Origin: Phycisphaerae bacterium
GTDB lineage: Bacteria; Planctomycetota; Phycisphaerae; Phycisphaerales; SM1A02
Direction of reading: 5' to 3'
Assembly: GCA_016873315.1 (NCBI GenBank)
Contig: VGXL01000003.1
Span: forward strand, 1 to 64,000
Length of the DNA: 64,000 bases
Shown one piece after another: positions 1-64,000 of the stretch. The notes below the pieces were generated by a model. The model was not told where the DNA came from. It saw only the letters and a program-made list of their open reading frames with translations, and ran no database searches. Positions within the stretch are counted from its first letter, which is position 1. Each line of letters opens with the position of its first letter. The position numbers were made by a program, and so were the translations under genes.

Positions 1-2
1 CG

Positions 3-113
3 GCAGTCAACCTGTGGTCACTGACTGGCACTGCGCGCCAGCTTTCCTCGCAGGCTGCGGAACTCGCTCGGCGAGGCATGCCGCGCCCCTTTTCCGCGAC
101 GGCCGCAAGCTGA
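3..113 (+). CDS. possible C-terminal end of a gene entering from the left edge
   Basis: One plus frame is open from the left edge to a TGA at 111-113 and gives 36 residues, including TARQLSSQAAEL, which looks amphipathic. No family can be named from so short a piece. The other plus frames close nearby, and the following 200 bp contain degenerate repeats rather than a clear gene. This may be only a chance open frame. Confidence 0.2.
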   Translation, partial: AVNLWSLTGTARQLSSQAAELARRGMPRPFSATAAS

Positions 114-202
114 GTCGTCGCGCGCTTCGCTCACGCTGAACTCAAGGCTGACTCGTCGCGCGGCTCTTGATCCGCGACGGCCGCAAGACCGAGTCGATCG
201 CG
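92..202. repeat. degenerate repeats in the leftmost non-coding stretch
   Basis: CCGCGACGGCCGCAAG occurs at about 94-109 and again at about 172-187, each followed by a GAGTCG-containing stretch. A third related piece, CTGACTCGTCGCGCG, lies between them. Apart from a weak 24-codon minus ORF and a possible gene end, I see no gene between 1 and 313. Confidence 0.5.
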
Positions 203-216
203 GCGCACTCCATCAT
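142..216 (-). CDS. possible 24-residue small protein
   Basis: On the minus strand an ATGATG at 216-211 opens a 24-codon frame ending in TGA. A good Shine-Dalgarno match, GAGGAG at 230-225, sits 8 nt before the ATG. It lies 97 nt downstream of the 314-664 gene in the same direction, so it could be the last member of that operon. The peptide is basic and has no recognisable motif. It overlaps the degenerate repeats, so it may be spurious; only the ribosome binding site argues for it. Confidence 0.2.
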   Translation of the reverse strand: MMECAAIDSVLRPSRIKSRATSQP

Positions 217-313
217 GCAGAAAACTCCTCGATGACATCACTCCGAAGTCACTTTCGGGGGTCAAGATTGCAGATCCCGCGACGCAATGGATCGCGCGCG
301 CGAGTGTGCGCGG

Positions 314-664
314 TCAGAAGTCGTCGCGATGGCGCCGAATGCGGAAGAGGTTGCGGCCCTCTTCAGGGTCCCACAGGCACCAGCCCATTTCGCCGACGAT
401 CCGCAGCATCACGGGCCACGAGATGGCGTCGTCGCTCACGCGAAGGACAGCGAACTCCAGAATCCCGTCGCCTTCTGGCAGGCTGATCTCGATGCCGGGG
501 CCGTACAGCGTGCAACTTCCGGGCGCATCAGGAGCGGTGTTGAGCTGCGCGAGGCCTCGCAGCACGGCAGTGCGATCGCCGATCGGGGCGCGCGGGATCT
601 CGCCATCGGGATCGAGATCCTCGACATGCTCCGGAAGGCCGTAGACGTAGTACGAGCGCGCCAC
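314..664 (-). CDS. hypothetical protein, 116 aa
   Basis: A 116-residue acidic soluble protein with a GTG start at 664. It begins with ARSYYVYGLPEHVEDLDPDG and contains a Trp/Cys-rich core (VGEMGWCLWDPEEGRNLF). There is no signal peptide or membrane segment, and I do not recognise the family. The frame follows the response-regulator gene at 677-1051 with a 12-nt gap, so the two are probably one operon. A TAGGAT box at 674-679 sits 9 nt before the GTG and could drive it separately, although it overlaps the neighbour's stop codon. Regular protein-like composition supports a real gene. Confidence 0.65.
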   Translation of the reverse strand: MARSYYVYGLPEHVEDLDPDGEIPRAPIGDRTAVLRGLAQLNTAPDAPGSCTLYGPGIEISLPEGDGILEFAVLRVSDDAISWPVMLRIVGEMGWCLWDPEEGRNLFRIRRHRDDF

Positions 665-676
665 GCGATCGTGATC

Positions 677-1051
677 CTATCGGAGCGATTCACACACCGC
701 ATCGACTAAGCGCTCGAGCGGGACGGGCTTGTTGAAGTACGCACTCGCGCCGAGCGCCGTCGCGAATTCCCGGTGTCGTCGCCCTTGATTTGCCGTGACC
801 ATCACGACGGGCGGTCGCGCCGTCGCAGCACCGAGCCGCTCAAGGATCGCCAATCCTGACAACTGCGGCAGCATCATGTCGAGCACCACCGCGTCGATCC
901 CGCCAGATTGGAGCGCGGCCCACGCCTGCGCGCCGTCGCTGGCCCGGACGACGCTGGCCGATTCGGCCTCGAGCGCCAGCACCATGCCAGCCAAGACATC
1001 CGGATCATCATCGACGGCGAGGATGGTCTTGCCTTCAAGACGCCGCTGCAT
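677..1051 (-). CDS. single-domain response regulator (CheY-like receiver)
   Basis: A 124-residue stand-alone receiver domain that would take phosphate from a sensor kinase not present in the window. All key residues are there: the acidic pocket DDD at 14-16, phospho-acceptor D58 in VVLDMMLPQLSG, switch T86 in VMVTAN, and K108 in YFNKPV. There is no output domain, so it acts by protein contact or as a phosphate shuttle. A TAGGAT box at 1058-1063 lies 6 nt upstream of the ATG with no Shine-Dalgarno, which suggests a leaderless transcript. The 314-664 protein follows 12 nt downstream. Confidence 0.93.
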   Translation of the reverse strand: MQRRLEGKTILAVDDDPDVLAGMVLALEAESASVVRASDGAQAWAALQSGGIDAVVLDMMLPQLSGLAILERLGAATARPPVVMVTANQGRRHREFATALGASAYFNKPVPLERLVDAVCESLR

Positions 1052-1080
1052 ACGGGGATCCTAGCGATCGCAGATCAACC

Positions 1081-1250
1081 CGCGCGCAGCGTTCGATGGG
1101 CGTCGGCGTCGTGCCCCTGCGCGCAGCGTTCGATGGGCGTCGGCGTCGTGCCCCCGCGCGCAGCGTTCGATGGGCGTCGGCGTCGTGCCCCCGCGCGCAG
1201 CGTTCGATCGGTGTCGGCGTCGTGCCCCTGCGCTCAGCGTTCGATGGGCG
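1081..1250. repeat. 37-bp tandem array, 4.6 copies
   Basis: The core GCAGCGTTCGATGGGCGTCG recurs with exact 37-bp spacing; a landmark A falls at 1088, 1125, 1162, 1199 and 1236. The first three units are nearly identical, the fourth has GATCGGTG instead of GATGGGCG, and the fifth is truncated at about 1250. The period is not a multiple of three, so it is not a protein repeat. The stop codon and last residues (PPIER) of the LpxL-like gene lie inside the final copy, so the array grew over the 3' end of that gene. A diverged in-frame relative occurs at 6107-6180. Confidence 0.9.
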
Positions 1251-2268
1251 GAAGGGGCAGGGCCAGTTCCGCGAGCAGGGCTTCGGTCATCCAGGGAAGC
1301 GACTGGAGCTTCGCGCGGACGCGATCGGGCAGGGGCTTGCCCTGACGCTCGTGAAGCGGTCGGCTCTTCCAACGGCGGTGCATCCAGAGGTACTGCCAAG
1401 GTGAGCGGCGGATGGCCAGTTCAATGCCGCGATTCACGCGTGCAGCGATGAGGAAAGCAGGGTCGTCGGCAGCGGCCCACTCATGCGGCTCAATCACATC
1501 GTGCACATCGAACTCGTAGTGGAAGCGGTCGCCGCTGCGGTGGGCAGCACCGACCACGATCGGGACCTCGTGCCGCATGGCCAGCAGCGGGATCGACTTG
1601 TAGGTGCTTGCGAGGCGATTGAAGAACGGGACGAACAGGCCGTCGTCACCAGCATTCTGGTCGGCGATGAACCCCACTCGTCCTCGTCGATCGAGAATGT
1701 CCTGCACGACCTCGGTCGCGCCCCACTTGGTCAGGATTCGCATGCCCCGCGCCTCGCGGACGCCGAGGATCCAGCGATTGAGCCAGGGGTTGTCCAACGG
1801 CCGCGCGAGTGCCGTCATGTCGAACCCGAGCATCGTCATGACGAACCCGAGCAGTTCCCAATTGCCGCAGTGCCCCGTGCAGAGAATCACGGGCCGTCGC
1901 TCGAGCAGCAGCCCGAGCGCCCGCTGGAGGAGCGGGTGCGACGGCGCGAACGAGACGTGGCTCGTCCAACTGGTCGGCGTGACCAGGCGCGGCGTGGCCA
2001 CGCTCTCGACCATGAAGAGCTGGAACATCGACTCCAGACTTCGGACGGCGAGGTCGTGACGCTCGCGCTCGTTCAAGTGCGGCATCGCGTGGGCGAGATT
2101 GTCCATCGCGCGTCGACGGTGACGCGCCACCATCGATGCATAGAGCCGACCAAAGCCCGCAGCTGTGCGGAGGTTATCCTCGACCCCGAACGAATGAAGC
2201 AGTCCGAAGCAGGCCCTGAGGGCCGCGTACTGGGCGAAGTGGACGGCTGGCGCGACCGTGGAGGCCAC
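1234..2268 (-). CDS. LpxL/HtrB-type lipid A acyltransferase
   Basis: A 344-residue member of the bacterial lysophospholipid/lipid A acyltransferase family, which transfers a secondary acyl chain to Kdo-lipid A at the inner membrane. The catalytic HX4E motif is H133-C-G-N-W-E138, followed by FIADQN (200-205) and a C-terminal WMHRRWK (295-301), all typical of LpxL/LpxM. The N-terminal part is hydrophobic. It follows the coiled-coil gene by 7 nt, so it is the second gene of that operon. The C-terminus ends inside the 37-bp tandem array. Which acyl chain and position it uses cannot be read from sequence. Confidence 0.92.
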   Translation of the reverse strand: MASTVAPAVHFAQYAALRACFGLLHSFGVEDNLRTAAGFGRLYASMVARHRRRAMDNLAHAMPHLNERERHDLAVRSLESMFQLFMVESVATPRLVTPTSWTSHVSFAPSHPLLQRALGLLLERRPVILCTGHCGNWELLGFVMTMLGFDMTALARPLDNPWLNRWILGVREARGMRILTKWGATEVVQDILDRRGRVGFIADQNAGDDGLFVPFFNRLASTYKSIPLLAMRHEVPIVVGAAHRSGDRFHYEFDVHDVIEPHEWAAADDPAFLIAARVNRGIELAIRRSPWQYLWMHRRWKSRPLHERQGKPLPDRVRAKLQSLPWMTEALLAELALPLPPIER

Positions 2269-2275
2269 GCGGGGC

Positions 2276-3583
2276 TCAGTGCTCCGCGTCGCCGGTCAGC
2301 GTGCGCAGGCGGTTCCAGTTGAGGAGCGGGATCCGAGCGTCGGTCGCGCGCTCAACGAGCTCGAGATAGCTCGCCCGTCGCTCGCGCGCCTGGCTCACAG
2401 CCTCGATTTCCTCGATGGATGCATCGTCGCTCAACGAGCCGCGTGGCTCGCTCGGTTCGACGCCCACGAGCACGAAGTCGACATCGCCGGGGAGTTGGTC
2501 GCCCTCAGCCACGACGCCGCCCCAATCGCGAATGCGCTGGATCACGAACGCCTTCTCTTCGGCGCTGGTGCGGCCGTCGCCGTTGGTGTCGAACTCACCG
2601 TAGAGGAAGAAGCGGTAGGTGTAGTCGGGGCTGTAGATCGCGTTGACGAGGACATCGTCCTTGACCGGCGGGCTCGCGCCGCGCTGCTGGCGGATGACGC
2701 GGGCGGTGCTGGTGGTTTCGTCGACCTTGAGCACCTCGATGCTGGCCTTGCCCGGGAGGATCGCGCCGGTGGCGGGATCGACGCCTGCTGCAACTGCATC
2801 GGCGTAGACCTCGAAGGTCATGCCAGGACGGATGCGGTGCTTGCGGCCAAGGTCGATGTACACGCGGCCTTCAGCGTTCGAGGACAGCACATGACCATCG
2901 ACGAGCGCCGCCGAATTCTTCGGCTGCACGCGGAAGCGATCCACCTGGCGTTGCAGGTCGCCGGCGCGCGAGACCAGCGAGTTCTTCTCGTCAGCGAGCG
3001 CTTCGAGTTGTCCCTGCAGTTCTTCTTCGCGGGCGCGTCCTGCACTGGCGACTTCATCACGAGCGCTGGCGAGCTGGCTCTTGAGTTGATCGAGTTCGGT
3101 CTGCGTCTTGGCGATCGCTTCCTCGCGTTGGGCGAACTCGGGCCCCTTGGCTTCGAGCGCCTCGTCGTAGGCCTGCTTTGCTTCGTCGATGCGACGGATG
3201 GCAACGGACAGGTCGGACTCGGCCTTCTTGGTCGCCTCTCGTGCTGCATCCAAGTCCTTGCGCAGCTTGGTCGCGTCGCTTCGGGCCTTGTCGAGCATGG
3301 ACTTGACGATGTCATTCTCGCCCGCGCCAAACTCCTGACGCAGTTCCTCGAGCGACGCATCGGTTCGCCCAACCATCAGCGCCACAGCTTGTCCAAGGCG
3401 CTGCGTGGCTTCGTCGGCCTTGCGGTCCGATTCCGACTGACCACCGCGGGCTGCATCGGCGACCTTGCGGGCGTCGTCGTACTTGGACCACAGGACGATG
3501 CTCGCCACCAGCAGCGCCACCGTCGCGAGAACAAAGATGACCAAGCCAATGACGGTGCCGTTGCTGCCGGAGCGCGATGCCAT
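2276..3583 (-). CDS. membrane-anchored coiled-coil protein, unknown function
   Basis: 435 residues: one transmembrane helix (about 10-31), a long charged coiled coil (about 45-220, rich in A/E/K/R/D heptads), then a C-terminal region beginning with a small beta-rich segment (VDGHVLSSNAEGRVYIDLG). A single EF-hand-like loop, DTNGDGRTSAEE, lies near residue 335, and the C-terminus ends in IPLLNWNRLRTLTG. The arrangement suggests a cytoplasmic or periplasmic stalk anchored in the inner membrane. I cannot name a family. It leads an operon with the LpxL-like gene, hinting at an envelope role. GAGG about 10 nt before the ATG is a plausible ribosome binding site. Confidence 0.82.
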   Translation of the reverse strand: MASRSGSNGTVIGLVIFVLATVALLVASIVLWSKYDDARKVADAARGGQSESDRKADEATQRLGQAVALMVGRTDASLEELRQEFGAGENDIVKSMLDKARSDATKLRKDLDAAREATKKAESDLSVAIRRIDEAKQAYDEALEAKGPEFAQREEAIAKTQTELDQLKSQLASARDEVASAGRAREEELQGQLEALADEKNSLVSRAGDLQRQVDRFRVQPKNSAALVDGHVLSSNAEGRVYIDLGRKHRIRPGMTFEVYADAVAAGVDPATGAILPGKASIEVLKVDETTSTARVIRQQRGASPPVKDDVLVNAIYSPDYTYRFFLYGEFDTNGDGRTSAEEKAFVIQRIRDWGGVVAEGDQLPGDVDFVLVGVEPSEPRGSLSDDASIEEIEAVSQARERRASYLELVERATDARIPLLNWNRLRTLTGDAEH

Positions 3584-3606
3584 AGGGAGCTACCTCGTGG
3601 GGGGCA

Positions 3607-3627
3607 GGGGTGGCGAAAGGCCACCCC
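3607..3627. other. perfect 8-bp hairpin in the leader of the coiled-coil gene
   Basis: GGGGTGGC at 3607-3614 and GCCACCCC at 3620-3627 form a perfect stem with a 5-nt loop. On the minus strand it would fall right at the 5' end of the transcript expected from the promoter at 3637-3666, about 25 nt before the start codon. It could stabilise the mRNA or hinder translation. No U tract follows, so I do not call it a terminator. Confidence 0.55.
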
Positions 3628-3636
3628 GAGACCCGG

Positions 3637-3666
3637 AGTGTCGCGCATGGAGGGGGCATGCGTCAA
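3637..3666 (-). promoter_or_regulatory. promoter for the coiled-coil/lpxL operon
   Basis: On the minus strand TTGACG (3666-3661) matches the -35 consensus at 5 of 6 bases. It is followed after 18 bp by GACACT (3642-3637), a weaker -10. Transcription would begin near 3630, giving a leader of about 47 nt. Confidence 0.45.
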
Positions 3667-3724
3667 GCGGATCGGTGGTCCGATCACCATGTGGCGGGGC
3701 GGGAGCGCCGGGTGGGCAGGTGGG

Positions 3725-3753
3725 TTGCGCCGAAGCCGCCTTGCCGCCATAAT
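3725..3753 (+). promoter_or_regulatory. rpsT promoter
   Basis: TTGCGC at 3725-3730 and CATAAT at 3748-3753 are separated by exactly 17 bp. The predicted start near 3760 gives a leader of about 30 nt containing the rpsT Shine-Dalgarno site, so this is a conventional led transcript. Confidence 0.55.
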
Positions 3754-3789
3754 GCCGGATCCCCCGCAGTCAGCAGAGGAACCACACCA

Positions 3790-4062
3790 GTGCCCAACAC
3801 CGCATCGGCCAAGAAGCGAGTTCGACAGACCGAAGAACGCAACGCCCGCAATCGCTGGCGCCGCACCCGCGTGAAGGATGCCGTCAAGGCGTTCAACACC
3901 GCCGTGCTGGCTGGTGACAGCAAGGCTGCCGCCGAGGCCTACAACCAGGTCGCGAGCCTGATGGACAAGTTCTCGCACACCCCGACCATGCACAAGAACA
4001 CGGCGGCCCGTCGCAAGAGCCGCCTTGCCAAGCGCCTGGCCGGTCTCACGGCAAAGAAGTGA
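3790..4062 (+). CDS. rpsT: 30S ribosomal protein S20
   Basis: A 90-residue basic protein that binds 16S rRNA in the small subunit. It opens PNTASAKKRVRQTEERNARN, the usual S20 N-terminus (protein beginning A/PNxxSAKKRxRQ), and ends SRLAKRLAGLTAKK. The GTG at 3790 is chosen because it begins exactly where the family begins and AGAGGA lies 9 nt upstream. A longer frame runs further upstream but has no homology. The CPBP protease gene follows 3 nt after the stop, so the two are likely co-transcribed. Confidence 0.96.
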   Translation: MPNTASAKKRVRQTEERNARNRWRRTRVKDAVKAFNTAVLAGDSKAAAEAYNQVASLMDKFSHTPTMHKNTAARRKSRLAKRLAGLTAKK

Positions 4063-4065
4063 GCC

Positions 4066-4863
4066 GTGGCGGCCCGGACGCCGCGAACACGAACCAAGAC
4101 CCGAGCGGCCCGGCCTGACGCCGGGCCGTTGTCCTATTGGGAGCGATCCAAGCGCCCATTGGACATCTTGGCACTTCTTGTTCCGCTGATCGTGCTCTAC
4201 GAGATCGGCCTGGTGCGGTGGCTCGCCACTGCGCAGGGCGTGCAAACCAACGACGCGCACCGAGCGCTGGTCCACCTGTTCGAGTCCTTCGGGATCGACC
4301 CGACGCGACTCGGACTGCCGGTGCTCAGCCTTCCTGCGGTGGCCATGTTGGTGGTGCTGCTCGTGCTGCACATGCTCTCGCGCAAGCCGTGGACGATCGA
4401 TGTGCCGACGGTCGCTGGCATGGTGGTCGAGGGCGCGCTCGCCGGACTTCCGCTCTATGTCCTGGTGCGCGCAGTCATGGGTGTGGCAACGATGGCCACC
4501 ACCGCGTCGCCGGGTGCCTGGCTTGGGGACCGCATCCTGATTTCCATCGGAGCAGGGCTTTACGAGGAATTCATTTTCCGCATGGTGGCGCTGCTGCTGT
4601 TGCACTCGATCCTGTCGGACCTCATCCGCATCAAGGAACCGTGGGCGACCTGGGTCGCGGTCGTGCTGGCTGCGTTGGCGTTCGCGGCGTACCACCCGCT
4701 GCGGGGCGCGACGGGCGCGATCGAGTGGCCGGTGTTCGCGTCGCTCTTCGTGGCCGGGCTCTATTTCGGCGGGCTGTATGTGGTGCGCGGATTCGGGATC
4801 GCGGTCGCCGCACACGCGTCGTATGACATCGTTGTGGCGGCGGTTTCGCAGCCTGTGGGATAG
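4066..4863 (+). CDS. CPBP-family intramembrane metalloprotease (CAAX/Abi)
   Basis: 265 residues with about six to seven hydrophobic segments. The three family motifs are present: E167-E168-x3-R172 (EEFIFR), H210 in FAAYHP, and H250-x3 (HASYD), which bind metal within the membrane. These proteases cleave substrates inside the bilayer; the substrate here is unknown. A GTG start at 4066 lies 3 nt after rpsT. The TAG stop is part of the TAGCAT box in front of kdsC. Confidence 0.9.
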   Translation: MAARTPRTRTKTRAARPDAGPLSYWERSKRPLDILALLVPLIVLYEIGLVRWLATAQGVQTNDAHRALVHLFESFGIDPTRLGLPVLSLPAVAMLVVLLVLHMLSRKPWTIDVPTVAGMVVEGALAGLPLYVLVRAVMGVATMATTASPGAWLGDRILISIGAGLYEEFIFRMVALLLLHSILSDLIRIKEPWATWVAVVLAALAFAAYHPLRGATGAIEWPVFASLFVAGLYFGGLYVVRGFGIAVAAHASYDIVVAAVSQPVG

Positions 4864-4866
4864 CAT
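4861..4866 (+). promoter_or_regulatory. TAGCAT -10-like box for kdsC
   Basis: The box starts with the stop codon of the CPBP gene and ends 8 nt before the kdsC ATG, where no Shine-Dalgarno is visible. It is one of the leaderless-type boxes listed in the findings. Confidence 0.4.
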
Positions 4867-4874
4867 CGGCCGCC

Positions 4875-5387
4875 ATGTCCGATGCGCGCTCCGTTCGTCT
4901 GCTCGTGCTCGATGTCGATGGCGTCCTGACCGATGCCGGCATCATCTATTCCGAGGATGGTGTGGAGCACAAGCGCTTCTGCGCGCGTGATGGAGCTGGC
5001 ATCGTTGCGTGGCGCCGTCTGGGCAATCGCGTGGCGATCTTGTCGGGGCGAACCTCGTCGACCGTCGAACGACGCGCACGCGAACTCGGTATCGAAGTTG
5101 TGGTGCAAGGATCGAAGGACAAGCTCGCTGACCTGCGCACGGTCGTCGATCGCTGCGGATGCTCGCTCGACGAAACCGCGATGATGGGCGACGACTGGCC
5201 GGACTTGCCGGCGATGATGGCGTGCCACTACCGGATCACGGTCTCCGATGCCTGCCAGGATGTTCGCAGCATCGCTGACTTTGTCGCGCGTCATCGTGGA
5301 GGACATGGTGCCGTGCGCGAGGCGATCGAACACCTGCTGCAGGAGCAGGGGCGCCTTGCGGAGGCTCAATCGTGCTTCGCGGCCTGA
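4875..5387 (+). CDS. kdsC: 3-deoxy-D-manno-octulosonate 8-phosphate phosphatase (KdsC)
   Basis: A 170-residue HAD phosphatase without a cap domain, hydrolysing Kdo-8-phosphate to Kdo for lipopolysaccharide. The nucleophile motif is D13-V-D15-G-V-L-T-D; ILSGRTSS (55-62) is motif II, K83 motif III, and MGDDWPDLPAM (104-114) motif IV. The C-terminal RGGHGAVREA tail is characteristic of KdsC. Its last 16 nt overlap the start of the LptC/OstA-like gene, recalling the kdsC-lptC-lptA order of Proteobacteria. KdsD, the step before last in the pathway, is encoded at 31727-32725. Confidence 0.92.
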   Translation: MSDARSVRLLVLDVDGVLTDAGIIYSEDGVEHKRFCARDGAGIVAWRRLGNRVAILSGRTSSTVERRARELGIEVVVQGSKDKLADLRTVVDRCGCSLDETAMMGDDWPDLPAMMACHYRITVSDACQDVRSIADFVARHRGGHGAVREAIEHLLQEQGRLAEAQSCFAA

Positions 5388-8300
5388 CGCCGTCGCGCCT
5401 GATCTTGTTGGGCTCGGCGCTCCTGATCAGCGCAGGACTCTTGGTGTTGGCGGCGGGGAGCGACCGCGGCATTCCGCGTGGCGCACCGCGCCGCATCAAG
5501 GATCCCTCGACGCTTGCTCCTCCGGCCTCGCTCGGCGACGACGAAGCATCGCGTGCCGGTTCTCCTGCCGACATGCGCGGTGGCATGCAGCTCGATGCCG
5601 GCGCGTGGGTCCAGGTCGCGGGACCAGACGGTCGGGTCAAGCAGCGCTACACGGCGGATCGCATCGATCCACGCCCGGGTCAATGGCTTGAGATGGTGCA
5701 GCCGCGTGCGGTCATGCACAGTCCGAACGGACGCATCGTTGCGCTGCGCGGCGATCGTGGGCGTGCGCATGTGCCGTCCAAGGCCCTGGAGCATGGCCAC
5801 TTCGAGGGCAATGTCGTGGTCAGCGTCTGGATGCCTGATGACGAGGGGCACAGCCGCGACATCACGACCGAGGATCCCAGCGTCGTCGTGCTCGCGCACG
5901 AGGCGACATTTGATGCGATCCGCAATCGCATCGATGCGCCTGGTGAAGTGAAGATCACGAGCGACACCCTGCAGTTCACGGGCGACACGCTCGAACTGGT
6001 GCTCTCGCCCGATGGGCGGTCGATCGAACTGCTGTCGATCCGGCGGCCGTTGTCGCCGCTGGTGATCACGCGCTTGCCTGGGAGCAAGGCCGCGTCCGCG
6101 CCTGTGCCCATCGAGCGCGGCGTGGCGCAGCCGACGACGCTCACGCCCATCGAGCGCGGCGTGGCGCATGGCGGCACGCATCTGCCCGTCGTTCATCGTT
6201 CGAGCGCTCCGCCCGAGCCTGATCGCGCCAGTCGGCCGTATCGACTGCAGCTTCGCGATGCGGTGCACATCACGCGCGAACGGGGCGGACAGGCGAGCTC
6301 GATGACCGGTGACCAATTGGTCGCGTACTTCCATCTTGAGGAAGGCCGAACGAGTGACCCGCTCGTCGATGCCTCGGGTCGCTCATCCGATTTCGATGTC
6401 GTTGCGGAGCACCTGTCGGGACGGGGGAACGCCACTCCTGTGCGCGATCACGCGGTTCCGGGATCAATCCCTGCGTTCGTCGCGTCGCAGGTGTTCGCGG
6501 CCGTGCCATCGCCATCAGGCACCATGACTGCGAACGAGGATGCTGAGCGCGTCGTCGTGCGCTTCGCCGGACCATTGGTCATGCGCCCAGCGGTTGCGGA
6601 CGAGCATCCTCCCGCTGACGATCACATGCGGATCGAACTCGACGGTCGTCCCGTCGAACTGGCCGACCTGCCGATGGCGCTCCGCGCTCCCGATGTGACC
6701 GTGGACATGGTGCGGACGACCGACGGCGACCAGCCCGAGCGAGTGCTCGCGACCGGTGGCGCACGAGCCACCGACGGCACCCGCGTGATCGAGGCGTCGA
6801 CGATGGACATCCTGCTCGATGGTCAGGCTGGCGGCAGCGAACCGCGCAGGGCCGTGCTCACCAATGGTGTGCGGCTTTCTGATCGCGAGCGGTTGGCCAG
6901 CGCGCAGTCAGCCGACATTCGATTCACGCGTGGCAGCGATGGCAAGGCGCAGCCACGGCGCGCCGAACTGCGTGGCGGCGTGACGATGATCGAAGGGACA
7001 CGGACGGTCGGCGCAGGTGAACTTGATCTGGACTTCGTCGAAGTGGATGGCGCGGCCCAACCGGTTCGGGCGCGCCTTCGCACCGAAGTCCGCATCGCCG
7101 ACGCGATGCAGGTGCTCTGGGCGAAGGAAGTCGACTGCGCGTTCGGGCCACTCGATGGTTCAACGGGCCATCAGCTCACGCAGGCCGACGCTTCATCGAC
7201 GGTGCAGCTGCAGGTCAAGGATGGTGCGCGCGTCTTTGCAGACTCGCTGCAGGCCGATCTGGTGCGGCGGCAAGCGCTGCTGCGCGGTCCCGGATTGCAG
7301 GTGGTGCGCGGCCCCGTGCGCGTGGACCAGATCTCGTCGCTTCGCGTGGATGAACGGGAGCGATCCGCGCGAGTGGACGGCCCCGGGCGAGCGCAGGGAT
7401 TTGAGCGACCGATCCTCGCCGATGCACAGGCATCGGCGAAGGCCAAGGCACCCAAGGAGCCCACGCTTCGCAAGCAATTCGAGGCCACTTGGCAAGAGCA
7501 GATGGCCTTTCAGGAGCGCGAGGCCGATGGTGCGGTCCTCGAACTGCGAGGCGCAGTCGCCATGCGCGCGGAGCCGGAACCCGGCGAGATCGATTTGCTC
7601 GATGCGCGCTCGGTGACGGTCGAGTTCCTGCCCAAGAGTGCGCCGAACGAAACTCCATCGGCGGGTGCGAAGGCTGATGCATCGACGACGGAGTCCGCAG
7701 CTGGCGGCAAGGACCTGCGCGTGAGCAAGGTCATCGCAGTCGGTGACGCGCAGGTGCAGAACCAAGTGTGGACGATGAGCAATGGTCGGCGATCCGGCGA
7801 CCCGCGACTGGTCAAGGTGCAGGGCGATCGCCTGGAGTTCGACTTGGTCCGCAGTGAGGTGTCCGCGCCCGGTGTGGGCTCGGTGCTCGTGAACAATCCC
7901 TCGGCAGCTGGCGCGCGCGCAGCGAGCTTCGTCGGACCGGGGCATGAGGGTGTCACGCGTTTCCGCTTCGCCGACGGGATGCAGATCAAGCAGCTCGGCG
8001 GCGATCTCCACCGAATGAGCATGCGCAAGTCGGTCGAGGTGGCGCATGCGGGGCCGCGCGAAGGAGACCACTTCACCTTGACCTGCGATGCGCTGGACGC
8101 GGACCTCTTCCGTCCCACGGCGGCCGAGGCCGCCAAGGATGAAGTGATCGGATTCGGCGGGGCCGCCGAGATCCGCACGCTGTTGGCGCAGGGCGCGGTC
8201 TTCGTGCGCACCTCGCAGTTCGAATGCGAGTGCGAGTCCTTCGACTACGACGCCCAGAAGCAGGTCGCCGTGATGCGGGCTGCGCCGGGGCGGCTGGTTG

Positions 8301-8410
8301 CGCTGGTGCCGACCGGGCAAGCGGCGCCCACGCGCGCTGCGTCGTTTCGCTGGGACATGGCGGCGGGCAAGTTGACGGTCGAAGGCGCGCAAGGCGGCAT
8401 GCGCCGCTAG
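5372..8410 (+). CDS. giant LptC/OstA-like lipopolysaccharide-transport protein
   Basis: A 1012-residue protein with an N-terminal membrane anchor (about 8-28). A region resembling LptC follows (about 70-230), then several OstA/LptA-like segments of short beta strands (for example ATGGARATDG and AELRGGVTMIEG). Such folds form a groove that carries LPS across the periplasm. GTG at 5372 overlaps kdsC by 16 nt, so translation is coupled. LptC is about 190 and LptA about 180 residues in E. coli, so this looks like a fused and repeated form. The stop codon overlaps the convergent ABC-exporter stop by 4 nt. Function is inferred from position and weak sequence character, not a strong motif. Confidence 0.75.
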   Translation: MLRGLTPSRLILLGSALLISAGLLVLAAGSDRGIPRGAPRRIKDPSTLAPPASLGDDEASRAGSPADMRGGMQLDAGAWVQVAGPDGRVKQRYTADRIDPRPGQWLEMVQPRAVMHSPNGRIVALRGDRGRAHVPSKALEHGHFEGNVVVSVWMPDDEGHSRDITTEDPSVVVLAHEATFDAIRNRIDAPGEVKITSDTLQFTGDTLELVLSPDGRSIELLSIRRPLSPLVITRLPGSKAASAPVPIERGVAQPTTLTPIERGVAHGGTHLPVVHRSSAPPEPDRASRPYRLQLRDAVHITRERGGQASSMTGDQLVAYFHLEEGRTSDPLVDASGRSSDFDVVAEHLSGRGNATPVRDHAVPGSIPAFVASQVFAAVPSPSGTMTANEDAERVVVRFAGPLVMRPAVADEHPPADDHMRIELDGRPVELADLPMALRAPDVTVDMVRTTDGDQPERVLATGGARATDGTRVIEASTMDILLDGQAGGSEPRRAVLTNGVRLSDRERLASAQSADIRFTRGSDGKAQPRRAELRGGVTMIEGTRTVGAGELDLDFVEVDGAAQPVRARLRTEVRIADAMQVLWAKEVDCAFGPLDGSTGHQLTQADASSTVQLQVKDGARVFADSLQADLVRRQALLRGPGLQVVRGPVRVDQISSLRVDERERSARVDGPGRAQGFERPILADAQASAKAKAPKEPTLRKQFEATWQEQMAFQEREADGAVLELRGAVAMRAEPEPGEIDLLDARSVTVEFLPKSAPNETPSAGAKADASTTESAAGGKDLRVSKVIAVGDAQVQNQVWTMSNGRRSGDPRLVKVQGDRLEFDLVRSEVSAPGVGSVLVNNPSAAGARAASFVGPGHEGVTRFRFADGMQIKQLGGDLHRMSMRKSVEVAHAGPREGDHFTLTCDALDADLFRPTAAEAAKDEVIGFGGAAEIRTLLAQGAVFVRTSQFECECESFDYDAQKQVAVMRAAPGRLVALVPTGQAAPTRAASFRWDMAAGKLTVEGAQGGMRR
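6107..6180 (+). repeat. 39-bp in-frame duplication related to the 1081-1250 array
   Basis: CCCATCGAGCGCGGCGTGGC begins at 6107 and again at 6146, a 39-bp (13-codon) period that duplicates the peptide PIERGVA inside the LptC/OstA-like protein. The reverse complement of the 37-bp unit at 1081-1250 carries the same core, GCCCATCGAACGC plus ACGACGCCGAC. The two loci therefore share a repeat family; in the coding copy the period is a multiple of three. Confidence 0.7.
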
Positions 8411-10338
8411 GCCGGCGCGATGGCCGGCGCCGTCTGCAGCGTCACCATTCGCCTGTAGTGCTCGCTGCGATCCATGAGTTCCGCGTGGGTGCCCTGATCG
8501 TCGATGCGGCCGTCGCGGATCACGATGATGCGATCGGCGTGCTGGATCGTGCTGAGTCGGTGGGCAATCACGAAACTCGTGCGCGATCGCATGAGCGTGG
8601 CGAGCGCGACTTGGATGAAGCGTTCGCTCTCGCTGTCGAGGTTGCTCGTCGCTTCGTCGAGAATGAGGATGCGCGGATCCGCGAGCACCGCGCGCGCGAT
8701 CGCGATGCGCTGGCGCTGGCCTCCGGAGAGCCGCACGCCGCGCTCACCGATGATGGTGGCGTAGCGGTCTGGCATCTCCTCGATGAAACGGTCGGCGAAG
8801 GCGATCCGTGCGGCCTCGCGGATCGCTTCGTCCGAGGCATCTCGCCGCGCATAGGCGATGTTCTGGGCGACGGTGCCGTCGAAGAGAAAGACATCCTGCT
8901 CGACGATTCCCAGCAACTGGCGGTAGCCAGACAACTTCAGGTCGCGCAGGTCGGTGCCATCGAGCAGAATCGCACCATCGGTGGGGTCGCTGAAGCGGGC
9001 GATGAGGTTGCAGAGCGTGGTCTTGCCGCTGCCGCTTGCACCGACCAAGGCCACCACCTGACCCGGCTCGGCGACCAGACTCACGCCGCGCAACACCTCG
9101 CGCTCGGCGCCGGGGTAGCGGAAGCGAACATCGCGGATCTCCACCCGGCCGCGAACCAGACTGCGCTCGGGAGCAACGGCTCCAGCCCGATCGGGCAATT
9201 CCGACGGTTCTGCGACCAAGTCGAGCACGCGATCGAGCCCAGCGAGGCTGGCCTGGAAGTTGGTGGCACTCGTAGCAAGGGCCTCGAGGGGTCCAAGGAG
9301 CATCACGAGGTAGGTGAGGAACAGGATGAGGTCGCCGGTCGTGAGCACGCCCTGGAGCACCTGCGTGCCGCCGTACCACAGCAACAGCGCGCTGGCCACC
9401 GGGATCATGATTTCCCATGCGGCCTCGATCCCGCGCGACCACCACCAGACATGGATCTCCTGCCGCGCCATGAGATGCGATCCTTCCGCGTAGCGGCCAC
9501 GCTCGGCCGTGGTGCGTGCGAACCCACGCACGACGCGGATCCCGCTGAAGGTCTCGGTGGCATGTCCATCGATCCCGTCCCGCGTGACCTTGATGTCGCG
9601 GTGCAGTGGCCGGATCCTGGCGATCCAGGTCCGGTGCGTGAACCAAACCATCGGCAGGAGCAGCAGGCTTCCCAGGAGCAAGCGCCAGTCGGTCCACGCC
9701 AGCACCGCCAAGCTGCCCACCACTTGGATGATCGCGCGCCACGGGTTGTAGACCATTGAAAAGACAAGATCGCCCACACCGCCAGCGTCCTCGCGCAGCA
9801 TGCTGACCAGACCACCGGACTTCAGCGAGTGCAATCGGTGCAGCGGCAGGTCTGCTGCGTGTGCGAAGGCCAAGCGTCGCACGGCGTTCTGCACGCGCTT
9901 GACCGTTCGCGTGGCCATCCATCGACCCCAAAGGCCGACCACCAGGCGAAGCACGGTGAGCGCCACCATGCCGATGGCCAGGGCCACCAGCAACCCGCGC
10001 GGCGTGTCGAGCGTGGACCATGACTCTGGAAAGAGCCTGCGAAGCGAAGGATTCAGGGGCGCACCGCCGAAGACATTGTCGATGGCGAACTTCGTTGCTG
10101 CGGGCGGGACCAGGCCAAGCAGCGTGCTCACGGTCAGCGTGCCCAAGGCGAGCGCGAGCGCGCGGCGATTGGGCCCGAGCAAGCGAAGGAACTCCCACAG
10201 CAACGCACCGAAGCCACGGGATCGATGAAGGCTGCGCTCCGTGCCGTGCTTGGACACCACTGAGCCGTCGCGGCGCAGACGCGCGAAGCGCTCGCGCAAC
10301 GCGGCGCGGTAGTCCTGGTAGCGGCGGCGGCTGCTCAT
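8407..10338 (-). CDS. MsbA-like ABC exporter (fused permease and ATPase)
   Basis: A 643-residue half-transporter: a cytoplasmic N-terminus, six predicted membrane helices (about 58-345), then an ATPase domain. Walker A is GASGSGKT (433-440), Q-loop Q481, signature LSGGQ (537-541), Walker B ILILDE (557-562) and H-loop H593. Homodimers of this type flip lipids or drugs outward. The neighbouring kdsC, LptC/OstA-like and lpxL-like genes make lipid A/LPS the favoured substrate, but this is inference. A TAGCAT box lies 15 nt upstream of the ATG. The 3' end overlaps the opposing gene by 4 nt. Confidence 0.88.
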   Translation of the reverse strand: MSSRRRYQDYRAALRERFARLRRDGSVVSKHGTERSLHRSRGFGALLWEFLRLLGPNRRALALALGTLTVSTLLGLVPPAATKFAIDNVFGGAPLNPSLRRLFPESWSTLDTPRGLLVALAIGMVALTVLRLVVGLWGRWMATRTVKRVQNAVRRLAFAHAADLPLHRLHSLKSGGLVSMLREDAGGVGDLVFSMVYNPWRAIIQVVGSLAVLAWTDWRLLLGSLLLLPMVWFTHRTWIARIRPLHRDIKVTRDGIDGHATETFSGIRVVRGFARTTAERGRYAEGSHLMARQEIHVWWWSRGIEAAWEIMIPVASALLLWYGGTQVLQGVLTTGDLILFLTYLVMLLGPLEALATSATNFQASLAGLDRVLDLVAEPSELPDRAGAVAPERSLVRGRVEIRDVRFRYPGAEREVLRGVSLVAEPGQVVALVGASGSGKTTLCNLIARFSDPTDGAILLDGTDLRDLKLSGYRQLLGIVEQDVFLFDGTVAQNIAYARRDASDEAIREAARIAFADRFIEEMPDRYATIIGERGVRLSGGQRQRIAIARAVLADPRILILDEATSNLDSESERFIQVALATLMRSRTSFVIAHRLSTIQHADRIIVIRDGRIDDQGTHAELMDRSEHYRRMVTLQTAPAIAPA

Positions 10339-10381
10339 GTGCGGTACCGGGCCATGCTAGGGGGGCAGTACAGTGCTCCTC

Positions 10382-11632
10382 ATGAGCCATCCACTGGTCT
10401 TCGTACTTTCGGGTTGCATGCTCGCCGCGTCGTTCCTTGGCTTTGCGCAATCCGCCACCGGCACGGATCGCAGCTCGAAGTCATCCTCGATGACGCAGCA
10501 GGGATCGGACGGACCTCGTCGCGACACCGATGCGAAGCAGGGCGCGGAGCAGCAGCCCAAGGCCAAGCGTCCACCCGGCGTCTACTACGGCTTCAAGCAA
10601 GCGCCGGCCAAGAAGAAGGGCGCCGTTCGTCTGGCGGCCTACAACGTCGAGAACCTCTTCGACGGCGAGGATGATCCGAAACTCAGCGGCGACGTCGATG
10701 ACCTGCAGGAACGCACGAGCGAGGATCGGCTGCAGGCGCTCGCGAAGGCGATCAAGGAGCTCGATGCAGACATCTTGGCACTTGAAGAGGTCGAGAGCGA
10801 AGAGTGCCTGCGTTGGTTCCGTGACACCTACCTCAAGGACATGGGCTACGAGCATCTGGCGAGCAAGGATGTGGGCTATGCACGCGGCGTCGAGCAGTCG
10901 ATTCTGAGCCGCTTCCCCATCGAGTCGGTCGAGGTGCGGCCGGACGAGGATCTGTCGGATGTGAAGCGCGATGGCAAGGGCTTTGCTGAGAAGCCGACCA
11001 AGCCCGGCGCCGAACAGGGGCAGCGATTCCAACGGAGTCCGTTGATCGCGGATGTGCGCGTCGCGCCCGACTACTCGCTCCGCGTGATTGTGGTGCACCA
11101 CAAGGCGGGTGGACTGGACTTCGCTTACCAGCGCGAGGCCGAGGCGCTTCAGGTCATGGAGTGGGTCAAGGAAGCACAGGCCAAGGACGAGCACATCAAT
11201 CTGGTCGTGTTGGGCGACTTCAACGCGCAGCCGAGCCACAAGACGGCCAAGGTCTATACCGAAGGCGGACTCGTCGGTGCGTATGACTTCCGCGACCGTT
11301 CGCGCAAGGACATGAAGGACGCGTACACCACGCACGCTTCGGGCCGCCCGATCGACTACATCATGGCGTCACCTGGCCTGAGCGAGGACTTCGTCAACAG
11401 TTCGTTCTTTGTGCTCGGCACGATGCATGCCGGCGATGACTACGACTGGCGCAAGGGCGAAGAGCCCCCCAAGGGCTACGCCAGCGACCACTATCCGATT
11501 GCGATCGATTTCACGCCTGATGATGCGGAACTTGCCGAGGGCGGCAAGGGAAAGCCCGCGTCGAAGGGTTCGTCGAAGTCGTCATCCAAGTCGTCCAAGT
11601 CGTCCAAGCCCAACGCTGACGACGACGACTGA
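10382..11632 (+). CDS. secreted endonuclease/exonuclease/phosphatase-family protein
   Basis: About 416 residues. A signal peptide (1-23) is followed by a linker and an EEP domain. The motifs are YNVENLF (N88), LALEEVES (metal-binding Glu near 135-136), VVHHKAGG, LGDFNAQP and SDHYPI, the metal and catalytic set of the DNase I-like fold. The substrate could be nucleic acid or a phosphoester. The C-terminus is a 35-residue Ser/Lys tail (repeats of SSK) ending in four Asp, perhaps a surface- or DNA-binding extension. ATG at 10382 is preferred over GTG 9 nt upstream. TACAGT at 10369-10374 lies 7 nt before it. trpB converges on it. Confidence 0.85.
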   Translation: MSHPLVFVLSGCMLAASFLGFAQSATGTDRSSKSSSMTQQGSDGPRRDTDAKQGAEQQPKAKRPPGVYYGFKQAPAKKKGAVRLAAYNVENLFDGEDDPKLSGDVDDLQERTSEDRLQALAKAIKELDADILALEEVESEECLRWFRDTYLKDMGYEHLASKDVGYARGVEQSILSRFPIESVEVRPDEDLSDVKRDGKGFAEKPTKPGAEQGQRFQRSPLIADVRVAPDYSLRVIVVHHKAGGLDFAYQREAEALQVMEWVKEAQAKDEHINLVVLGDFNAQPSHKTAKVYTEGGLVGAYDFRDRSRKDMKDAYTTHASGRPIDYIMASPGLSEDFVNSSFFVLGTMHAGDDYDWRKGEEPPKGYASDHYPIAIDFTPDDAELAEGGKGKPASKGSSKSSSKSSKSSKPNADDDD

Positions 11633-11654
11633 TCGACGCGCCGTGGGCGCCGAA

Positions 11655-11687
11655 CTCTGGCTCAGCTCTGGCTCAGCTCTGGCTCAT
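11655..11687. repeat. 11-bp triplicate at the 3' end of trpB
   Basis: CTCTGGCTCAG occurs at 11655-11665 and 11666-11676, with a third copy (last base changed) at 11677-11687. The trpB stop codon (11673-11675) is inside the second copy, so the duplication generated or re-created the gene end. Confidence 0.9.
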
Positions 11688-12875
11688 GCCGAGCAGTCGC
11701 ATGGCTTCAACGACATCCTTGTCGCCGCGACCGCTCACATTGATGACGACCAGCTGATCGGGTCGCATCGAGCGCGCTGCGGTGACCGCCGCGTGCACGG
11801 CGTGGCTGGTTTCCAAGGCCGGAATGATCCCTTCGAGCCGCGCCAACAATTGGAACGCTTCGAGAGCCTGCGCATCCGTGACGGCGGTGTAGCGGACGCG
11901 GCCAGCGTCCTTCCAGTGCGAATGCTCAGGGCCGACGCCCGGATAGTCGAGCCCCGCGCTGCAGGAGTGCACATCCGCCGTCTGGCCATCGCCATCCTGC
12001 AGGACATACGAGAGCGATCCGTGCAGGACGCCCGGCGTGCCGTGCGACAGCGGCGCGGCGTGATCGCCCGCACCCGGACCGCGGCCGCCAGCCTCGACCC
12101 CGAGCAGACCGACCGTCGCATCCCCAACGAACGGTGCGAAGATCCCCGCTGCATTGCTACCACCGCCCACGCACGCGACGACGAGATCCGGAAGCTTGCC
12201 GAGCGCCGTGAGCGACTGAGCGCGGCATTCGGTGCCAATGACCGACTGAAAGTCACGCACCATCAGCGGGAAGGGATGCGGGCCGACGACGCTGCCGATG
12301 ATGTAGTGCGTGCGGCCGACGCTGCCCATCCAGTCGCGCATGGCTTCGTTGGTGGCGTCCTTGAGCGTGCGGCTGCCGCTGGTCACTTCGTTCACGCGGG
12401 CACCCATCAATCGCATGCGGAAGACATTCAGCGCCTGGCGCCGCACATCCTCGGCGCCCATGTAGACCTCGCAGGGAAGGCCGAAGCGAGCACAGGCCGT
12501 GGCTGTGGCGACGCCGTGCTGTCCTGCACCGGTCTCGGCGATGATGCGTGACTTGCCCATGCGTCGAGCGAGCAGCACCTGCCCGAGCGTGTTGTTGATC
12601 TTGTGCGCACCGGTGTGGGCCAGATCCTCGCGCTTGAGCCAAATCTGCGCGCCGCCAGCGTGCTCCGTGAGCCGGGGGGCGTGGCAGAACGCAGTGGGAC
12701 GACCGACGAAATCGCGCAACAGGTCAGCGAGTTCCGCTTGAAACATGGGGTCAGATCGCGCGGCCAAGTAGGCGGTCTCGAGTTCGTCGAGTGCGGCCAC
12801 CAAGGTCTCGGGGACATATCGCCCACCGAACACGCCGAAACGGCCGAGCACGGGATCAGGTGGTGCCGAGGTCAT
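11673..12875 (-). CDS. trpB: tryptophan synthase beta chain
   Basis: 400 residues, full length for TrpB, which joins indole and L-serine to tryptophan with pyridoxal phosphate. K92 in GAHKINN forms the Schiff base, E114 in AETGAGQHG is catalytic, and [10 protein letters not shown] binds the cofactor phosphate. The start is the ATG at 12875, which overlaps the pssA stop as ATGA; a longer upstream frame is antisense noise within pssA. No trpA or other trp gene is nearby. It is the last gene of a five-gene coupled operon and sits with phospholipid genes, an unusual location. Confidence 0.95.
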
Positions 12876-13807
12876 GTGGAAGGGGGTGGAGCCGCATTGG
12901 TCCGGCGGCGCATGAGCGCACCGATGGGGCCCGACAACGCGTAGATCGTGAAGACCGCGGCCATCGTCGGATGGAACCAGACGATCGCGAAGGCCAGCGG
13001 CAGCACCAGTCGCACCGCGAACGCAAAGTCCTTGCGGCCCTTCAGGTAGCGGTTGACCAGATGCGCGTAACGGATTCGGCTCACCATGCCAACGCCGCAC
13101 GCGAGCGTGACCAACGGAATGACCAGACTGTTGATGCGTTCGAACGAATCCGGTGCGGCTTCCTTGTAGTCGATGAACAGCATGTGCTGGTGCAGGATGA
13201 TCAGACTGGCGACGGCGCCACCCGCCCCAGGGCTGGGCAGTCCTGCGAACCAACGATGGTCGTCTTCCTTCGGCGAGGCGCTCTCGACATTGAAGCGCGC
13301 GAGGCGGAGCGCGGTGCAGCAGACATAGAACGCCGCAATGATCCAGACGGCCTTGATGTAGATGCTGTCCGCATCGGGGCCGAGGATGCCCGTGTAGTTG
13401 CTCGGACCGTAATAGTGGCTGACGAGCCGCAGCATCATGAATGCGGGCGCCACACCAAAGGTCACGATGTCGGCCAGTGAATCGAGTTGGGCGCCGAAAC
13501 TGCTGGCCGATCGTGTGAGTCGCGCCGCGAAGCCATCGATCCCATCGAAGAACATGCCCACAAAGATCAGCGTTCCGGCCACGGTCAGCGTGTTCCAGCC
13601 GAAGATGGATGTGGGCTCAATGGGCTTGGCCACGAAGTGGATCGCCGCGAAGCCGCACATCAGGTTGCCCAGCGTGAGCAGGGTCGGCAACGCGCGGACG
13701 ACGGACGCGCGATCGTGGCTGCGCTGGCGACGAAGTCGGAGTCGGCGCGTCGAGCGCGGAGGCGTAGCGCTGGCGCGCTCGGAGTCGATGGGGTTGGGCT
13801 CGTTCAC
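12872..13807 (-). CDS. pssA: CDP-diacylglycerol-serine O-phosphatidyltransferase
   Basis: A 311-residue integral membrane enzyme making phosphatidylserine from CDP-diacylglycerol and L-serine. The CDP-alcohol phosphatidyltransferase signature is complete: D88-x2-D91-G92-x2-A95-R96-x8-G105-x3-D109-x3-D113. About six to eight hydrophobic helices follow a basic, disordered N-terminus of some 35 residues. It overlaps both neighbours by 4 nt (ATGA): the lipoprotein upstream and trpB downstream. No phosphatidylserine decarboxylase gene is seen next to it. Confidence 0.92.
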
Positions 13808-14670
13808 GGTGCGCTCGGCGTCGGTTCGCCCGATGCTACGGGCGCGGCCTCTGGAAAGAGTTGCGCAGGCAGGCTCGGCACGAGCAGGAGCAGCGTGCGG
13901 CGCGGGAGCGCTTGCGGCGCGCTGCCGTCCGAGGCCAGATCCGGCGCGAACAGCACTTCACCGATCGAGAGGGGCAGTTCAGTCGTGGGTCCAGTGCCGC
14001 CCACCGCCGATGGCGCGCACGAGGTGACGACATCGATGAATCCACGCCGAAGGGTCCACGCAGCGCCCGCGCGGCGGAACTCCCGAGCGGGATCGTCGGC
14101 GGGTTCGATCGCGGTGTGAAGCGGCACGACACCGCGCCGCTCGGGCGCCTCGGCGGGCGTGAACTCGACATGCACCACCGCTCCGTCGTGCGTCGGGATC
14201 GCCCAGCCGCGCACGAGCAGTCGCAGGTCGCGGCCGTCGAGTTGGGTGACGCTGCCGTCGACGAGCACGCGCTTCACCGACGCCGTTTGGGCCACGCAGT
14301 CACGCCAACCGATGGCCTGCTCGTGCCAGGTTCGCACATCGCTGTAGGACCCTCCGAGGATGTCAACGGCGTGCTGCAGTTCTTCGATCGGGATTCGAAC
14401 GACGACGAGGCCGCTCCGTGCGAGCCGCTCGTGATCAACCGGCGACAGGTCAGGGCACGGCTCCATCGTCGCTAGCGTCTGGTCGAGGATGAAACCCTCT
14501 TCCGGCACGGCCCATCGCATGGTGAGCAGTCCCGGGCGCTGGATCCCATCCAGCGGAGCCGCGATCGGAGCGGGCGCGCCCGTTCCAAACTCAGGTCGAT
14601 CGGTTGCGATGGGCGTGCCGCCGGTGCAGGCTCCTGTGAGGAGCGCGATCGCGGCAAGCCGACGCATCAC
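13804..14670 (-). CDS. lipoprotein, unknown function
   Basis: 288 residues with a short lipoprotein signal peptide, RRLAAIALLTGAC (lipobox LTGAC, Cys at about residue 15), so it should be acylated and exported. The mature part has no motif I recognise. It lies between the LOG gene and pssA and overlaps each by 4 nt, so it is translated with the phospholipid operon and probably works in the envelope. Confidence 0.78.
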   Translation of the reverse strand: MMRRLAAIALLTGACTGGTPIATDRPEFGTGAPAPIAAPLDGIQRPGLLTMRWAVPEEGFILDQTLATMEPCPDLSPVDHERLARSGLVVVRIPIEELQHAVDILGGSYSDVRTWHEQAIGWRDCVAQTASVKRVLVDGSVTQLDGRDLRLLVRGWAIPTHDGAVVHVEFTPAEAPERRGVVPLHTAIEPADDPAREFRRAGAAWTLRRGFIDVVTSCAPSAVGGTGPTTELPLSIGEVLFAPDLASDGSAPQALPRRTLLLLVPSLPAQLFPEAAPVASGEPTPSAP

Positions 14671-15719
14671 GCCACGGGCTCCATCGGGACATCGTTGATG
14701 CGATCGATCAGTCGGCGCAGCATCCCGAAGTCGCGGCGCGTGTGGTGGAAGACCAGCCGCGTCAGGTGCGCGTGCTCGCCGCGTTCCTCGGAGAGCGCTT
14801 CGCGCTGCTCGACCGTGCCACTGGCGAAGAGCGGTCGGAACTCAGAGGCGATCCGCTGCAGGTCGGCCGAGGGCAGGGGCGCATTGAGTCGGATGACCAG
14901 ATGGTCGCGCACATAGCGGCTCGAGTGGTAGCGCCGATAGAAGCGCAAGACTTCGTCCACTGCTTCCTGCGGAGTCTGCACGATGCGGAAGAGCGCCATG
15001 TCTTCCGGACTGATCCAGCCGTTGCGAAGGAGCTCATCGCGCACGAACTCCTGCCAGTCGTGCCAGTAGCCGCGGCTCGTGCCATCGGCATCAAGGCCTT
15101 CGACGAGCACGATCGGCATGATGTGGCTGCGACCAGTCTGGACGAGCGTCAGCGTCTCGAAGAGTTCGTCATGCGTCCCGAAGCCGCCAGGGAAGACGGC
15201 GACCGCATCGGACTGCGAGAGGAACATCAACTTTCGCGTGAAGAAGTAACGGAATTCGATGAGCTTGTCATCGCCTTGAATGATGTCGTTGGGTCTGCTC
15301 TCGAAGGGAAGTCGGATCCCAAGGCCGAAGCTCGCTTCGCGGCTGGGGCCCTCGTGGCCGGCCTTCATGATCCCGTCGCCGGCACCCGTGATGGCCATCC
15401 AACCGTGGCTGGCCATCAATCGACCGAAGTCGCGCGCGGCGAGATAGTCAGGATGTTGCGACGGCGTTCGGGCGCTGCCAAAGCTGCTCACCTTTCGCAC
15501 GCCTCGGTATTGGTTGAAGAGCCGATAGGTCCGACGCATCTCGTCGAGCGCCGTCCGCACGAGCCTCAACTGCCCAAGGTCGCCGCCATCCACGAGCAGG
15601 CCAGCGATCGACTCCACGGCCTCTTGCACCGCTCGCCACCGCGGATCGTTCTGCCCCGATGCTTCGAGGGCCCGCTGGAGTGCTGCAGTGGGATCCGGTT
15701 GTGGTCGCGGGCGCATCAT
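14667..15719 (-). CDS. LOG-family protein (Rossmann-fold nucleotide hydrolase-like)
   Basis: A 350-residue protein with the LOG core: TGAGDGIMKAGHEG (111-124), FRYFFTRKLMF (156-166) and the signature PGGFGTHDE (177-185). Family members release bases from nucleoside monophosphates (cytokinin activation or PpnN-like nucleotide cleavage). It carries extra N-terminal (about 70) and C-terminal (about 90) regions beyond the minimal 190-residue LOG domain, closer in size to PpnN-type enzymes. The substrate is unknown. Overlapped by 4 nt at both ends within the operon. Confidence 0.88.
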   Translation of the reverse strand: MMRPRPQPDPTAALQRALEASGQNDPRWRAVQEAVESIAGLLVDGGDLGQLRLVRTALDEMRRTYRLFNQYRGVRKVSSFGSARTPSQHPDYLAARDFGRLMASHGWMAITGAGDGIMKAGHEGPSREASFGLGIRLPFESRPNDIIQGDDKLIEFRYFFTRKLMFLSQSDAVAVFPGGFGTHDELFETLTLVQTGRSHIMPIVLVEGLDADGTSRGYWHDWQEFVRDELLRNGWISPEDMALFRIVQTPQEAVDEVLRFYRRYHSSRYVRDHLVIRLNAPLPSADLQRIASEFRPLFASGTVEQREALSEERGEHAHLTRLVFHHTRRDFGMLRRLIDRINDVPMEPVA

Positions 15720-18700
15720 GGTTGGTCAGCCGCACCGACGCTGGGTTGGTCGGGCGCGTGAGCCGGTGGGGCTGGTGGCTCGACCAAGGGTTCCAGCGAT
15801 GGGTGTGGATCGGAGAGCGTACCTGTCACGCGGATGCGGAGGAATGCGTCGCCCAGGGCACCGAGCACTCGCCCGACCACCGGCAGCCCGCTCCGGCTGT
15901 TCAGCAGCAGATCAATCTCGGAGGTGGACACATTGACTGTGCCTGATCCCTCAAGGGTCATCGAATCGCCTGCAACGCTGAGCCCAGCGAGGGTGGCGAC
16001 ATCGTTCTTGAGCGTGAACTCGCCCGAGGCTCGGTCGAGGCGATCGAAGCCAGGCAAGGAGAACTGCGCCAACTGAAGCAGGCCCAGACCGATCGATCCG
16101 TCGCCGATGGTGAGCCCATACGCCTTGAAGGAACCCTTGCCGATCCTGCCCAACGGCGTGCCGTCGAGTTCGATCCTGGCATCGACGACTCCCGGTCGTG
16201 AACGCGGCGCGTCGCCGCCGATCGCCCACACGCTGCCTTGATGGACAGTGGCATCCAGTCGCCACGATCCATCGGGATCGGCCCAGCCACTGCCCGAGGC
16301 ACTTCCCTCACCGATGGCGAGTCCCACGCGGCTCAGTTCGACGCGCTCGCTGCCGGCGGGACGCACGAGGGAGACCGTGCCGTTGGTCAGCGGGCGTCCG
16401 ATCGCTGAGACGATCGGTGCTGACGCGTCGAGTTGAATCGCGAACCCCGCCGGCAAGGACTCGACGAGCACGGTTGCCGTCCCAGTCGCGCCCTCGATCG
16501 GTGCGACACCGGTGAACGAAGCATCGCGCATCAGCGTCGAGCCACGCACGATCAGGCTGGGCTGGAGCGGCGATGGTCGGACGATCACCTCGAGGTCGGC
16601 CAGATTCAGGTCGCTCCACTGCGCTTGGGCGGTTCGAAGCACGCGTGATGCGGCGTCGCCGAAGACCGACTCGAGTCCTGGGTACCACGAGCCGAGTTCG
16701 GCTCGGCAACTGGCCTGCGCGATGAGTTCGTTCGACGAGGGATCGACGACGCCAGCGACGCGGATCCGTCCGCCGGGCACGCGAGTTTCGTCGAGGTCCA
16801 CCGTGATTCGCTCGTTGGCCAGTCTGACTGAACTACCGCGGTCGAAGGCCACGGGCACGGCGCGATCGCCGCTGCCGATGATGCCCAGATCCGGATGCGC
16901 CGCCGCTTCGATGGAGAGGTCCGCGAGAGGACCGTGCACGCGTGCTCCGAGGTCGAAGCGTGCCTCGAGCGCGCACTCGGCCAGAACCCCGAGGGCCTCG
17001 GGCGCCACGAGCGACAGAGCCTGCCGCACCGCTGGCGCACTCGTCCACAGTCCCTCGGCAGTGATCGACGCGTCGATTGATCCGTCCACCCAAGTGAGAT
17101 CAACGCACGAGGTCGACCAGCCTTCGTCGCTGTGACCTCGTAGGCCGGTGCAGGTCAGCGCGCCGCCGTCCCAGACGGCAAGTCCCCCCATGTCCGTGAA
17201 GGTGGTCCGTGCGCCGTCAGTGAGCACGCTCGCCTCAACTGGCTTGGCCCATGCCGCGATCGATGGACTGGTCACGGCGCCGGTGATGGCGAGCCCACCA
17301 TCGATCCGCACGATCGGCAGCAGACGCTCCCACCAGTCCCGTGCGACGCCACGAACCGCTGGGTCGAGCGCGTCGAGCAGCCAAGGTTCGAGCTCCAATC
17401 CGAAACACTGCGCGTCCAGATCGAGCGCGCCATCGAAGCCGACGATGCCATGGAGGAGACAGCGAGCGTCGTTGCGCCGCGCCTCGATCCCCAAGAACTT
17501 GATGCCGTCGTGGCTGCCCTCAAACACTCCGGTCACGCGGTCGAGCGCGAAGCCGGCGGGCCAGGGGATCACAGTCACGCCGCTCCCACGGGACGGATCG
17601 ATCGTGCAATCGTGCAGGTGCACAGTGAACCGGAAGTCGACATCGCGCGTGGGCGCTGTGGTGGGCGTGACGCGACCATCGATCGAGATTCGACCCGCGG
17701 CACCGAGCTGGCCCAGCACGCGCGCGGCCACGCTGCGTTCGCTGCGCGGCCAATCGATCGGTCGTGCTCCATCTTCGTGCGGGAGGCACGCTAACAGGAG
17801 TGGTGTGATCGGCAGGTCCGTGCAGACGACCTTCAGGTCAGGTCGTAACGGCGCGTCGTGGTCGGTTGGAACGGAAATCGATCCACTCACAAGGCCTCGA
17901 GCCGGTGTGGGCTTGCCGACGGACGACAGTTCCTCGAACGCCAGTCCACCGCCGAGGAACTCCACCGAGTCCTTCCCCAGTTGCACCGCGCCCTCGCGCA
18001 CGCGAACGGGAATCGGCAGGAAACCAAGGACCAAATCGACTTCGTGCAGGTTCACGCGACCGGTGACGAACTCAGGTTGGCCAGTTCCAGGCTCACGGTC
18101 GATCGAGAGATCGAACGACACGCGGCCGCCGGGAACACACAGCGGCGCACCGGGTGGGCAGGTGCCCAGTCCATCGTCGATGAGCCCGGCTTCAGCGAGC
18201 TGCGCCCAGGCCCGACGGTTCATGAGTGTCTCGAAGATGCGGCGTGGTCGCGGCTGGAAGGCCGCGACGAACCGCTCATCAACGACGATGCCCGTGGTCG
18301 ACAACTTGAGCCGCACGCCGGGGTCGTCGATCAGCGGGAACACGGTCCCCGAGAGTTGGATCGGCGCACCACCCGCGCCTGTGCCGCGCAGCGAAACGAT
18401 GTCGGCGCGGTCAGCGTGCACCGCGATGGTTGCCTCGACATCGGTCAGTCTGTAGGTGAACAGGTGGAACGCGCCGACACCGTTGCGCACGGAGATCGTG
18501 GCGTCGCTCGTCACCTCACCTGTTGGATCGCGCCGTGCGACGACCGCGTCGATCCCAAGGTCGACTTGTTCAAGGTTGAAGAATCCGAGCAGGCGAGCCG
18601 CCGCCATGGGCAGAAGCAACGACGGGGGATCGCCCGGCTTGCCGTAACTGACGGTGGCGAGCTTCGCTTCGATGGCGAAGGTGGCCCGCTCGAGCGCGTT

Positions 18701-19801
18701 CGCCAGTGAGCTGCCGCCTGTGGTGGCATCCTCGGGCAGGGTGAGCTCGCCGTTGAAGGTCAGCGTCAAGGGCGCAGCCGATCCATCGGCGACGACGAAT
18801 CGCGCGCGTCCGTCGGACACCGTGACGGTCGTGCCGGCAAAGCGAAGTTCGGCGCGTTCCAAAGTGACCGTTGGCGTGGCGAGCGTGGGCATCGCCTTCA
18901 GACCGGCGAACCGCGCCCAACCTTCCGGGACCCACGCGCTGGGCAGATCGAGCGTGAGCTGCTCAAGCAGGACTTGCGCCGTGAGGCCACCGTGCGGAGC
19001 AACCTGCACGCTGGCCGAACTGATGGATCCGCCAGGATTCAGGTCCAAGATCGCCCGAAGCGACGCCGGCAGCAGCGTGCGGAGCGTCGGCAGGGCTTCG
19101 AGCTGCTGCAAGTTCGCCACTAGGGCACGGCTGCGCTGGTTCACGCTGCCCGAGAGGGCTGTCTGCGAACCTTCAACGCGAAGATCAAAACTTGACCAAC
19201 CCGGTCGATGCGCGTCCGGACCGAGCAGACCAGCGAAGCGCTGGGCTTGGTCGACCTCGAGCTCACCGTGGACCACGGTCGCCCGAAGGACATCGAGCCC
19301 AGTCACCTGCGCTTGGACAATCTCGACGGGCTGCGACTGTCCGCCGCCATCGTCCACCGACGGCGTGAGCGCGGCCATGTTGAGTGCGCCATCCTTCGAG
19401 GGATCCTCGACGATCGACAACACCGCGCCGTCGGCGACGAGCGAGTTGAACACGATGCGCCCCACGATGAGGCTGGGCACATCGAGATCCGCGTCGAGCC
19501 TGTCGATCGCGGCGACGCGGGCTCCGGGGCCAGTCCAGTTGGGTGCATCGAGCGTGACGCCCTCGAGCCGAAGCGCGTCGGGCGCGGTCCATGAGAGTTT
19601 GGCGATCGCCACGGGGCCGCCGAAGACCTTGGAAAAGGCGCGTTCGAGCACGCTGCGCACGAGTGAGCCTTCCCAGATCACGGCCACGACGACGAGCGTT
19701 GCCAGCACGATGCTCGCCAGAATCGTCCGTCGCACGAGCCTGCGCCTGACGCGTCGCGCGTGGCGGAGGAAGGGGTGCTTCGGTCGCCGACGGGCGCTCA
19801 T
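15716..19801 (-). CDS. AsmA-like giant periplasmic protein
   Basis: 1361 residues from the ATG at 19801: a basic start, one transmembrane helix (about 26-45), then a very long beta-rich periplasmic region. The C-terminal segment (SLEGSGTVNVSTSEIDLLL-like, then VGRVLGALGDAFLRIRVTGTL) is typical of AsmA-like proteins. Such proteins are thought to span or approach the periplasm and move phospholipids between membranes. The link to pssA in the same operon fits that role. TACACT at 19808-19813 ends 6 nt before the ATG with no Shine-Dalgarno, so the operon mRNA is probably leaderless. The longer upstream frame overlaps the divergent SDR gene and is rejected. Confidence 0.82.
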   Translation of the reverse strand: MSARRRPKHPFLRHARRVRRRLVRRTILASIVLATLVVVAVIWEGSLVRSVLERAFSKVFGGPVAIAKLSWTAPDALRLEGVTLDAPNWTGPGARVAAIDRLDADLDVPSLIVGRIVFNSLVADGAVLSIVEDPSKDGALNMAALTPSVDDGGGQSQPVEIVQAQVTGLDVLRATVVHGELEVDQAQRFAGLLGPDAHRPGWSSFDLRVEGSQTALSGSVNQRSRALVANLQQLEALPTLRTLLPASLRAILDLNPGGSISSASVQVAPHGGLTAQVLLEQLTLDLPSAWVPEGWARFAGLKAMPTLATPTVTLERAELRFAGTTVTVSDGRARFVVADGSAAPLTLTFNGELTLPEDATTGGSSLANALERATFAIEAKLATVSYGKPGDPPSLLLPMAAARLLGFFNLEQVDLGIDAVVARRDPTGEVTSDATISVRNGVGAFHLFTYRLTDVEATIAVHADRADIVSLRGTGAGGAPIQLSGTVFPLIDDPGVRLKLSTTGIVVDERFVAAFQPRPRRIFETLMNRRAWAQLAEAGLIDDGLGTCPPGAPLCVPGGRVSFDLSIDREPGTGQPEFVTGRVNLHEVDLVLGFLPIPVRVREGAVQLGKDSVEFLGGGLAFEELSSVGKPTPARGLVSGSISVPTDHDAPLRPDLKVVCTDLPITPLLLACLPHEDGARPIDWPRSERSVAARVLGQLGAAGRISIDGRVTPTTAPTRDVDFRFTVHLHDCTIDPSRGSGVTVIPWPAGFALDRVTGVFEGSHDGIKFLGIEARRNDARCLLHGIVGFDGALDLDAQCFGLELEPWLLDALDPAVRGVARDWWERLLPIVRIDGGLAITGAVTSPSIAAWAKPVEASVLTDGARTTFTDMGGLAVWDGGALTCTGLRGHSDEGWSTSCVDLTWVDGSIDASITAEGLWTSAPAVRQALSLVAPEALGVLAECALEARFDLGARVHGPLADLSIEAAAHPDLGIIGSGDRAVPVAFDRGSSVRLANERITVDLDETRVPGGRIRVAGVVDPSSNELIAQASCRAELGSWYPGLESVFGDAASRVLRTAQAQWSDLNLADLEVIVRPSPLQPSLIVRGSTLMRDASFTGVAPIEGATGTATVLVESLPAGFAIQLDASAPIVSAIGRPLTNGTVSLVRPAGSERVELSRVGLAIGEGSASGSGWADPDGSWRLDATVHQGSVWAIGGDAPRSRPGVVDARIELDGTPLGRIGKGSFKAYGLTIGDGSIGLGLLQLAQFSLPGFDRLDRASGEFTLKNDVATLAGLSVAGDSMTLEGSGTVNVSTSEIDLLLNSRSGLPVVGRVLGALGDAFLRIRVTGTLSDPHPSLEPLVEPPAPPAHAPDQPSVGAADQP

Positions 19802-19847
19802 GGATGAAGTGTACGGAGGGGACCCTGCGCAGCCGTATGCTTGGCGC

Positions 19848-19874
19848 ATGCACTCGCACGAGGAACGCCCATGA
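19848..19874 (+). CDS. possible 8-residue leader peptide
   Basis: ATG at 19848 opens MHSHEERP and a TGA (19872-19874) that overlaps the ATG of the SDR gene at 19871. A TATGCT box at 19836-19841 ends 6 nt before this ATG, the same spacing seen at genes with leaderless starts. The GAGGA inside the tiny ORF is the Shine-Dalgarno site of the SDR gene. It may act as a coupling leader rather than a functional peptide. Confidence 0.35.
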   Translation: MHSHEERP

Positions 19875-20596
19875 TGCCACGGGCCATCGTGACCGGCGGG
19901 ACGCACCGTGTTGGGCGGGCCATTGCAGATGCCTTGGCAGCGCGCGGAATGCATGTGCTCGTCACGACGCGTGACGCGGTGCGAGCGCGCTCCTTTGGAT
20001 CGATCGCCTGCCGCGACGGCTCCATCACGGCCGTGCATGCGGACTGCACGACCGACCAGGGCATCAGGACCATCGCGGAGTTGGCCGGATCGAGCCTCCG
20101 CGTCCTCGTGCACAATGCGAGTTCCTACGAGTCGGCCCCGATCGGATCGATCGACCGAGCCGCGATTGAGTCGTCGCTCGCGGTCCATGCGGTTGGTCCG
20201 TTGCTCTTGACGCAGGCGCTCCTTCCGGCCTTGCGCCGCGGGCAGATCGATCACGGCGACGCGTCGGTGGTGGCGATGCTCGACATTCACGCGATGGGTC
20301 GTCCACGAGCCGGTCGTGCCGCGTATCTGATGGGCAAGGCCGCGTTGCACGGTCTCGTCCAGTCGCTGGCCATCGAGTTGGCGCCCACGGTGCGCGTGAA
20401 CGGCGTCGCGCCAGGGGTGGTCGAGTGGGATCAGCAGGCCGATGATGCCGAGCGAACGATGTACGAAGCCCGCATCCCGCTGGCGCGCGCGGGCACGCCC
20501 GACGACGCGGCCGGCGCGGTGTGCTGGCTCGCGCTCGACGCGCTGTATGTTCACGGAACGGTCGTCAAGGTCGACGGCGGTCGCGCGTTGCGCTGA
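19871..20596 (+). CDS. short-chain dehydrogenase/reductase, pteridine-reductase-like
   Basis: A 241-residue Rossmann-fold oxidoreductase. The cofactor loop is TGGTHRVG (8-15), whose Arg suggests NADPH, NAS at 82-84, and catalytic Y152-x3-K156. At the usual catalytic Ser position there is an Asp (D138 in MLDIHAMG), as in pteridine reductase 1 and FolM, which makes dihydropteridine reduction a reasonable guess. The Asp-Tyr spacing is one residue longer than in PTR1. GAGGA lies 6 nt before the ATG. It is divergent from the AsmA operon and converges with the TPR lipoprotein gene. Confidence 0.85.
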   Translation: MMPRAIVTGGTHRVGRAIADALAARGMHVLVTTRDAVRARSFGSIACRDGSITAVHADCTTDQGIRTIAELAGSSLRVLVHNASSYESAPIGSIDRAAIESSLAVHAVGPLLLTQALLPALRRGQIDHGDASVVAMLDIHAMGRPRAGRAAYLMGKAALHGLVQSLAIELAPTVRVNGVAPGVVEWDQQADDAERTMYEARIPLARAGTPDDAAGAVCWLALDALYVHGTVVKVDGGRALR

Positions 20597-20626
20597 TCGC
20601 GGTGGCCCCGCCGGAACCGAAGTCGA

Positions 20627-21739
20627 TCACGGCGCTTGGGGCGGACGATCGCTCGCCTCGATCAGTCGCTGCAAGTCGTTGGCGATCGTGCCGTCAGGTT
20701 GCGCCACGCGAGCCAAGTCAACGCATGCACGCGCGCGCGCTCGATCTCCGGCGCGCAGCCACAGACGACCTGCCTCGCCGGCGGCCAGAGCATCGTGAGG
20801 AGAAGCGAGCGCGAAGTCGTTCCACGCTCGCGCTGCATCGGCTTCCCGATGAAGGTCCAGGAGCGACAGGGCAAGCTCTTCGGTCGCGCCTCGCTGCAGC
20901 CGCTGTCCGGGTGCCAAGGCCATCAGGACATCGATCGCCAGAGCCGGCGCACCGGACTGCCTCAGCACCTTGCTCAGGTTCACCGCCAGACCTGCCTCCG
21001 TCGGGGCCATGGCGGCCGCGCGCCTGGCCATGGTGATCGCTTCGTCGAACGCGCCGAGTTCGGCGTGCAGGCTCGCTTGTGCGGAGATCGGCCACGGAGA
21101 ATCGGGTGCCAGTCGCTGCGCATCCTCGAGCGCGCGGCGAGCCTCTTCGAACTCGCGTCGGCGCAAGTGGGCCAGACCCAGGAGCAGGCGATCTTGCATC
21201 GACGATGGGTCGAGTCCCGCGGCCGTTTCGTAACAGCGGATGGCTCGCTCTGCGTCGCCGGCCATGTCGGCCGCCACACCCTGCGATCGCCAGAGTCCTG
21301 CTTCGCTTGGTGCCATCGTGCAGGCTTCTGCGTAGCGCTCGACGGCCAGACGGCGCCGGGGCAGAGGATCGAGTCCTCGCTCGGCATCGTGCGTTGCGGC
21401 CATGAGCAGTGCGCGCGCCTGCAGTTCCGCGGCAAGTGCACTGGTCGGTTCGAGTTCGCGAAGCCGATCGGCCACCCGAAGCGCTTCGTCGGGAAGCCCC
21501 TCGCGAAGGTAGGTTTCGATCGCCGCCGCAGATGCGGGCACATTCACGCGAGTGGCGTTGGTCGGCGCCTTTCCATCGCAGCCCGCGAGCGCAAGGACGA
21601 CCGCGAGCGCAAGGACGACGACCGCATTCGCGCCGCCGTCGAAACGGACGACCGCATTCGCGCCGCCGTCGTGGACGACGCCCGGAGGCGAGCTCCGCGG
21701 CAGGGACAGACTGGGGCGTGGATATGATCCGTGGCTCAT
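20627..21739 (-). CDS. TPR-repeat lipoprotein
   Basis: About 370 residues. A signal-like hydrophobic stretch ends in the lipobox ALAGC (Cys near residue 54), then about six tetratricopeptide repeats (for example ALRVADRLRELEPTSALAAE, AIRCYETAAGLDPSS). It is likely an outer- or inner-membrane-anchored scaffold. The pre-Cys region is unusually long because of tandem DNA duplications. No other start codon lies between the ATG at 21739 and the lipobox. That ATG overlaps the valS ATG in a shared CATG on opposite strands. A longer TTG start exists at 21781. Confidence 0.75.
   Translation of the reverse strand: MSHGSYPRPSLSLPRSSPPGVVHDGGANAVVRFDGGANAVVVLALAVVLALAGCDGKAPTNATRVNVPASAAAIETYLREGLPDEALRVADRLRELEPTSALAAELQARALLMAATHDAERGLDPLPRRRLAVERYAEACTMAPSEAGLWRSQGVAADMAGDAERAIRCYETAAGLDPSSMQDRLLLGLAHLRRREFEEARRALEDAQRLAPDSPWPISAQASLHAELGAFDEAITMARRAAAMAPTEAGLAVNLSKVLRQSGAPALAIDVLMALAPGQRLQRGATEELALSLLDLHREADAARAWNDFALASPHDALAAGEAGRLWLRAGDRARARACVDLARVAQPDGTIANDLQRLIEASDRPPQAP
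21584..21670. repeat. tandem duplications building a signal peptide
   Basis: Two 18-bp units (21584-21601 and 21602-21619) each encode VVLALA, the hydrophobic core. Two 24-bp units (21617-21640 and 21647-21670, 30-bp period) each encode DGGANAVV. All copies are in frame in the minus-strand TPR lipoprotein gene and lie just before its lipobox. Confidence 0.9.
21723..21728 (+). promoter_or_regulatory. TATGAT -10 box for valS
   Basis: A 5-of-6 match to TATAAT ending 9 nt before the valS ATG. No convincing -35 or Shine-Dalgarno is present, so the start codon would lie within a few bases of the transcription start. Confidence 0.5.
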
Positions 21740-24700
21740 GTCACAGGCCGCTCCCGCATCGACGACTGCAGCCTTGCCCAAATCCTACTCCCCGCGCGAG
21801 CACGAGGCCGCAATCATGCAGCGTTGGGAGTCGGCACGCTGCTTCCACGCCACCACTGGGACGGGCCGCGCGCCGTACTCAATCTTCATCCCGCCGCCCA
21901 ATGTCACGGCGGCGCTGCACCTGGGCCACGCGCTCAACAACACGCTGCAGGATGTTCTGACGCGCGTGCACCGCATGCGCGGTTTCGAGACGCTCTGGTT
22001 GCCGGGAACTGACCACGCCGGCATTGCCACGCAGTCGGTCGTCGAGAAGCGATTGCTCATGCAGGGCAAGCGGCGCACCGACTTCACGCGTGAGGCCTTC
22101 ATCGAAAAGGTGCAGGGGTGGAAGGATGAGTACGAGGCTGTCATCCTGTCGCAGCTCAAGGCCATGGGTTCGAGCTGCGATGTCGAGCGCACGCGATTCA
22201 CCATGGATCCGGTGTGCGCGACCGCAGTGCGCGAGGCGTTCTTCCGGCTCTTCTCGGATGGCCTCATCGACCGCGGCAAGCGCTTGGTCAATTGGGACCC
22301 GGTCTCGCAGACGGCGCTCGCTGACGACGAAGTCGAGATGCACGAAGTGGACGGTCACTTCTGGTACCTGCGGTATCCGCTGGCCGACGGCTCTGGGCAT
22401 GTCACGGTGGCGACCACGCGACCAGAGACGATGCTCGGCGACACCGCAGTCGCAGTGAACCCAAGGGATCCGCGAGCCGCCGCGCTGCGGGGCAAGCGGC
22501 TGCGCCTGCCGATCGTGGGTCGCGAGATCCCGATCGTGGAAGACGACTATGTCGTCATGCCAGCGTCGATGGGCGGCGATCCTTCCGACGCCAAGGCGCA
22601 GTTCGCCACGGGTTTCCTGAAGGTCACGCCAGCGCACGACGCCAACGACTGGGAGATCGGGCGCCGTCATGGACTCGCCGCGATCAATGTGATGGCGCCC
22701 GATGGATCGATCAGCGACCGTCATGGCTGGAGCGATGTCGGCGACGACGCACGCGCCTTCGTCGGCATGACGCGAGAAGCCGCGCGCACGGCGATCGTCG
22801 CGTGGTTCAAGGCCCATGGACTCCTCGAGGAGACTCGTCCGTACCGACACAGCGTCGGCCACTCGTATCGAAGCCATGTTCCCGTCGAGCCGTACTTGAG
22901 CGATCAGTGGTATGTGCGCGTGACCGATGATCGGCTCCGAGGAGCCGCGTTGCGCGCGATGGCGCCCGATCAGGTTGATGGATCGTGGCCCACCGAGATC
23001 GCGCCCCGTTCTGGAGCCGAAGGCGACGGAGAAGTTCGATTCTTCCCGGCCCGGTACGCCAAGACATTCCAGCAGTGGCACGAGAACCTGCGCGATTGGT
23101 GCATCAGTCGCCAACTCTGGTGGGGGCACCGCATTCCGGTCTGGTCCAAGCGCGTGCAGGGTGGTGCTGGTGGCATCGACTTGGCAGCGCACGGGGCGGG
23201 ACACCTGCGCCAGCCCACACAGCATGCCGTGCTCGCGGTCGTGCGCGTCGCTGACGGCGTGCAGGTTTCGCCAAGCGAGGCCACCTCTGGCGAGTTCGAT
23301 CTGCACATCTGCACGCTGACCGACGCCGCGGGCGCGGCGCTCGAACCGCACGGCTTCGTTCGCGACCCCGATGTGCTCGACACCTGGTTCTCCAGCGCGC
23401 TCTGGCCGCTGTCCACGCTCGGATGGCCCGACCCATCGGCCTTCGAGATGGCCGGCATGCTCGATGAGTTCAACCCCAGCGCCGTGCTCAGCACCGCGCG
23501 CGAAATCATCACGCTGTGGGTCAGCCGCATGGTGATGTTCAATCGGTACTTCCTCGGCGGCCGCGTGCCGTTCCGCCATGTCTTCATCCACAGCGTCGTG
23601 CAGGACGGCTTCGGCCAGAAGATGTCCAAGAGTCTCGGCAACGGCCTCGACCCGCGCGATGTGATCGACACGCACGGTGCCGATGCGTTGCGGTTCACGC
23701 TCGTGCAGATGTCGACCTCCACGCAGGATGTGCGGCTCCCGGTTGACATGATCTGCCCGCACACGGGTGAGACCTTCACGCCCAAGACGATCGTGACGGA
23801 CAGCGGCTACACCGTCGCCGCGCCCGTGCAGGAGAGCCCCAAGGCTCCCGGCAAGCGCATGGTGAGTTCCTACGGCGCGGCGTCTGGCACCGCCGAACCC
23901 GGCACGGAGCAGCCGCTGGCGCGGAACACGAGCGCGCGCTTCGACACGGGTCGCAACTTCGCGAACAAACTCTGGAACGCCACGCGGTTCGCGCTTGCGA
24001 ACTTGCCCCAAGGCCGACCGCCCGAGCTCGTCACGGCGGCGCCCGCGTCGATGGCCGATCGGTGGATGCTCGCTCGGCTCGCCCAAGCCGTTGCGACGAT
24101 CGATGCATCGATCGCCGACTACCGCTTCAACGAAGTCGGCGATGCGCTGTACGACGTTGTCTGGCGCGACTTCTGCGATTGGTACCTCGAGTCCATCAAG
24201 CCGACCGTCAAGACCGACCCGCTCCAGCAGCAGTGCCTGCGATCGGTGCTTGACGGCCTGCTCCGCCTGATGCATCCCGTCATGCCGTTCGTCACCGAGA
24301 CCCTGTGGTCCGCCGTGCGAGCGGCCGGCCCTGCGGGCGTGCGCGGTCTGGCACTTCCCGACGGTGAGCTGTGCACGACGGCCTCATGGCCGCGACCCGA
24401 TGCTGCGCTCATCGATGTTGGCGCGCTTCGCGACATGGAGCGCGTTCAGGCGCTCGTCCTGGCGATCCGCAACCTTCGCGGTGAGCGCAAGGTCGATCCC
24501 AAGCGTCGCATCACCTTGCACGCGGCGGCCTCGGCGATGGCCACGATCCTGGCCGGCGAAGGCATCGTGCAGACGCTGGCAGGACTCGACCGGGTCGAAC
24601 CGATGGCCGGCACTCGTCCTGCTGGCGCGCTCGTGTTCGCGCACGACGGCGAGGAACTGTGGCTGGCGAATGTGGTCGATGCTGTCGATGCCGATGCCGA

Positions 24701-24896
24701 GCGCGATCGCTTGTCCAAGCTCATCGCGGAGCGCACGCGAGCCATCGCAGGATTCGAAGCCAAGCTCGGCAATACCGGCTATCTCGCCAAGGCTCCACCA
24801 GCCGTGGTTGAAGAGACGCGCGCGAAGTGTGCGCAAGCACAATCGGATCTGGATGCCGCCCGCAACGCACTCGCCGCGCTGGGGGCAGGCGCGTGA
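21738..24896 (+). CDS. valS: valyl-tRNA synthetase
   Basis: A 1052-residue class I synthetase charging tRNA-Val. The HIGH motif is H61-L-G-H64 in PPPNVTAALHLGHALN, KMSKS is K628-M-S-K-S632, and a connective editing domain lies between them (TTRPETMLGDTAVAVNP). The anticodon-binding domain and a C-terminal coiled-coil arm (RDRLSKLIAERTRAIAGFEAKL) are present. Between DVRLP and the RNFANKLWNATRF helix is an insert of about 60 residues (about 668-735) with a CPHTGE motif, absent from E. coli ValRS. The lipoprotein peptidase gene overlaps its stop by 4 nt. Confidence 0.96.
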   Translation: MSQAAPASTTAALPKSYSPREHEAAIMQRWESARCFHATTGTGRAPYSIFIPPPNVTAALHLGHALNNTLQDVLTRVHRMRGFETLWLPGTDHAGIATQSVVEKRLLMQGKRRTDFTREAFIEKVQGWKDEYEAVILSQLKAMGSSCDVERTRFTMDPVCATAVREAFFRLFSDGLIDRGKRLVNWDPVSQTALADDEVEMHEVDGHFWYLRYPLADGSGHVTVATTRPETMLGDTAVAVNPRDPRAAALRGKRLRLPIVGREIPIVEDDYVVMPASMGGDPSDAKAQFATGFLKVTPAHDANDWEIGRRHGLAAINVMAPDGSISDRHGWSDVGDDARAFVGMTREAARTAIVAWFKAHGLLEETRPYRHSVGHSYRSHVPVEPYLSDQWYVRVTDDRLRGAALRAMAPDQVDGSWPTEIAPRSGAEGDGEVRFFPARYAKTFQQWHENLRDWCISRQLWWGHRIPVWSKRVQGGAGGIDLAAHGAGHLRQPTQHAVLAVVRVADGVQVSPSEATSGEFDLHICTLTDAAGAALEPHGFVRDPDVLDTWFSSALWPLSTLGWPDPSAFEMAGMLDEFNPSAVLSTAREIITLWVSRMVMFNRYFLGGRVPFRHVFIHSVVQDGFGQKMSKSLGNGLDPRDVIDTHGADALRFTLVQMSTSTQDVRLPVDMICPHTGETFTPKTIVTDSGYTVAAPVQESPKAPGKRMVSSYGAASGTAEPGTEQPLARNTSARFDTGRNFANKLWNATRFALANLPQGRPPELVTAAPASMADRWMLARLAQAVATIDASIADYRFNEVGDALYDVVWRDFCDWYLESIKPTVKTDPLQQQCLRSVLDGLLRLMHPVMPFVTETLWSAVRAAGPAGVRGLALPDGELCTTASWPRPDAALIDVGALRDMERVQALVLAIRNLRGERKVDPKRRITLHAAASAMATILAGEGIVQTLAGLDRVEPMAGTRPAGALVFAHDGEELWLANVVDAVDADAERDRLSKLIAERTRAIAGFEAKLGNTGYLAKAPPAVVEETRAKCAQAQSDLDAARNALAALGAGA

Positions 24897-26020
24897 TCAG
24901 GAACGCACGATGGTCGACGGCTCCCTCGGTTCACGGGCGAGTGCGGTTCCACTTGGGCATGGCTGCATCGTTGCTCATCGCGCTCGCGATGGCCGCGTGC
25001 ACCACAACGCCGCCCTCGTCCGAGGTCACGCCCGGTGCAGTGGGTCCAGAGCCGACCATGCTGGCGCCCATGCCGCAACCGTCGATCGCGGAGTGGGAGT
25101 TCGGCGGCGCAGAGGGCACCCTCGTGCGCCTTCCTGAGCTCTCGATGCACCTGCTCGTGCGCGATCGCCGACTCGCCGAGACCTTGCCGCGCTTCGCTTG
25201 GTACGCGGGGCTGCACTACCGCACGGCGCTCGGTGCGCTTCCGGAACCCCGTCGACCCATCGACACCTACATCTTCGGCAAGCGGACGCAGTGGGAGCGG
25301 TACACGCGCGATGTGCTCGGCGACAGCGCTGAGCTCTACCTGGGTATGGGGCGCGGCGGGTACACGATCGATGGCCGTGCGGTGCTCTACGACATCGGAC
25401 CCGTCGACACACTCTTCATCGTTGCCCACGAAGGCTGGCACCAGTACACGCAGTCGACCTTTCTTGAGCAGCTGCCGCCATGGATGGAAGAGGGCCTAGC
25501 CACATTCATGGAAGGCCATCGCATGCTCAGCGATCGCAACACGATCGAGTTCCTGCCGTGGCGCAACCTCGAGCGCTTCAGTGAGCTCCGCAGCGTCGTG
25601 CGCGAGGGAGGCATGATCTCGCTCGGCCGACTCGTCAGCGGTACGCCGCAGTCCTTTCTGGGCGACGGGCGTGACTCGCTGCTCAGTTACTACGCGCAAG
25701 TCTGGGCGCTCATGCACTTCCTGAACGAGGGCGAGGGCGGGATCTATCGCGCGGCCTTCCGACAGCTCATCGACGATGCCGCGAACGGACGCATGGCCGA
25801 TCGCATGGGGCTTGCGCGGCGGTCTCGGCTCATGCCTGGGCGGCTCGTCCTGAGCCAGTACTTCAAGGTCGACGAGCGCGAGCTCGATCGGCAGTACCAG
25901 GACTTCGTCAAGCTCGTGGTGGCGAGCGGCGCGGGCGATGCCATTTGGCTCGGTGAGAACCCGATCGAGTTCGCCGCGCGCAAGGCGGCTGGAAAGTCCG
26001 CAAGTCCGTCGCCTCGCTGA
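24893..26020 (+). CDS. zincin-like metallopeptidase lipoprotein (DUF1570-like)
   Basis: 375 residues from a GTG that overlaps the valS stop (GTGA). A lipoprotein signal peptide ends at C36 (ALAMAAC). The mature domain has H179-E-G-W-H183, the HExxH zinc site, followed by PPWMEEGLATFMEG, which supplies the third ligand as in gluzincins (E199/E200). This pattern resembles DUF1570/peptidase-MA proteins common in Planctomycetota. The substrate is unknown. Starting at the internal ATG (residue 23) would give a shorter, more usual signal peptide. Confidence 0.82.
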   Translation: MIRNARWSTAPSVHGRVRFHLGMAASLLIALAMAACTTTPPSSEVTPGAVGPEPTMLAPMPQPSIAEWEFGGAEGTLVRLPELSMHLLVRDRRLAETLPRFAWYAGLHYRTALGALPEPRRPIDTYIFGKRTQWERYTRDVLGDSAELYLGMGRGGYTIDGRAVLYDIGPVDTLFIVAHEGWHQYTQSTFLEQLPPWMEEGLATFMEGHRMLSDRNTIEFLPWRNLERFSELRSVVREGGMISLGRLVSGTPQSFLGDGRDSLLSYYAQVWALMHFLNEGEGGIYRAAFRQLIDDAANGRMADRMGLARRSRLMPGRLVLSQYFKVDERELDRQYQDFVKLVVASGAGDAIWLGENPIEFAARKAAGKSASPSPR

Positions 26021-26030
26021 CGGGCGCGAT

Positions 26031-26828
26031 TCAACCGTCTGTCGCAAGACCGAAGGTCCGCGACCAAAAGTCCGTCCCCGCATCCTTCGCGAGCCCACCC
26101 ATGCGTCCGAACCCCGAGTGTTCGAAGGGTGCGCCAGTCGACTCAAACGCCAGCATGTTGATGAGTTCCGGGTGTGCCGCGCGTGCGCGCAAGGCATCGA
26201 GAAACCGACGCTGACTGCCGATCGGGACCCACTGGTCCAGTTCCGAGTGGATCGCCAGAACAGGGATCTCGCGCCACGCCGACAGATGATCGATGGGACT
26301 CAGCGCGCGCACCAGATCACTGGGCCAATCCGCACCTGCCACACCGTCGCTCCAGTCCCCGGTCGTGCTCTCGAACAGGGCGCCCATGAACGCATGAGTC
26401 CTGCAGAGCCGGAGCATCGACACCATGCCGCCAGCGCTCATGCCGCCCAGCCCGACGCGGTCCGGATCGAATCCGTCCAGCCGTCGAACGCTTCCGACGA
26501 TCGCATCGATTTCACGCTCGGCGTGACGCACCACCTCGAGCACGCGGCGTGGTTCCTGCAGTGGGGGATCGAGCCGCTCACCATGTCCGGGCAGATCGAT
26601 CGCCACGCACGCCATGCCCCCTCGCAGCCACCGAAGGTAGCGACCTGAATCGAGTTCCTTGTTGGCCGCACGGCCGTGGTACCAGAGCACCCACGGCACA
26701 CTCCGCAGCGTCGTCGCGGAGTCGTCGCCGTGATCGGGGTGCATCACGACCGCTGGCGCCCCAGCCAAGGTCATCCATCGTGCGTGCCGTCGCAGGCTGA
26801 AGGGAAAGCTGCCTCCGAGATCGACCAT
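26031..26828 (-). CDS. alpha/beta-hydrolase
   Basis: 265 residues with the alpha/beta-hydrolase order: oxyanion region VLWYHGRAANKE, nucleophile elbow GMSAGG, acid in IHSELDQWVP and His in FEHSGFG near the C-terminus. It lacks a signal peptide. Similar proteins are dienelactone-hydrolase- or prolyl-oligopeptidase-like esterases; the substrate is not deducible. The ATG at 26828 shares one base with the rsmD stop (TGATG), so the pair is coupled. It converges with the peptidase gene with only 10 nt between stops and no terminator. Confidence 0.85.
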   Translation of the reverse strand: MVDLGGSFPFSLRRHARWMTLAGAPAVVMHPDHGDDSATTLRSVPWVLWYHGRAANKELDSGRYLRWLRGGMACVAIDLPGHGERLDPPLQEPRRVLEVVRHAEREIDAIVGSVRRLDGFDPDRVGLGGMSAGGMVSMLRLCRTHAFMGALFESTTGDWSDGVAGADWPSDLVRALSPIDHLSAWREIPVLAIHSELDQWVPIGSQRRFLDALRARAAHPELINMLAFESTGAPFEHSGFGRMGGLAKDAGTDFWSRTFGLATDG

Positions 26829-27412
26829 CAGCCGTTGGCCTGAGGGGCGAAGAGCATGACCCACTGCTCGCTGCCGTAGTGGTGCACCTCGGGTCCGGCG
26901 AGGCCGGGGATCGCCCACTCGGTCTCGACGGGTCGGTCCGGCGAACGCACCACGATGAAGGACTTGGGCTTCATCACGGGAACGCATGCTGCGAGCTGCG
27001 CCTTCACCCTGGCGAGCCCGAGTGGTTCGCGCATCATCGTGAACGGGGGATCCATGAAGACGATGTCGACCGGTGCAGGCGCGCTGGCGATCGCGACCGG
27101 CCCAAGGGCATCCGCCATCACTGGAATTGCACGGCTTCCGCAGCCCAGCGCGTGCACATTGCCCTGAAGAAGCTGCACGACATGGCGGTCGCGCTCGACC
27201 AACACCACGCGCGCCGCGCCGCGGCTGACGGCCTCCAGCCCCATCGTGCCCACGCCGGCGAAGAGGTCCAGGACATGCGCGTCCTCGAACCAGCCGCGGA
27301 GCAGGTTGAAGATCGCTTCCTTGGTGCGAGCACCCATCGGGCGCGTCTGGTCCTTGCCGTGGGGCGTGGCGAGCACTCGGCTCCGGTACTCACCACCAAT
27401 GATGCGCAGCAT
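26828..27412 (-). CDS. rsmD: 16S rRNA (guanine-N2)-methyltransferase RsmD
   Basis: A 194-residue SAM-dependent methyltransferase that modifies G966 of 16S rRNA during 30S assembly. It starts MLRIIGGEYRSRVLATP and has RPMGARTKEAIFNLL, SAM-binding DLFAGVGTMGLEAVSRGA (49-66) and catalytic D121-P-P-F124. TATCCT at 27419-27424 ends 6 nt before the ATG without a Shine-Dalgarno, consistent with a leaderless start. The hydrolase gene is coupled downstream. Confidence 0.94.
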   Translation of the reverse strand: MLRIIGGEYRSRVLATPHGKDQTRPMGARTKEAIFNLLRGWFEDAHVLDLFAGVGTMGLEAVSRGAARVVLVERDRHVVQLLQGNVHALGCGSRAIPVMADALGPVAIASAPAPVDIVFMDPPFTMMREPLGLARVKAQLAACVPVMKPKSFIVVRSPDRPVETEWAIPGLAGPEVHHYGSEQWVMLFAPQANG

Positions 27413-27451
27413 GCAGCGAGGATAGCCGGGCCCGCGGATAGCATCGTGCGC

Positions 27452-28618
27452 ATGATGATCAGCATCGTTCCTGCCGTGCTCTCGATCATGGTCATGATGC
27501 CGCAGGAAGCCGCGCCCAAGGCGCCGGTCGATGGACCGAAGGACTTTGCACCGATCATCACGACCGCCGTCGAGAGGCTCGTCGCGATGCAGGAAGATCC
27601 GGGCCAGTGGCCGTACGAAGGTGTCTATCGCGTCGGTGGGAAGATCCCTGTCGGCTACCGCATTGGCGGAACGGGCATTTGCGGTGAAGCGCTCCTGCGC
27701 GCTCCGGGCTATGCGAGCGATCCCGCGCGTGTGGCCGCGATCGGCAAGGCACTCACCTTCGTGTGCGATGGGATCAAGGAACCGTTGATGAGCCCCGACG
27801 ACTACGACGGCGGCTACGACGTGCGCGGGTGGGGCATGTGCTATGGCGCGCGCTTCCTGCTTGCGGCGCAGCGTGCTGACGCCATTCCCGAGCCGATGAA
27901 GGATCGGGCGAAGGCAGCAACGGAGTGGTATCTCGCGGCACTCGCCAAACTCGAGATCCCTCAGGTGGGTGGTTGGACCTACTCACGACAACCCGGGCGG
28001 GAGACGCCCTGTCCGGCCAGTCCATTCATGACGGCACCGTGCCTTGAGACGCTCTTTGCCGCCAAGGCGCAGGGATTCGCCGTTGATCCAGCGATGATCG
28101 AACGAGCCCTGAAAGCGCTCGCTGGAACCAGAGCGGACCAGAGCGGATTTGTGGACTACGCCGGCGGAAAGGGCGTCAAGGACAAGGCGGATCAGATCCC
28201 CGGTGCGGTCGGCCGCATGTGCGCCGTCGAAGTGGCGATGACACTCGCGGGCCGAGGCTCGCCCGAAGGACTCGAACGGGCGATCGAGGCATTCTGTGCG
28301 CACTGGGACGCCCTTGAAGTCAGGCGAGCCAAGAACGGCACGCATCTGGCGCCGTACGGCGTGGCGCCGTACTACTTCTGCTACGCCCACTACTACGCGG
28401 CGCAGGCGATCGCCTTGCTGCCCGAGGATCGACGCTCCAAGCACTGGACCGCCTACAACGAGCTGCTCTTTCGAACTCGTTCACCCGAAGGCACCTGGAA
28501 CGACAGGGTCTTCCCGCGCAGCGCCAACTACGGCACGGCCATGAGCATGATGACGCTGCTCATGCAGCAGCCGGGCGCGGTTGATCCGGCTCGCTGGCAA
28601 CCGGTGGGTTCTGAGTGA
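27452..28618 (+). CDS. exported alpha/alpha-toroid protein (prenyltransferase/squalene-cyclase-like fold)
   Basis: 388 residues with a short hydrophobic N-terminus (ISIVPAVLSIMVM), probably a signal peptide. Repeats such as GQWPYEG, GGWTYSRQPGRETPCPAS and GTWNDRVFPRSANYGTAMSM have the G-x-W/Y pattern of terpene-cyclase-type toroid proteins widespread in Planctomycetota. No DXDD cyclase motif is visible, so it is unlikely to be a real cyclase. TAGCAT at 27439-27444 ends 7 nt before the ATG. Its stop overlaps the speA ATG (TGATG), so speA may be co-translated. Confidence 0.75.
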   Translation: MMISIVPAVLSIMVMMPQEAAPKAPVDGPKDFAPIITTAVERLVAMQEDPGQWPYEGVYRVGGKIPVGYRIGGTGICGEALLRAPGYASDPARVAAIGKALTFVCDGIKEPLMSPDDYDGGYDVRGWGMCYGARFLLAAQRADAIPEPMKDRAKAATEWYLAALAKLEIPQVGGWTYSRQPGRETPCPASPFMTAPCLETLFAAKAQGFAVDPAMIERALKALAGTRADQSGFVDYAGGKGVKDKADQIPGAVGRMCAVEVAMTLAGRGSPEGLERAIEAFCAHWDALEVRRAKNGTHLAPYGVAPYYFCYAHYYAAQAIALLPEDRRSKHWTAYNELLFRTRSPEGTWNDRVFPRSANYGTAMSMMTLLMQQPGAVDPARWQPVGSE

Positions 28619-30747
28619 TGGATCCGCGTGCGGACCAATCCCCGGGCAAACCTCTTGGAGGAACCGCGATTGGGGATACACTTCGCGATTCCCCAACGCC
28701 ACCCGGCGCTGGTCCGCACTCCGACACCAACTCGATGACACAGATCCAGCCCGACCGCGCGTCGAACCAGCCCTCCTCGCGTCCTTCCCGCACCGGACTT
28801 TCTCCGGGCTGGACCATCGAAGACAGTGCCGACACCTACCAGATCAGGCTCTGGGGCAAGGGCTTCTTCGACATCAATCCATCTGGCAATGTGGTCGTCC
28901 GCCCCAGCCGGACGCCCGGCGCTGAGATCGATCTCCTAGATGTCGTGCAGGGCATGCGCGAGCGTGGTCTGAAGACGCCCGTGCTCATCCACTTCAGCGA
29001 CTTGCTGGAACGCCGCCTGCGCGATCTGCGCGAAGCGTTCGACGCCTCGATCGCCGAGAACGGATTCAAGGGTCACTACTGCGGCGTCTACCCCGTCAAG
29101 GTCAATCAGCAGCGCCGCGTGGTCGAAGAGGTTCGAAAGTACGGCGTGCCGCTCGGATTTGGCCTTGAGGTCGGCAGCAAGCCGGAACTGATCGCGGTCA
29201 TGGGCATGACCGCAGATAGCCCCGAGCGACTCATCATCTGCAATGGCTTCAAGGAAGACCGCTACATCGAGTTCGTCACGCTCGCGGCGAAGCTCGGCCG
29301 CAACATCATTCCGGTCATCGAGAACCTGACCGAACTGCACCTGATCGTCTCGCACGCGCAGCGTTTGGGTGTTCGCCCCAAGATCGGCGTGCGCGTGAAT
29401 CTGAGCACGCCGGGCGCTGGCCGTTGGCGTCACTCGAGCGGGGCAAAGGCCAAGTTCGGCCTCTCGCTCACCGAAGTGCTTGAAGTCTTCGAGTTCCTCA
29501 AGGCGCGCGACATGCAGGATTGCCTGCAACTCCTGCACTGCCACATGGGCAGCCAGATCCACGACATCCGCCAGGTGACTTCGGGCGTCAACGAGCTGGC
29601 GCGCATCTACGCGCAGCTGGTGCGCATGGGCGCTGGCATGAAGTACCTGGATGTCGGCGGTGGTCTGGGCATCGACTACGACGGCAGCCAGACCAGCTTC
29701 GAGTTTTCGATGAACTACACGCTGGCCGAGTACGCGAGCACGGTCGTCTACAAGATCATGTCGGTCTGCGACGAAGAAGAGGTGCCGCATCCGACGATCG
29801 TCACCGAGTCCGGTCGCGCGATGGTGGCCCAGCAATCGGTCCTGGTCTTTGATGCGCTCGGTGCCAACCGACCTGACCGCGTCACCGCACCCGCCACCTT
29901 GCCTGTCCCAGCCGCTGGCGAAGAGCTGCCGCGCCCAATCATCGAACTGTGGGAGACCTACAAGTCGGTGAGCGAACGGCGCCTGGTCGAGCAGTATCAC
30001 GATGCGCTCGAGGCCCGCGACGAGGGGATCCGTCTCTTCAGCGTCGGTCATCTGAACCTTGAGCACCGCGCCATGCTCGACCGGCTCTTCTGGGCGACCT
30101 GCGCCAAGATCCGCGACCGTGTCCGCGAGATGGACACCGACGATGTCCCCGAGGAACTCGACGACATCGAAGGGGACATGTCGGACATCTACTTCTGCAA
30201 CCTCTCGATCTTCCAGAGCCTTCCCGACATCTGGGCGATCAAGCAACTCTTCCCGATCATGCCGATCCATCGGCTCGGCGAGAAGCCAAACCGCAAGGCC
30301 ACGCTCGCGGACATCACCTGCGACTCGGATGGCAAGATCGATCGCTTCTGCGACGACCACGATGTCAAGAAGTGGGTCGAATTGCACGATTTCCAGGACG
30401 GCCAGGACTACTTCATCGGCGTCTTCCTGTGCGGCGCGTACCAAGAGACCTTGGGCGACTTGCACAACCTCTTCGGTGACACGCATGTCGCGCATGTTCG
30501 TCTGGATGACGACGGCGATTGGTGGATCGACGAAGTCGTGCACGGCGACACCGTGCGCGAAGTGCTGAGCTATGTGCAGTACGACGTGAACGACCTGAGC
30601 GCGGCGATCCGCCGCGAGTGCGAAATCGCCGTGCGTGACAAGCGCATGAGCGCCGCCGAGAGCCAGTCGTACATCCGCGCCTATGAGGCCGGCCTGTCGG
30701 GGTACACCTACCTGGAGACTGGCGAGAATCCGGTCTTCAATCACTGA
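28618..30747 (+). CDS. speA: biosynthetic arginine decarboxylase
   Basis: 709 residues of the fold-III PLP decarboxylase family, converting arginine to agmatine for polyamine synthesis. Lys161 in YPVKVNQ binds PLP; HCHMGSQ, DVGGGLGIDYDGS and the C-terminal CGAYQETLGDLHNLFGD (Cys at the active site) are classic SpeA features. The ATG at 28618 overlaps the upstream stop by one base. Homology begins only near residue 65 (WTIEDSADTYQIR), and ATG 28735 (residue 40) is a possible alternative giving about 670 residues. A strong hairpin follows the gene. Confidence 0.95.
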   Translation: MDPRADQSPGKPLGGTAIGDTLRDSPTPPGAGPHSDTNSMTQIQPDRASNQPSSRPSRTGLSPGWTIEDSADTYQIRLWGKGFFDINPSGNVVVRPSRTPGAEIDLLDVVQGMRERGLKTPVLIHFSDLLERRLRDLREAFDASIAENGFKGHYCGVYPVKVNQQRRVVEEVRKYGVPLGFGLEVGSKPELIAVMGMTADSPERLIICNGFKEDRYIEFVTLAAKLGRNIIPVIENLTELHLIVSHAQRLGVRPKIGVRVNLSTPGAGRWRHSSGAKAKFGLSLTEVLEVFEFLKARDMQDCLQLLHCHMGSQIHDIRQVTSGVNELARIYAQLVRMGAGMKYLDVGGGLGIDYDGSQTSFEFSMNYTLAEYASTVVYKIMSVCDEEEVPHPTIVTESGRAMVAQQSVLVFDALGANRPDRVTAPATLPVPAAGEELPRPIIELWETYKSVSERRLVEQYHDALEARDEGIRLFSVGHLNLEHRAMLDRLFWATCAKIRDRVREMDTDDVPEELDDIEGDMSDIYFCNLSIFQSLPDIWAIKQLFPIMPIHRLGEKPNRKATLADITCDSDGKIDRFCDDHDVKKWVELHDFQDGQDYFIGVFLCGAYQETLGDLHNLFGDTHVAHVRLDDDGDWWIDEVVHGDTVREVLSYVQYDVNDLSAAIRRECEIAVRDKRMSAAESQSYIRAYEAGLSGYTYLETGENPVFNH
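28670..28696. other. 7-bp inverted repeat in the speA N-terminal extension
   Basis: TTGGGGA (28670-28676) and TCCCCAA (28690-28696) form a perfect palindrome with a 13-nt centre. It lies between the two possible speA starts, 38 nt before ATG 28735. It could be an operator or an mRNA hairpin. Confidence 0.35.
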
Positions 30748-30752
30748 ATAAG

Positions 30753-30800
30753 TCGGGACGCTCGGCGACTGAAGCGGTGCTTCAATCGCCTCCGTCCCGA
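30753..30800. terminator. bidirectional hairpin between speA and the PEP-CTERM gene
   Basis: Three nested stems: TCGGGACG/CGTCCCGA (30753-30760 with 30793-30800), GGCGA/TCGCC (30764-30768 with 30786-30790) and GAAGC/GCTTC around a GGT loop (30771-30783). It lies between convergent genes, 5 nt after the speA stop. There is no U run, as is common in GC-rich genomes. Confidence 0.7.
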
Positions 30801-30814
30801 GCGTGGGATGTCGC

Positions 30815-31417
30815 TCAGCGGCGGCGGCGTGCGGTGGCGCCCAGTCCCGCGAAGCCGAAGAGCGCGATGGCGCCTGGAGCGGGCACCACCGTGAAGTACA
30901 GGTTGTCGACCGTGGGGTAGACCGATCCAGCGCCCGTGCCCGTCGCTTGGATCGTGAGCGTCGAGATCGCGGCACCGGTCGAGTAGAAGCCGACGAAATC
31001 CATGGCGGTCGTCGCGTAGTTCAGATACGACGTGCCATCGGCAAGGGTGACCTGAATGACACACGGCACGACGTTGAAGCTGAAGTCCGTGCCGAAGATG
31101 TTGCCGCCAACGCCCTTCACGCCCGGGCTGAAGGTGAAGGTGAGTGGTTCTGCTTCGTTCGTACTGAAGAGTCCGTCCTGCGCGTAGATGCCGTGGACAG
31201 CCGAGCCAGTCCAGGCAATGCCACTGATGGAACCGCTGTAGGTGTTGGCGTAGCCGTCAGGCACCTGGTTGAACGTTTCGGTCGCAACTTGCCAACCGTT
31301 GCCGGTGACGAATTGGGTCCAGAGCGCTTGGTTGCCGATCGTGATGAAGGCGGCCTGCGCCGTCGTTGCGATGGAGGCGCACAGCATGGCGCCAAGGGCC
31401 GTTGAAATGGGGGACAT
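30815..31417 (-). CDS. exported PEP-CTERM-type protein
   Basis: 200 residues. A signal peptide (about 1-22, SPISTALGAMLCASIATTAQA) and a beta-rich mature part (AFITIGNQALWTQFV...) lead to a C-terminal sorting signal: VPAPGAIALFGFAGLGATARRRR-type, that is, a VPAPG motif, a hydrophobic helix and an Arg cluster. By family knowledge such proteins are processed by an exosortase/EpsH system and become surface or matrix proteins. No exosortase gene is in the window. The role of the mature domain is unknown. Confidence 0.85.
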   Translation of the reverse strand: MSPISTALGAMLCASIATTAQAAFITIGNQALWTQFVTGNGWQVATETFNQVPDGYANTYSGSISGIAWTGSAVHGIYAQDGLFSTNEAEPLTFTFSPGVKGVGGNIFGTDFSFNVVPCVIQVTLADGTSYLNYATTAMDFVGFYSTGAAISTLTIQATGTGAGSVYPTVDNLYFTVVPAPGAIALFGFAGLGATARRRR

Positions 31418-31564
31418 CGCGGACTCCGAGGGAACGGGAAGGGATCACCGGGCACGAACAACCCGCCAGCGGACAAACCCTGGTCCGCCCCTCGTTGCGG
31501 CGAGCAGTCGCCGCGTGTCCCAAATCCATTCACCCCGGGCGTCGAGACGCCGTTCGCGGAGACT

Positions 31565-31593
31565 AGTATGGCGATTCCGGCTTGCCAGTTCAA
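31565..31593 (-). promoter_or_regulatory. candidate promoter of the PEP-CTERM gene
   Basis: On the minus strand TTGAAC (31593-31588) and CATACT (31570-31565) are spaced by 17 bp, each matching consensus at 4 of 6 positions. The leader would be about 140 nt, long for this window, where most first genes appear leaderless. Confidence 0.4.
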
Positions 31594-31600
31594 GTTGGCG

Positions 31601-31642
31601 AATTCTGGAAACTTTCCGCCCAATTCTGGAAACTTTCCGCCC
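31601..31642. repeat. 21-bp direct repeat, two copies plus a partial third
   Basis: AATTCTGGAAACTTTCCGCC followed by C occurs at 31601-31621 and 31622-31642, then AATCTG begins a third. Each unit contains the near-palindrome GGAAACTTTCC. It lies just upstream of the PEP-CTERM promoter and could be a pair of regulator binding sites. Confidence 0.9.
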
Positions 31643-31726
31643 AATCTGAAGAGCTGACAGATTTCGCTTCCAGTCCAAACAAGGCGCGTTTTTGGGCCGA
31701 ATTGGCGCCTTGGCCCCGCGAAACCG

Positions 31727-32725
31727 CTATTCGCTGATCACGCGAAGCGCGATCAGGTCCTGCACATCGACGAGCCCGGCAGGGCGCCCATGGGCATCGA
31801 CGACGGGGATTTCGTCGATCCGACGCTCGCGGACCAGCCGCACGGCATCGCGGACCAAGGAGTCGAGCGGAAGCGAGCGAGGATTCTTCGTCATCACGGA
31901 GCCGATGGGAAGCGCGAGCGTGGCCGCTCCGCGTTCATGCAGCAAGCGTCGAAGGTCCCCATCGGTGAAGATTCCTGCCAAACCGCCCGTGCCGTCCACG
32001 ACGAGCATGGCGCCGGCCCGGCGACCACTGGTGCACTGCGCGAGCGACGCACCAACCGTGGTTGACTCGTCAACGCAGAGCAGGTTCTCGCCGACCTTGA
32101 ATCGAAGGACCTCCGCGACGGGTCGCAGTCCGGCACCGAGCATGCCGCCGGGGTGATGCTTGTGGAAGTCGTCCGCCGTGAAGTTGCGGCGACGCGCCAA
32201 CGCTAGCGCAAGCGCGTCGCCCACGGCCAGCATGGCGGTCGTGCTCGCCGTCGGCGCCAGATCGTGCGGACACGCCTCGGCAAGATCGCCCAACTCGATG
32301 TGCGCGTCGCAGGTCCGACCAAGACTGCTGTCGTCGGACTTGGAGATGCCCACCAGCCGGATGCCGTCGGCCTTCAGAATGAGCGCCAGATCGACCACCT
32401 CCGCGGTCTCGCCGCTGAAGGAGAGCAGCATGACGACATCGCCGGGTCGGATCCGGCCCAGATCGCCGTGGACCGCTTCGGAGGGATGCACGACATGCGA
32501 GGGCTGACCCAGGCTGCTCAGCGTGGCCGCGATCTTGGCGCCAATCAGGCCGCTCTTGCCCATGCCGCTGACGACGACATGTCCGCGGCAGGCTTCCAAC
32601 AGATCGAGTGCCGCGCTCCAACTCGAACGCTCGTTGCCGAGCGCGGCCCGTCGCAGCGATTCAATCGCCTGAATCTCGGCGGCAAGGGCGCTGGCAATGA
32701 AATCCGCTTCGTCCATCCCTGGCAT
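31727..32725 (-). CDS. kdsD: arabinose-5-phosphate isomerase (KdsD/KpsF)
   Basis: 332 residues: an SIS domain (about 30-190) followed by two CBS domains (about 210-332). GMGKSGLIG (54-62), LSFSGETAEV and HPSEAVHGDLG are the sugar-phosphate site motifs of KdsD/KpsF. The enzyme makes arabinose 5-phosphate, precursor of Kdo, and so feeds the same pathway as kdsC at 4875. The ATG at 32725 is chosen because TACCCT (32733-32738) ends 7 nt upstream; an earlier ATG at 32785 would overlap the divergent scpA start. Confidence 0.93.
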   Translation of the reverse strand: MPGMDEADFIASALAAEIQAIESLRRAALGNERSSWSAALDLLEACRGHVVVSGMGKSGLIGAKIAATLSSLGQPSHVVHPSEAVHGDLGRIRPGDVVMLLSFSGETAEVVDLALILKADGIRLVGISKSDDSSLGRTCDAHIELGDLAEACPHDLAPTASTTAMLAVGDALALALARRRNFTADDFHKHHPGGMLGAGLRPVAEVLRFKVGENLLCVDESTTVGASLAQCTSGRRAGAMLVVDGTGGLAGIFTDGDLRRLLHERGAATLALPIGSVMTKNPRSLPLDSLVRDAVRLVRERRIDEIPVVDAHGRPAGLVDVQDLIALRVISE

Positions 32726-32783
32726 GTACGGCAGGGTACCTCGCGCCTTCGTGGGCGGGTGTTCCTGCGCTACCCTTGCGGCC

Positions 32784-33587
32784 ATGCCTCTTCAGGACGA
32801 TTACGAGGTCCGGCTGGACGCCTTCCAAGGTCCCATGGACCTGTTGCTCTACCTGATCCGTCGCGCTGAAGTCGACATCAACGACATCCCAGTGGCGCAG
32901 ATCGCCAACCAGTACTTCGCGTTCCTCCGTCAACTCAGTCAGGTTGACATCGACCTCGCCGGCGAGTTCCTAGTGATGGCCGCGACGCTCGTGGAAATCA
33001 AGAGCCGCACGCTGGCCCCGCGCGAGACCACGGACGGCGAGGATGCCGCCGCCGAGGGGCTCGATCCGACGGATCCGCGCTTTGAACTCGTTCAACAGCT
33101 CGTGGCGTACCAGCGGTTTCGCACGGCGGCTGACACGCTCGACCGACTGCGTCGCGACTTTGCCAAGCGGCATGCGATCGGCGGCTTGGGCGCGGGCGCG
33201 CAGGCGCTCGGGGATGACGACGCGATCGAACTCGAGGATGCCCACATTCTTGATCTCTTCGGAGCGTTCGAGCGCATCATGCAGTCGGTCGATCTGTCGC
33301 GCCTAGGTGATCACAAGGTCGAGTACGACGACACGCCGATCGGTCTGCATCAGGACGACATCGTGGATCGACTGGAGCGTTCGGGCACGCGATCGTTGAC
33401 GCTGCAGGACATCTTCCGCGGCCGCTCGCGCGGCGAGGCGATCGGTCTCTTTCTGGCGCTGCTCGAACTGGCGCGCAACCAGCGCGTGAGCGTGAAGCAG
33501 GAACGCGCAGACGACGAGATCGAGATCGAACTGGTCGCCGCTCAGGCCCAGACTGCGGCGGTCCCTGTCGCATCGACGCAGGGATAA
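32784..33587 (+). CDS. scpA: segregation and condensation protein A (kleisin)
   Basis: A 267-residue ScpA. The N-terminus YEVRLDAFQGPMDLLLYLIRRAEVDINDIPVAQIANQY is family-defining and contacts the Smc neck, and a C-terminal winged helix (about 195-250) would bind the Smc head. It works with Smc and ScpB in chromosome segregation; neither partner gene is adjacent. TACCCT (32771-32776) ends 7 nt before the ATG and there is no Shine-Dalgarno. It is divergent from kdsD, with both -10-like boxes inside 58 bp, and convergent with dacB across 137 bp of apparently empty DNA. Confidence 0.94.
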   Translation: MPLQDDYEVRLDAFQGPMDLLLYLIRRAEVDINDIPVAQIANQYFAFLRQLSQVDIDLAGEFLVMAATLVEIKSRTLAPRETTDGEDAAAEGLDPTDPRFELVQQLVAYQRFRTAADTLDRLRRDFAKRHAIGGLGAGAQALGDDDAIELEDAHILDLFGAFERIMQSVDLSRLGDHKVEYDDTPIGLHQDDIVDRLERSGTRSLTLQDIFRGRSRGEAIGLFLALLELARNQRVSVKQERADDEIEIELVAAQAQTAAVPVASTQG

Positions 33588-33724
33588 CGCGCCAACGCGC
33601 GCCACCCCACGACGAGCGCGACCAGCGCGTGCTGCAGGGCGAGCGTCAGCGCGTCGGTGCACTCATGCGCCGCTGCCACGACCAGTGCGTGCAATCGCGA
33701 ACTGATTTCGACGGCGAAAGTGCC

Positions 33725-35305
33725 TTACCGCGCCGGTTGGCGCGCGAGGATCGCCGCAATGGCGTCCTGCAAATCCTTGGCCTTGCCAACCTGACTTTCC
33801 TTCAGGTCATTGCAGAGCACGCTCATGGCGAAGCGTCTTCCGTTCGCACAGATCACATAGCCCGACAGGCAACTCGTGCCGGCGATGTAGCCAGTCTTGC
33901 ACCAGACCTTCGCCAGCGAGTCGGGAATGTCATCCATGCGCTTCTTGAGCGTGCCGCTGCTGCCGCCCTCGGCGAAACTCTGCAGGTAGGCGTTGAAGTT
34001 CGGCAGCATGCGCGGCATGGCGAGCAGCCACCGAGCCATGCCCATCGCCGTGATGCGGTTTTCCTTGCTCATGCCGCTGCCATCACGGATCGCGAACGAT
34101 TCGACCTCGTTCCCAATCGCCGCGCGCAGAGTCGTGCGCATCAGGTCCTGTCCATCGTCCCATGAACCAGGGCGCCCCGTGGCCTTGGCGGCCGCTCGCT
34201 TGAGCAAGGCTTCGGCGTACAGGTTTTCGCTGTCGGTGTTGGCGCGCGTGACGACGCTCGCGAGCGGCGTGCTGAAGGTAGGACCGACGGCGCTCCCGGC
34301 AGGCGCCGGATCGGCGGCGCTTGCGACGCGGACCGAACCAACATCGATGCCCTGCGTGCGCAGTCGCGAGGCGAGCAGGTTGCCCAGGAAGAGCGGGGGA
34401 TCCTGCATGGTGACGATGTACGGACCGTCGGCCTTCGCCAAGTTGCCCTTGAGCGCATACGCATCGGTGCCATGTCCGCGGGCGATGCCGGCGGACTGCT
34501 TCGCACCCTTGCCTTGCTTGGCCGTCGCATCGTTCACCACCGTGAGCCACGGCGCGGCTGGTTGCGTACGCCACGAGACCTTGCCGTCCATCGGGCTGAG
34601 CCAGAACCGCAGCGAATTGAAATGGAAATTGACGCCCCAGCATGCGACGCAATAGGTCGCATCGAGCTGATCGCGTGGCCAATCAGGGTGCGGGCCCTCG
34701 CGAGCAAAGATCCGGTCATCGACGACGATTTCGCGGATCCGCGGCACGCGCACGCATTCCACCGCGCGAGCCCACTGGTCGACGAGTTGCTCCGGTGTGA
34801 GCCCGGTGTGCATCGCACCCTGCGCGTCCTTCCAGACCGTGTCCGAGAGCAGTTCGGGATCGCCGAGCGATGGATCGCCGTCGCCGACGATCGTCAATCG
34901 GTCGCCCTGCAGCAGAAGCTTGGTGCCGAAGGAGAACTCTTCGCCCAGCACCACCATCGCAAGCCCCGTCGTGATCGCCTTCTGGTTGCTCGCCGGTCGC
35001 ATCGGACGCGAACCGCCTAGATCGACGATGACAGCATCGCGGTCGAGGTCTCCCACGACCGCGGTAATGTTCGCCGCGAGTCCGCTCTTCGCAATCGCAG
35101 CGCGGATCTGCTCGGTGATCCCTGCATCGATCGACAGCGTGGCTGTTGCAGCCGACTGGGTTCGCGTGGCAACGACGGGGGTGCGTGACGCTGATGGAGT
35201 TCTCGCGCTCGCACGATGGCTGGCTGACACGAGCAGGGTCGCGGCAGCGCCGATCAGCGCAACGACCGCGACCGTCGCCCATCCGTGGCGAAGGTCAAAC
35301 TTCAT
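33725..35305 (-). CDS. dacB: D-alanyl-D-alanine carboxypeptidase/endopeptidase (PBP4, peptidase S13)
   Basis: 526 residues with a signal/anchor segment (about 9-29) and all three penicillin-binding motifs: S106-N-Q-K109 (SxxK), SEN in NTDSENLYAE, and KTG in VWCKTGYIAG. It trims or cleaves peptidoglycan cross-links in the periplasm, direct evidence that this organism has peptidoglycan. The ATG at 35305 gives a proper signal sequence and has TACACT (35314-35319) 8 nt upstream. Upstream lies the double hairpin terminating tsf. Confidence 0.92.
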   Translation of the reverse strand: MKFDLRHGWATVAVVALIGAAATLLVSASHRASARTPSASRTPVVATRTQSAATATLSIDAGITEQIRAAIAKSGLAANITAVVGDLDRDAVIVDLGGSRPMRPASNQKAITTGLAMVVLGEEFSFGTKLLLQGDRLTIVGDGDPSLGDPELLSDTVWKDAQGAMHTGLTPEQLVDQWARAVECVRVPRIREIVVDDRIFAREGPHPDWPRDQLDATYCVACWGVNFHFNSLRFWLSPMDGKVSWRTQPAAPWLTVVNDATAKQGKGAKQSAGIARGHGTDAYALKGNLAKADGPYIVTMQDPPLFLGNLLASRLRTQGIDVGSVRVASAADPAPAGSAVGPTFSTPLASVVTRANTDSENLYAEALLKRAAAKATGRPGSWDDGQDLMRTTLRAAIGNEVESFAIRDGSGMSKENRITAMGMARWLLAMPRMLPNFNAYLQSFAEGGSSGTLKKRMDDIPDSLAKVWCKTGYIAGTSCLSGYVICANGRRFAMSVLCNDLKESQVGKAKDLQDAIAAILARQPAR

Positions 35306-35341
35306 GGGCGCGGAGTGTACGGAGTCAACGCACCAAAGCGA

Positions 35342-35392
35342 GACGAGGCGCCCCGAAGGACGCCTCGTCAAGGCTCCGACCTTCGTCGGAGC
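35342..35392. terminator. double hairpin downstream of tsf
   Basis: Two perfect stems: GACGAGGCG/CGCCTCGTC (35342-35350 with 35361-35369, 10-nt loop) and GCTCCGAC/GTCGGAGC (35373-35380 with 35385-35392, CTTC loop, which is GAAG on the minus strand). They follow the tsf stop by about 23 nt and precede the dacB box, so they should end the rpsB-tsf transcript. Confidence 0.75.
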
Positions 35393-35414
35393 GATCAGGG
35401 CGGGACGGCCCGGC

Positions 35415-36221
35415 TCAGCTGCCGCCGACCACCATGCGACGGAATCCCGTCAGCGTGGTGCCCGCGGGCAGAAGGTCCTTGATCTTCTTCTTCTCGTCGA
35501 AGACGAATGCCTGGCCGAGGAGCGTGACTTCCTCGAACCACTTGCGCATCTTGCCTTCGGCCATCTTTTCAGCGATCTGGGCTGGCTTGCCGCTGGCGGT
35601 CGCTTCGGCGGTTGCCTCGGCGCGCTTCTGTGCAAGCTGTTCGGCCGGAAGGCCGGACTCGTCGATGGACTGCGGGGTCACCGGCGAGGCGACGATGTGC
35701 TGGCAGATCGCTGCGCCAGTTTCGGCGTCGAGCGTGCCCGTGTACTCAAGGATCGCGCCCTGCTTGTGATCGTGGTGCAGGTAGAAGGCGTACGACTTGC
35801 CCGCCATGACCGCACCGCGCGCGAACTGGACATTCTCGCCAGTCTTGAGTCGGACATCATCCACGCGGGTGGTGATCGCAGCGGTCGCGGTCACAGCGCC
35901 AGCGGCGGCCTCGAGGGCCATCTTCGCCACATCGGCGGCCATCGCGCGGAACTCTGCGTTCTTGGCCGTGAAGTCGGTCTCGCTTCGGATCTCGACGATG
36001 GCGATCTTGCCGTTGCCGGCGGCGATCGACAGGCAGCCTTCGCCGGCGGGGCGATCGGTGCGGCCGTCCATCTTGTCCTTCATGCGCTCGCGCAGGAGCT
36101 TCTCAGCGGCGTCGAAGTCGCCGTTGGCCTCGACGAGGGCGTCCTTGCAGGCGCCCATGCCCAGTCCGGTCTTCTGGCGCAACTTCATCACGGTCTTGGG
36201 ATCGATTGCAGCGGTGCTCAT
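35415..36221 (-). CDS. tsf: translation elongation factor Ts
   Basis: A 268-residue nucleotide-exchange factor for EF-Tu. The N-terminal UBA-like domain has VMKLRQKTGLGMGACKDAL and the core has IVEIRSETDFTAKNAEF with the TDFxAxN signature that inserts near the EF-Tu magnesium site. It follows rpsB by 33 nt in the conserved rpsB-tsf order and is closed by two hairpins. Confidence 0.96.
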   Translation of the reverse strand: MSTAAIDPKTVMKLRQKTGLGMGACKDALVEANGDFDAAEKLLRERMKDKMDGRTDRPAGEGCLSIAAGNGKIAIVEIRSETDFTAKNAEFRAMAADVAKMALEAAAGAVTATAAITTRVDDVRLKTGENVQFARGAVMAGKSYAFYLHHDHKQGAILEYTGTLDAETGAAICQHIVASPVTPQSIDESGLPAEQLAQKRAEATAEATASGKPAQIAEKMAEGKMRKWFEEVTLLGQAFVFDEKKKIKDLLPAGTTLTGFRRMVVGGS

Positions 36222-36254
36222 GGTGGTGCTCCGTGGGTGTGCTGGTGTGGGGAA

Positions 36255-37076
36255 TCAGGCGCCGGCTGCGGGAGCGGCGGTGGCGCTTTGACCATCATCC
36301 ATGCGGAAGCGGCTGCGGGCGCTGCGGCGGCGGGGAGCCTGAGCATCGCCTTCGGCGGCGGGGGCATCGGCGTCCTTCGAAGCCGGGGCCGCCGTGCGGT
36401 TGCCCTTGCCTTCGATGGCTGCAGCGCAGAGTTCGCGCACGACGATGTCGATCGAGCGCATGCTGTCGTCGTTGCCGGGGATCGGAATGTCGGCCAAGTC
36501 GGGGTTGCCGTCGGTGTCGATCAAGCAGATCGTCGGGATGCCAAGGTTCTTGGCTTCGCGCAGGGCGTTCAGTTCGCGCTGCGTGTCGATCACGACGAGC
36601 GCGCCGGGCAGGCGGGTCATCGAGCGAAGGCCGTTGAGGTTGCGGTAGATCTTCTTGTGCTCGCGAGCGAGCTGCGCTTCCATCTTCTTCGAGTAGTTCT
36701 TGATTTCGCCGGTCTCGACCAAGCGCTCCAGTTCCTCGAGTCGCTTCAGGCGCTCACGGACGGTGCGGAAGTTGGTGAGCGTGCCGCCGAGCCAGCGCTC
36801 GGTCACATAGGGCATACCCGATGCACCGCAGTGCGTCTCGACGGCCGCGCGAGCCTGGCGCTTGGTGCCGACGAAGACGACATCCTTGTTCTCCGACACG
36901 CACTTCGCGATGAACTTCTTCGCGAGCAGGATCCCCTTGATGGTCTCCTTGATGTCGATGATGTGGATCTGGTTCTTGGTCCCGTGGATGAACGGGCCCA
37001 TCTTCGGGTTCCAGTTGCTGCGGCGTTGGCCGAAGTGAATGCCGGCTTCAATGAGTTCGTTGACGAGCGTTGACAT
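36255..37076 (-). CDS. rpsB: 30S ribosomal protein S2
   Basis: A 273-residue S2 starting at ATG 37076: STLVNELIEAGIHFGQRRSNWNPKM is the standard N-terminus. VFVGTKRQARAAVE, YVTERWLGGTLTNF and PGALVVIDTQRE are family blocks. A C-terminal extension of about 45 residues rich in Ala/Lys/Arg/Asp is not part of the core. AAGGAAC lies 5-10 nt before the ATG. The transcript has a leader of about 180 nt with a possible hairpin, which could serve S2 autoregulation. Confidence 0.96.
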   Translation of the reverse strand: MSTLVNELIEAGIHFGQRRSNWNPKMGPFIHGTKNQIHIIDIKETIKGILLAKKFIAKCVSENKDVVFVGTKRQARAAVETHCGASGMPYVTERWLGGTLTNFRTVRERLKRLEELERLVETGEIKNYSKKMEAQLAREHKKIYRNLNGLRSMTRLPGALVVIDTQRELNALREAKNLGIPTICLIDTDGNPDLADIPIPGNDDSMRSIDIVVRELCAAAIEGKGNRTAAPASKDADAPAAEGDAQAPRRRSARSRFRMDDGQSATAAPAAGA

Positions 37077-37136
37077 GGTCAGTTCCTTTCGAACAGCGAC
37101 ACCGACGGCTTGGCGCGATGGTCGCCCTGCCGCCAC

Positions 37137-37168
37137 AAGGGCGCTTCAGGGTTGGGCGGAGTGCCCTT
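37137..37168 (-). promoter_or_regulatory. candidate hairpin in the rpsB leader
   Basis: AAGGGC (37137-37142) pairs with GCCCTT (37163-37168), with further GC-rich pairing inside. It sits 61 nt upstream of the rpsB start within the predicted leader. Confidence 0.35.
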
Positions 37169-37262
37169 CGGTCAAAGAGTTCGCTGCGCGCCCATCGTGC
37201 GCACCGCGCTGTCGCGAGCAGGGGAGGACGCGTGTCCGCCAGCCGCTCGGGGCAGACGGGCA

Positions 37263-37291
37263 AGGCTACCGGGACCGACGCGTGGCGGCAA
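37263..37291 (-). promoter_or_regulatory. rpsB-tsf promoter
   Basis: On the minus strand TTGCCG (37291-37286) and TAGCCT (37268-37263) are 17 bp apart, giving a start near 37256. The form TTGCSS-17-TANNNT parallels the rpsT promoter. The rest of the 264-bp gap up to the divergent phosphohexomutase gene shows no gene. Confidence 0.5.
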
Positions 37292-37340
37292 GCATCGCCG
37301 CGACCGATTATCGCCGCAGTGGCCGATAGGATCCATCGCC

Positions 37341-38738
37341 ATGCTCGATCGATGCTTCAAGGCCTACGACGTTCGCGCCACATACCCCGATCCGCTCAAT
37401 GAAGACGGCGCTTGGTCGATGGGCTACGCCACCGCGCGGTTCCTCGCCGATCGTGCGCAGGACCAGGGACTCGACAGTCCCGGCATGCGTCACATCGTCG
37501 TCGGGCGCGACATGCGACGCAGCAGTCCATCGCTCGCGCGTGCGCTCATGGACGGCATGCTTGACTTCGGCGCCAACGTGATCGACATCGGTCTGGTCGA
37601 TACGCCGGCGGTCTACTTCGCGATCAATCACTTTGGTGCGTCGGGTGGCGTCCAGGTCACGGCCAGCCACAATCCCGCGCACTACAACGGCTTCAAGGTG
37701 AGCCAGGTCAAGGCGCGACCGGTCGGCCAGGGCACTGGTCTTGAACGCATCAAGCAGCATGCGGCGACTGCGTCGCGTGCGTCGTCCGAGCATGAAGGCG
37801 GACTGCACACCGAGCGCGACATCTGGCAGGCCTATCGATCGCACCTGCTTCGACTGCTCGATCCGTCGTATCAGGATGGTTCGCGCAAGGTCCGGATCGC
37901 CATCGATGCCAGCAACGGGATGGCTGGAGTGGCAGTGCCAAAGCTCTTCAGCGGCTTGCCGGGCATCGAGATCGAGGCGATCAACTTTGACACCTCGCGC
38001 GGTGAATTCGTGCACGAGCCCAATCCGCTTGTCGAGGCGAACCTGGCTCAAGTGCGCGAGGCGGTGGTGCGCGGCAAGGCCGACTTTGGTGTCTGCTTCG
38101 ACGGCGATGCTGACCGATGCATGGTGATCGATGAGCACGGCACGCCGGTTGGTTGCGATCTGATGCTTGCGGCAATGGTCGGTCGTGTGCTGAAGCCCAT
38201 CCCTGGCGCCGCCGTGGTGTACGACCTTCGTTCGTCGCGCAGCGTCGCCGAAGCGATTCGCGAGGCAGGCGGCGAGCCGGTCGAAAGCCGCGTTGGTCAT
38301 GTCTTCATGAAGGCGGCGCTCGCGCAGACCGCTGCGCCGATCGGTGGTGAACTCAGCGGACACTTCTACTTCGCGGACCTGTGGAACACCGACAGCGGCG
38401 TCCGCGCGTTCATCGAAGTGCTGAACCTGCTCGCGTCGAGTGGCCGCACGCTCTCGGCCTGCGTCGCGCCGTTCCGCCGCTACGCGCAATCCGGTGAGAT
38501 CAACTTCGAGAACGCTGACACTGCGGGCACGCTTGAACGGCTCAAGGCGCGCTACGCCACCGCCGCCATGAAGGAACTCGATGGTCTTTCCCTCGATGCC
38601 GGTGCGTGGTGGGCGAACATCCGCCGCTCGAACACCGAGCCGCTGCTGCGGCTGAATCTTGAAGCGCGCGATGCGTCTGCTGTTGCCGCCGCGCTGGCTG
38701 AACTCGAGCCGATCCTGGGCCATCGCGTGGATCACTGA
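37341..38738 (+). CDS. phosphomannomutase/phosphoglucomutase (ManB/AlgC type)
   Basis: A 465-residue alpha-D-phosphohexomutase interconverting sugar 1- and 6-phosphates for cell-envelope glycans. The phosphoserine is S109 in TASHNP, the metal loop is DGDADR, the sugar loop GELSGHFYF, and the phosphate-binding loop RRSNTEP. The ATG at 37341 lies 8 nt after a TAGGAT box (37327-37332). The stop overlaps the ATG of the next gene (TGATG), coupling it to the NTPase. Confidence 0.93.
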   Translation: MLDRCFKAYDVRATYPDPLNEDGAWSMGYATARFLADRAQDQGLDSPGMRHIVVGRDMRRSSPSLARALMDGMLDFGANVIDIGLVDTPAVYFAINHFGASGGVQVTASHNPAHYNGFKVSQVKARPVGQGTGLERIKQHAATASRASSEHEGGLHTERDIWQAYRSHLLRLLDPSYQDGSRKVRIAIDASNGMAGVAVPKLFSGLPGIEIEAINFDTSRGEFVHEPNPLVEANLAQVREAVVRGKADFGVCFDGDADRCMVIDEHGTPVGCDLMLAAMVGRVLKPIPGAAVVYDLRSSRSVAEAIREAGGEPVESRVGHVFMKAALAQTAAPIGGELSGHFYFADLWNTDSGVRAFIEVLNLLASSGRTLSACVAPFRRYAQSGEINFENADTAGTLERLKARYATAAMKELDGLSLDAGAWWANIRRSNTEPLLRLNLEARDASAVAAALAELEPILGHRVDH

Positions 38739-40231
38739 TGGAGCGCGCGGCCTGGCTCAGGTCCTTCGGGCTCGGGCGCGACCCTTTCGATGCCCGCGAT
38801 GCTCGCCATGACGAGGTGCTCGCGCTGGAGCCATTGGGCATGTTGCATGTGCATTTCGCCGTGGTGCATGGCGCGACCGAGGTTCCGCATTCCTGCCTGA
38901 TCGAGGGCGTGCCCGGCAGCGGCAGGACTGCGCTGTGCATGCAACTCGTGGCCGAGGATGAGCACGATGCGCTCCATCGTCCGGGACTGGGCCGCCGGGT
39001 GGTGCCGATCGACCGGTTCGCGGAGGTGGCGCGAGGGGTCGAAGAGCGTCGCGGTGGTTCAATCACCGCCTGCGAGGCGATCGATCTGGTGCTTCACCGC
39101 GTCGTGCCCGAGATCGTGGACGAGGTGCTCGGGATCGCCAATGATGGCACGCGCCCTCGCATGCCCGTGACCGACGCTGCTGCGGCGATCGAGTCCGCGG
39201 GCCCAGCGGTCTGTCGAGACCTGCTGGTGCTGCAGGCGCTTTATGACCGAGATGAGGGTGCGCCGAGCAGGACGATGCTCCTGCGGGATCGCTTCGCGCT
39301 CAGTGGCGGCGTGTTGGCGGAGTCGTCGCGATCGTGGGGGCTGGTGCTCCTGGGGTCGAGCGTGGTCATCGGGATCGTGTTGGTCGCGCTTGGTGAGCGT
39401 CGCGATGCGGCGCTCCTTCGGGCGCTTCCGTCGGTGGCACCCGAATGGGCTCAGGCACTTCCGTGGATCGGGCTGGGACTGTTGCTCAGCGCGAGCCTTG
39501 GACTGCTTGGACGATGGGCTGTGGCGGGTCTCTATTCGCGCAGCCGCGTGCGCCGTGCCATGCGATCGATCGTCGTCACCGATCGCGACGCGGAGGACTT
39601 GTCGACATGCCTGAACGAATGGCGCCCCGTGGACTTGCGACGCGTGCCACGACGGGGCGCGATCGCACCAAGGCTTGAACTGCTCGATCGGCTGGAACGG
39701 ATCGTTCGGTTGCTAGGTTGGCGCTCGATCGCCGTCGTCGTCGATGGGGTCGATGACGATGCGATCACGCGTCGTGCGATCAAGGCGTTGCTCGATGAAC
39801 GCATCGTGCAGCGCTCCGGAACCTCGGTGGTCTTGGCTGCGCCGCCCTCAGCGGTCGTGGACCTGCGCGTGCCATGCTCGCGCGTCACGCTGGACTGGCC
39901 TGTGCCTGCCCTTCGTCGACTGATCCAATCGCGCATGGATCGATGTGCCGATCGACCGGCGGCGGCGCCATCGTTTGATGCGCTGTTCGAACCAGCGATC
40001 TCAAGAGCAGAGATCGATGGCTGGCTCGCGCATTGGGCCACGCCGAAGGCCGCGCTCGCGGCGATGCACCGACTGATTGCAGCGCACACCGATTCGCCGA
40101 TGCGGTTGCAACCCATGCTCGATGCCGAGGACGAGCCACAGGCTCTGCCGCCAACGGCCCAACCGTTGACGAGGGCGACGCTCGAACGCGTGCTGGGCCG
40201 CCCGCGGCTCACTCACCCGGGATGTGCGTGA
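38738..40231 (+). CDS. predicted membrane P-loop NTPase, KAP-like architecture
   Basis: 497 residues. A P-loop G57-V-P-G-S-G-R-T64 has Arg63 where Walker A normally has Lys. Two transmembrane helices (about 199-218 and 241-264) separate it from a Walker B-like [10 protein letters not shown] (331-340). Membrane helices inserted between Walker A and B are typical of KAP-type NTPases. The N-terminal FGLGRDPFD resembles the start of ExeA-like AAA proteins, so the family is uncertain. The start is coupled to the phosphohexomutase stop. The last 23 nt overlap the thiG 3' end on the other strand. Confidence 0.75.
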
Positions 40232-41060
40232 TCACGCCTTCCCAGGGGCTGCTCGCGGTGGCGAACCTGCGCCGCGCAATGCGCCCACTGCGCGCACCGT
40301 GCCAACCCGCTTCGAGCGCAAGTCGCATCGCGTGCGCCATGCGAACCGGATCCTTCGCATGCGCGATGCCGGTGTTGAGCAGCACACCGTCAGCGCCAAG
40401 TTCCATCGCGATCGTGATGTCGCTCGGTGTTCCGACGCCGGCGTCCACGATGACGGGATAGTCGGCACAACCGCCGTGCGAGGGATCCTTCAGCAGCTCG
40501 AGAATGATCGAGATGGCGTGCGGGTTGGCGATGCCACGGCCCGAGCCAATGGGGCTGCCGGCCGGCATGACGCTCGTCGCACCCGCATCGCGCAGCCGCA
40601 CGGCCATGATCGGATCATCGCTCGAGTAGCACAGGACCTCGAAGCCATCCTTGACCAGTTCGCGGCAGGCCTCGAGCGTGCCGACGGGATCGGGAAGCAG
40701 CGTCGTGCGGTCGCCGAGGACCTCGAGTTTCACCCAGCGCGAACCAGCATTGCCCAACTGCTCAAGGAGTTCGCGCCCAAGGCGGGCGACGCGGATCGCA
40801 TCGTCGGCGCTGAAGCAACCAGCGGTGTTGGGCAAGACGGTGTAGCGGTCCGTGTCGAGCGCATCGAGCAGTGACCTGCCGTTCGCATCGACGAGCCGCT
40901 CGCGACGCACGGCGACGGTGACGGCGCTGCAGCCGCTCGCGTCGAGAGCCGCGTTCATGGTCGCGTGGTCGGAGTACTTGCCCGTGCCGGTCACGAGCCG
41001 GCTGCGCAAAGCGAACGATCCGACGGTGAGCGGGGGCGGGTTCATGATCGTGGCGTGCAT
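40209..41060 (-). CDS. thiG: thiazole synthase
   Basis: A 283-residue TIM-barrel enzyme that builds the thiazole phosphate of thiamin from deoxyxylulose 5-phosphate, dehydroglycine and ThiS thiocarboxylate. LVTGTGKY (22-29), K111 in WVKLEV (Schiff base), [22 protein letters not shown] and DAGVGTPSD are conserved ThiG blocks. The ATG at 41060 follows the thiS stop by 4 nt; GGAGGG within the end of thiS is its ribosome binding site. An ATG at 41045 is a less likely alternative. Confidence 0.95.
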
Positions 41061-41064
41061 CAAC

Positions 41065-41265
41065 TCACCCTCCACCCACAAGGGTCACGACCTCGATCTG
41101 GTCGTCCTGCTGAAGCAGCGTGTCGCTGTGAAGTCGCTTGGGCACGAGCGCGCGATTCACCTCGACCGCGCAGATTGAACGCTCGAGCCCCAGACGACCG
41201 AGCAAGTCACCCACATGTTCGCCGTCCGGCAGTTCCATGGATTGTCCGTTCACGGTCACGAGCAT
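41065..41265 (-). CDS. thiS: sulfur carrier protein ThiS
   Basis: A 66-residue beta-grasp protein ending in the required Gly-Gly (LVGGG, with one more Gly), which is adenylated and thiocarboxylated to supply sulfur to ThiG. It begins [18 protein letters not shown] with the typical [11 protein letters not shown] block. The ATG at 41265 is set by the family N-terminus and by TAGGAT (41273-41278) ending 7 nt upstream. No TPP riboswitch fits in the 18-bp gap to the divergent gene. Confidence 0.93.
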
Positions 41266-41271
41266 CCTTCC

Positions 41272-41278
41272 TATCCTA
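41272..41278. promoter_or_regulatory. overlapping divergent -10 boxes
   Basis: TATCCTA reads TATCCT on the plus strand (6 nt before GTG 41284) and TAGGAT on the minus strand (7 nt before ATG 41265). One 7-bp element appears to serve both genes, so the two polymerases should exclude each other. Confidence 0.5.
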
Positions 41279-41283
41279 GTGGC

Positions 41284-42051
41284 GTGCGCAAAGCCGTCAT
41301 CATGCTCTGGTCGTGTGCAGCGGTCGCCGCGTGCAGCAAGCCACCGATCGACACCAGCACGCCCGACGCACTGCTCGAAGCGGTCCGCATCGCGGTCGAA
41401 GAAGGGCGCCCGGAGATCCTGCCGGATCTCATCGATGTCCCCGTTCGCGACATCGAATTCGCCGATGGGGTGACCGAGGCGAGCGCGGTCGAGGATGTCC
41501 GCGGCAAGCTCAAGGACATGCTGGCCCAGTTGTGGCGCGTCACGATCAAACTGCGCGACCGATTCCCAGGGCAGGTCACCAAGGAACTCGCGGCTGCGCA
41601 GGCCGACCTCATTCCCAAGGACTTCCGCGAGGGCTTCGCGCGATTCTTCGTCGATCCGTTCGGTGAGTTGCAGCGCGAGCGCGTGCACCTGACGGCAGAG
41701 GACCTTGGCGATGGCACCGCGGCGCTGCTTTGGAAGGACGAACCGCTGTGGGGCGGAGCGGTGGCGATCGAGGAACGGCCCGAGGGATGGCGATTCGTCC
41801 TGCCGGTCGACCTCATCCGATCGAATGAGTACTTCCCCGACACCCGCGAGGAGTGGGCGATCTTGGCCAGCATGATGCTGGGCATCGAGAATTCGCTCTC
41901 AGATTTCGAGCGCGAACTCGACGAGGGCAAGTTTCGCGATCTGAAGGCCGCGAGCACGCGCGTGGGGCGCTTGGTCGGCGAGAGCGTGATCGTGCAGAGC
42001 GTGATCTACGCCATGATGAAACGCGACGAGCAGGCGCGCTCGACCGACTGA
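41284..42051 (+). CDS. lipoprotein, unknown function
   Basis: 255 residues from a GTG at 41284. A short signal peptide ends in the lipobox VAAC (Cys at residue 17). The mature part is acidic with no recognised domain; it contains a central WRVTIKLRDRFPGQVTKEL segment and a Trp-rich stretch (LLWKDEPLWGG). The start is preferred over an upstream ATG because TATCCT lies 6 nt before the GTG and the lipobox then sits at the normal distance. Confidence 0.75.
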   Translation: MRKAVIMLWSCAAVAACSKPPIDTSTPDALLEAVRIAVEEGRPEILPDLIDVPVRDIEFADGVTEASAVEDVRGKLKDMLAQLWRVTIKLRDRFPGQVTKELAAAQADLIPKDFREGFARFFVDPFGELQRERVHLTAEDLGDGTAALLWKDEPLWGGAVAIEERPEGWRFVLPVDLIRSNEYFPDTREEWAILASMMLGIENSLSDFERELDEGKFRDLKAASTRVGRLVGESVIVQSVIYAMMKRDEQARSTD

Positions 42052-42061
42052 AGCCCGCACA

Positions 42062-42108
42062 CGGCACCATGTGCCGCGCGTCGATCCCGCACGATCGTGA
42101 CAGTCACG
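42062..42108. terminator. hairpin cluster between convergent genes
   Basis: Three small stems in 47 nt: CGGCAC/GTGCCG around CAT (42062-42076), CGATC/GATCG (42082-42086 with 42093-42097) and CGTGAC/GTCACG around A (42096-42108). They start 11 nt after the lipoprotein stop, and the last one runs into the antiporter gene's end. Confidence 0.45.
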
Positions 42109-43564
42109 GCGCCGCGATGAACAGCCACGATGCTAGATAGAGCGTGGGCAGCAGGACCAAGCACGACCAGCCGAGGAATCCGAAGAAGCTTGGCATGCGC
42201 ACGCCCCGTTGCTCGGCGATCGCCTTGACCATGAAGTTTGGCCCATTGCCGATGTAGGTCATCGCACCCATGAGGACCGCGCCCAGGCTGACGGCGGTCA
42301 GCAATGGCTCAGAGACCTGGCCCAAGTCACCGACAGAAACCACGGGCGTGCCATCGATCGGGGTGGTCACCGCCGTCTGCAGGAACACGAGGTAGGTCGG
42401 CGCGTTGTCGAGGACTGCGCTCAGGCTGCCGGTCGCCCAGAAGTACTCCATCGGCGTGGTGATGCCGAGCTCCGCGCCCTTGGCATGCAACACCAAGAGC
42501 GGCACTTGCATCGTGACGAAGATCCCGATGAAGAGCGCGGCGACCTCGGCGATCGCGCCGAAGTCAAACTCATTCGCCTTGCGCACGGCATTTTTCGTGA
42601 AGGCCATGCTCAGTGCGCACAGACCGAGCATGAGCAGTTCGCGCAGATACAGGAAGGGCTTCCACTCGGTGCCGGGCAGGGGCCGACTCGGATCCACCGT
42701 GGCCACGACGAGCACAACCAAGAACAGCCAGAGGATGTTGAGGCGCCCGTCGATCGAGATTCGGCGCGGGGCGTGCTCGTCGCGCGAGATGTCCTGGCGC
42801 CGCTCGGCCTTCCATTCGTGACGATCCCAGAGGAAGTAGAGCGTCAGCAGGATGCCATTGACGAGCAACCACTCGCGCCAAAGCGAGAGCGTCCACAGGA
42901 ACGGCACGCCCTTGAGGTAGCCCAGGAAGAGCGGGGGATCGCCCAACGGCAGCAGGAGTCCGCCGCAGTTGCTGACGAGGAAGATGAAGAAGATCGCCGT
43001 ATGCGAGACTTTGTGACGCTCCTTGTTGACGGTGAGCAGGAAGCGGATCAGCACCATGCTCGCGCCAGTCGTGCCGATCGCGCTTGCGAGCACCGTGCCG
43101 ATCGCCAAGATCGCCGTGTTCGTCCCCGGGTGCGCCGGCAGATTGCCGCGGATCGCGATGCCCCCTGAAATCACATAGAGCGAGAAGAGCAGCACCATGA
43201 AGGGGATGTACTCATCGAGCACAGCGTGGCGGGTCAGGGTGGCCGCTTCATGCGCACCCATCGTGGCCGTGATCCACGCCAGCGTGGCCACGCCACAGGT
43301 TGCGGCGACCGCAAGCCGACTCACATTGCTGTGCCACCACCCAGCGATCGCAGGAATGAGCGGGAAGACCGCGATCGCCAAGAGCAGGATCGCGAACGGC
43401 GCGGCGCCCATGCCCCACGACGCCGGCAGGCTTGGTGTTCCATGCGCGCCGTCGTGGTGACCAAACATCCCAAAGACGAGTGCGGTCACGATCACCAGAC
43501 ACCCGACCACCGCGATGGTCCGGACCGTCATGGCAGATCCCCGGTGATGGGATGGGTGGCTCAT
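42104..43564 (-). CDS. NhaD/ArsB-type ion transporter (putative Na+/H+ antiporter)
   Basis: 486 residues with about 11-12 hydrophobic helices, of the ion-transporter superfamily. IGTTGASMVLIRFLL, SNCGGLLLPLGDPPLFLGYL and the C-terminal AMTYIGNGPNFMVKAIAE are conserved blocks of NhaD-like sodium:proton antiporters. Sodium export or citrate-type transport cannot be separated by sequence. The first 12 residues are His/Ser-rich, and an internal ATG at residue 12 is possible. TATCTT (43571-43576) ends 6 nt before the ATG at 43564. It is divergent from the NHL gene, whose box lies 27 bp away. Confidence 0.88.
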   Translation of the reverse strand: MSHPSHHRGSAMTVRTIAVVGCLVIVTALVFGMFGHHDGAHGTPSLPASWGMGAAPFAILLLAIAVFPLIPAIAGWWHSNVSRLAVAATCGVATLAWITATMGAHEAATLTRHAVLDEYIPFMVLLFSLYVISGGIAIRGNLPAHPGTNTAILAIGTVLASAIGTTGASMVLIRFLLTVNKERHKVSHTAIFFIFLVSNCGGLLLPLGDPPLFLGYLKGVPFLWTLSLWREWLLVNGILLTLYFLWDRHEWKAERRQDISRDEHAPRRISIDGRLNILWLFLVVLVVATVDPSRPLPGTEWKPFLYLRELLMLGLCALSMAFTKNAVRKANEFDFGAIAEVAALFIGIFVTMQVPLLVLHAKGAELGITTPMEYFWATGSLSAVLDNAPTYLVFLQTAVTTPIDGTPVVSVGDLGQVSEPLLTAVSLGAVLMGAMTYIGNGPNFMVKAIAEQRGVRMPSFFGFLGWSCLVLLPTLYLASWLFIAAP

Positions 43565-43614
43565 GTCGTGAAGATAGTCAGCGGCGAGACAAGCCTGCGC
43601 GCTACCCTTCCTTC

Positions 43615-45504
43615 ATGATCCTCGACTGCCCACAGCATGCCCAACCCGTGGCTCAGATCGAGGACCTTCGCGGCGCGTGCAGCGTGGCATTCGTCACCAG
43701 CACGCTCGCCCAATCGCTCGGACTTCCCGAGGGTGCTCAAGGCATGATCGTGCTCGAGTGCGAGCGCGGAGTGCTTCGTGCGGTCGGCGAGTCGGGCGTG
43801 GGTGCCGAGCTTCCGATGACTCCACCGCTCCGCGCTCCCGTCGCCGTTGCAGCTGATGACGAAGCGTTGTTGGTCGTCGAGCAAGCGCCGCCGCGCCTTC
43901 GCATCGTGCATGGTGCCGTGACGACCTACCTTGGCGATGCAGTCCTTCGGAAACCTGTCGCGGTTGCGGCACACGGAACGCTCATTGCGGTGGCCGACGC
44001 ATCGCTGCGACAGGTGGTGGTTTTCGATCTGGCTGCAACGGCCAATGCCGTTGTGGCTCGGGCCGATGGAGTCATGCCCGCAGGCGTGGCGTTCGACGCT
44101 GCGGGGCGTCTCTGGTGGACCGATTCGGCAGCACACCGCGTGCATCGTTGGGTGATCACGGATCCCGGACCGGGCGAGGCGTTCGGCGAGCGCGGTGCAT
44201 TTCCAGGCCAGTTCACGGAACCGACGGGAATCGTGTGCCGAGATGGATGCGTCTACATCTGCGATCACCTGAACCACCGCATCGCCGTGCTCGATGAATC
44301 CACTGGTCGCATGGCCGGGTGGTGGGGGATGCACGCGGTCATCCCGCGTCAAGGCAAGGGTCGCATTCACTATCCGGATGCTCTCGCGTTCACGCCCGAC
44401 GGCACGCGCGCGTTCGTCTGCGAAGGGTTCGAGGACCGCGTGCAGGTGCTTTCGCCGGGTGGACCTGCACCGATCAACGATGGGCTCTCGATTCCGCGCG
44501 AAGGCGTGAGCAGTCACTTTGGCCCCGACGCGAGTGCGCTCGGTCCGATCATGGCGATGATCGAGCCCGAAACGGGTTCGGTCATGATCTTCAACCTGAT
44601 GGGATCAACGCTGGCACCCGCGCACATCGCCACCTTTGGCGGCAGCGGCGCGTTGCCCGGGCGATATCCGTCGATCTCGTCAGTCTGCGCGTTGCCAGGC
44701 GAACGCGTTGCCGTGGTCGATCGATCGAACGCGCGTCTCGATGTCATCTCAGCATCGCCCGATCGCTCGAAGCCGGTCGCATTTGACCAGTTCCTCCCGC
44801 GACTGGTTGCGTCGACGGATCTCGTGGCCATGGCGCGGCCGATCGGCGGCAAGCACCCGCTGATCGTCGACCTTGCCTGGGATGGAGCGGAACTGCTCGC
44901 ACTCGATCCGGCGAATCGATGCGTCTGGCGATTCGATCGGCAGGGTGCGCCGGACCGCTACTCCACGGGTGAGCCCAAACGGACCGACTTGCCCGAGGGC
45001 ATGCGCGAACCGGTCCAACTCGCTGCATCGCACGGCGAGCTCGTCGTCGCTGACCGCGCAGGCGGCGCACTCTGGATTGGACAGTTGGATGGATCGTGGT
45101 CACGCATCACTGAACTCGGTCGCGACGACACGAGCGTGAAGTTGGTCCGCCCCTTCGGCGTGGCGATCGCCGAGGATGGCTCGCTCGCTGTCACGGAAGA
45201 GTCGACCGATGGGCTCCATATCGTGGCGTGGGGTCCAGAGCACAGCACGGAATTGGTCTCGTCCACGCAGGCGCGGGGGATCTTGGACCACCAGTTCTGG
45301 CTTCCTCAGGGCGTGACGGCATTTCGCGATGGCGTGCTCGTCGTGGATCGCGGCAATCATCGATTCCAAGCGTTTGGCACCGATGGCGCATGGCGCTTCA
45401 CCGGATCGCTGGGCAAGTTCTATACCCGCAAGCGCGAGCAGGTCCGGCAGAATGAGTTACCCGCAGTCGCACCAGCGCCCACGACGACCGGAGGAGACTC
45501 ATGA
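43615..45504 (+). CDS. NHL-repeat beta-propeller protein
   Basis: 629 residues of repeated beta-propeller blades with the NHL pattern, for example FTEPTGIVCRDGCVYICDHL, LVRPFGVAIAEDGSLAVTEE and FWLPQGVTAFRDGVLVVDRG. No signal peptide is evident (start MILDCPQHAQPVAQ), so it may be cytoplasmic or a long-range sensor domain without anchor. TACCCT (43603-43608) ends 6 nt before the ATG. The lipoprotein gene overlaps its stop by 4 nt, followed by the peroxidase, so the three form one operon. Confidence 0.85.
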   Translation: MILDCPQHAQPVAQIEDLRGACSVAFVTSTLAQSLGLPEGAQGMIVLECERGVLRAVGESGVGAELPMTPPLRAPVAVAADDEALLVVEQAPPRLRIVHGAVTTYLGDAVLRKPVAVAAHGTLIAVADASLRQVVVFDLAATANAVVARADGVMPAGVAFDAAGRLWWTDSAAHRVHRWVITDPGPGEAFGERGAFPGQFTEPTGIVCRDGCVYICDHLNHRIAVLDESTGRMAGWWGMHAVIPRQGKGRIHYPDALAFTPDGTRAFVCEGFEDRVQVLSPGGPAPINDGLSIPREGVSSHFGPDASALGPIMAMIEPETGSVMIFNLMGSTLAPAHIATFGGSGALPGRYPSISSVCALPGERVAVVDRSNARLDVISASPDRSKPVAFDQFLPRLVASTDLVAMARPIGGKHPLIVDLAWDGAELLALDPANRCVWRFDRQGAPDRYSTGEPKRTDLPEGMREPVQLAASHGELVVADRAGGALWIGQLDGSWSRITELGRDDTSVKLVRPFGVAIAEDGSLAVTEESTDGLHIVAWGPEHSTELVSSTQARGILDHQFWLPQGVTAFRDGVLVVDRGNHRFQAFGTDGAWRFTGSLGKFYTRKREQVRQNELPAVAPAPTTTGGDS

Positions 45505-45935
45505 CTCGTTCGCTGCGGAGCACCGTCCTGATCATGATCGGCGCAGCCGTCTTGGCATTCCAAGCATGCCTGCCGCAACCATCCGAGTCGATGTGGGTCC
45601 GCAAGGCCGTCACCAACGATGGTTTGCTCACGGTCTGGTGGCGCGTTGTGGGTGAGCGTGATGAGCTGCCAGAGAGCGATCCCTTCGACATCGAAGTTCG
45701 TGTTGATGATGCGAGCGGCGGACCTGCTGATGTCGCGCTCGAAATGGACGCCGAAATGCCGCACCACGGACATGGGATGAATGTTCGTCCAGTCGTTGAG
45801 CGCATTGGTCCCGGTCGGTTCCTCGTCAAGGGTGTGTTGCTCCACATGAGCGGGCGCTGGGAGATGGCATTCGATCTTGGGGACCCCGACGGTGTGCGGT
45901 GGCGGCGCGCGCAGTGCACCGTGGAGGCACCATGA
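45501..45935 (+). CDS. YtkA/FixH-like lipoprotein
   Basis: 144 residues. A lipoprotein signal ends at AFQAC (Cys 23). The mature domain resembles YtkA-like/FixH folds: a beta-sandwich with the Met/His-rich MPHHGHGMN and a conserved LHMSGRWEMAFDL. His/Met clusters suggest copper or redox-metal handling. It lies between the NHL gene and a di-haem peroxidase, each joined by a 4-nt ATGA overlap. Confidence 0.8.
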   Translation: MTRSLRSTVLIMIGAAVLAFQACLPQPSESMWVRKAVTNDGLLTVWWRVVGERDELPESDPFDIEVRVDDASGGPADVALEMDAEMPHHGHGMNVRPVVERIGPGRFLVKGVLLHMSGRWEMAFDLGDPDGVRWRRAQCTVEAP

Positions 45936-47491
45936 CCGCGCAACGCCGGCTTGGTCTCTTCACGCTGGCGGTGATGCTCGGCTTGGCGTGGTGGTCGTGG
46001 CGCAGCGTGCACAACGCCGGAGACAGCGGACGAGGGGGCGGTGTGCCGGAAGGCGCGACGGAAGGCGCGGCGGCACCACTCGACCTGCCCAAGCCGCTCG
46101 CCGTGCACACGCAGGCGCGAGCGCCCATCCAGCCTGATCCAACCAACCGACTCGCCGACGACGCGAACGCGGTCGCCCTTGGCGAACGCCTGTTTTTCGA
46201 CGAGTCGTTCTCGGCGAGCGGAACCGTGAGTTGCGCGACCTGCCACGATCCGCAGCGCGCCTTCACCGACGGTGTGCCCGTGGCTCAGGGTGAAGGCCTT
46301 GGCGGGCGCAACACGCCAACCGTCTTGGGCGCGGCCCGGCGTCGATGGTTCACCTGGGACGGTCGTGCTGACACGATCTGGTCGCAAGCAGCAGCGCCCA
46401 TCGAACACCCTGCCGAACACGGCTTCGACCGCACACGACTTGCGGTCACGATCCGGGATGATCCTGGCGTGCGCCGCCTCTGGGAGACCGCGGTCGGAGC
46501 GTTGCCCAAGGCGCTCGATGCCGTGCCTGTGGGGCTTGCTGCGCGACCGGCCGTTGCCGGGGAACGGCTCGATGCTGCGCCGGTCGCGAACTGGTCGGCG
46601 CTCGCGCCCGAGCAGCGAGCGGCGATCAATCTGGTGTTCAGCGTTTCGATGAAAGCGCTCGGCGCCTTCCAGCGAACGCTTGACATGCCGTTGTCGTCGT
46701 TCGATCGATGGGCCGACGCGGTCGGGCGCGGTCGCGTGTCCCTCGATGACCCTGAAGCGGGGGGGATCATCACGCCGGCGGCTCGGCGTGGTTGGTTGCT
46801 CTTTTCGGGCAAGGCAAACTGCATCCAATGCCATGGCGGCCGTGAGTTCACTGACGGCGAGTTCCACAATCTTGGGCTTCCGGGTCCCGATGGTCGGATA
46901 GGCGGCGACCCTGGGCGACGCAAGGCGATCGCACAACTGAAGTCCGATCCCTTCTCGAGCGCGGGCGAATTCAGCGACGACCGCGACGGAGCCGAAGCTC
47001 GTCTCGTCCGATCCCTCAAGGATGATCCGGAGACATGGGGACAGTTCCGCACGCCAAGCCTGCGGGGCGTGGCGCTCACCGCGCCGTACATGCACGATGG
47101 TCGCTTTGCCACGCTTGCCGAGGTGATCGCGTTCTACGACACGCTCGAAGGGGCGCTCGCACTCGATCACCATCGCGAGGCGGTCTTGCAGCCGCTCGGT
47201 CTGTCGAGCGAGGAACGGGCTGATCTGGAGGCGTTTCTCCACGCGCTCACACCCGAGACGATCCCAGGCGCCCCAGAGCCCGCCGGCACGCTCGAAGGCT
47301 CGCCCGAAGAGCCACCCAGAGTCCACGATCCCGTCGGCGCGCCCGCAAGTTCGCCCGAACGGTCGCCCCAAAGTTCGCCGCAGGTCCACGATTCTGCCCG
47401 GTCATCCCGTCGGGTCGTTTCCGAATTCCCCGATCCGGGCTATCTTCTCAGGACATTCGATCCGTCCACGAAGGAGAACCGATGCGCGTGA
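45932..47491 (+). CDS. di-haem cytochrome c peroxidase (CcpA/MauG family)
   Basis: 519 residues. An N-terminal anchor or signal (about 5-24) precedes the catalytic region with two haem sites, C101-A-T-C104-H105 and C297-I-Q-C300-H301. RNTPTVLGAARRRWFTWDGR and FRTPSLRGVALTAPYMHDGRFATLAEVIAFY are typical of the family, which reduces peroxide or oxidises partner proteins in the periplasm. The last 75 residues form a Pro/Ser/Glu-rich tail with imperfect VHD repeats not expected in this family. That tail's DNA also carries the promoter and ribosome binding site of the next gene. Confidence 0.9.
   Translation: MTAQRRLGLFTLAVMLGLAWWSWRSVHNAGDSGRGGGVPEGATEGAAAPLDLPKPLAVHTQARAPIQPDPTNRLADDANAVALGERLFFDESFSASGTVSCATCHDPQRAFTDGVPVAQGEGLGGRNTPTVLGAARRRWFTWDGRADTIWSQAAAPIEHPAEHGFDRTRLAVTIRDDPGVRRLWETAVGALPKALDAVPVGLAARPAVAGERLDAAPVANWSALAPEQRAAINLVFSVSMKALGAFQRTLDMPLSSFDRWADAVGRGRVSLDDPEAGGIITPAARRGWLLFSGKANCIQCHGGREFTDGEFHNLGLPGPDGRIGGDPGRRKAIAQLKSDPFSSAGEFSDDRDGAEARLVRSLKDDPETWGQFRTPSLRGVALTAPYMHDGRFATLAEVIAFYDTLEGALALDHHREAVLQPLGLSSEERADLEAFLHALTPETIPGAPEPAGTLEGSPEEPPRVHDPVGAPASSPERSPQSSPQVHDSARSSRRVVSEFPDPGYLLRTFDPSTKENRCA
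47418..47446 (+). promoter_or_regulatory. promoter and leader of the choice-of-anchor-B gene
   Basis: TATCTT at 47441-47446 is a good -10 with a weak -35 (TTTCCG, 47418-47423). The leader of about 29 nt has AAGGAG at 47471-47476, 5 nt before the ATG. This is a conventional led start, inside the 3' end of the peroxidase gene. Confidence 0.45.
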
Positions 47492-49725
47492 CCACGACCA
47501 CGACCCTTGTTGCATTGACCCTGCTGTCCGGCTTGGCGCTTTCGGCGCTCGCCCATGAAGACGATGGCAAGGTCCGCGACCGTGAGCCGGCCGTCATTGC
47601 TCCTGTATGGCGCGCGGCTGATGGCGGACTCGCAGCCGACAACTTCGCGGCGAGCGGCATCATGTTGAAGGCGTGGTTCCCGTTGGCGTCGATCGACCCC
47701 GGCGCGACGAGCGGCAACGACTGTTGGGGCTATGTCAGCCCGTCCGGTCGCGAGTACGCGATCATGTGCGTGAGCAACGGCACCGCTGTGTATGAAGTGA
47801 CCAACCCCGCCGCGCCGGTAAAGGTCGGCTTCATTCCCGGTGCGCAGAGCCTTTGGCGCGACGCGAAGGTCTTCGGCAATCGCGCATACGTCGTGACCGA
47901 AGGTGGCGTGGGCATCCAGACGATCAGCCTTGCGAACGTGGACAGCGGCTCGATCTCTCTGGAGAGCACGGTCACCAGTGGTTCGGGCGGCTTGGCGACC
48001 CACAATGTCGCCATCAACACGCAGAGTGGTTACCTCTATCGCTGTGGCGGCGGGTCGAGCGGCCTTCGCTTCTACAACCTGAATGTGACGCCGGGCACGC
48101 CCCAGTATGTGGGCGAGTGGGCTGCGTACTACGTGCACGATGCGCAGATCGTGAACTTCACGAGCGGCACCTATGCAGGCAAGGAAATCGCATTCTGCTG
48201 CGCCGGACTCAACGGCGGCAACGTCGAGACCGGCCTGTATGTCGTCGATGTGACCAACAAGTCCGCACCCGTGCTCATGAGCCGGATCCTGTATCCAAAC
48301 GCTCGCTACAGCCATCAAGGGTGGTTGACGGAGGACCGCAAGTACTTCTTGCTTGGGGACGAACTCGACGAAGGCGCCAGCCAGCCGCTGACGACCACGT
48401 ATGTGATTGACGTGCAGAACTTGACATCGCTGGTCTACAAGGGCCAGTTCAACAACAGCACGCCGGCGATCACGCACAACTGCTACACGCACCAAGGCAA
48501 GATGTTCGCCGCGAACTACCGCAGCGGCTTGCGCGTGTTTGATGTCAGCAACGCCGGCACGCCGTCGAGCGTGACCGAAATCGCGTACTTCGATACCTAT
48601 CCGGGCTCGGATGCGGCGCAGTTCAATGGCTTGTGGTCGTGCTATCCGTACTTCCCCAGCGGCACGATCATCGGCAGCGACCTTGAGCGCGGGATGTTTG
48701 TCCTGCGTCTGGGCGAACCGGCGGTTCAGCTTTCGTTCCCAGGCGGCGCGCCAACGATGGTGTCGCCAGCGGGTCAGACCGTCACGTTCGATGCTGTCGT
48801 GCAACCCGGCGTCACCGTGTCCAACAAGCGCTTCCTGTACAACACTCCGACGGGTACGCAAGGCTTGGCGCTGACTCAGGTGGACGCCGACACGTACTCC
48901 GTGTCCTTGCCGCCGGTCGCCTGCGGCGACGCGGTCGGCTTCGCAGTCGAGTTCACGACCCCGACCGAGGTCTTCCGCCTTCCTTCCACCGGGTTCTTGC
49001 CTGCGACTGCGGCCTTCGGCGAGGCGACCGGATTCGTCGATGCGATGGAAATCAACCAAGGTTGGACGGTCGGTGGCACGGGCGACGCGGCCACCGCGGG
49101 CGTGTGGGTCCGAGTGGATCCGGTCGGCACCGCCGCGCAACCCGAAGATGACCACACACCCACTGGCGTGAACTGCTGGATCACCGGCAACGGTTCCGTC
49201 GGCGGTTCGGTCGGTGCTGCCGACCTCGACGGCGGCCAGACCACGCTGACCTCTCCGGTGTTTGACGCCACGGTCGTCAACATGCCGAGCATCAGCTACT
49301 GGCGGTGGTACTCGAACAACGCAGGCTCGGCTCCCAATGAGGACAGCATGCCGGTCGAGATCTCCAACAACGGCGGCACGACATGGACGCAGTTGGAGTT
49401 GGTGACGGAGAACGCGGGCATGTGGGTCCAGAAGACCTTCCGCATTTCGGATCTGCTGACGCCAACATCGACCATGCGGATTCGCTTCCGCCCCAGCGAT
49501 TTGCTGAACGGGTCGATCGTCGAGGCTGGCGTCGATGATGTCAGGCTGTTCGGACTCGATTGCACGCCGGCCCGCCCGGCCGATGTGAATGGCGACGGAG
49601 TCGTGGATGGAGCCGACTTGGGCATTCTCCTTGGCAACTGGGGCAACTCAGGCGCTGGCGATGTCGATGGCAACGGCCAAGTCGACGGCGCCGATCTTGG
49701 CATGCTCGTTGCCGATTGGGGTTGA
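47482..49725 (+). CDS. secreted choice-of-anchor-B protein with two dockerin-like repeats
   Basis: 747 residues. A signal peptide (1-24, cleaved near ALA-HED) leads to a beta-propeller of LVIVD-like blades (GLYVVDVTNKSAPVLMSRIL, GLRVFDVSNAGTPSSV), a jelly-roll region (about 520-690), and two copies of D-V-N/D-G-D/N-G-x-V-D-G-A-D-L-G (about 703-747), each a calcium-binding dockerin-type loop ending in WG. In Planctomycetota these end repeats are a common C-terminal module of exported proteins. It has its own promoter and terminator. Confidence 0.9.
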   Translation: MRVTTTTTLVALTLLSGLALSALAHEDDGKVRDREPAVIAPVWRAADGGLAADNFAASGIMLKAWFPLASIDPGATSGNDCWGYVSPSGREYAIMCVSNGTAVYEVTNPAAPVKVGFIPGAQSLWRDAKVFGNRAYVVTEGGVGIQTISLANVDSGSISLESTVTSGSGGLATHNVAINTQSGYLYRCGGGSSGLRFYNLNVTPGTPQYVGEWAAYYVHDAQIVNFTSGTYAGKEIAFCCAGLNGGNVETGLYVVDVTNKSAPVLMSRILYPNARYSHQGWLTEDRKYFLLGDELDEGASQPLTTTYVIDVQNLTSLVYKGQFNNSTPAITHNCYTHQGKMFAANYRSGLRVFDVSNAGTPSSVTEIAYFDTYPGSDAAQFNGLWSCYPYFPSGTIIGSDLERGMFVLRLGEPAVQLSFPGGAPTMVSPAGQTVTFDAVVQPGVTVSNKRFLYNTPTGTQGLALTQVDADTYSVSLPPVACGDAVGFAVEFTTPTEVFRLPSTGFLPATAAFGEATGFVDAMEINQGWTVGGTGDAATAGVWVRVDPVGTAAQPEDDHTPTGVNCWITGNGSVGGSVGAADLDGGQTTLTSPVFDATVVNMPSISYWRWYSNNAGSAPNEDSMPVEISNNGGTTWTQLELVTENAGMWVQKTFRISDLLTPTSTMRIRFRPSDLLNGSIVEAGVDDVRLFGLDCTPARPADVNGDGVVDGADLGILLGNWGNSGAGDVDGNGQVDGADLGMLVADWG

Positions 49726-49747
49726 ACACGGACCGAAGTCCGCGTTT
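49724..49747 (+). terminator. hairpin terminator after the choice-of-anchor-B gene
   Basis: CGGAC/GTCCG around a CGAA loop (49729-49742). After one mismatch it is extended by CAA/TTG-type pairs to a short T run (49745-49747). It begins inside the stop codon and precedes the TACACT box of the next gene. Confidence 0.55.
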
Positions 49748-49784
49748 GCGTGACACGGATCGTTCGCACGGACGACACCGGCTC

Positions 49785-49790
49785 TACACT
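49785..49790 (+). promoter_or_regulatory. TACACT -10 box of the sulfatase-modifying-fold gene
   Basis: TACACT ends 7 nt before ATG 49798. TTCGCA lies 16 bp upstream as a possible -35. The site directly follows a terminator, which supports a real promoter. Confidence 0.5.
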
Positions 49791-49797
49791 CGCGCGC

Positions 49798-50601
49798 ATG
49801 CGTCTCGCATCGCTTGCGTCATGTGTCCTTGCCGCGCTCGCCTGTGGAGCCGCTGTGGGGTCGCACTCGGCCGCTGGCGCGGATGACGCTGGCGCGAAGG
49901 GCGGCGCGCCCGAGACCCGCAAAGAACCGATCGCCGGAACGACTCTGGAGATTGAGTTCGTCAAAGTGCCCGGCAGCGCCGACGGCACAGTGAAGCCCCT
50001 GTGGGTCGCGCGCACCGAAACGCTCTGGGACTGGCAGGACATCTGCATCTACAAGCGCGATCAGAAGGATGGCACATCGGGCAATGCGGCGGCGGATGCC
50101 TGCACGCGGCCGACGAAGCCGTACACCGCTGCTGACCGAGGCTTTGGCCACGGCGGCTACCCGGCCGTCAGCATCAGCTTCAACAGCGCGAAGGCATTCT
50201 GCGAGTGGCTCAGCGCCAAGACCGGGCGTCGATACCGTCTTCCGACGATCGCTGAACGCCAGAGCCTGTGTGAACGCTCGGGGATCACTGCTGCGTCCAT
50301 GAAGGACCATGCCTGGACCTTCGAGAACGCCAAGGACGCTACGCGAAAGGCCGGATCGCTCAAGGCCGACGCGCTCGGGCTCTTCGATCTCTACGGCAAT
50401 GTGCGTGAGTGGTGCGTTGCGCCCGATGGCACAGGTGTGCTCATGGGCGGCGGCTTCGAAGATCCGGCCGCGTCGATCGCCTGCACTGCCGCGCTCGCCG
50501 ACCACGAGGACTGGAATGCCAGCGATCCACAGTTCCCTAGGAGCATCTGGTGGCTGGCCGACGGACCGTGGGCAGGCTTCCGCGTCGTGTGCGATGAGTG
50601 A
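49798..50601 (+). CDS. formylglycine-generating-enzyme-fold (SUMF1/FGE-sulfatase) exported protein
   Basis: 267 residues with a signal peptide (1-23). The FGE-sulfatase fold is shown by VSISFNSAKAFCEWLSAKTGRRYRLPTIAE, GLFDLYGNVREWCVAPDG, GGGFEDPAAS and the ending GFRVVCDE. The paired catalytic cysteines of true FGE (in the GGSFLCH/RCARR region) are not seen, so it is likely a binding or structural member rather than a sulfatase activator. The Gfo/Idh/MocA gene starts 32 nt after the stop. Confidence 0.85.
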   Translation: MRLASLASCVLAALACGAAVGSHSAAGADDAGAKGGAPETRKEPIAGTTLEIEFVKVPGSADGTVKPLWVARTETLWDWQDICIYKRDQKDGTSGNAAADACTRPTKPYTAADRGFGHGGYPAVSISFNSAKAFCEWLSAKTGRRYRLPTIAERQSLCERSGITAASMKDHAWTFENAKDATRKAGSLKADALGLFDLYGNVREWCVAPDGTGVLMGGGFEDPAASIACTAALADHEDWNASDPQFPRSIWWLADGPWAGFRVVCDE

Positions 50602-50633
50602 CCAACAGACCCCGATTCACCAAGGAGCAGGCC

Positions 50634-51905
50634 ATGATCGAGCACACATCCGTTGACCGTCGGACCTTCATCCAGGGTGTGGCCGCGACGGCCGCCGTCA
50701 TGGCTGCGCCGGGCGTGCTCGCGGCGGGTCGGCGTGCCGATGCTCTGCGCGTGGGCGTGATCGGTTGCGGCGGTCGCGGCACCGGTGCGGCGATCAACGC
50801 GATCGACGCTGCCGAGGCCACCAAGGGCGCCGTGCGCATCGTGGCGCTCGGGGACCTCTTTGCGGAACGCGTCGAGCGCGCGCGTGCGGGCTTGGCCGAC
50901 AAGGGCGAGATGGGAAAAGTCGCGGAGCAGAACTGCTTCACGGGCTTCGATGCCTACAAGAGCGTCATCGCCACCGACTGCGATGTGGTCATCTTGGCGA
51001 CGCCGCCCGGATTCCGCCCGAGCCACTTCAAGGCTGCGGTCGATGCCGGCAAGCACATCTTCATGGAGAAGCCGGTCGCAGTCGATGCACCGGGCGTGCG
51101 CATGGTGCTCGCGGCGGCGGCCGATGCTGAGCGACGAAAGCTCAGCGTGGTCGCTGGCACGCAGCGTCGGCATGAGCAGTGCTACCTCGAGGCGATGGAG
51201 CGCATCCACCGCGGCGACTTGGGCACGGTCGTCGGTGCACGGTGCTTCTGGAACCAGCAGGGGCTGTGGGATGTCGAAGCGCGTGCTGACCGCAGCGACA
51301 TGGAGAATCAGATCCGCAACTGGCTCTATCACGCGTGGCTCTCGGGCGATCATGTCGTCGAACAGCATGTTCACAACATCGACGTCGTGAACTGGGCGTT
51401 CCAAGCGGTGCCGCTGCGGTGCGTCGCCACGGGCGGGCGCCAGTCGCGCACGCAGTCCAAGTACGGGCACATCTACGACCACTTCGCCTGCGACTTCACC
51501 TACCCGGGGAACCGCTTCGCGCTCTCGATGGCGCGACAGCAAGAGGGCACCGACGGCCGAGTGCAGGAGATCATTCACGGCAGCGACGGCATGGCCGAGC
51601 TCTCGTCGGGCAACGCAGCGATCGTTGGCGCCAAGGCGTGGAAGTTTGCTGGCAAGCAGCGCAATCCCTATGTGCAAGAGCACATCGATCTGCAGGCGAG
51701 CATCCACGGCGGGACCTACCTCAACGAGGGCAAGCGCATCGCCGAGAGCACGCTCTGCGCGATCATGCTCCGCATGGCGGCGTACCGCGGCAAGGACATC
51801 ACCTGGGAGCAGGCGCTGAACGACACCGAGGATCTGATGCCGAAGGTGCTGGAGTTCGGTCCCAATCCGCAAGCGCCCGTGGCGATCCCCGGTCAGGGAA
51901 CCTGA
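50634..51905 (+). CDS. Gfo/Idh/MocA-family oxidoreductase with Tat signal
   Basis: 423 residues. The N-terminus SVDRRTFIQGVAATAAVMAAPGVLA is a twin-arginine signal, so the folded, NAD(P)-loaded enzyme would be exported. The dinucleotide site is VGVIGCGGRGTG and the catalytic motif is MEKPVAVD. The C-terminal domain (about 165-400) fits planctomycete-type MocA enzymes acting on sugars. AAGGAG at 50622-50627, 6 nt before the ATG at 50634, sets the start; a GTG overlapping the upstream stop is less likely. Confidence 0.92.
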   Translation: MIEHTSVDRRTFIQGVAATAAVMAAPGVLAAGRRADALRVGVIGCGGRGTGAAINAIDAAEATKGAVRIVALGDLFAERVERARAGLADKGEMGKVAEQNCFTGFDAYKSVIATDCDVVILATPPGFRPSHFKAAVDAGKHIFMEKPVAVDAPGVRMVLAAAADAERRKLSVVAGTQRRHEQCYLEAMERIHRGDLGTVVGARCFWNQQGLWDVEARADRSDMENQIRNWLYHAWLSGDHVVEQHVHNIDVVNWAFQAVPLRCVATGGRQSRTQSKYGHIYDHFACDFTYPGNRFALSMARQQEGTDGRVQEIIHGSDGMAELSSGNAAIVGAKAWKFAGKQRNPYVQEHIDLQASIHGGTYLNEGKRIAESTLCAIMLRMAAYRGKDITWEQALNDTEDLMPKVLEFGPNPQAPVAIPGQGT

Positions 51906-51913
51906 AGCGATCT

Positions 51914-51944
51914 GCATCCGCGATCAGGGCAGCGAAGCGGATGC
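51914..51944. terminator. hairpin between the MocA and apbE genes
   Basis: GCATCCGC (51914-51921) and GCGGATGC (51937-51944) form a perfect 8-bp stem with a 15-nt loop. It lies 8 nt after one stop and spans the stop of the opposing gene, so it could serve both. Confidence 0.5.
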
Positions 51945-52970
51945 GGCCGGGGCGACGATGACCACATCGAGCGGGCAGGGCGGTCCGGCTGGGCCGGGCG
52001 ATGTGGACCAGGTGGTCGGCTTGCCAGCTTCAAGCGTCGTCACGCTCGCGCGGTAACCAGGGAATCGTCGCATGATGCTCGGCGCATCGCGAACGCCGGC
52101 GACGCAGAGTGCCGTCGCGAGCGCATCGCATGTTGCACCGTCGGGGCCGCGCACGCACCCGGCCGTTCGGTCGCGCAACGCGCGTCCGGTGCGCGGATCA
52201 ATGATGTGCGAGTGCCGAACCCCATCGATCTCGATGAATTGTTCAAGATCTCCGCTCGTGGAAATGGCCTCGCCCAGAAGCACGAGTTCGAACGCCTCGC
52301 CCAGACCGTCCTCCTTGTGGATGGTCCAGCCCGGCTTGCCTGGCGGAGCGACGGGGCCAGCAACCAGATCACCAGCCACCGCGACGAGATGCATGAGTTG
52401 CCCCGATTCAACCATCGCGGCGCTCGCGCGTTGAGCAGCGAATCCCTTGCCCATCCCGCCGAAATCGAGCGTCATGCCGTCGCGGTCAAAGGCGATCGAT
52501 TGCGATGGAGCATCGAGCAGGACGTGTTGCCACCCGACTCGCGTGAGCGCGGTGTCGAGCGACGCGGCGTCGGGGAGCGATCCCGTGGCTCGGGCATTGC
52601 GCCAGATCTGCACGATCGGTGCGATCGTTGGGTCGAACCAACCGTCGGTCGCGCGTGCGATCTCGATCGACTGCTCAGTTGCCGCGAAGAGCAACTCGCT
52701 GACGGTGGCGCGAACTCCAGCGGTGCGGGGGAGTCCGCTGCGTTCGCTCGACGCCTGCCAGTCGCTCAGGGCTTCGTCGCACGCGCGGATCTGGGCCATC
52801 GCGAGTCGACCCGCGGACAGGCGCTTCCGATGGTTGGTGTCAGCAATCTTGACGGTGATGTCGACGCCCATCGAGACTTCGGCGAACGACTCCACTTCGA
52901 TCTGCACGGGTCCAGAAGGGTGAGATGGCACACACCCTGCGATCAGGAGCGTGACGAACAGCCCGCGCAT
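51924..52970 (-). CDS. apbE: FAD:protein FMN transferase (ApbE), lipoprotein
   Basis: 348 residues with a lipobox in LLIAGC (Cys 13). It attaches FMN to Thr residues of exported flavoproteins. Conserved pieces include EVSMGVDITVKI, DGWFDPTIAPIVQIWR, DFGGMGKGFAA, SGDLEQF, HSHIIDPRTGRA and GATCDALATALCVAG (metal/FAD site). It starts 3 nt after the HD-GYP gene stop. No obvious flavoprotein target (Nqr/Rnf) is in the window. Confidence 0.93.
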   Translation of the reverse strand: MRGLFVTLLIAGCVPSHPSGPVQIEVESFAEVSMGVDITVKIADTNHRKRLSAGRLAMAQIRACDEALSDWQASSERSGLPRTAGVRATVSELLFAATEQSIEIARATDGWFDPTIAPIVQIWRNARATGSLPDAASLDTALTRVGWQHVLLDAPSQSIAFDRDGMTLDFGGMGKGFAAQRASAAMVESGQLMHLVAVAGDLVAGPVAPPGKPGWTIHKEDGLGEAFELVLLGEAISTSGDLEQFIEIDGVRHSHIIDPRTGRALRDRTAGCVRGPDGATCDALATALCVAGVRDAPSIMRRFPGYRASVTTLEAGKPTTWSTSPGPAGPPCPLDVVIVAPAASASLP

Positions 52971-52973
52971 CCA

Positions 52974-54698
52974 TCAGTCCGGATCTTCCGGGCTCGCCGC
53001 GCGAACCGCGCGCAGTTCCGCCAAGCGATCGAACAGGATGTCGATGAGTTCAGGGTCGAACGCGCGACCTCGCTCAAGCCTCATTTGGTCAAGCACGCGC
53101 TCCTCGGGCCACGCGGCCTTGTAGCAGCGAACACTCGAGAGGGCATCGAAGACATCGCAAATGGCAACGATGCGCGCGAAGACGGGGATCTCCTCGCCGC
53201 GACGGCCGCGGCGCTGCCCGCCCTCAAGGATGCCGGGGTAACCCGTGCCGTCCCAGCGCTCGTGGTGCATCAATGCCACCTCGCGCGCGGCCTCGTCATA
53301 GTCCGTGGGCATGTCGTCGAAGAGATCGCCGCCGATGACCACATGGCGTTCGACCTCGCATCGCTCGTGTTCGTCCAAGAGCCCAGGCTTCTTGAGCACG
53401 CGGTCGCTCACGCCGACCTTTCCGACATCGTGGAGCTTGGCTGCGATGCGCAAACGGTCGCGCTGGCGCTCAAGATTCGGTCCCTCGAATCCGCGCCGGC
53501 GCGCCCACTCTTCGAAGAGAATCGCCGCATAGCCGGAAACGCGTTCGACATGCGGCGTGGTTTCGCTTGGGTCGTGCACCTCGGCCATGCGGATCATGCG
53601 CATGATGATGCTCTCGGTCAGGTGCGTGCGTTCGAGCGCGACGGTCGCGATGCTGGCGAAGTGCTCGATGAGCGCCTGGTCTTCGTCGGAGAAACCGCTG
53701 TCGCGTGAACGCCCTTGCTCATCGCGCGCGTTGATGAGTTCGATCACGCCGAGAACGCGCCCGAGTCGGTTCTTCAGCGGCATGGCGAGCATGCTCTTGG
53801 TGCGATAGTCGAGCAGTTGATCGAACGAATGATCGAACCGGAACGGAAGGCCAGGGTCGAGCCGGTCGGTGTCCGTGATGTTGACCGGTTGGCCGGTCAA
53901 CGCCACCCAACCCGCAATGCTGCGTTCGTTGATTGGGATGCGGAACGACTGCATCGGCGGGGTTTCGCCGCTGCGGGTCCGGCGCGCGAGCGTCTCGTTC
54001 TGGAAGAAGGCAAAGCGCAGCCGGTCGGCTTCGCGCACGAAGATCGTGCCAGCATCGGCGTTGAGCAAGTGACGGCTCTCGTCCAAGATCCGGTCCATCA
54101 GCGTGTGAAAATCCTGCACCTGGTTGAGCTCGATGCCCACCTGCAGCAAGCCGTTCATGCGCGCGCGCCAGCGATCGACCGGCACCTTGTCGTCCGCCTC
54201 GCGCGCCGCGCGAGCGCGCAGGTCCTCGTTCTCACGCAGGGCCTGACGCAACTGCACTTGCACGCGCTGCAGGGCGGCGAGTGCACGGTGCCGTTCGACG
54301 CTGGCGAGGTACGCGCGAGAATGCAGCAGGCATCGCGTTCGCAGTTCAGCCGGTGGGACCGGTCGCTCAAGGTAGTCGCTGGCCCCCATGCGAAAGGCCT
54401 CGGCACGGTCGGTCGCGAGTTCGCTCCCAACGACGAGCACCGGGACCCCCTCTGTCTCGGGCGCGCCGCGGAACCGCTCGAGGACCGCCTGGGCTTCTTC
54501 GCGCCGCTCGACGGTGAGCAGGATCACGGTCGGTGCGACACGCATGGCGTGGTCGTACGCGTCGTAGCCGCGCGAGCATCGATGGACCATCGTGTCCGGC
54601 GCGTCGGAGATGACGGCAACGAGCGAAGCCGATTCGGGCGAACCATCATCGACCGCGAGGACGACATGTTGGGCGAAACTCTGCGTCGACCCGCTCAC
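52974..54698 (-). CDS. pseudo-receiver - GAF - HD-GYP protein
   Basis: 574 residues from a GTG overlapping the PIN-TRAM stop. Domains: a degenerate receiver (about 10-125), in which the phospho-acceptor Asp is T62 (VILLTVERR) and the conserved Lys is R111 (YLERPVPP); a short coiled coil (about 125-175); a GAF domain (about 190-375); and an HD-GYP domain (about 385-555) with H423-D424-V-G-K, MHHERWDGTGYP. HD-GYP proteins hydrolyse cyclic di-GMP. All metal-site motifs are present, so the enzyme is probably active, with GAF rather than phosphorylation as the likely input. Confidence 0.9.
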   Translation of the reverse strand: MSGSTQSFAQHVVLAVDDGSPESASLVAVISDAPDTMVHRCSRGYDAYDHAMRVAPTVILLTVERREEAQAVLERFRGAPETEGVPVLVVGSELATDRAEAFRMGASDYLERPVPPAELRTRCLLHSRAYLASVERHRALAALQRVQVQLRQALRENEDLRARAAREADDKVPVDRWRARMNGLLQVGIELNQVQDFHTLMDRILDESRHLLNADAGTIFVREADRLRFAFFQNETLARRTRSGETPPMQSFRIPINERSIAGWVALTGQPVNITDTDRLDPGLPFRFDHSFDQLLDYRTKSMLAMPLKNRLGRVLGVIELINARDEQGRSRDSGFSDEDQALIEHFASIATVALERTHLTESIIMRMIRMAEVHDPSETTPHVERVSGYAAILFEEWARRRGFEGPNLERQRDRLRIAAKLHDVGKVGVSDRVLKKPGLLDEHERCEVERHVVIGGDLFDDMPTDYDEAAREVALMHHERWDGTGYPGILEGGQRRGRRGEEIPVFARIVAICDVFDALSSVRCYKAAWPEERVLDQMRLERGRAFDPELIDILFDRLAELRAVRAASPEDPD

Positions 54699-55924
54699 GC
54701 GCGCCCTCCGCGACGCGGGTTGCGGCCGCTCGGTCCGCTCGACTCGCGCAATGGTCCGCTCGCCGCGTCCACGCGCGCTTGGTCGGTGGCGGCATCGGCA
54801 AGCGACTGCGCGGATCCCGGCTCGGGATCGTGACGCGCGAAGACCAGCCGCCCGGACGCTGTTTGCAAGGTGTTTGTGACGGATGCCCAAATGTCCTGGC
54901 CGATCAAGTGCTGAACATCTTCGACGACGACCATCGTTCCATCTTCGAGCCAGCCGACGGCCTGCTGACGCTGCTCGCCCGCCTTCTCCAAGTGCACTCG
55001 CAGCCGTTCGCCGCTCGAGCCCGTCCCCCGCAACGACGCGGCAAGGTCGTTGAGATTGATGCTCGCGACGCCGCGAATCTGCGCGATCTTGTGCAGCCCG
55101 GCATCGGTCGTCAGGATGCGACCGCCATCGCGCTGTGCGACTTCGATCAGGGCCGCGTCGACGCCGCCGCCATCCTGCGTTCGCGTGCTGTCGATCTGCA
55201 CCTCAACGAGCGGAACCGCCTGCAACCGCGTGAGTGTGTCGAGCCCGCGCCGCCCACGCGAGCGCTTGCCGCGATCATCGCTGTCCGAGAGCGTCTGCAG
55301 TTCATCCATCACAAAGCCTGGAACGATGATGGGTGCGTCGATCAGGCGCGACGAGGCGAGATCGAGCACGCGGCCATCGATCAGCGCGCTCGTGTCAAGA
55401 AGGTACGGCTGTTCGCCGCGACGCTGCTTGCTGAATTCGACATACGGAATGACGAGGCGGAAGTCATCCTTGGTCGTGATGACCATGCTCACGGACAGGT
55501 AGCAGAGCGTGAGCCCGAGCGTCATCTTCGCCAAGCCAAGGTAGAGCGCGCCGGGGCCCTCGTTGCCCAGTTCCCACGATGCTGCGATCGTGTCGAGCAA
55601 CGCGCCGATCGCTGTCGCCGCGACCAATCCCAAGCAAAGGCCGAAGTAGACGGCCGCGACACTCGTGATGCGCTTGTTCGGCGTCAGGGCATCGAGGATC
55701 AAGACGAGCAGCCCGATGCCGCCGGCCGCGACGATGATCCCGACGACCGTCGCGAACGAGAACTCGTTCGCCTTGGATGTGCTGGCCAAGGTCAGCATCA
55801 CGCTGACGACCAGAAGCACCACGAAAAGCAGGCGCGCTGCGAGGAGCACTGGCGATGATCGCTCGCGCCTTGGCGCGGCGGTCGCAGGTCGTTCGGCAGC
55901 GTTCGAATCCGTTCCCGACACCAT
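54695..55924 (-). CDS. membrane PIN-TRAM nuclease-like protein (YacL type)
   Basis: 409 residues. Four transmembrane helices (about 26-46, 56-78, 87-110, 125-148) precede a PIN domain (about 172-290) whose first metal Asp is D177 in LLDTSALIDGR, and a TRAM domain (about 305-365, AVGWLEDGTMVVVED). The C-terminal 40 residues are disordered and basic. The same layout occurs in YacL-type proteins, whose role in RNA metabolism is poorly known. TACACT (55931-55936) ends 6 nt before the ATG. It heads an operon with the HD-GYP and apbE genes. Confidence 0.9.
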   Translation of the reverse strand: MVSGTDSNAAERPATAAPRRERSSPVLLAARLLFVVLLVVSVMLTLASTSKANEFSFATVVGIIVAAGGIGLLVLILDALTPNKRITSVAAVYFGLCLGLVAATAIGALLDTIAASWELGNEGPGALYLGLAKMTLGLTLCYLSVSMVITTKDDFRLVIPYVEFSKQRRGEQPYLLDTSALIDGRVLDLASSRLIDAPIIVPGFVMDELQTLSDSDDRGKRSRGRRGLDTLTRLQAVPLVEVQIDSTRTQDGGGVDAALIEVAQRDGGRILTTDAGLHKIAQIRGVASINLNDLAASLRGTGSSGERLRVHLEKAGEQRQQAVGWLEDGTMVVVEDVQHLIGQDIWASVTNTLQTASGRLVFARHDPEPGSAQSLADAATDQARVDAASGPLRESSGPSGRNPRRGGRA

Positions 55925-55956
55925 CGACGGAGTGTACGGGGGCGTGGTGCCGCCGC

Positions 55957-55962
55957 TACCAT
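55957..55962 (+). promoter_or_regulatory. TACCAT -10 box of the SRP RNA gene
   Basis: TACCAT ends 8 nt before the closing stem of the SRP RNA begins. Since this RNA needs a defined 5' end, it shows where transcription starts relative to such a box in this genome. Confidence 0.5.
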
Positions 55963-55970
55963 TGCGGACG

Positions 55971-56092
55971 GTGTCGCCGAGGACGGCCGGGCCCGAGGGA
56001 CGGGCGTCCCGTGAACCTGGTCAGGGCTTGACGGCAGCAGCCATAAGCGAAGGCGTTCGGGCCTTCGGCAACCTGGCCGTCCTCGGCGACAC
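55971..56092 (+). ncRNA. ffs: signal recognition particle RNA (small bacterial type)
   Basis: The conserved Ffh-binding region is present: GTGAACCTGGTCAGG, then ACGGCAGCAGCC and ATAAGC. The ends GTGTCGCCGAGGACGGCC (55971-55988) and GGCCGTCCTCGGCGACAC (56075-56092) pair perfectly over 18 bp, giving a rod of about 122 nt. This is the RNA scaffold of the SRP that delivers nascent membrane proteins with Ffh. It lies 60 nt upstream of dnaX, an arrangement also seen in other bacteria, and may share a transcript with it. Confidence 0.9.
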
Positions 56093-56152
56093 CCACCGGA
56101 TTCCGCCGCGCGGCGTGCGCGGCACCAAAGCACTGCGCACGAGGGCACGACC

Positions 56153-57313
56153 GTGGCAAGGAAGGCGAGAAGCGAGCAAGAGGCGCCGGCCGCCGGCGGG
56201 TCGGGCTACGTGGTGCTGGCGCGCCGCTATCGCAGCCGAGACTTCGGTGAAGTGGTCGGGCAGGAACCGATCGCGCGCACCTTGCAGAATGCGATTCGAC
56301 TCGGCCGCACGGCGCACGCCTACCTGTTCTGCGGCACGCGCGGCGTCGGCAAGACCAGCATGGCGCGCATCTTCGCCCGCGCCCTCAACGCAACCGACCA
56401 GCTGACCGAGCGCACCCAGATCGAGGACGCGATCATGCGCGGCCAGGACATGGATGTCATCGAGATCGACGGCGCGAGCAATCGCGGCGTCGACGACGCG
56501 CGCGACCTGATCGCGGGTGCTGGGATCGCACCCACGCGCAGCCCCTACAAGATCTACATCATCGATGAAGTGCACATGCTCACGCAGCCCGCGTTCAACG
56601 CGCTGCTCAAGACGATGGAGGAGCCGCCGTCGCATGTGAAGTTCATTCTGTGCACGACCGAGCCCCACAAGGTTCCTGCGACCATCCAGAGCCGCTGCCA
56701 GCGGTTTGACTTTCGCAACATCAGTGCGCAGCGGATCGCTGGTCACCTGAACGAGGTCCTGGCCAAGGAAGGGATCGCTGCCGACGAGGCCGTCGTGCTG
56801 CAGATCGCGCGCTTGGCCAACGGCTCGATGCGCGACGGACTCAGCCTGCTCGATCGATTGGTCGCTGCCAGTGACGGCGCGCTCACACAGGATGTTGCGC
56901 GTGATGTGCTTGGCCTTCCCGACAGCGAAGCACTCGACGCCATCGTCCGCGCGATGGCACAAGGCGATGCTGCCGCGGCGATCACGGCAGGTGGCGCACT
57001 GCTTGAGCGCGGCTTCAGCGCGGATCATGCACTCGAATGCCTGGCTGCGCGACTGCGCGATGTCATGGTCATCGGCGCCTGCGGTGCGCAGACCGAGATG
57101 GTCGAGCTGCCGAGCGAAGCGAAGCAACAGCTCGCTGAAGTGGCGCGCTCCATGCACGGCGCGGATCTCGTCCACGCGATCGCGCTCGCCGACGCGGCGA
57201 GCCGGACCTGCCGCAGCAGTTCGATCCCGCGCGTGGTCTTCGATGCACTCCTCGCACGACTCGCTTTGGCCGAGCGATTCGAGGGGGCGGGATCGGCGCC
57301 GCCAAAAAAATGA
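56153..57313 (+). CDS. dnaX: DNA polymerase III gamma subunit (zero-frame product of dnaX)
   Basis: 386 residues from GTG 56153 (GAGGG 7 nt upstream). An AAA+ clamp-loader ATPase: YRSRDFGEVVGQEPIARTL, Walker A GTRGVGKT (61-68), Walker B IIDEVH (136-141), sensor EPHKVPATIQSRCQRFDF. The zinc module between Walker A and B, usually with four Cys, is absent: residues 78-103 contain none. The frame stops at TGA right after A AAA AAA; a -1 shift there continues into the next ORF, making tau. recR and rpoN follow; the usual ybaB between dnaX and recR is missing. Confidence 0.94.
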   Translation: MARKARSEQEAPAAGGSGYVVLARRYRSRDFGEVVGQEPIARTLQNAIRLGRTAHAYLFCGTRGVGKTSMARIFARALNATDQLTERTQIEDAIMRGQDMDVIEIDGASNRGVDDARDLIAGAGIAPTRSPYKIYIIDEVHMLTQPAFNALLKTMEEPPSHVKFILCTTEPHKVPATIQSRCQRFDFRNISAQRIAGHLNEVLAKEGIAADEAVVLQIARLANGSMRDGLSLLDRLVAASDGALTQDVARDVLGLPDSEALDAIVRAMAQGDAAAAITAGGALLERGFSADHALECLAARLRDVMVIGACGAQTEMVELPSEAKQQLAEVARSMHGADLVHAIALADAASRTCRSSSIPRVVFDALLARLALAERFEGAGSAPPKK

Positions 57314-57353
57314 CGGCGGCAGTGCCCGCGGCCGAGGCCCGCGCGCTGCCGTC
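57304..57353 (+). promoter_or_regulatory. programmed -1 frameshift signal in dnaX
   Basis: The slippery heptamer A AAA AAA (57304-57310) is in the correct phase and is followed at once by TGA in frame 0. A stem-loop begins 4 nt after the heptamer: GGCGGCAG (57315-57322) with CTGCCGTC (57346-57353), one G-U pair and further GC pairing in the loop. A G-rich Shine-Dalgarno-like stretch (GAGGGGGCGGG) lies about 10-20 nt upstream. Heptamer, stop, hairpin and upstream stimulator match the known E. coli dnaX layout. Confidence 0.8.
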
Positions 57354-57753
57354 CGCCACGCCTCGACCGATCGCGCCGCTCACTGCGCCACTGACCTCGG
57401 CTCAACCCGCTCGAGGCGCTGCGCCGACCTCGCCCGAGCCTTCACGATCCATCTCGCCCACCGCCCGCTCATCGGACGCCTCGCGCGCCGCGGCGTTGGC
57501 GCCGAATGAACGCGTGGAGCGTTCAACTGCGGCCCCGGCCGCTGCGGACCGAAGCGATTCAGCTCGATCCGACGCGCCTGACGCCTCGGCCGTCGTTCGC
57601 AATGCCGCGGGGCGAGCGATCGATCCCGCCGTGGCGGACCGACTGCGCGCGGAGCCCATCGTGCGCCAAGTGACGGACATTCTCGATGCGCCCGTGCAGC
57701 GTGTCGTGCCGCGCAAGAGTCGCCCCGCGCCCGTGCAGGACGGTGAGGACTGA
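57310..57753 (+). CDS. dnaX: tau-specific C-terminal extension of dnaX (-1 frame)
   Basis: 147 codons open in the -1 frame from the slippery site. The first 90 are Ala/Pro/Ser-rich and linker-like. The end (EPIVRQVTDILDAPVQRVVPR) resembles the usual C-terminus of DnaX tau. With frameshifting the full product would be about 532 residues. An ATG exactly at 57310 (overlapping the gamma stop as ATGA) could alternatively restart translation and make a separate 147-residue protein. Frameshift or transcript slippage is preferred because the homology belongs to DnaX. Confidence 0.75.
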   Translation: MTAAVPAAEARALPSATPRPIAPLTAPLTSAQPARGAAPTSPEPSRSISPTARSSDASRAAALAPNERVERSTAAPAAADRSDSARSDAPDASAVVRNAAGRAIDPAVADRLRAEPIVRQVTDILDAPVQRVVPRKSRPAPVQDGED

Positions 57754-57756
57754 CCG

Positions 57757-58392
57757 ATGCTCGAACCGACGAAGGGTCCCTATCCAGAGAGCGTGAACCG
57801 GCTCGTTGCGGAGTTCGCAAGCCTTCCGGGCATCGGTCGTCGCACCGCCGAACGACTGGCCTTCTGGGTGCTCAAGGCTGATGCAGAGCAGGCGCTTGGG
57901 CTCGCGAAGGCGATCGAAGAGGTCAAGCGCAAGGTCCGTCACTGCAGCATCTGCTGGAACCTTGCCGACTCGGACCCGTGCACGATGTGCGCCGATCAGC
58001 AGCGCGACCAGTCGGTCGTGCTCGTGGTCGAGCAACCCAAGGACCTGATCAGCCTGGAGTCGACTGGTCGTCACCGCGGCGCGTATCACGTGCTCATGGG
58101 GCGTCTCGACCCGCTCGATGGTGTGGGGCCTGATGCTCTGACGATCGCCGACCTTGTTTCGCGCGTGAAGGAACCAGCACGAAATGCAGGTGGCGTGGCA
58201 GTGCGCGAAGTCATTCTTGGGCTGAATCCCGATCTCGAGGGCGACAGCACGGGGCTCTTCGTCGCGCAAGCGCTCGAAGGCACCGGCGTGACCGTGAGCC
58301 GTCTGGCGCGCGGCCTGCCGAGCGGATCCCACATCGAGTTTGCCAACCGCGCTGCGTTGGCCGACGCCATCAGCCATCGGCAACGGCTCTGA
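57757..58392 (+). CDS. recR: recombination mediator RecR
   Basis: A 211-residue recombinational repair protein that loads RecA with RecF/RecO. It has a helix-hairpin-helix (EFASLPGIGRRTAERLAFW), a four-Cys zinc finger (CSICWNLADSDPCTMC), a TOPRIM domain (VVLVVEQPKDLISLESTGRHRGAYHVLMG) and a C-terminal RLARGLPSGSHIEFAN block. It starts 3 nt after the tau frame and 3 nt before rpoN, so dnaX-recR-rpoN are one operon. Confidence 0.96.
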   Translation: MLEPTKGPYPESVNRLVAEFASLPGIGRRTAERLAFWVLKADAEQALGLAKAIEEVKRKVRHCSICWNLADSDPCTMCADQQRDQSVVLVVEQPKDLISLESTGRHRGAYHVLMGRLDPLDGVGPDALTIADLVSRVKEPARNAGGVAVREVILGLNPDLEGDSTGLFVAQALEGTGVTVSRLARGLPSGSHIEFANRAALADAISHRQRL

Positions 58393-58395
58393 GCG

Positions 58396-59922
58396 ATGTC
58401 GGGCATGGGCTTCAACCTCTCGCAGGGTGCCCGCCTGGGGCAGAACCTGAAACTCTCTCCGCGCATGCTCACGACCATGAGCGTGCTGCAGTTGCCTCTG
58501 GGCGAACTTGAGGAGCGCGTCGAGCAGGAACTGCAAGAGAACATCGCGCTGGAGCGCGCCGAGCCGGATGGAGCATCGTTGGATCCTGTCGATGCCCGGT
58601 CGGACGGACAGGACGCAGGGGACGCCGTGGACGAACGAGCACTCGTTGTCGAGGAGGGCGGTGCGGCAGATTTCGATCGGCTCGATCGGTTCGAGCGTCG
58701 CTTTGGCGAGGACCTCGACAGCGATTCTTGGCGCGAGTCCCGCCGACTCGAGGGTGAGCCCGATGCGCGCAGCGAAGCGATGGCGAACACGCCGGCGCGC
58801 ACGGCGAGTCTTGAGGAACAGCTCCTTGAGCAGTGGATCCTTGTTGATGCCAGCGCGCGCATGACGGCGATCGGACGCGTGTTGGCAGGCTTTGTCGGCG
58901 ATGACGGGCTGCTGCACACGCCCATCGAGTCGATCGCAGAGGCGGCGGCGCCGGTCCTCGATCCGCCGGCGACTCTGGCCGAAGTCCGCGAGGCATCGCG
59001 GCTCTTCCAACATCTGCTTGAGCCGCCGGGAATGGGTGCGCCCGATGTCCGCGAGAGCCTGCTCTCGCAGCTCGATGTCCTGCGAAATCGATCGGGTGAC
59101 GACGATCGCAGCTGGCATGATGCGCGCCTGCTCATCGAGCACCACCTTGAAGACCTTGAGTCCAACCGAATCCCGCGCATCCAAGAGCGGACCGGCATGA
59201 CGACCGCGCAACTCGATGCAGCGCGCGCCATGCTGCAGCATCTGGATCCGTCACCCGCGTCCGGCCTCACCTCGCGCCCAGTGCCAGGAATCCGGCCCGA
59301 TGTGATCGTGACGCACGATGCGGCGACCGATCGTTGGAGTGCGCGACTGGCCGACGGCAGCGAGCCAAGCGTGCGCTTGGCCGAGGAGTATGTGCGCATG
59401 AGCCGTGACCCAAAGGTCGACAAGGCCACGCGCGATCTCATCAAGGTCAACATGCAGCGGGGGAAGTGGTTCATCGAGGCGCTCGGTCAGCGCGGCGCGA
59501 CGCTGTTGCGCGTGGTCGAGCGCGTGATCGATCGGCAGCACGATTGGTTTGAGTTTGGCTCAGGACACCTGAAGCCGCTGCCGATGCTCGAGGTCGCCGC
59601 TGCCATCGGCATGAATGTGAGCACGGTCAGCCGTGCCGTCGCCGGCAAGTGGCTCGAAACTCCTCGCGGTCTGGTCGAGTTACGCCGGTTCTTCACTGGC
59701 GGCACGCACACCGAGCAGGGGGCCGTGTCGTGGGACGCGATCAAGGAACGCTTGCGCGAGGTCGTCGCTGGGGAAGACCGCGCGAAGCCGCTCTCCGACG
59801 AGGCGATCGCCAAGGCGCTCAAGGCCGACGGCATCACGCTCGCACGCCGCACGGTCGTCAAGTACCGCGAGCAGCTGGGGATCCCACCGGCACGACTGCG
59901 CCGGGCGCATCCGGGGACCTGA
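58396..59922 (+). CDS. rpoN: RNA polymerase sigma-54 factor
   Basis: A 508-residue sigma-54. Region I is Gln/Leu-rich (GARLGQNLKLSPRMLTTMSVLQLPLGELEERVEQEL), region II is acidic (about 55-140), the core-binding region follows, an HTH lies near residue 400 (PMLEVAAAIGMNVSTVSRAVAGK), and the RpoN box is ARRTVVKYRE (483-492), one residue off the ARRTVAKYRE consensus. It directs transcription from -24/-12 promoters with AAA+ activators; no such activator is in the window. Confidence 0.96.
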   Translation: MSGMGFNLSQGARLGQNLKLSPRMLTTMSVLQLPLGELEERVEQELQENIALERAEPDGASLDPVDARSDGQDAGDAVDERALVVEEGGAADFDRLDRFERRFGEDLDSDSWRESRRLEGEPDARSEAMANTPARTASLEEQLLEQWILVDASARMTAIGRVLAGFVGDDGLLHTPIESIAEAAAPVLDPPATLAEVREASRLFQHLLEPPGMGAPDVRESLLSQLDVLRNRSGDDDRSWHDARLLIEHHLEDLESNRIPRIQERTGMTTAQLDAARAMLQHLDPSPASGLTSRPVPGIRPDVIVTHDAATDRWSARLADGSEPSVRLAEEYVRMSRDPKVDKATRDLIKVNMQRGKWFIEALGQRGATLLRVVERVIDRQHDWFEFGSGHLKPLPMLEVAAAIGMNVSTVSRAVAGKWLETPRGLVELRRFFTGGTHTEQGAVSWDAIKERLREVVAGEDRAKPLSDEAIAKALKADGITLARRTVVKYREQLGIPPARLRRAHPGT

Positions 59923-59940
59923 GCCGCTAGGCTCCGTCGC

Positions 59941-60813
59941 ATGGCCACCATCTGGTTCGACGGCTCCATCGTCCCGCAGCACGAGGCCAAAGTTTCGGTC
60001 TACGACCACGGTTTGCTCTACGGCGACGGCGTGTTCGAAGGGATCCGTGTGTACGGCGGCCGTGTGTTCAAGATGCAGTCGCACTTGCGACGGCTCTTCG
60101 AGAGCGCCGAGCGCATTCGGTTGTCGATCCCGTACACGCTCGCCGAACTCGAGCAGGCGCTGCGTGACACGGTGCGCACGAGCGGCAAGCCCGATGCGTA
60201 CATCCGCCTGGTCGTGACGCGCGGGGTGGGCACGCTGGGGTTGAACCCGTTCACCTGCCCGATGCCGCATGTGTTCATCATTTGCGACACCATCCAGCTC
60301 TACCCGCCGCAGCTCTACGACACTGGCATGAAGGTGATCGTGGCGAAGCGACCGCGCATTCCGGTGGCCTGCCTGGATCCGGCAATCAAGAGCCTGAACT
60401 ACCTCAACAACATCTTGGCGAAGATCGAGTCGATCGACGCGGGTGTGCTCGAGGCGATCATGCTCAACACCGAAGGTCAGGTCGCCGAATGCACGGGCGA
60501 CAACATCTTCTTGGTCAAGGGTGGAGCGATCGTGACGCCACCGCCCGAAGCTGGGCTCTTGAACGGCGTCACGCGCCGATTCGTCATGGACACGCTCTGC
60601 CCCGCGCTGGGCATCACCTGCACCGAGCGGCACCTGCGACTCGATGATGTCTACGCAGCCGACGAAGTCTTCCTGACAGGAACCGCTGCCGAAGTCATCG
60701 GCGTGAACGCGGTCGGCGACCGGACGATCGGCACCGGCCGAGGCGGCCCGATCACCGCGCGGCTCAGCGCAGAGTTCCGCCGCCGCGTCGCCGCGGGTGC
60801 GCCCGAGGATTGA
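59941..60813 (+). CDS. ilvE: branched-chain amino acid aminotransferase
   Basis: A 290-residue fold-IV PLP aminotransferase, last step of valine, leucine and isoleucine synthesis. FDGSIVPQHEAKVSVYDHGLLYGDGVFEGIR is the family N-terminus; K150 in DPAIKSLNYLNN binds PLP; EAIMLNTEGQVAECTGDNIFLV and FLTGTAAEVIGV line the cofactor site. TAGGCT (59928-59933) ends 7 nt before the ATG, indicating its own leaderless-type promoter after rpoN. D-amino-acid transaminases share the fold, but the motifs favour IlvE. Confidence 0.93.
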   Translation: MATIWFDGSIVPQHEAKVSVYDHGLLYGDGVFEGIRVYGGRVFKMQSHLRRLFESAERIRLSIPYTLAELEQALRDTVRTSGKPDAYIRLVVTRGVGTLGLNPFTCPMPHVFIICDTIQLYPPQLYDTGMKVIVAKRPRIPVACLDPAIKSLNYLNNILAKIESIDAGVLEAIMLNTEGQVAECTGDNIFLVKGGAIVTPPPEAGLLNGVTRRFVMDTLCPALGITCTERHLRLDDVYAADEVFLTGTAAEVIGVNAVGDRTIGTGRGGPITARLSAEFRRRVAAGAPED

Positions 60814-60819
60814 ATCTGC

Positions 60820-61833
60820 GTGCGGTGTCGTTCCTGCCAACACGAACTGTGGAACGTGCGCCCGGGCCCGTGCCCTGAGTGCGGCGAACCCTTCAATCCC
60901 CGCACCGCAGTCTTCGAACGATTCAGCGCGCACTTCTGCTGCCCGCACTGCCTTGAGGCCTACTGGGGCAATGGCACCGACGGCCTGCCGGATCCGCCCG
61001 AGTTCACCTGCGCACGGTGTTCAGGCGCCGTCCGTCTTGAGGAGATGGTGCTTCGACCGGCACCGGGGCAGGAGGGTCGCGAGATCCGGATGGACTTGCA
61101 TCCCTTCGAGAACGCCACCAAGGGAACGCTGCGCAGAACATGGAACACGATCTCGATGGCGATCAGCGATCCCGTCCGACTTGGGCGCTCGCTGCCGCCG
61201 CGACCTGACCTGATGCAGGCGGCGATCTTCGTCGCGATCATCGTTGGCGTCGGCGTCTGCACATCGCTCATTCCCACCATCGTGGGACTGGTGTTCCAGC
61301 TGATCGCTGTCGGTTCAATCGATGTCCTGTCGATGCAGCGCAGCGACGGCGAGTGGATGATCTTCGCGCTGTCCGGCGCGACGGTGGTCGGACCGATGCT
61401 GTACCTCGGCGTGCTCGCCGTGCTTGTCGCGTTCGTGTTGTGCATCGTGCAGCCGCGAGAGCGTGATGCGCCAATGCCAGAACATGTCGCGCAATCGTCA
61501 GAGCCCAGCGCGCAGACATCAGAGCTTGGCGCGCCCACTTCAGAGCATGCCGCGCCAGCGCGGGATCATGTCGGCGCTCGACGCGAGCTGATTCTGCGAC
61601 GCGTCGCCGCGTGCTGGTGCTACGCCAGCGGGGTCGCCGCGCTTGGCGCGCTGCCGTGCGTGGGGGCGTGTGCCTTGCCGCTCGTCGTCTTCATGGCACC
61701 GCGTGTCCTGTTTGAACAACTCGCCGGGGTGGGCGTGCTCAAGCGCACCACAGCGAAGATCCTGACCCTCGTGTGCACGGGACTCGTCCTGGCCACGATC
61801 GTGTGGATGTTCTTCGCCGTGGCGATGAATTGA
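60820..61833 (+). CDS. zinc-ribbon membrane protein, unknown function
   Basis: 337 residues from GTG 60820, 6 nt after ilvE. Two zinc ribbons open the protein: C3-x2-C6 with C18-x2-C21 (CPECGEPF), and FCCPHC with CARC near residues 29-66. About five hydrophobic segments follow (about 130-160, 180-210, 260-290, 310-335). A cytoplasmic loop carries five 7-residue repeats. Similar zinc-ribbon/membrane proteins of unknown role are common in Planctomycetota. It converges with the MATE gene with a 10-nt gap. Confidence 0.8.
   Translation: MRCRSCQHELWNVRPGPCPECGEPFNPRTAVFERFSAHFCCPHCLEAYWGNGTDGLPDPPEFTCARCSGAVRLEEMVLRPAPGQEGREIRMDLHPFENATKGTLRRTWNTISMAISDPVRLGRSLPPRPDLMQAAIFVAIIVGVGVCTSLIPTIVGLVFQLIAVGSIDVLSMQRSDGEWMIFALSGATVVGPMLYLGVLAVLVAFVLCIVQPRERDAPMPEHVAQSSEPSAQTSELGAPTSEHAAPARDHVGARRELILRRVAACWCYASGVAALGALPCVGACALPLVVFMAPRVLFEQLAGVGVLKRTTAKILTLVCTGLVLATIVWMFFAVAMN
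61477..61581 (+). repeat. 21-bp in-frame repeat, five copies
   Basis: Units of 7 codons at 61477, 61498, 61519, 61540 and 61561 encode PEHVAQS, SEPSAQT, SELGAPT, SEHAAPA and RDHVGAR. They form a flexible loop between membrane segments of the zinc-ribbon protein. Confidence 0.8.
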
Positions 61834-61843
61834 TCGTCCTAGG

Positions 61844-63409
61844 TCAGACCTTTGCGCGCGTCCATCCACCGTGCAGGAAGCGCGCCAAGAAGAGCAGTCC
61901 GCGCACGGCGAGCTCGGCGCAGAGCCCGATCCAGATGCCGGTCAGCCCCTTGCCCAGCTTCACGCCAAGGAGCCACGCGAGCGGCAGTCTGAGCCCGTAG
62001 CACGAGACGAAGGTGATCGCGAGCACCCATGTCGTGTCGCCAGCTCCGCGGATGCCGTTGCGAATCACCATCGCCATCGCGAAGAAGATCTGAATCAGGC
62101 CGCAGATGAAGAGCAGCGTGGGCACCTCGCGCAGATGCACGGGGTCCTCGCTGATGATGCGCGTCAGCGGCTCGCCCACGGTCATGAACGCGATGCCAAA
62201 CGCGCCCATGATCGCCATGCCGACCATGTTGCACCGCGAAATCGCGGCGCGCGCTTTCCACGCGCTGCCGGCGCCAAGGAACTGACCAGCGAGCGCGCCC
62301 GCGGCTGTGCCCATCGCGAAGCCCGGCAAGAAGCTGAACGCTTCCCACTGCACGGCGATCATGTGCGCGCCGACCAGACCTTGGCGTGGCACGCCATCGG
62401 TCCCCTCGGCGACGCTGATCATGCCGATGAAGACCATGACGAAGAGGTTGACCGCCCACAGCGTCACGCCCTCGAAAAAGTTGGGGATGCCCACGCGCGC
62501 GATCCGCCAGGTCGTCGTTCGGTCCAGCCGCACATCGTGCCGTTCAAGACGAAGGTCCTTCACGCCGCGCCGGAGGACGCGCCAGGTCATGAGCGCACCG
62601 ACGGCATAGCCGATGCCGGTGCCGATGGCGATGCCCGAGACGCCCCATTCGTTCGCATCGATCCCCAGAAGGTTGGGGAGCCGAACGCTTCCCATGCGCA
62701 TCTCCACGCCCGAGAGCAGAATGCTGAGCACGACGTTCACGACATTGACCCACGCCGCGATCATCGATGGCTTCGTGGTCTCGCCAGCACCGTGCAGGAT
62801 CATGGATCCGATGCTCATGACCGACAGGAACGGCATCGCGAGGGCGTTGATGCGCGTGTACTGAATGCAGAACTCAGCGCTTGGGCCATGCAGCTTGCAC
62901 AGTTCGGCCAGTGGCACGACCGCGAACCAGAGCACGATGCCGACGATCGAGCCCCACGCAAGGCCAAGCGCCAGACCGCGCCCGGCGACCACCTGCGCCT
63001 CGCGCGGATCGCCTGCACCCATCGCGCGCGCGATGATCGCTTGCGCGCCGACACCGACGCCCATGAGCGCAATGCCGATGAACCAACCCACATAGGCGCC
63101 GATCCCGATGCCATCAAGCGCCGGCGTCGCGATGCCATCGGGCAAGCTGCCGGCGACCATCTTGTCGACCAGTCCCACGCACGCTGCCATGACTTGCTGG
63201 AGCAGGACGGGCCACGAGAGCACCCAGATCGCGCGATTGATCGAGAGACCCGCGAGCTTGCCGCTGCGGATCGTGCCCTGATCGTCAAGAGCCGCTTCCG
63301 CCTCGATCACGGCCGAGACGGGACTCATCGGGTCGTCAGGGGAGACGACCGTCGTCGAATCGATCGTTCGATCGCGTTCTGGCGTGGGCGTTGACACGCT
63401 GCGCTGCAC
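61844..63409 (-). CDS. MATE-family efflux transporter
   Basis: 521 residues with about 12 hydrophobic helices in two related halves: SINRAIWVLSWPVLLQQVMAACVGLVDKMVAG opens the first, and FEGVTLWAVNLFVMVFIGMISV the second. RAMGAGDPREAQVVAGRGLALG and GQFLGAGSAWKARAAI are the matched MATE loops. Such proteins export cationic compounds with Na+ or H+. A GTG at 63409 gives a 50-residue acidic cytoplasmic N-terminus; the ATG at residue 28 is an alternative. It follows the HEAT gene by 9 nt. Confidence 0.9.
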   Translation of the reverse strand: MQRSVSTPTPERDRTIDSTTVVSPDDPMSPVSAVIEAEAALDDQGTIRSGKLAGLSINRAIWVLSWPVLLQQVMAACVGLVDKMVAGSLPDGIATPALDGIGIGAYVGWFIGIALMGVGVGAQAIIARAMGAGDPREAQVVAGRGLALGLAWGSIVGIVLWFAVVPLAELCKLHGPSAEFCIQYTRINALAMPFLSVMSIGSMILHGAGETTKPSMIAAWVNVVNVVLSILLSGVEMRMGSVRLPNLLGIDANEWGVSGIAIGTGIGYAVGALMTWRVLRRGVKDLRLERHDVRLDRTTTWRIARVGIPNFFEGVTLWAVNLFVMVFIGMISVAEGTDGVPRQGLVGAHMIAVQWEAFSFLPGFAMGTAAGALAGQFLGAGSAWKARAAISRCNMVGMAIMGAFGIAFMTVGEPLTRIISEDPVHLREVPTLLFICGLIQIFFAMAMVIRNGIRGAGDTTWVLAITFVSCYGLRLPLAWLLGVKLGKGLTGIWIGLCAELAVRGLLFLARFLHGGWTRAKV

Positions 63410-63418
63410 TCGCTGCGA

Positions 63419-64000
63419 TCAGGGCGCGAGACCTGCAGCGGGCGCAGCAGCCGGTTCCGCTGCGGGCGCGGCGTAGGTTGGTCGAGCGGCCGAGGCCAGG
63501 CCGATCGGTGCGCCGGGGATTTCGAAATGCGGACGATCCCAGAAGATCATCCAATCCCAGAGTTCGAGCTCGCGTCTGTAGGTCGGGTAGGTATAGGCGT
63601 TCGCCTGGCGGAACCGATCGTCGATCGGTTGCAACGCGTACCACTCAAGCCACTTCGTTCGATCCGTTCCGAAGTCGCGGCCGGTGATCATCCACAGGCT
63701 TTGGGACGCCGCCAGATTCACGCACAGTTCAGGCTGGTCGAGTGCGGCGATCAGGGCTTGCACCACGCTGTCTTCCGGGTACTGGCCGAGCGCAATGGCG
63801 AGCTCAGCCCGCACATCCGTCTCTTCAGTTTCTTCCAACAGCCGGGTCCAGAGTTGGTCGACGATTTCGCGATGGTGCAGTCGCTGCAGGCCGCGCGCCG
63901 CGGCCACGCGAACAGGCACCGCCGCATCCTTGAGCTGCAGCGCGATGAGCTTCGCCTCGGACGGCTGGGCAAAGCGAGCCAAGCACTCGATCGCAGCGGC
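63419..64000 (-). CDS. HEAT-repeat protein, 5' part beyond the window
   Basis: The frame is open to the right edge (193 codons visible, C-terminus complete). It has HEAT/PBS-lyase-type helical repeats: AKLIALQLKDAAVPVRVAAARGLQRL and VRAELAIALGQYPEDSVVQALIAAL. Then come a Trp-rich segment (LWDWMIFWDRPHFEIPG) and an Ala/Pro-rich tail. It probably serves as a protein-binding scaffold. The MATE gene follows in the same direction. The N-terminus, and so any signal peptide, cannot be seen. Confidence 0.8.
   Translation of the reverse strand, partial: AAAIECLARFAQPSEAKLIALQLKDAAVPVRVAAARGLQRLHHREIVDQLWTRLLEETEETDVRAELAIALGQYPEDSVVQALIAALDQPELCVNLAASQSLWMITGRDFGTDRTKWLEWYALQPIDDRFRQANAYTYPTYRRELELWDWMIFWDRPHFEIPGAPIGLASAARPTYAAPAAEPAAAPAAGLAP

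Follow-up and report, generated by a model that had tools for sequence, protein, structure and literature searches.

The DNA analyzed here is a stretch of 64,000 nucleotides (the window) from Phycisphaerae bacterium (GTDB lineage Bacteria; Planctomycetota; Phycisphaerae; Phycisphaerales; SM1A02), corresponding to positions 1–64,000 of the forward strand of contig VGXL01000003.1 in assembly GCA_016873315.1. The G+C content of the window is 66%, and the genome to which it belongs is a fragmented MAG of 2,422,312 bases in 170 contigs. This uncultured group apparently lives in freshwater, as judged by the titles of the congener records. Near the start of the contig, a tandem array lies between two genes that are both encoded on the minus strand:

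677–1051, minus strand: gene for a single-domain response regulator, 3' of lpxL (Pfam Response_reg, E 4.3e-24)
1054–1065, minus strand: conserved block GCTAGGATCCCC just 5' of the response regulator start and outside the array, recognized by congener comparison
1079–1250, minus strand: 37-bp tandem array of 4.6 copies (TRF score 309), with units read on the gene strand
1234–1236, minus strand: TGA stop codon of the lpxL-like gene, within the array (from the sequence)
1234–2268, minus strand: lpxL-like gene for a lipid A acyltransferase of 344 aa (Pfam Lip_A_acyltrans, E 7.7e-35)

The array (period 37, 94% matches) has the top score of the 52 TRF rows for the window. It takes in the final 17 bases of the lpxL-like gene, stop codon included, and extends 155 bases into the spacer between the two genes, in agreement with the initial annotation, which had described a 37-bp array running over the end of this gene. 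A 21-base core of the unit, allowing up to three mismatches, was found at five places in the window, all within the array, compared to a mean of 0.01 in shuffled sequence. The statement that the units contain the stop codon of the gene proved true for one of the five copies: the gene-proximal copy carries the lpxL-like end and its TGA, whereas the other four have TGC at that place. Relative to the commonest unit, single bases differ at five places, of which three are in the first copy and one each in the second and fourth.

Bacterial minisatellites, or VNTR loci, consist of imperfect units of tens of bases arranged head to tail. The array is of this kind, as its units are head to tail, its period of 37 lies within the range of 10–100 bp and its 4.6 copies are above the minimum of two. 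It resembles minisatellites also in being imperfect and private to a lineage, and in having a partial last copy, but differs from them in that its unit is anchored on the stop codon of a gene. The species is represented here by one genome.

The distribution of the array was determined by comparison with related genomes. A search of 41 genomes for the lpxL-like gene gave a match in 39; 30 loci were returned, 28 of which, including that of the window, cover the site 3' of the stop codon. The comparison within the genus comprises five of the eight congeners because G003 and G006 have no LpxL match and the G005 locus ends early. The array is absent from the site in all five of these congeners and in all 27 covered relatives overall, although the response-regulator motif is present in 23 of these; one relative has a 3-bp repeat about 200 nt beyond the equivalent site. 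The spacer between the two genes is 182 nt long in our genome and 38, 38, 38, 107, and 108 nt long in the five congeners. Subtraction of four units of 37 bp leaves 34 nt, which is close to the 38 nt of three congeners. The absence from relatives and the length of the collapsed spacer together point to a private tandem expansion, which most likely arose on this lineage. It did not alter the LpxL-like protein: the C-terminus, PLPPIER, shows no lengthening relative to the congeners (PLPPITR in the nearest), and the gene-proximal copy retains the original end and stop.

Based on these data, we consider it very likely that the array is an ordinary lineage-private minisatellite at a gene end, and that a repeat in the lptC-like gene about 5 kb away, described below, is independent of it. 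A segment comprising the last lpxL-like codons, the stop codon and the start of the spacer would have been duplicated in tandem, by slippage or template switching. The array would then have grown to about 4.6 copies, probably over more than one round because four of the five single-base differences are in the two gene-side copies. Such a minisatellite would be tolerated because a duplication that crosses the stop codon leaves the protein unchanged. The visible outcome would be a lengthened spacer (182 nt vs. 38 nt in three congeners) with the conserved block near the response-regulator start intact. The array most likely is neutral, or close to it, and its copy number probably differs between strains. 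Counting against this explanation is the fact that about 15 nt of the 37-bp unit are absent from the collapsed spacer. Private arrays of this type could serve as strain markers in an uncultured group.

We also considered whether the array has a function, either as a series of repeated binding sites or as a copy-number dial for the downstream response-regulator gene, a possibility that we regard as very doubtful. The array is directly upstream of the second gene of a pair seen in 24 of the 28 loci, our own included, as judged by a response-regulator motif no more than 400 nt from the stop of the lpxL-like gene. It also adjoins the promoter-like conserved block, whose motif GCTA[GC][GC]ATCCC is present in our genome and in all five covered congeners; TAGGAT at 1058–1063 may be read as resembling a -10 box, although the promoter scan gave no site there. 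A further parallel is provided by the mycobacterial 77-bp MIRU-type repeats, which lie between senX3 and regX3 and vary in number between two vaccine strains (PMC9392950); the array likewise places its tandem copies in the gap ahead of a response-regulator gene. Nevertheless, a function is difficult to reconcile with the absence of the array from all 27 covered relatives, including the 23 with the response-regulator motif. In addition, the neighboring protein has only a receiver domain by Pfam, with no DNA-binding domain found, and units of 37 bp, or about 3.5 helical turns, would not be on the same face of the helix. Neither a fold signal beyond composition (z 0.32 on both strands) nor a predicted terminator or sigma-70 promoter site was found at the array, and there was no match to Rfam families in positions 1–10400 of the window. 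Structured RNA, a terminator array and a sigma-70 promoter were rejected as identities of the array on these grounds.

The initial annotation had also connected the array to a second locus, which it described as an in-frame, inverted relative near 6107 with a 39-bp period. The features at that locus are:

5372–8410, plus strand: lptC-like gene (a weak assignment), 1012 aa (TIGR04409 LptC, E 0.0062, 16.1 bits vs. a cut-off of 38)
6106–6129, plus strand: first copy of a 24-nt exact direct repeat, encoding PIERGVA
6145–6168, plus strand: second copy, 39 nt on and in frame, also encoding PIERGVA

The lptC-like protein has no Pfam match. The peptide PIERGVA is indeed encoded twice, but the locus holds only two 24-nt repeats, and TRF does not report the pair at 6106–6168 even at a score of 30. 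In the congener alignment the repeat is situated in a linker that is variable in both length and sequence, and PIERGVA is absent from all seven congeners that cover the linker. G001 has, about 100 residues beyond the PIERGVA point, a run of HAG repeats in another variable stretch.

The array and the lptC-like repeat match at 79% over 56 bp (44.6 bits), in inverse orientation. A single 37-bp unit used to search the window scored at most 36 beyond the array. Of 200 sequences obtained by dinucleotide shuffling of the window, three gave 36 or higher (mean 27.7); in real DNA the top score was 33, in 240 kb of our genome as well as in 239 kb from the loci of relatives. A two-unit query scored 44, vs. 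a shuffle maximum of 36 and values of 33 and 36 in real DNA, although, with tandem repeats on both sides, the match enters this score twice.

Copies of the array were also sought elsewhere, as the initial annotation had proposed along with mobility features. In the array's own genome, matches at E ≤ 0.001 were limited to the array itself and the lptC-like place, among the 40 of 46 candidates that were scored. The 21-base core with up to three mismatches has two extra single places in the genome, in C61 (two mismatches) and C33 (three), both inside long reading frames. The exact 22-base core was absent from a collection of 84,980 species and the exact 18-base core from viral contigs, two sets from which our genome and those very near to it are possibly excluded, and no array-like DNA was found in phages or plasmids. 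Of 61 genomes searched with the array at E ≤ 0.01, 21 including our own gave matches; those in the other 20 were short or weak, the best being 43.7 bits among the at most 13 first-look candidates scored per genome, a level that we have taken as chance for such GC-rich DNA.

With no dispersed copies found in these searches and no inverted repeats in positions 1000–1320, an interspersed or mobile element, such as a MITE, was rejected. The array is like REP, REPIN and MITE sequences in being short, GC-rich and mostly extragenic, but differs from them by the lack of inverted repeats and of further copies. MIRUs are one interspersed family present at many loci. The array is unlike them in its unit length and in that no further dispersed copy was found; the array, one weak match at E ≤ 0.001 and two single core-like places do not make up a MIRU-like interspersed unit.

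The two loci could still derive from one source, if a short sequence had been carried over 5 kb through ectopic template switching, at the CCCATCGA microhomology that they share, and then been tandemly amplified at each locus. We regard this as unlikely. Consistent with a shared source are the extent of the match, the fact that, apart from the array, the genome matches at E ≤ 0.001 nowhere but at the lptC-like repeat (40 of 46 candidates), the single-unit score of 36, when shuffles average 27.7 and 479 kb of real DNA gives no more than 33, and the fact that the match spans a junction between units, which is found nowhere but within the array. Against it, three of 200 window shuffles reach the single-unit score and the best match in the 60 other genomes (at most 13 candidates each) has almost the same score, 43.7 vs. 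44.6 bits. The periods are unlike (37 vs. 39), and while the copies within each locus are nearly identical, the loci differ from each other by about one fifth. The match is thus uncommon but within reach of chance, and the linker repeat is absent from the seven congeners; we regard the similarity as suggestive, a common origin as unproven, and the proposal that a single element underlies both loci as unsupported. The lptC-like repeat most likely arose independently, by a separate in-frame duplication in a tolerant linker.

The location of both repeats in genes for LPS biogenesis is also readily explained. The lpxL-like, kdsC-like, msbA-like, and weakly lptC-like genes are all within 10 kb, and because LPS genes cluster in this way two repeats can easily land in them. 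An explanation based on the repeats is not needed for the LPS link, which the initial annotation had noted may be chance. A tempting but weak story of one element linking two LPS genes gives way to what is most likely an ordinary local expansion.

Since the genome is a MAG, the array could be an artefact of assembly, which we judge to be highly improbable. The array is 1.1 kb from a contig end, and exact tandem duplications do occur in this MAG. An example is a 50-bp tandem duplication with 100% matches at L131 11785–11884, where the reading frame diverges from that of all eight congeners, at residue 250–251 of 268; the congener open frames are 368–441 aa vs. 343. This duplication is either a fresh mutation or an assembly error, and some duplications in the MAG may be assembly errors. 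Another 50-bp tandem duplication, in-gene and with 98% matches, was seen at L124 18325–18424. Arrays scoring at least 80 are also 2.5 times denser in our genome than in the samples of three congeners (40 in 704 kb vs. 23 in 1,000 kb; one-sided P 0.0003). However, the copies of the lpxL-end array are imperfect, with five single-base differences, which is unlike a simple k-mer duplication. Because of this imperfection we regard the array as real and its copy number as uncertain, and the latter may have been misassembled.

A census of tandem arrays was conducted in 704 kb sampled from our genome, using TRF score thresholds of 50, 80, and 100. Genes in the sampled DNA were predicted with a simple codon-usage script, whose stops are more dependable than its starts. 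At a score of at least 50 there were 97 arrays, of which 58 were inside predicted genes, 21 were intergenic, 14 spanned a stop and four spanned a start. Random placement, a model that was run for our genome and for G004 and that ignores selection against coding arrays, gives expectations of 5.9 intergenic, 5.6 stop-spanning, and 5.9 start-spanning arrays, and 14 stops were reached by none of 500 random sets. The intergenic arrays also exceed their expectation (21 vs. 5.9) under this same null. The stop-spanning excess becomes borderline as the threshold rises, with eight of 40 arrays at a score of 80 (4.0 expected, P 0.04) and seven of 32 at a score of 100 (3.6 expected, P 0.058). The congener G004 has no such excess (two of 30 vs. 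1.5 expected, P 0.45). Comparing our genome with the three congeners, there are eight vs. four stop-spanning arrays at a score of 80 (P 0.07) and 14 vs. five at a score of 50 (P 0.004).

The eight stop-spanning arrays scoring at least 80 overlap the gene end by 2–26 bases, counted to the last base of the stop codon, and extend 46–155 bases past it. Those outside the window, each at the stop of a predicted gene, and a similar array in a congener are located as follows:

L071 8082–8178: stop-spanning array, own genome
L134 16805–16943: stop-spanning array, own genome
L122 12481–12542: stop-spanning array, own genome
L123 11698–11782: stop-spanning array, own genome
L128 16396–16477 and 16580–16665: two stop-spanning arrays, own genome
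L139 9090–9147: stop-spanning array, own genome
L259 9238–9387 (congener G001): 28-bp array of 5.4 copies across the stop of the lptC-like gene

All four stop-spanning arrays that were compared with congeners, out of the eight, are private. The second 37-bp array is absent from five of five covered congener loci, a 26-bp array from nine of nine and a 42-bp array from three of three (two further loci had no coverage). The two 37-bp arrays, in the window and at L071 8082–8178, appear unrelated by eye, and their shared period was taken as coincidence. In the G001 array the early copies have TAG and the late ones CAG; the stop has been lost in the later copies, as in the lpxL-end array.

Array periods inside genes (score at least 50) are mostly multiples of three, in 51 of 58 arrays in our genome, 15 of 22 in G004, 17 of 19 in G001, and 31 of 34 in G007, because an in-gene duplication must keep the frame. 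Gene ends, in contrast, can collect repeats of any length because a duplication crossing the stop keeps the protein intact. This supports one part of the view that the change from 37 to 39 bp reflects selection for reading frame, in that coding repeats generally keep frame; the other part, that one element was adapted from 37 to 39 bp, is unsupported. Selection of this type is the plain reason for stop-spanning arrays.

It is conceivable, though we think it very unlikely, that gene 3' ends in this lineage are favored for tandem duplication beyond the effect of selection, with a process at transcription ends driving stop-anchored duplications and the spacers then becoming fast-changing regulators of the next gene. 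Candidate drivers would be terminating polymerase, R-loops, and replication collisions. If this were true, the lpxL-end array and the G001 array at the end of the lptC-like gene would have arisen from it independently, within one LPS gene cluster. Titles and abstract openings on stop codons and minisatellites contained nothing specific, and searches on Planctomycetes intergenic repeats and on MIRU termination codons returned no papers.

Two other repeats were noted in the window. Positions 1–107, at the contig start, correspond to the right-hand portion of an interspersed element, a hairpin of about 180 bp, a full copy of which is at L162 1390–1568. One copy of this element folds far better than its shuffles (z -5.82), and among 21 distinct full copies the arms are nearly invariant and the tip variable. 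Matches were found in all nine genomes of the genus (short and weak in G001 and G005) and in none of 92 others searched, and at least 11 of them touch a contig end. Several copies, inspected by eye, come after stop codons or tRNA genes. There was no Rfam match over the element in four loci. The element has the look of a REP, REPIN or MITE sequence and is possibly MITE- or REPIN-like, but its sequence differs from that of the array; a relationship between the two was rejected as, in 115 kb of overlapping loci around the element, the array unit had a good match only in the array itself, and the next score was 35 and lay outside the element. A 44-bp array of 2.6 copies at L073 14944–15058 looks, by eye, like an expanded end repeat of the hairpin element. 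The other repeat, at 31601–31645 of the window, is an exact 21-bp tandem duplication that lies between genes, 82 nt beyond the end of a predicted one, and has a unit with 10 G+C in 21 bases vs. 66% for the window.
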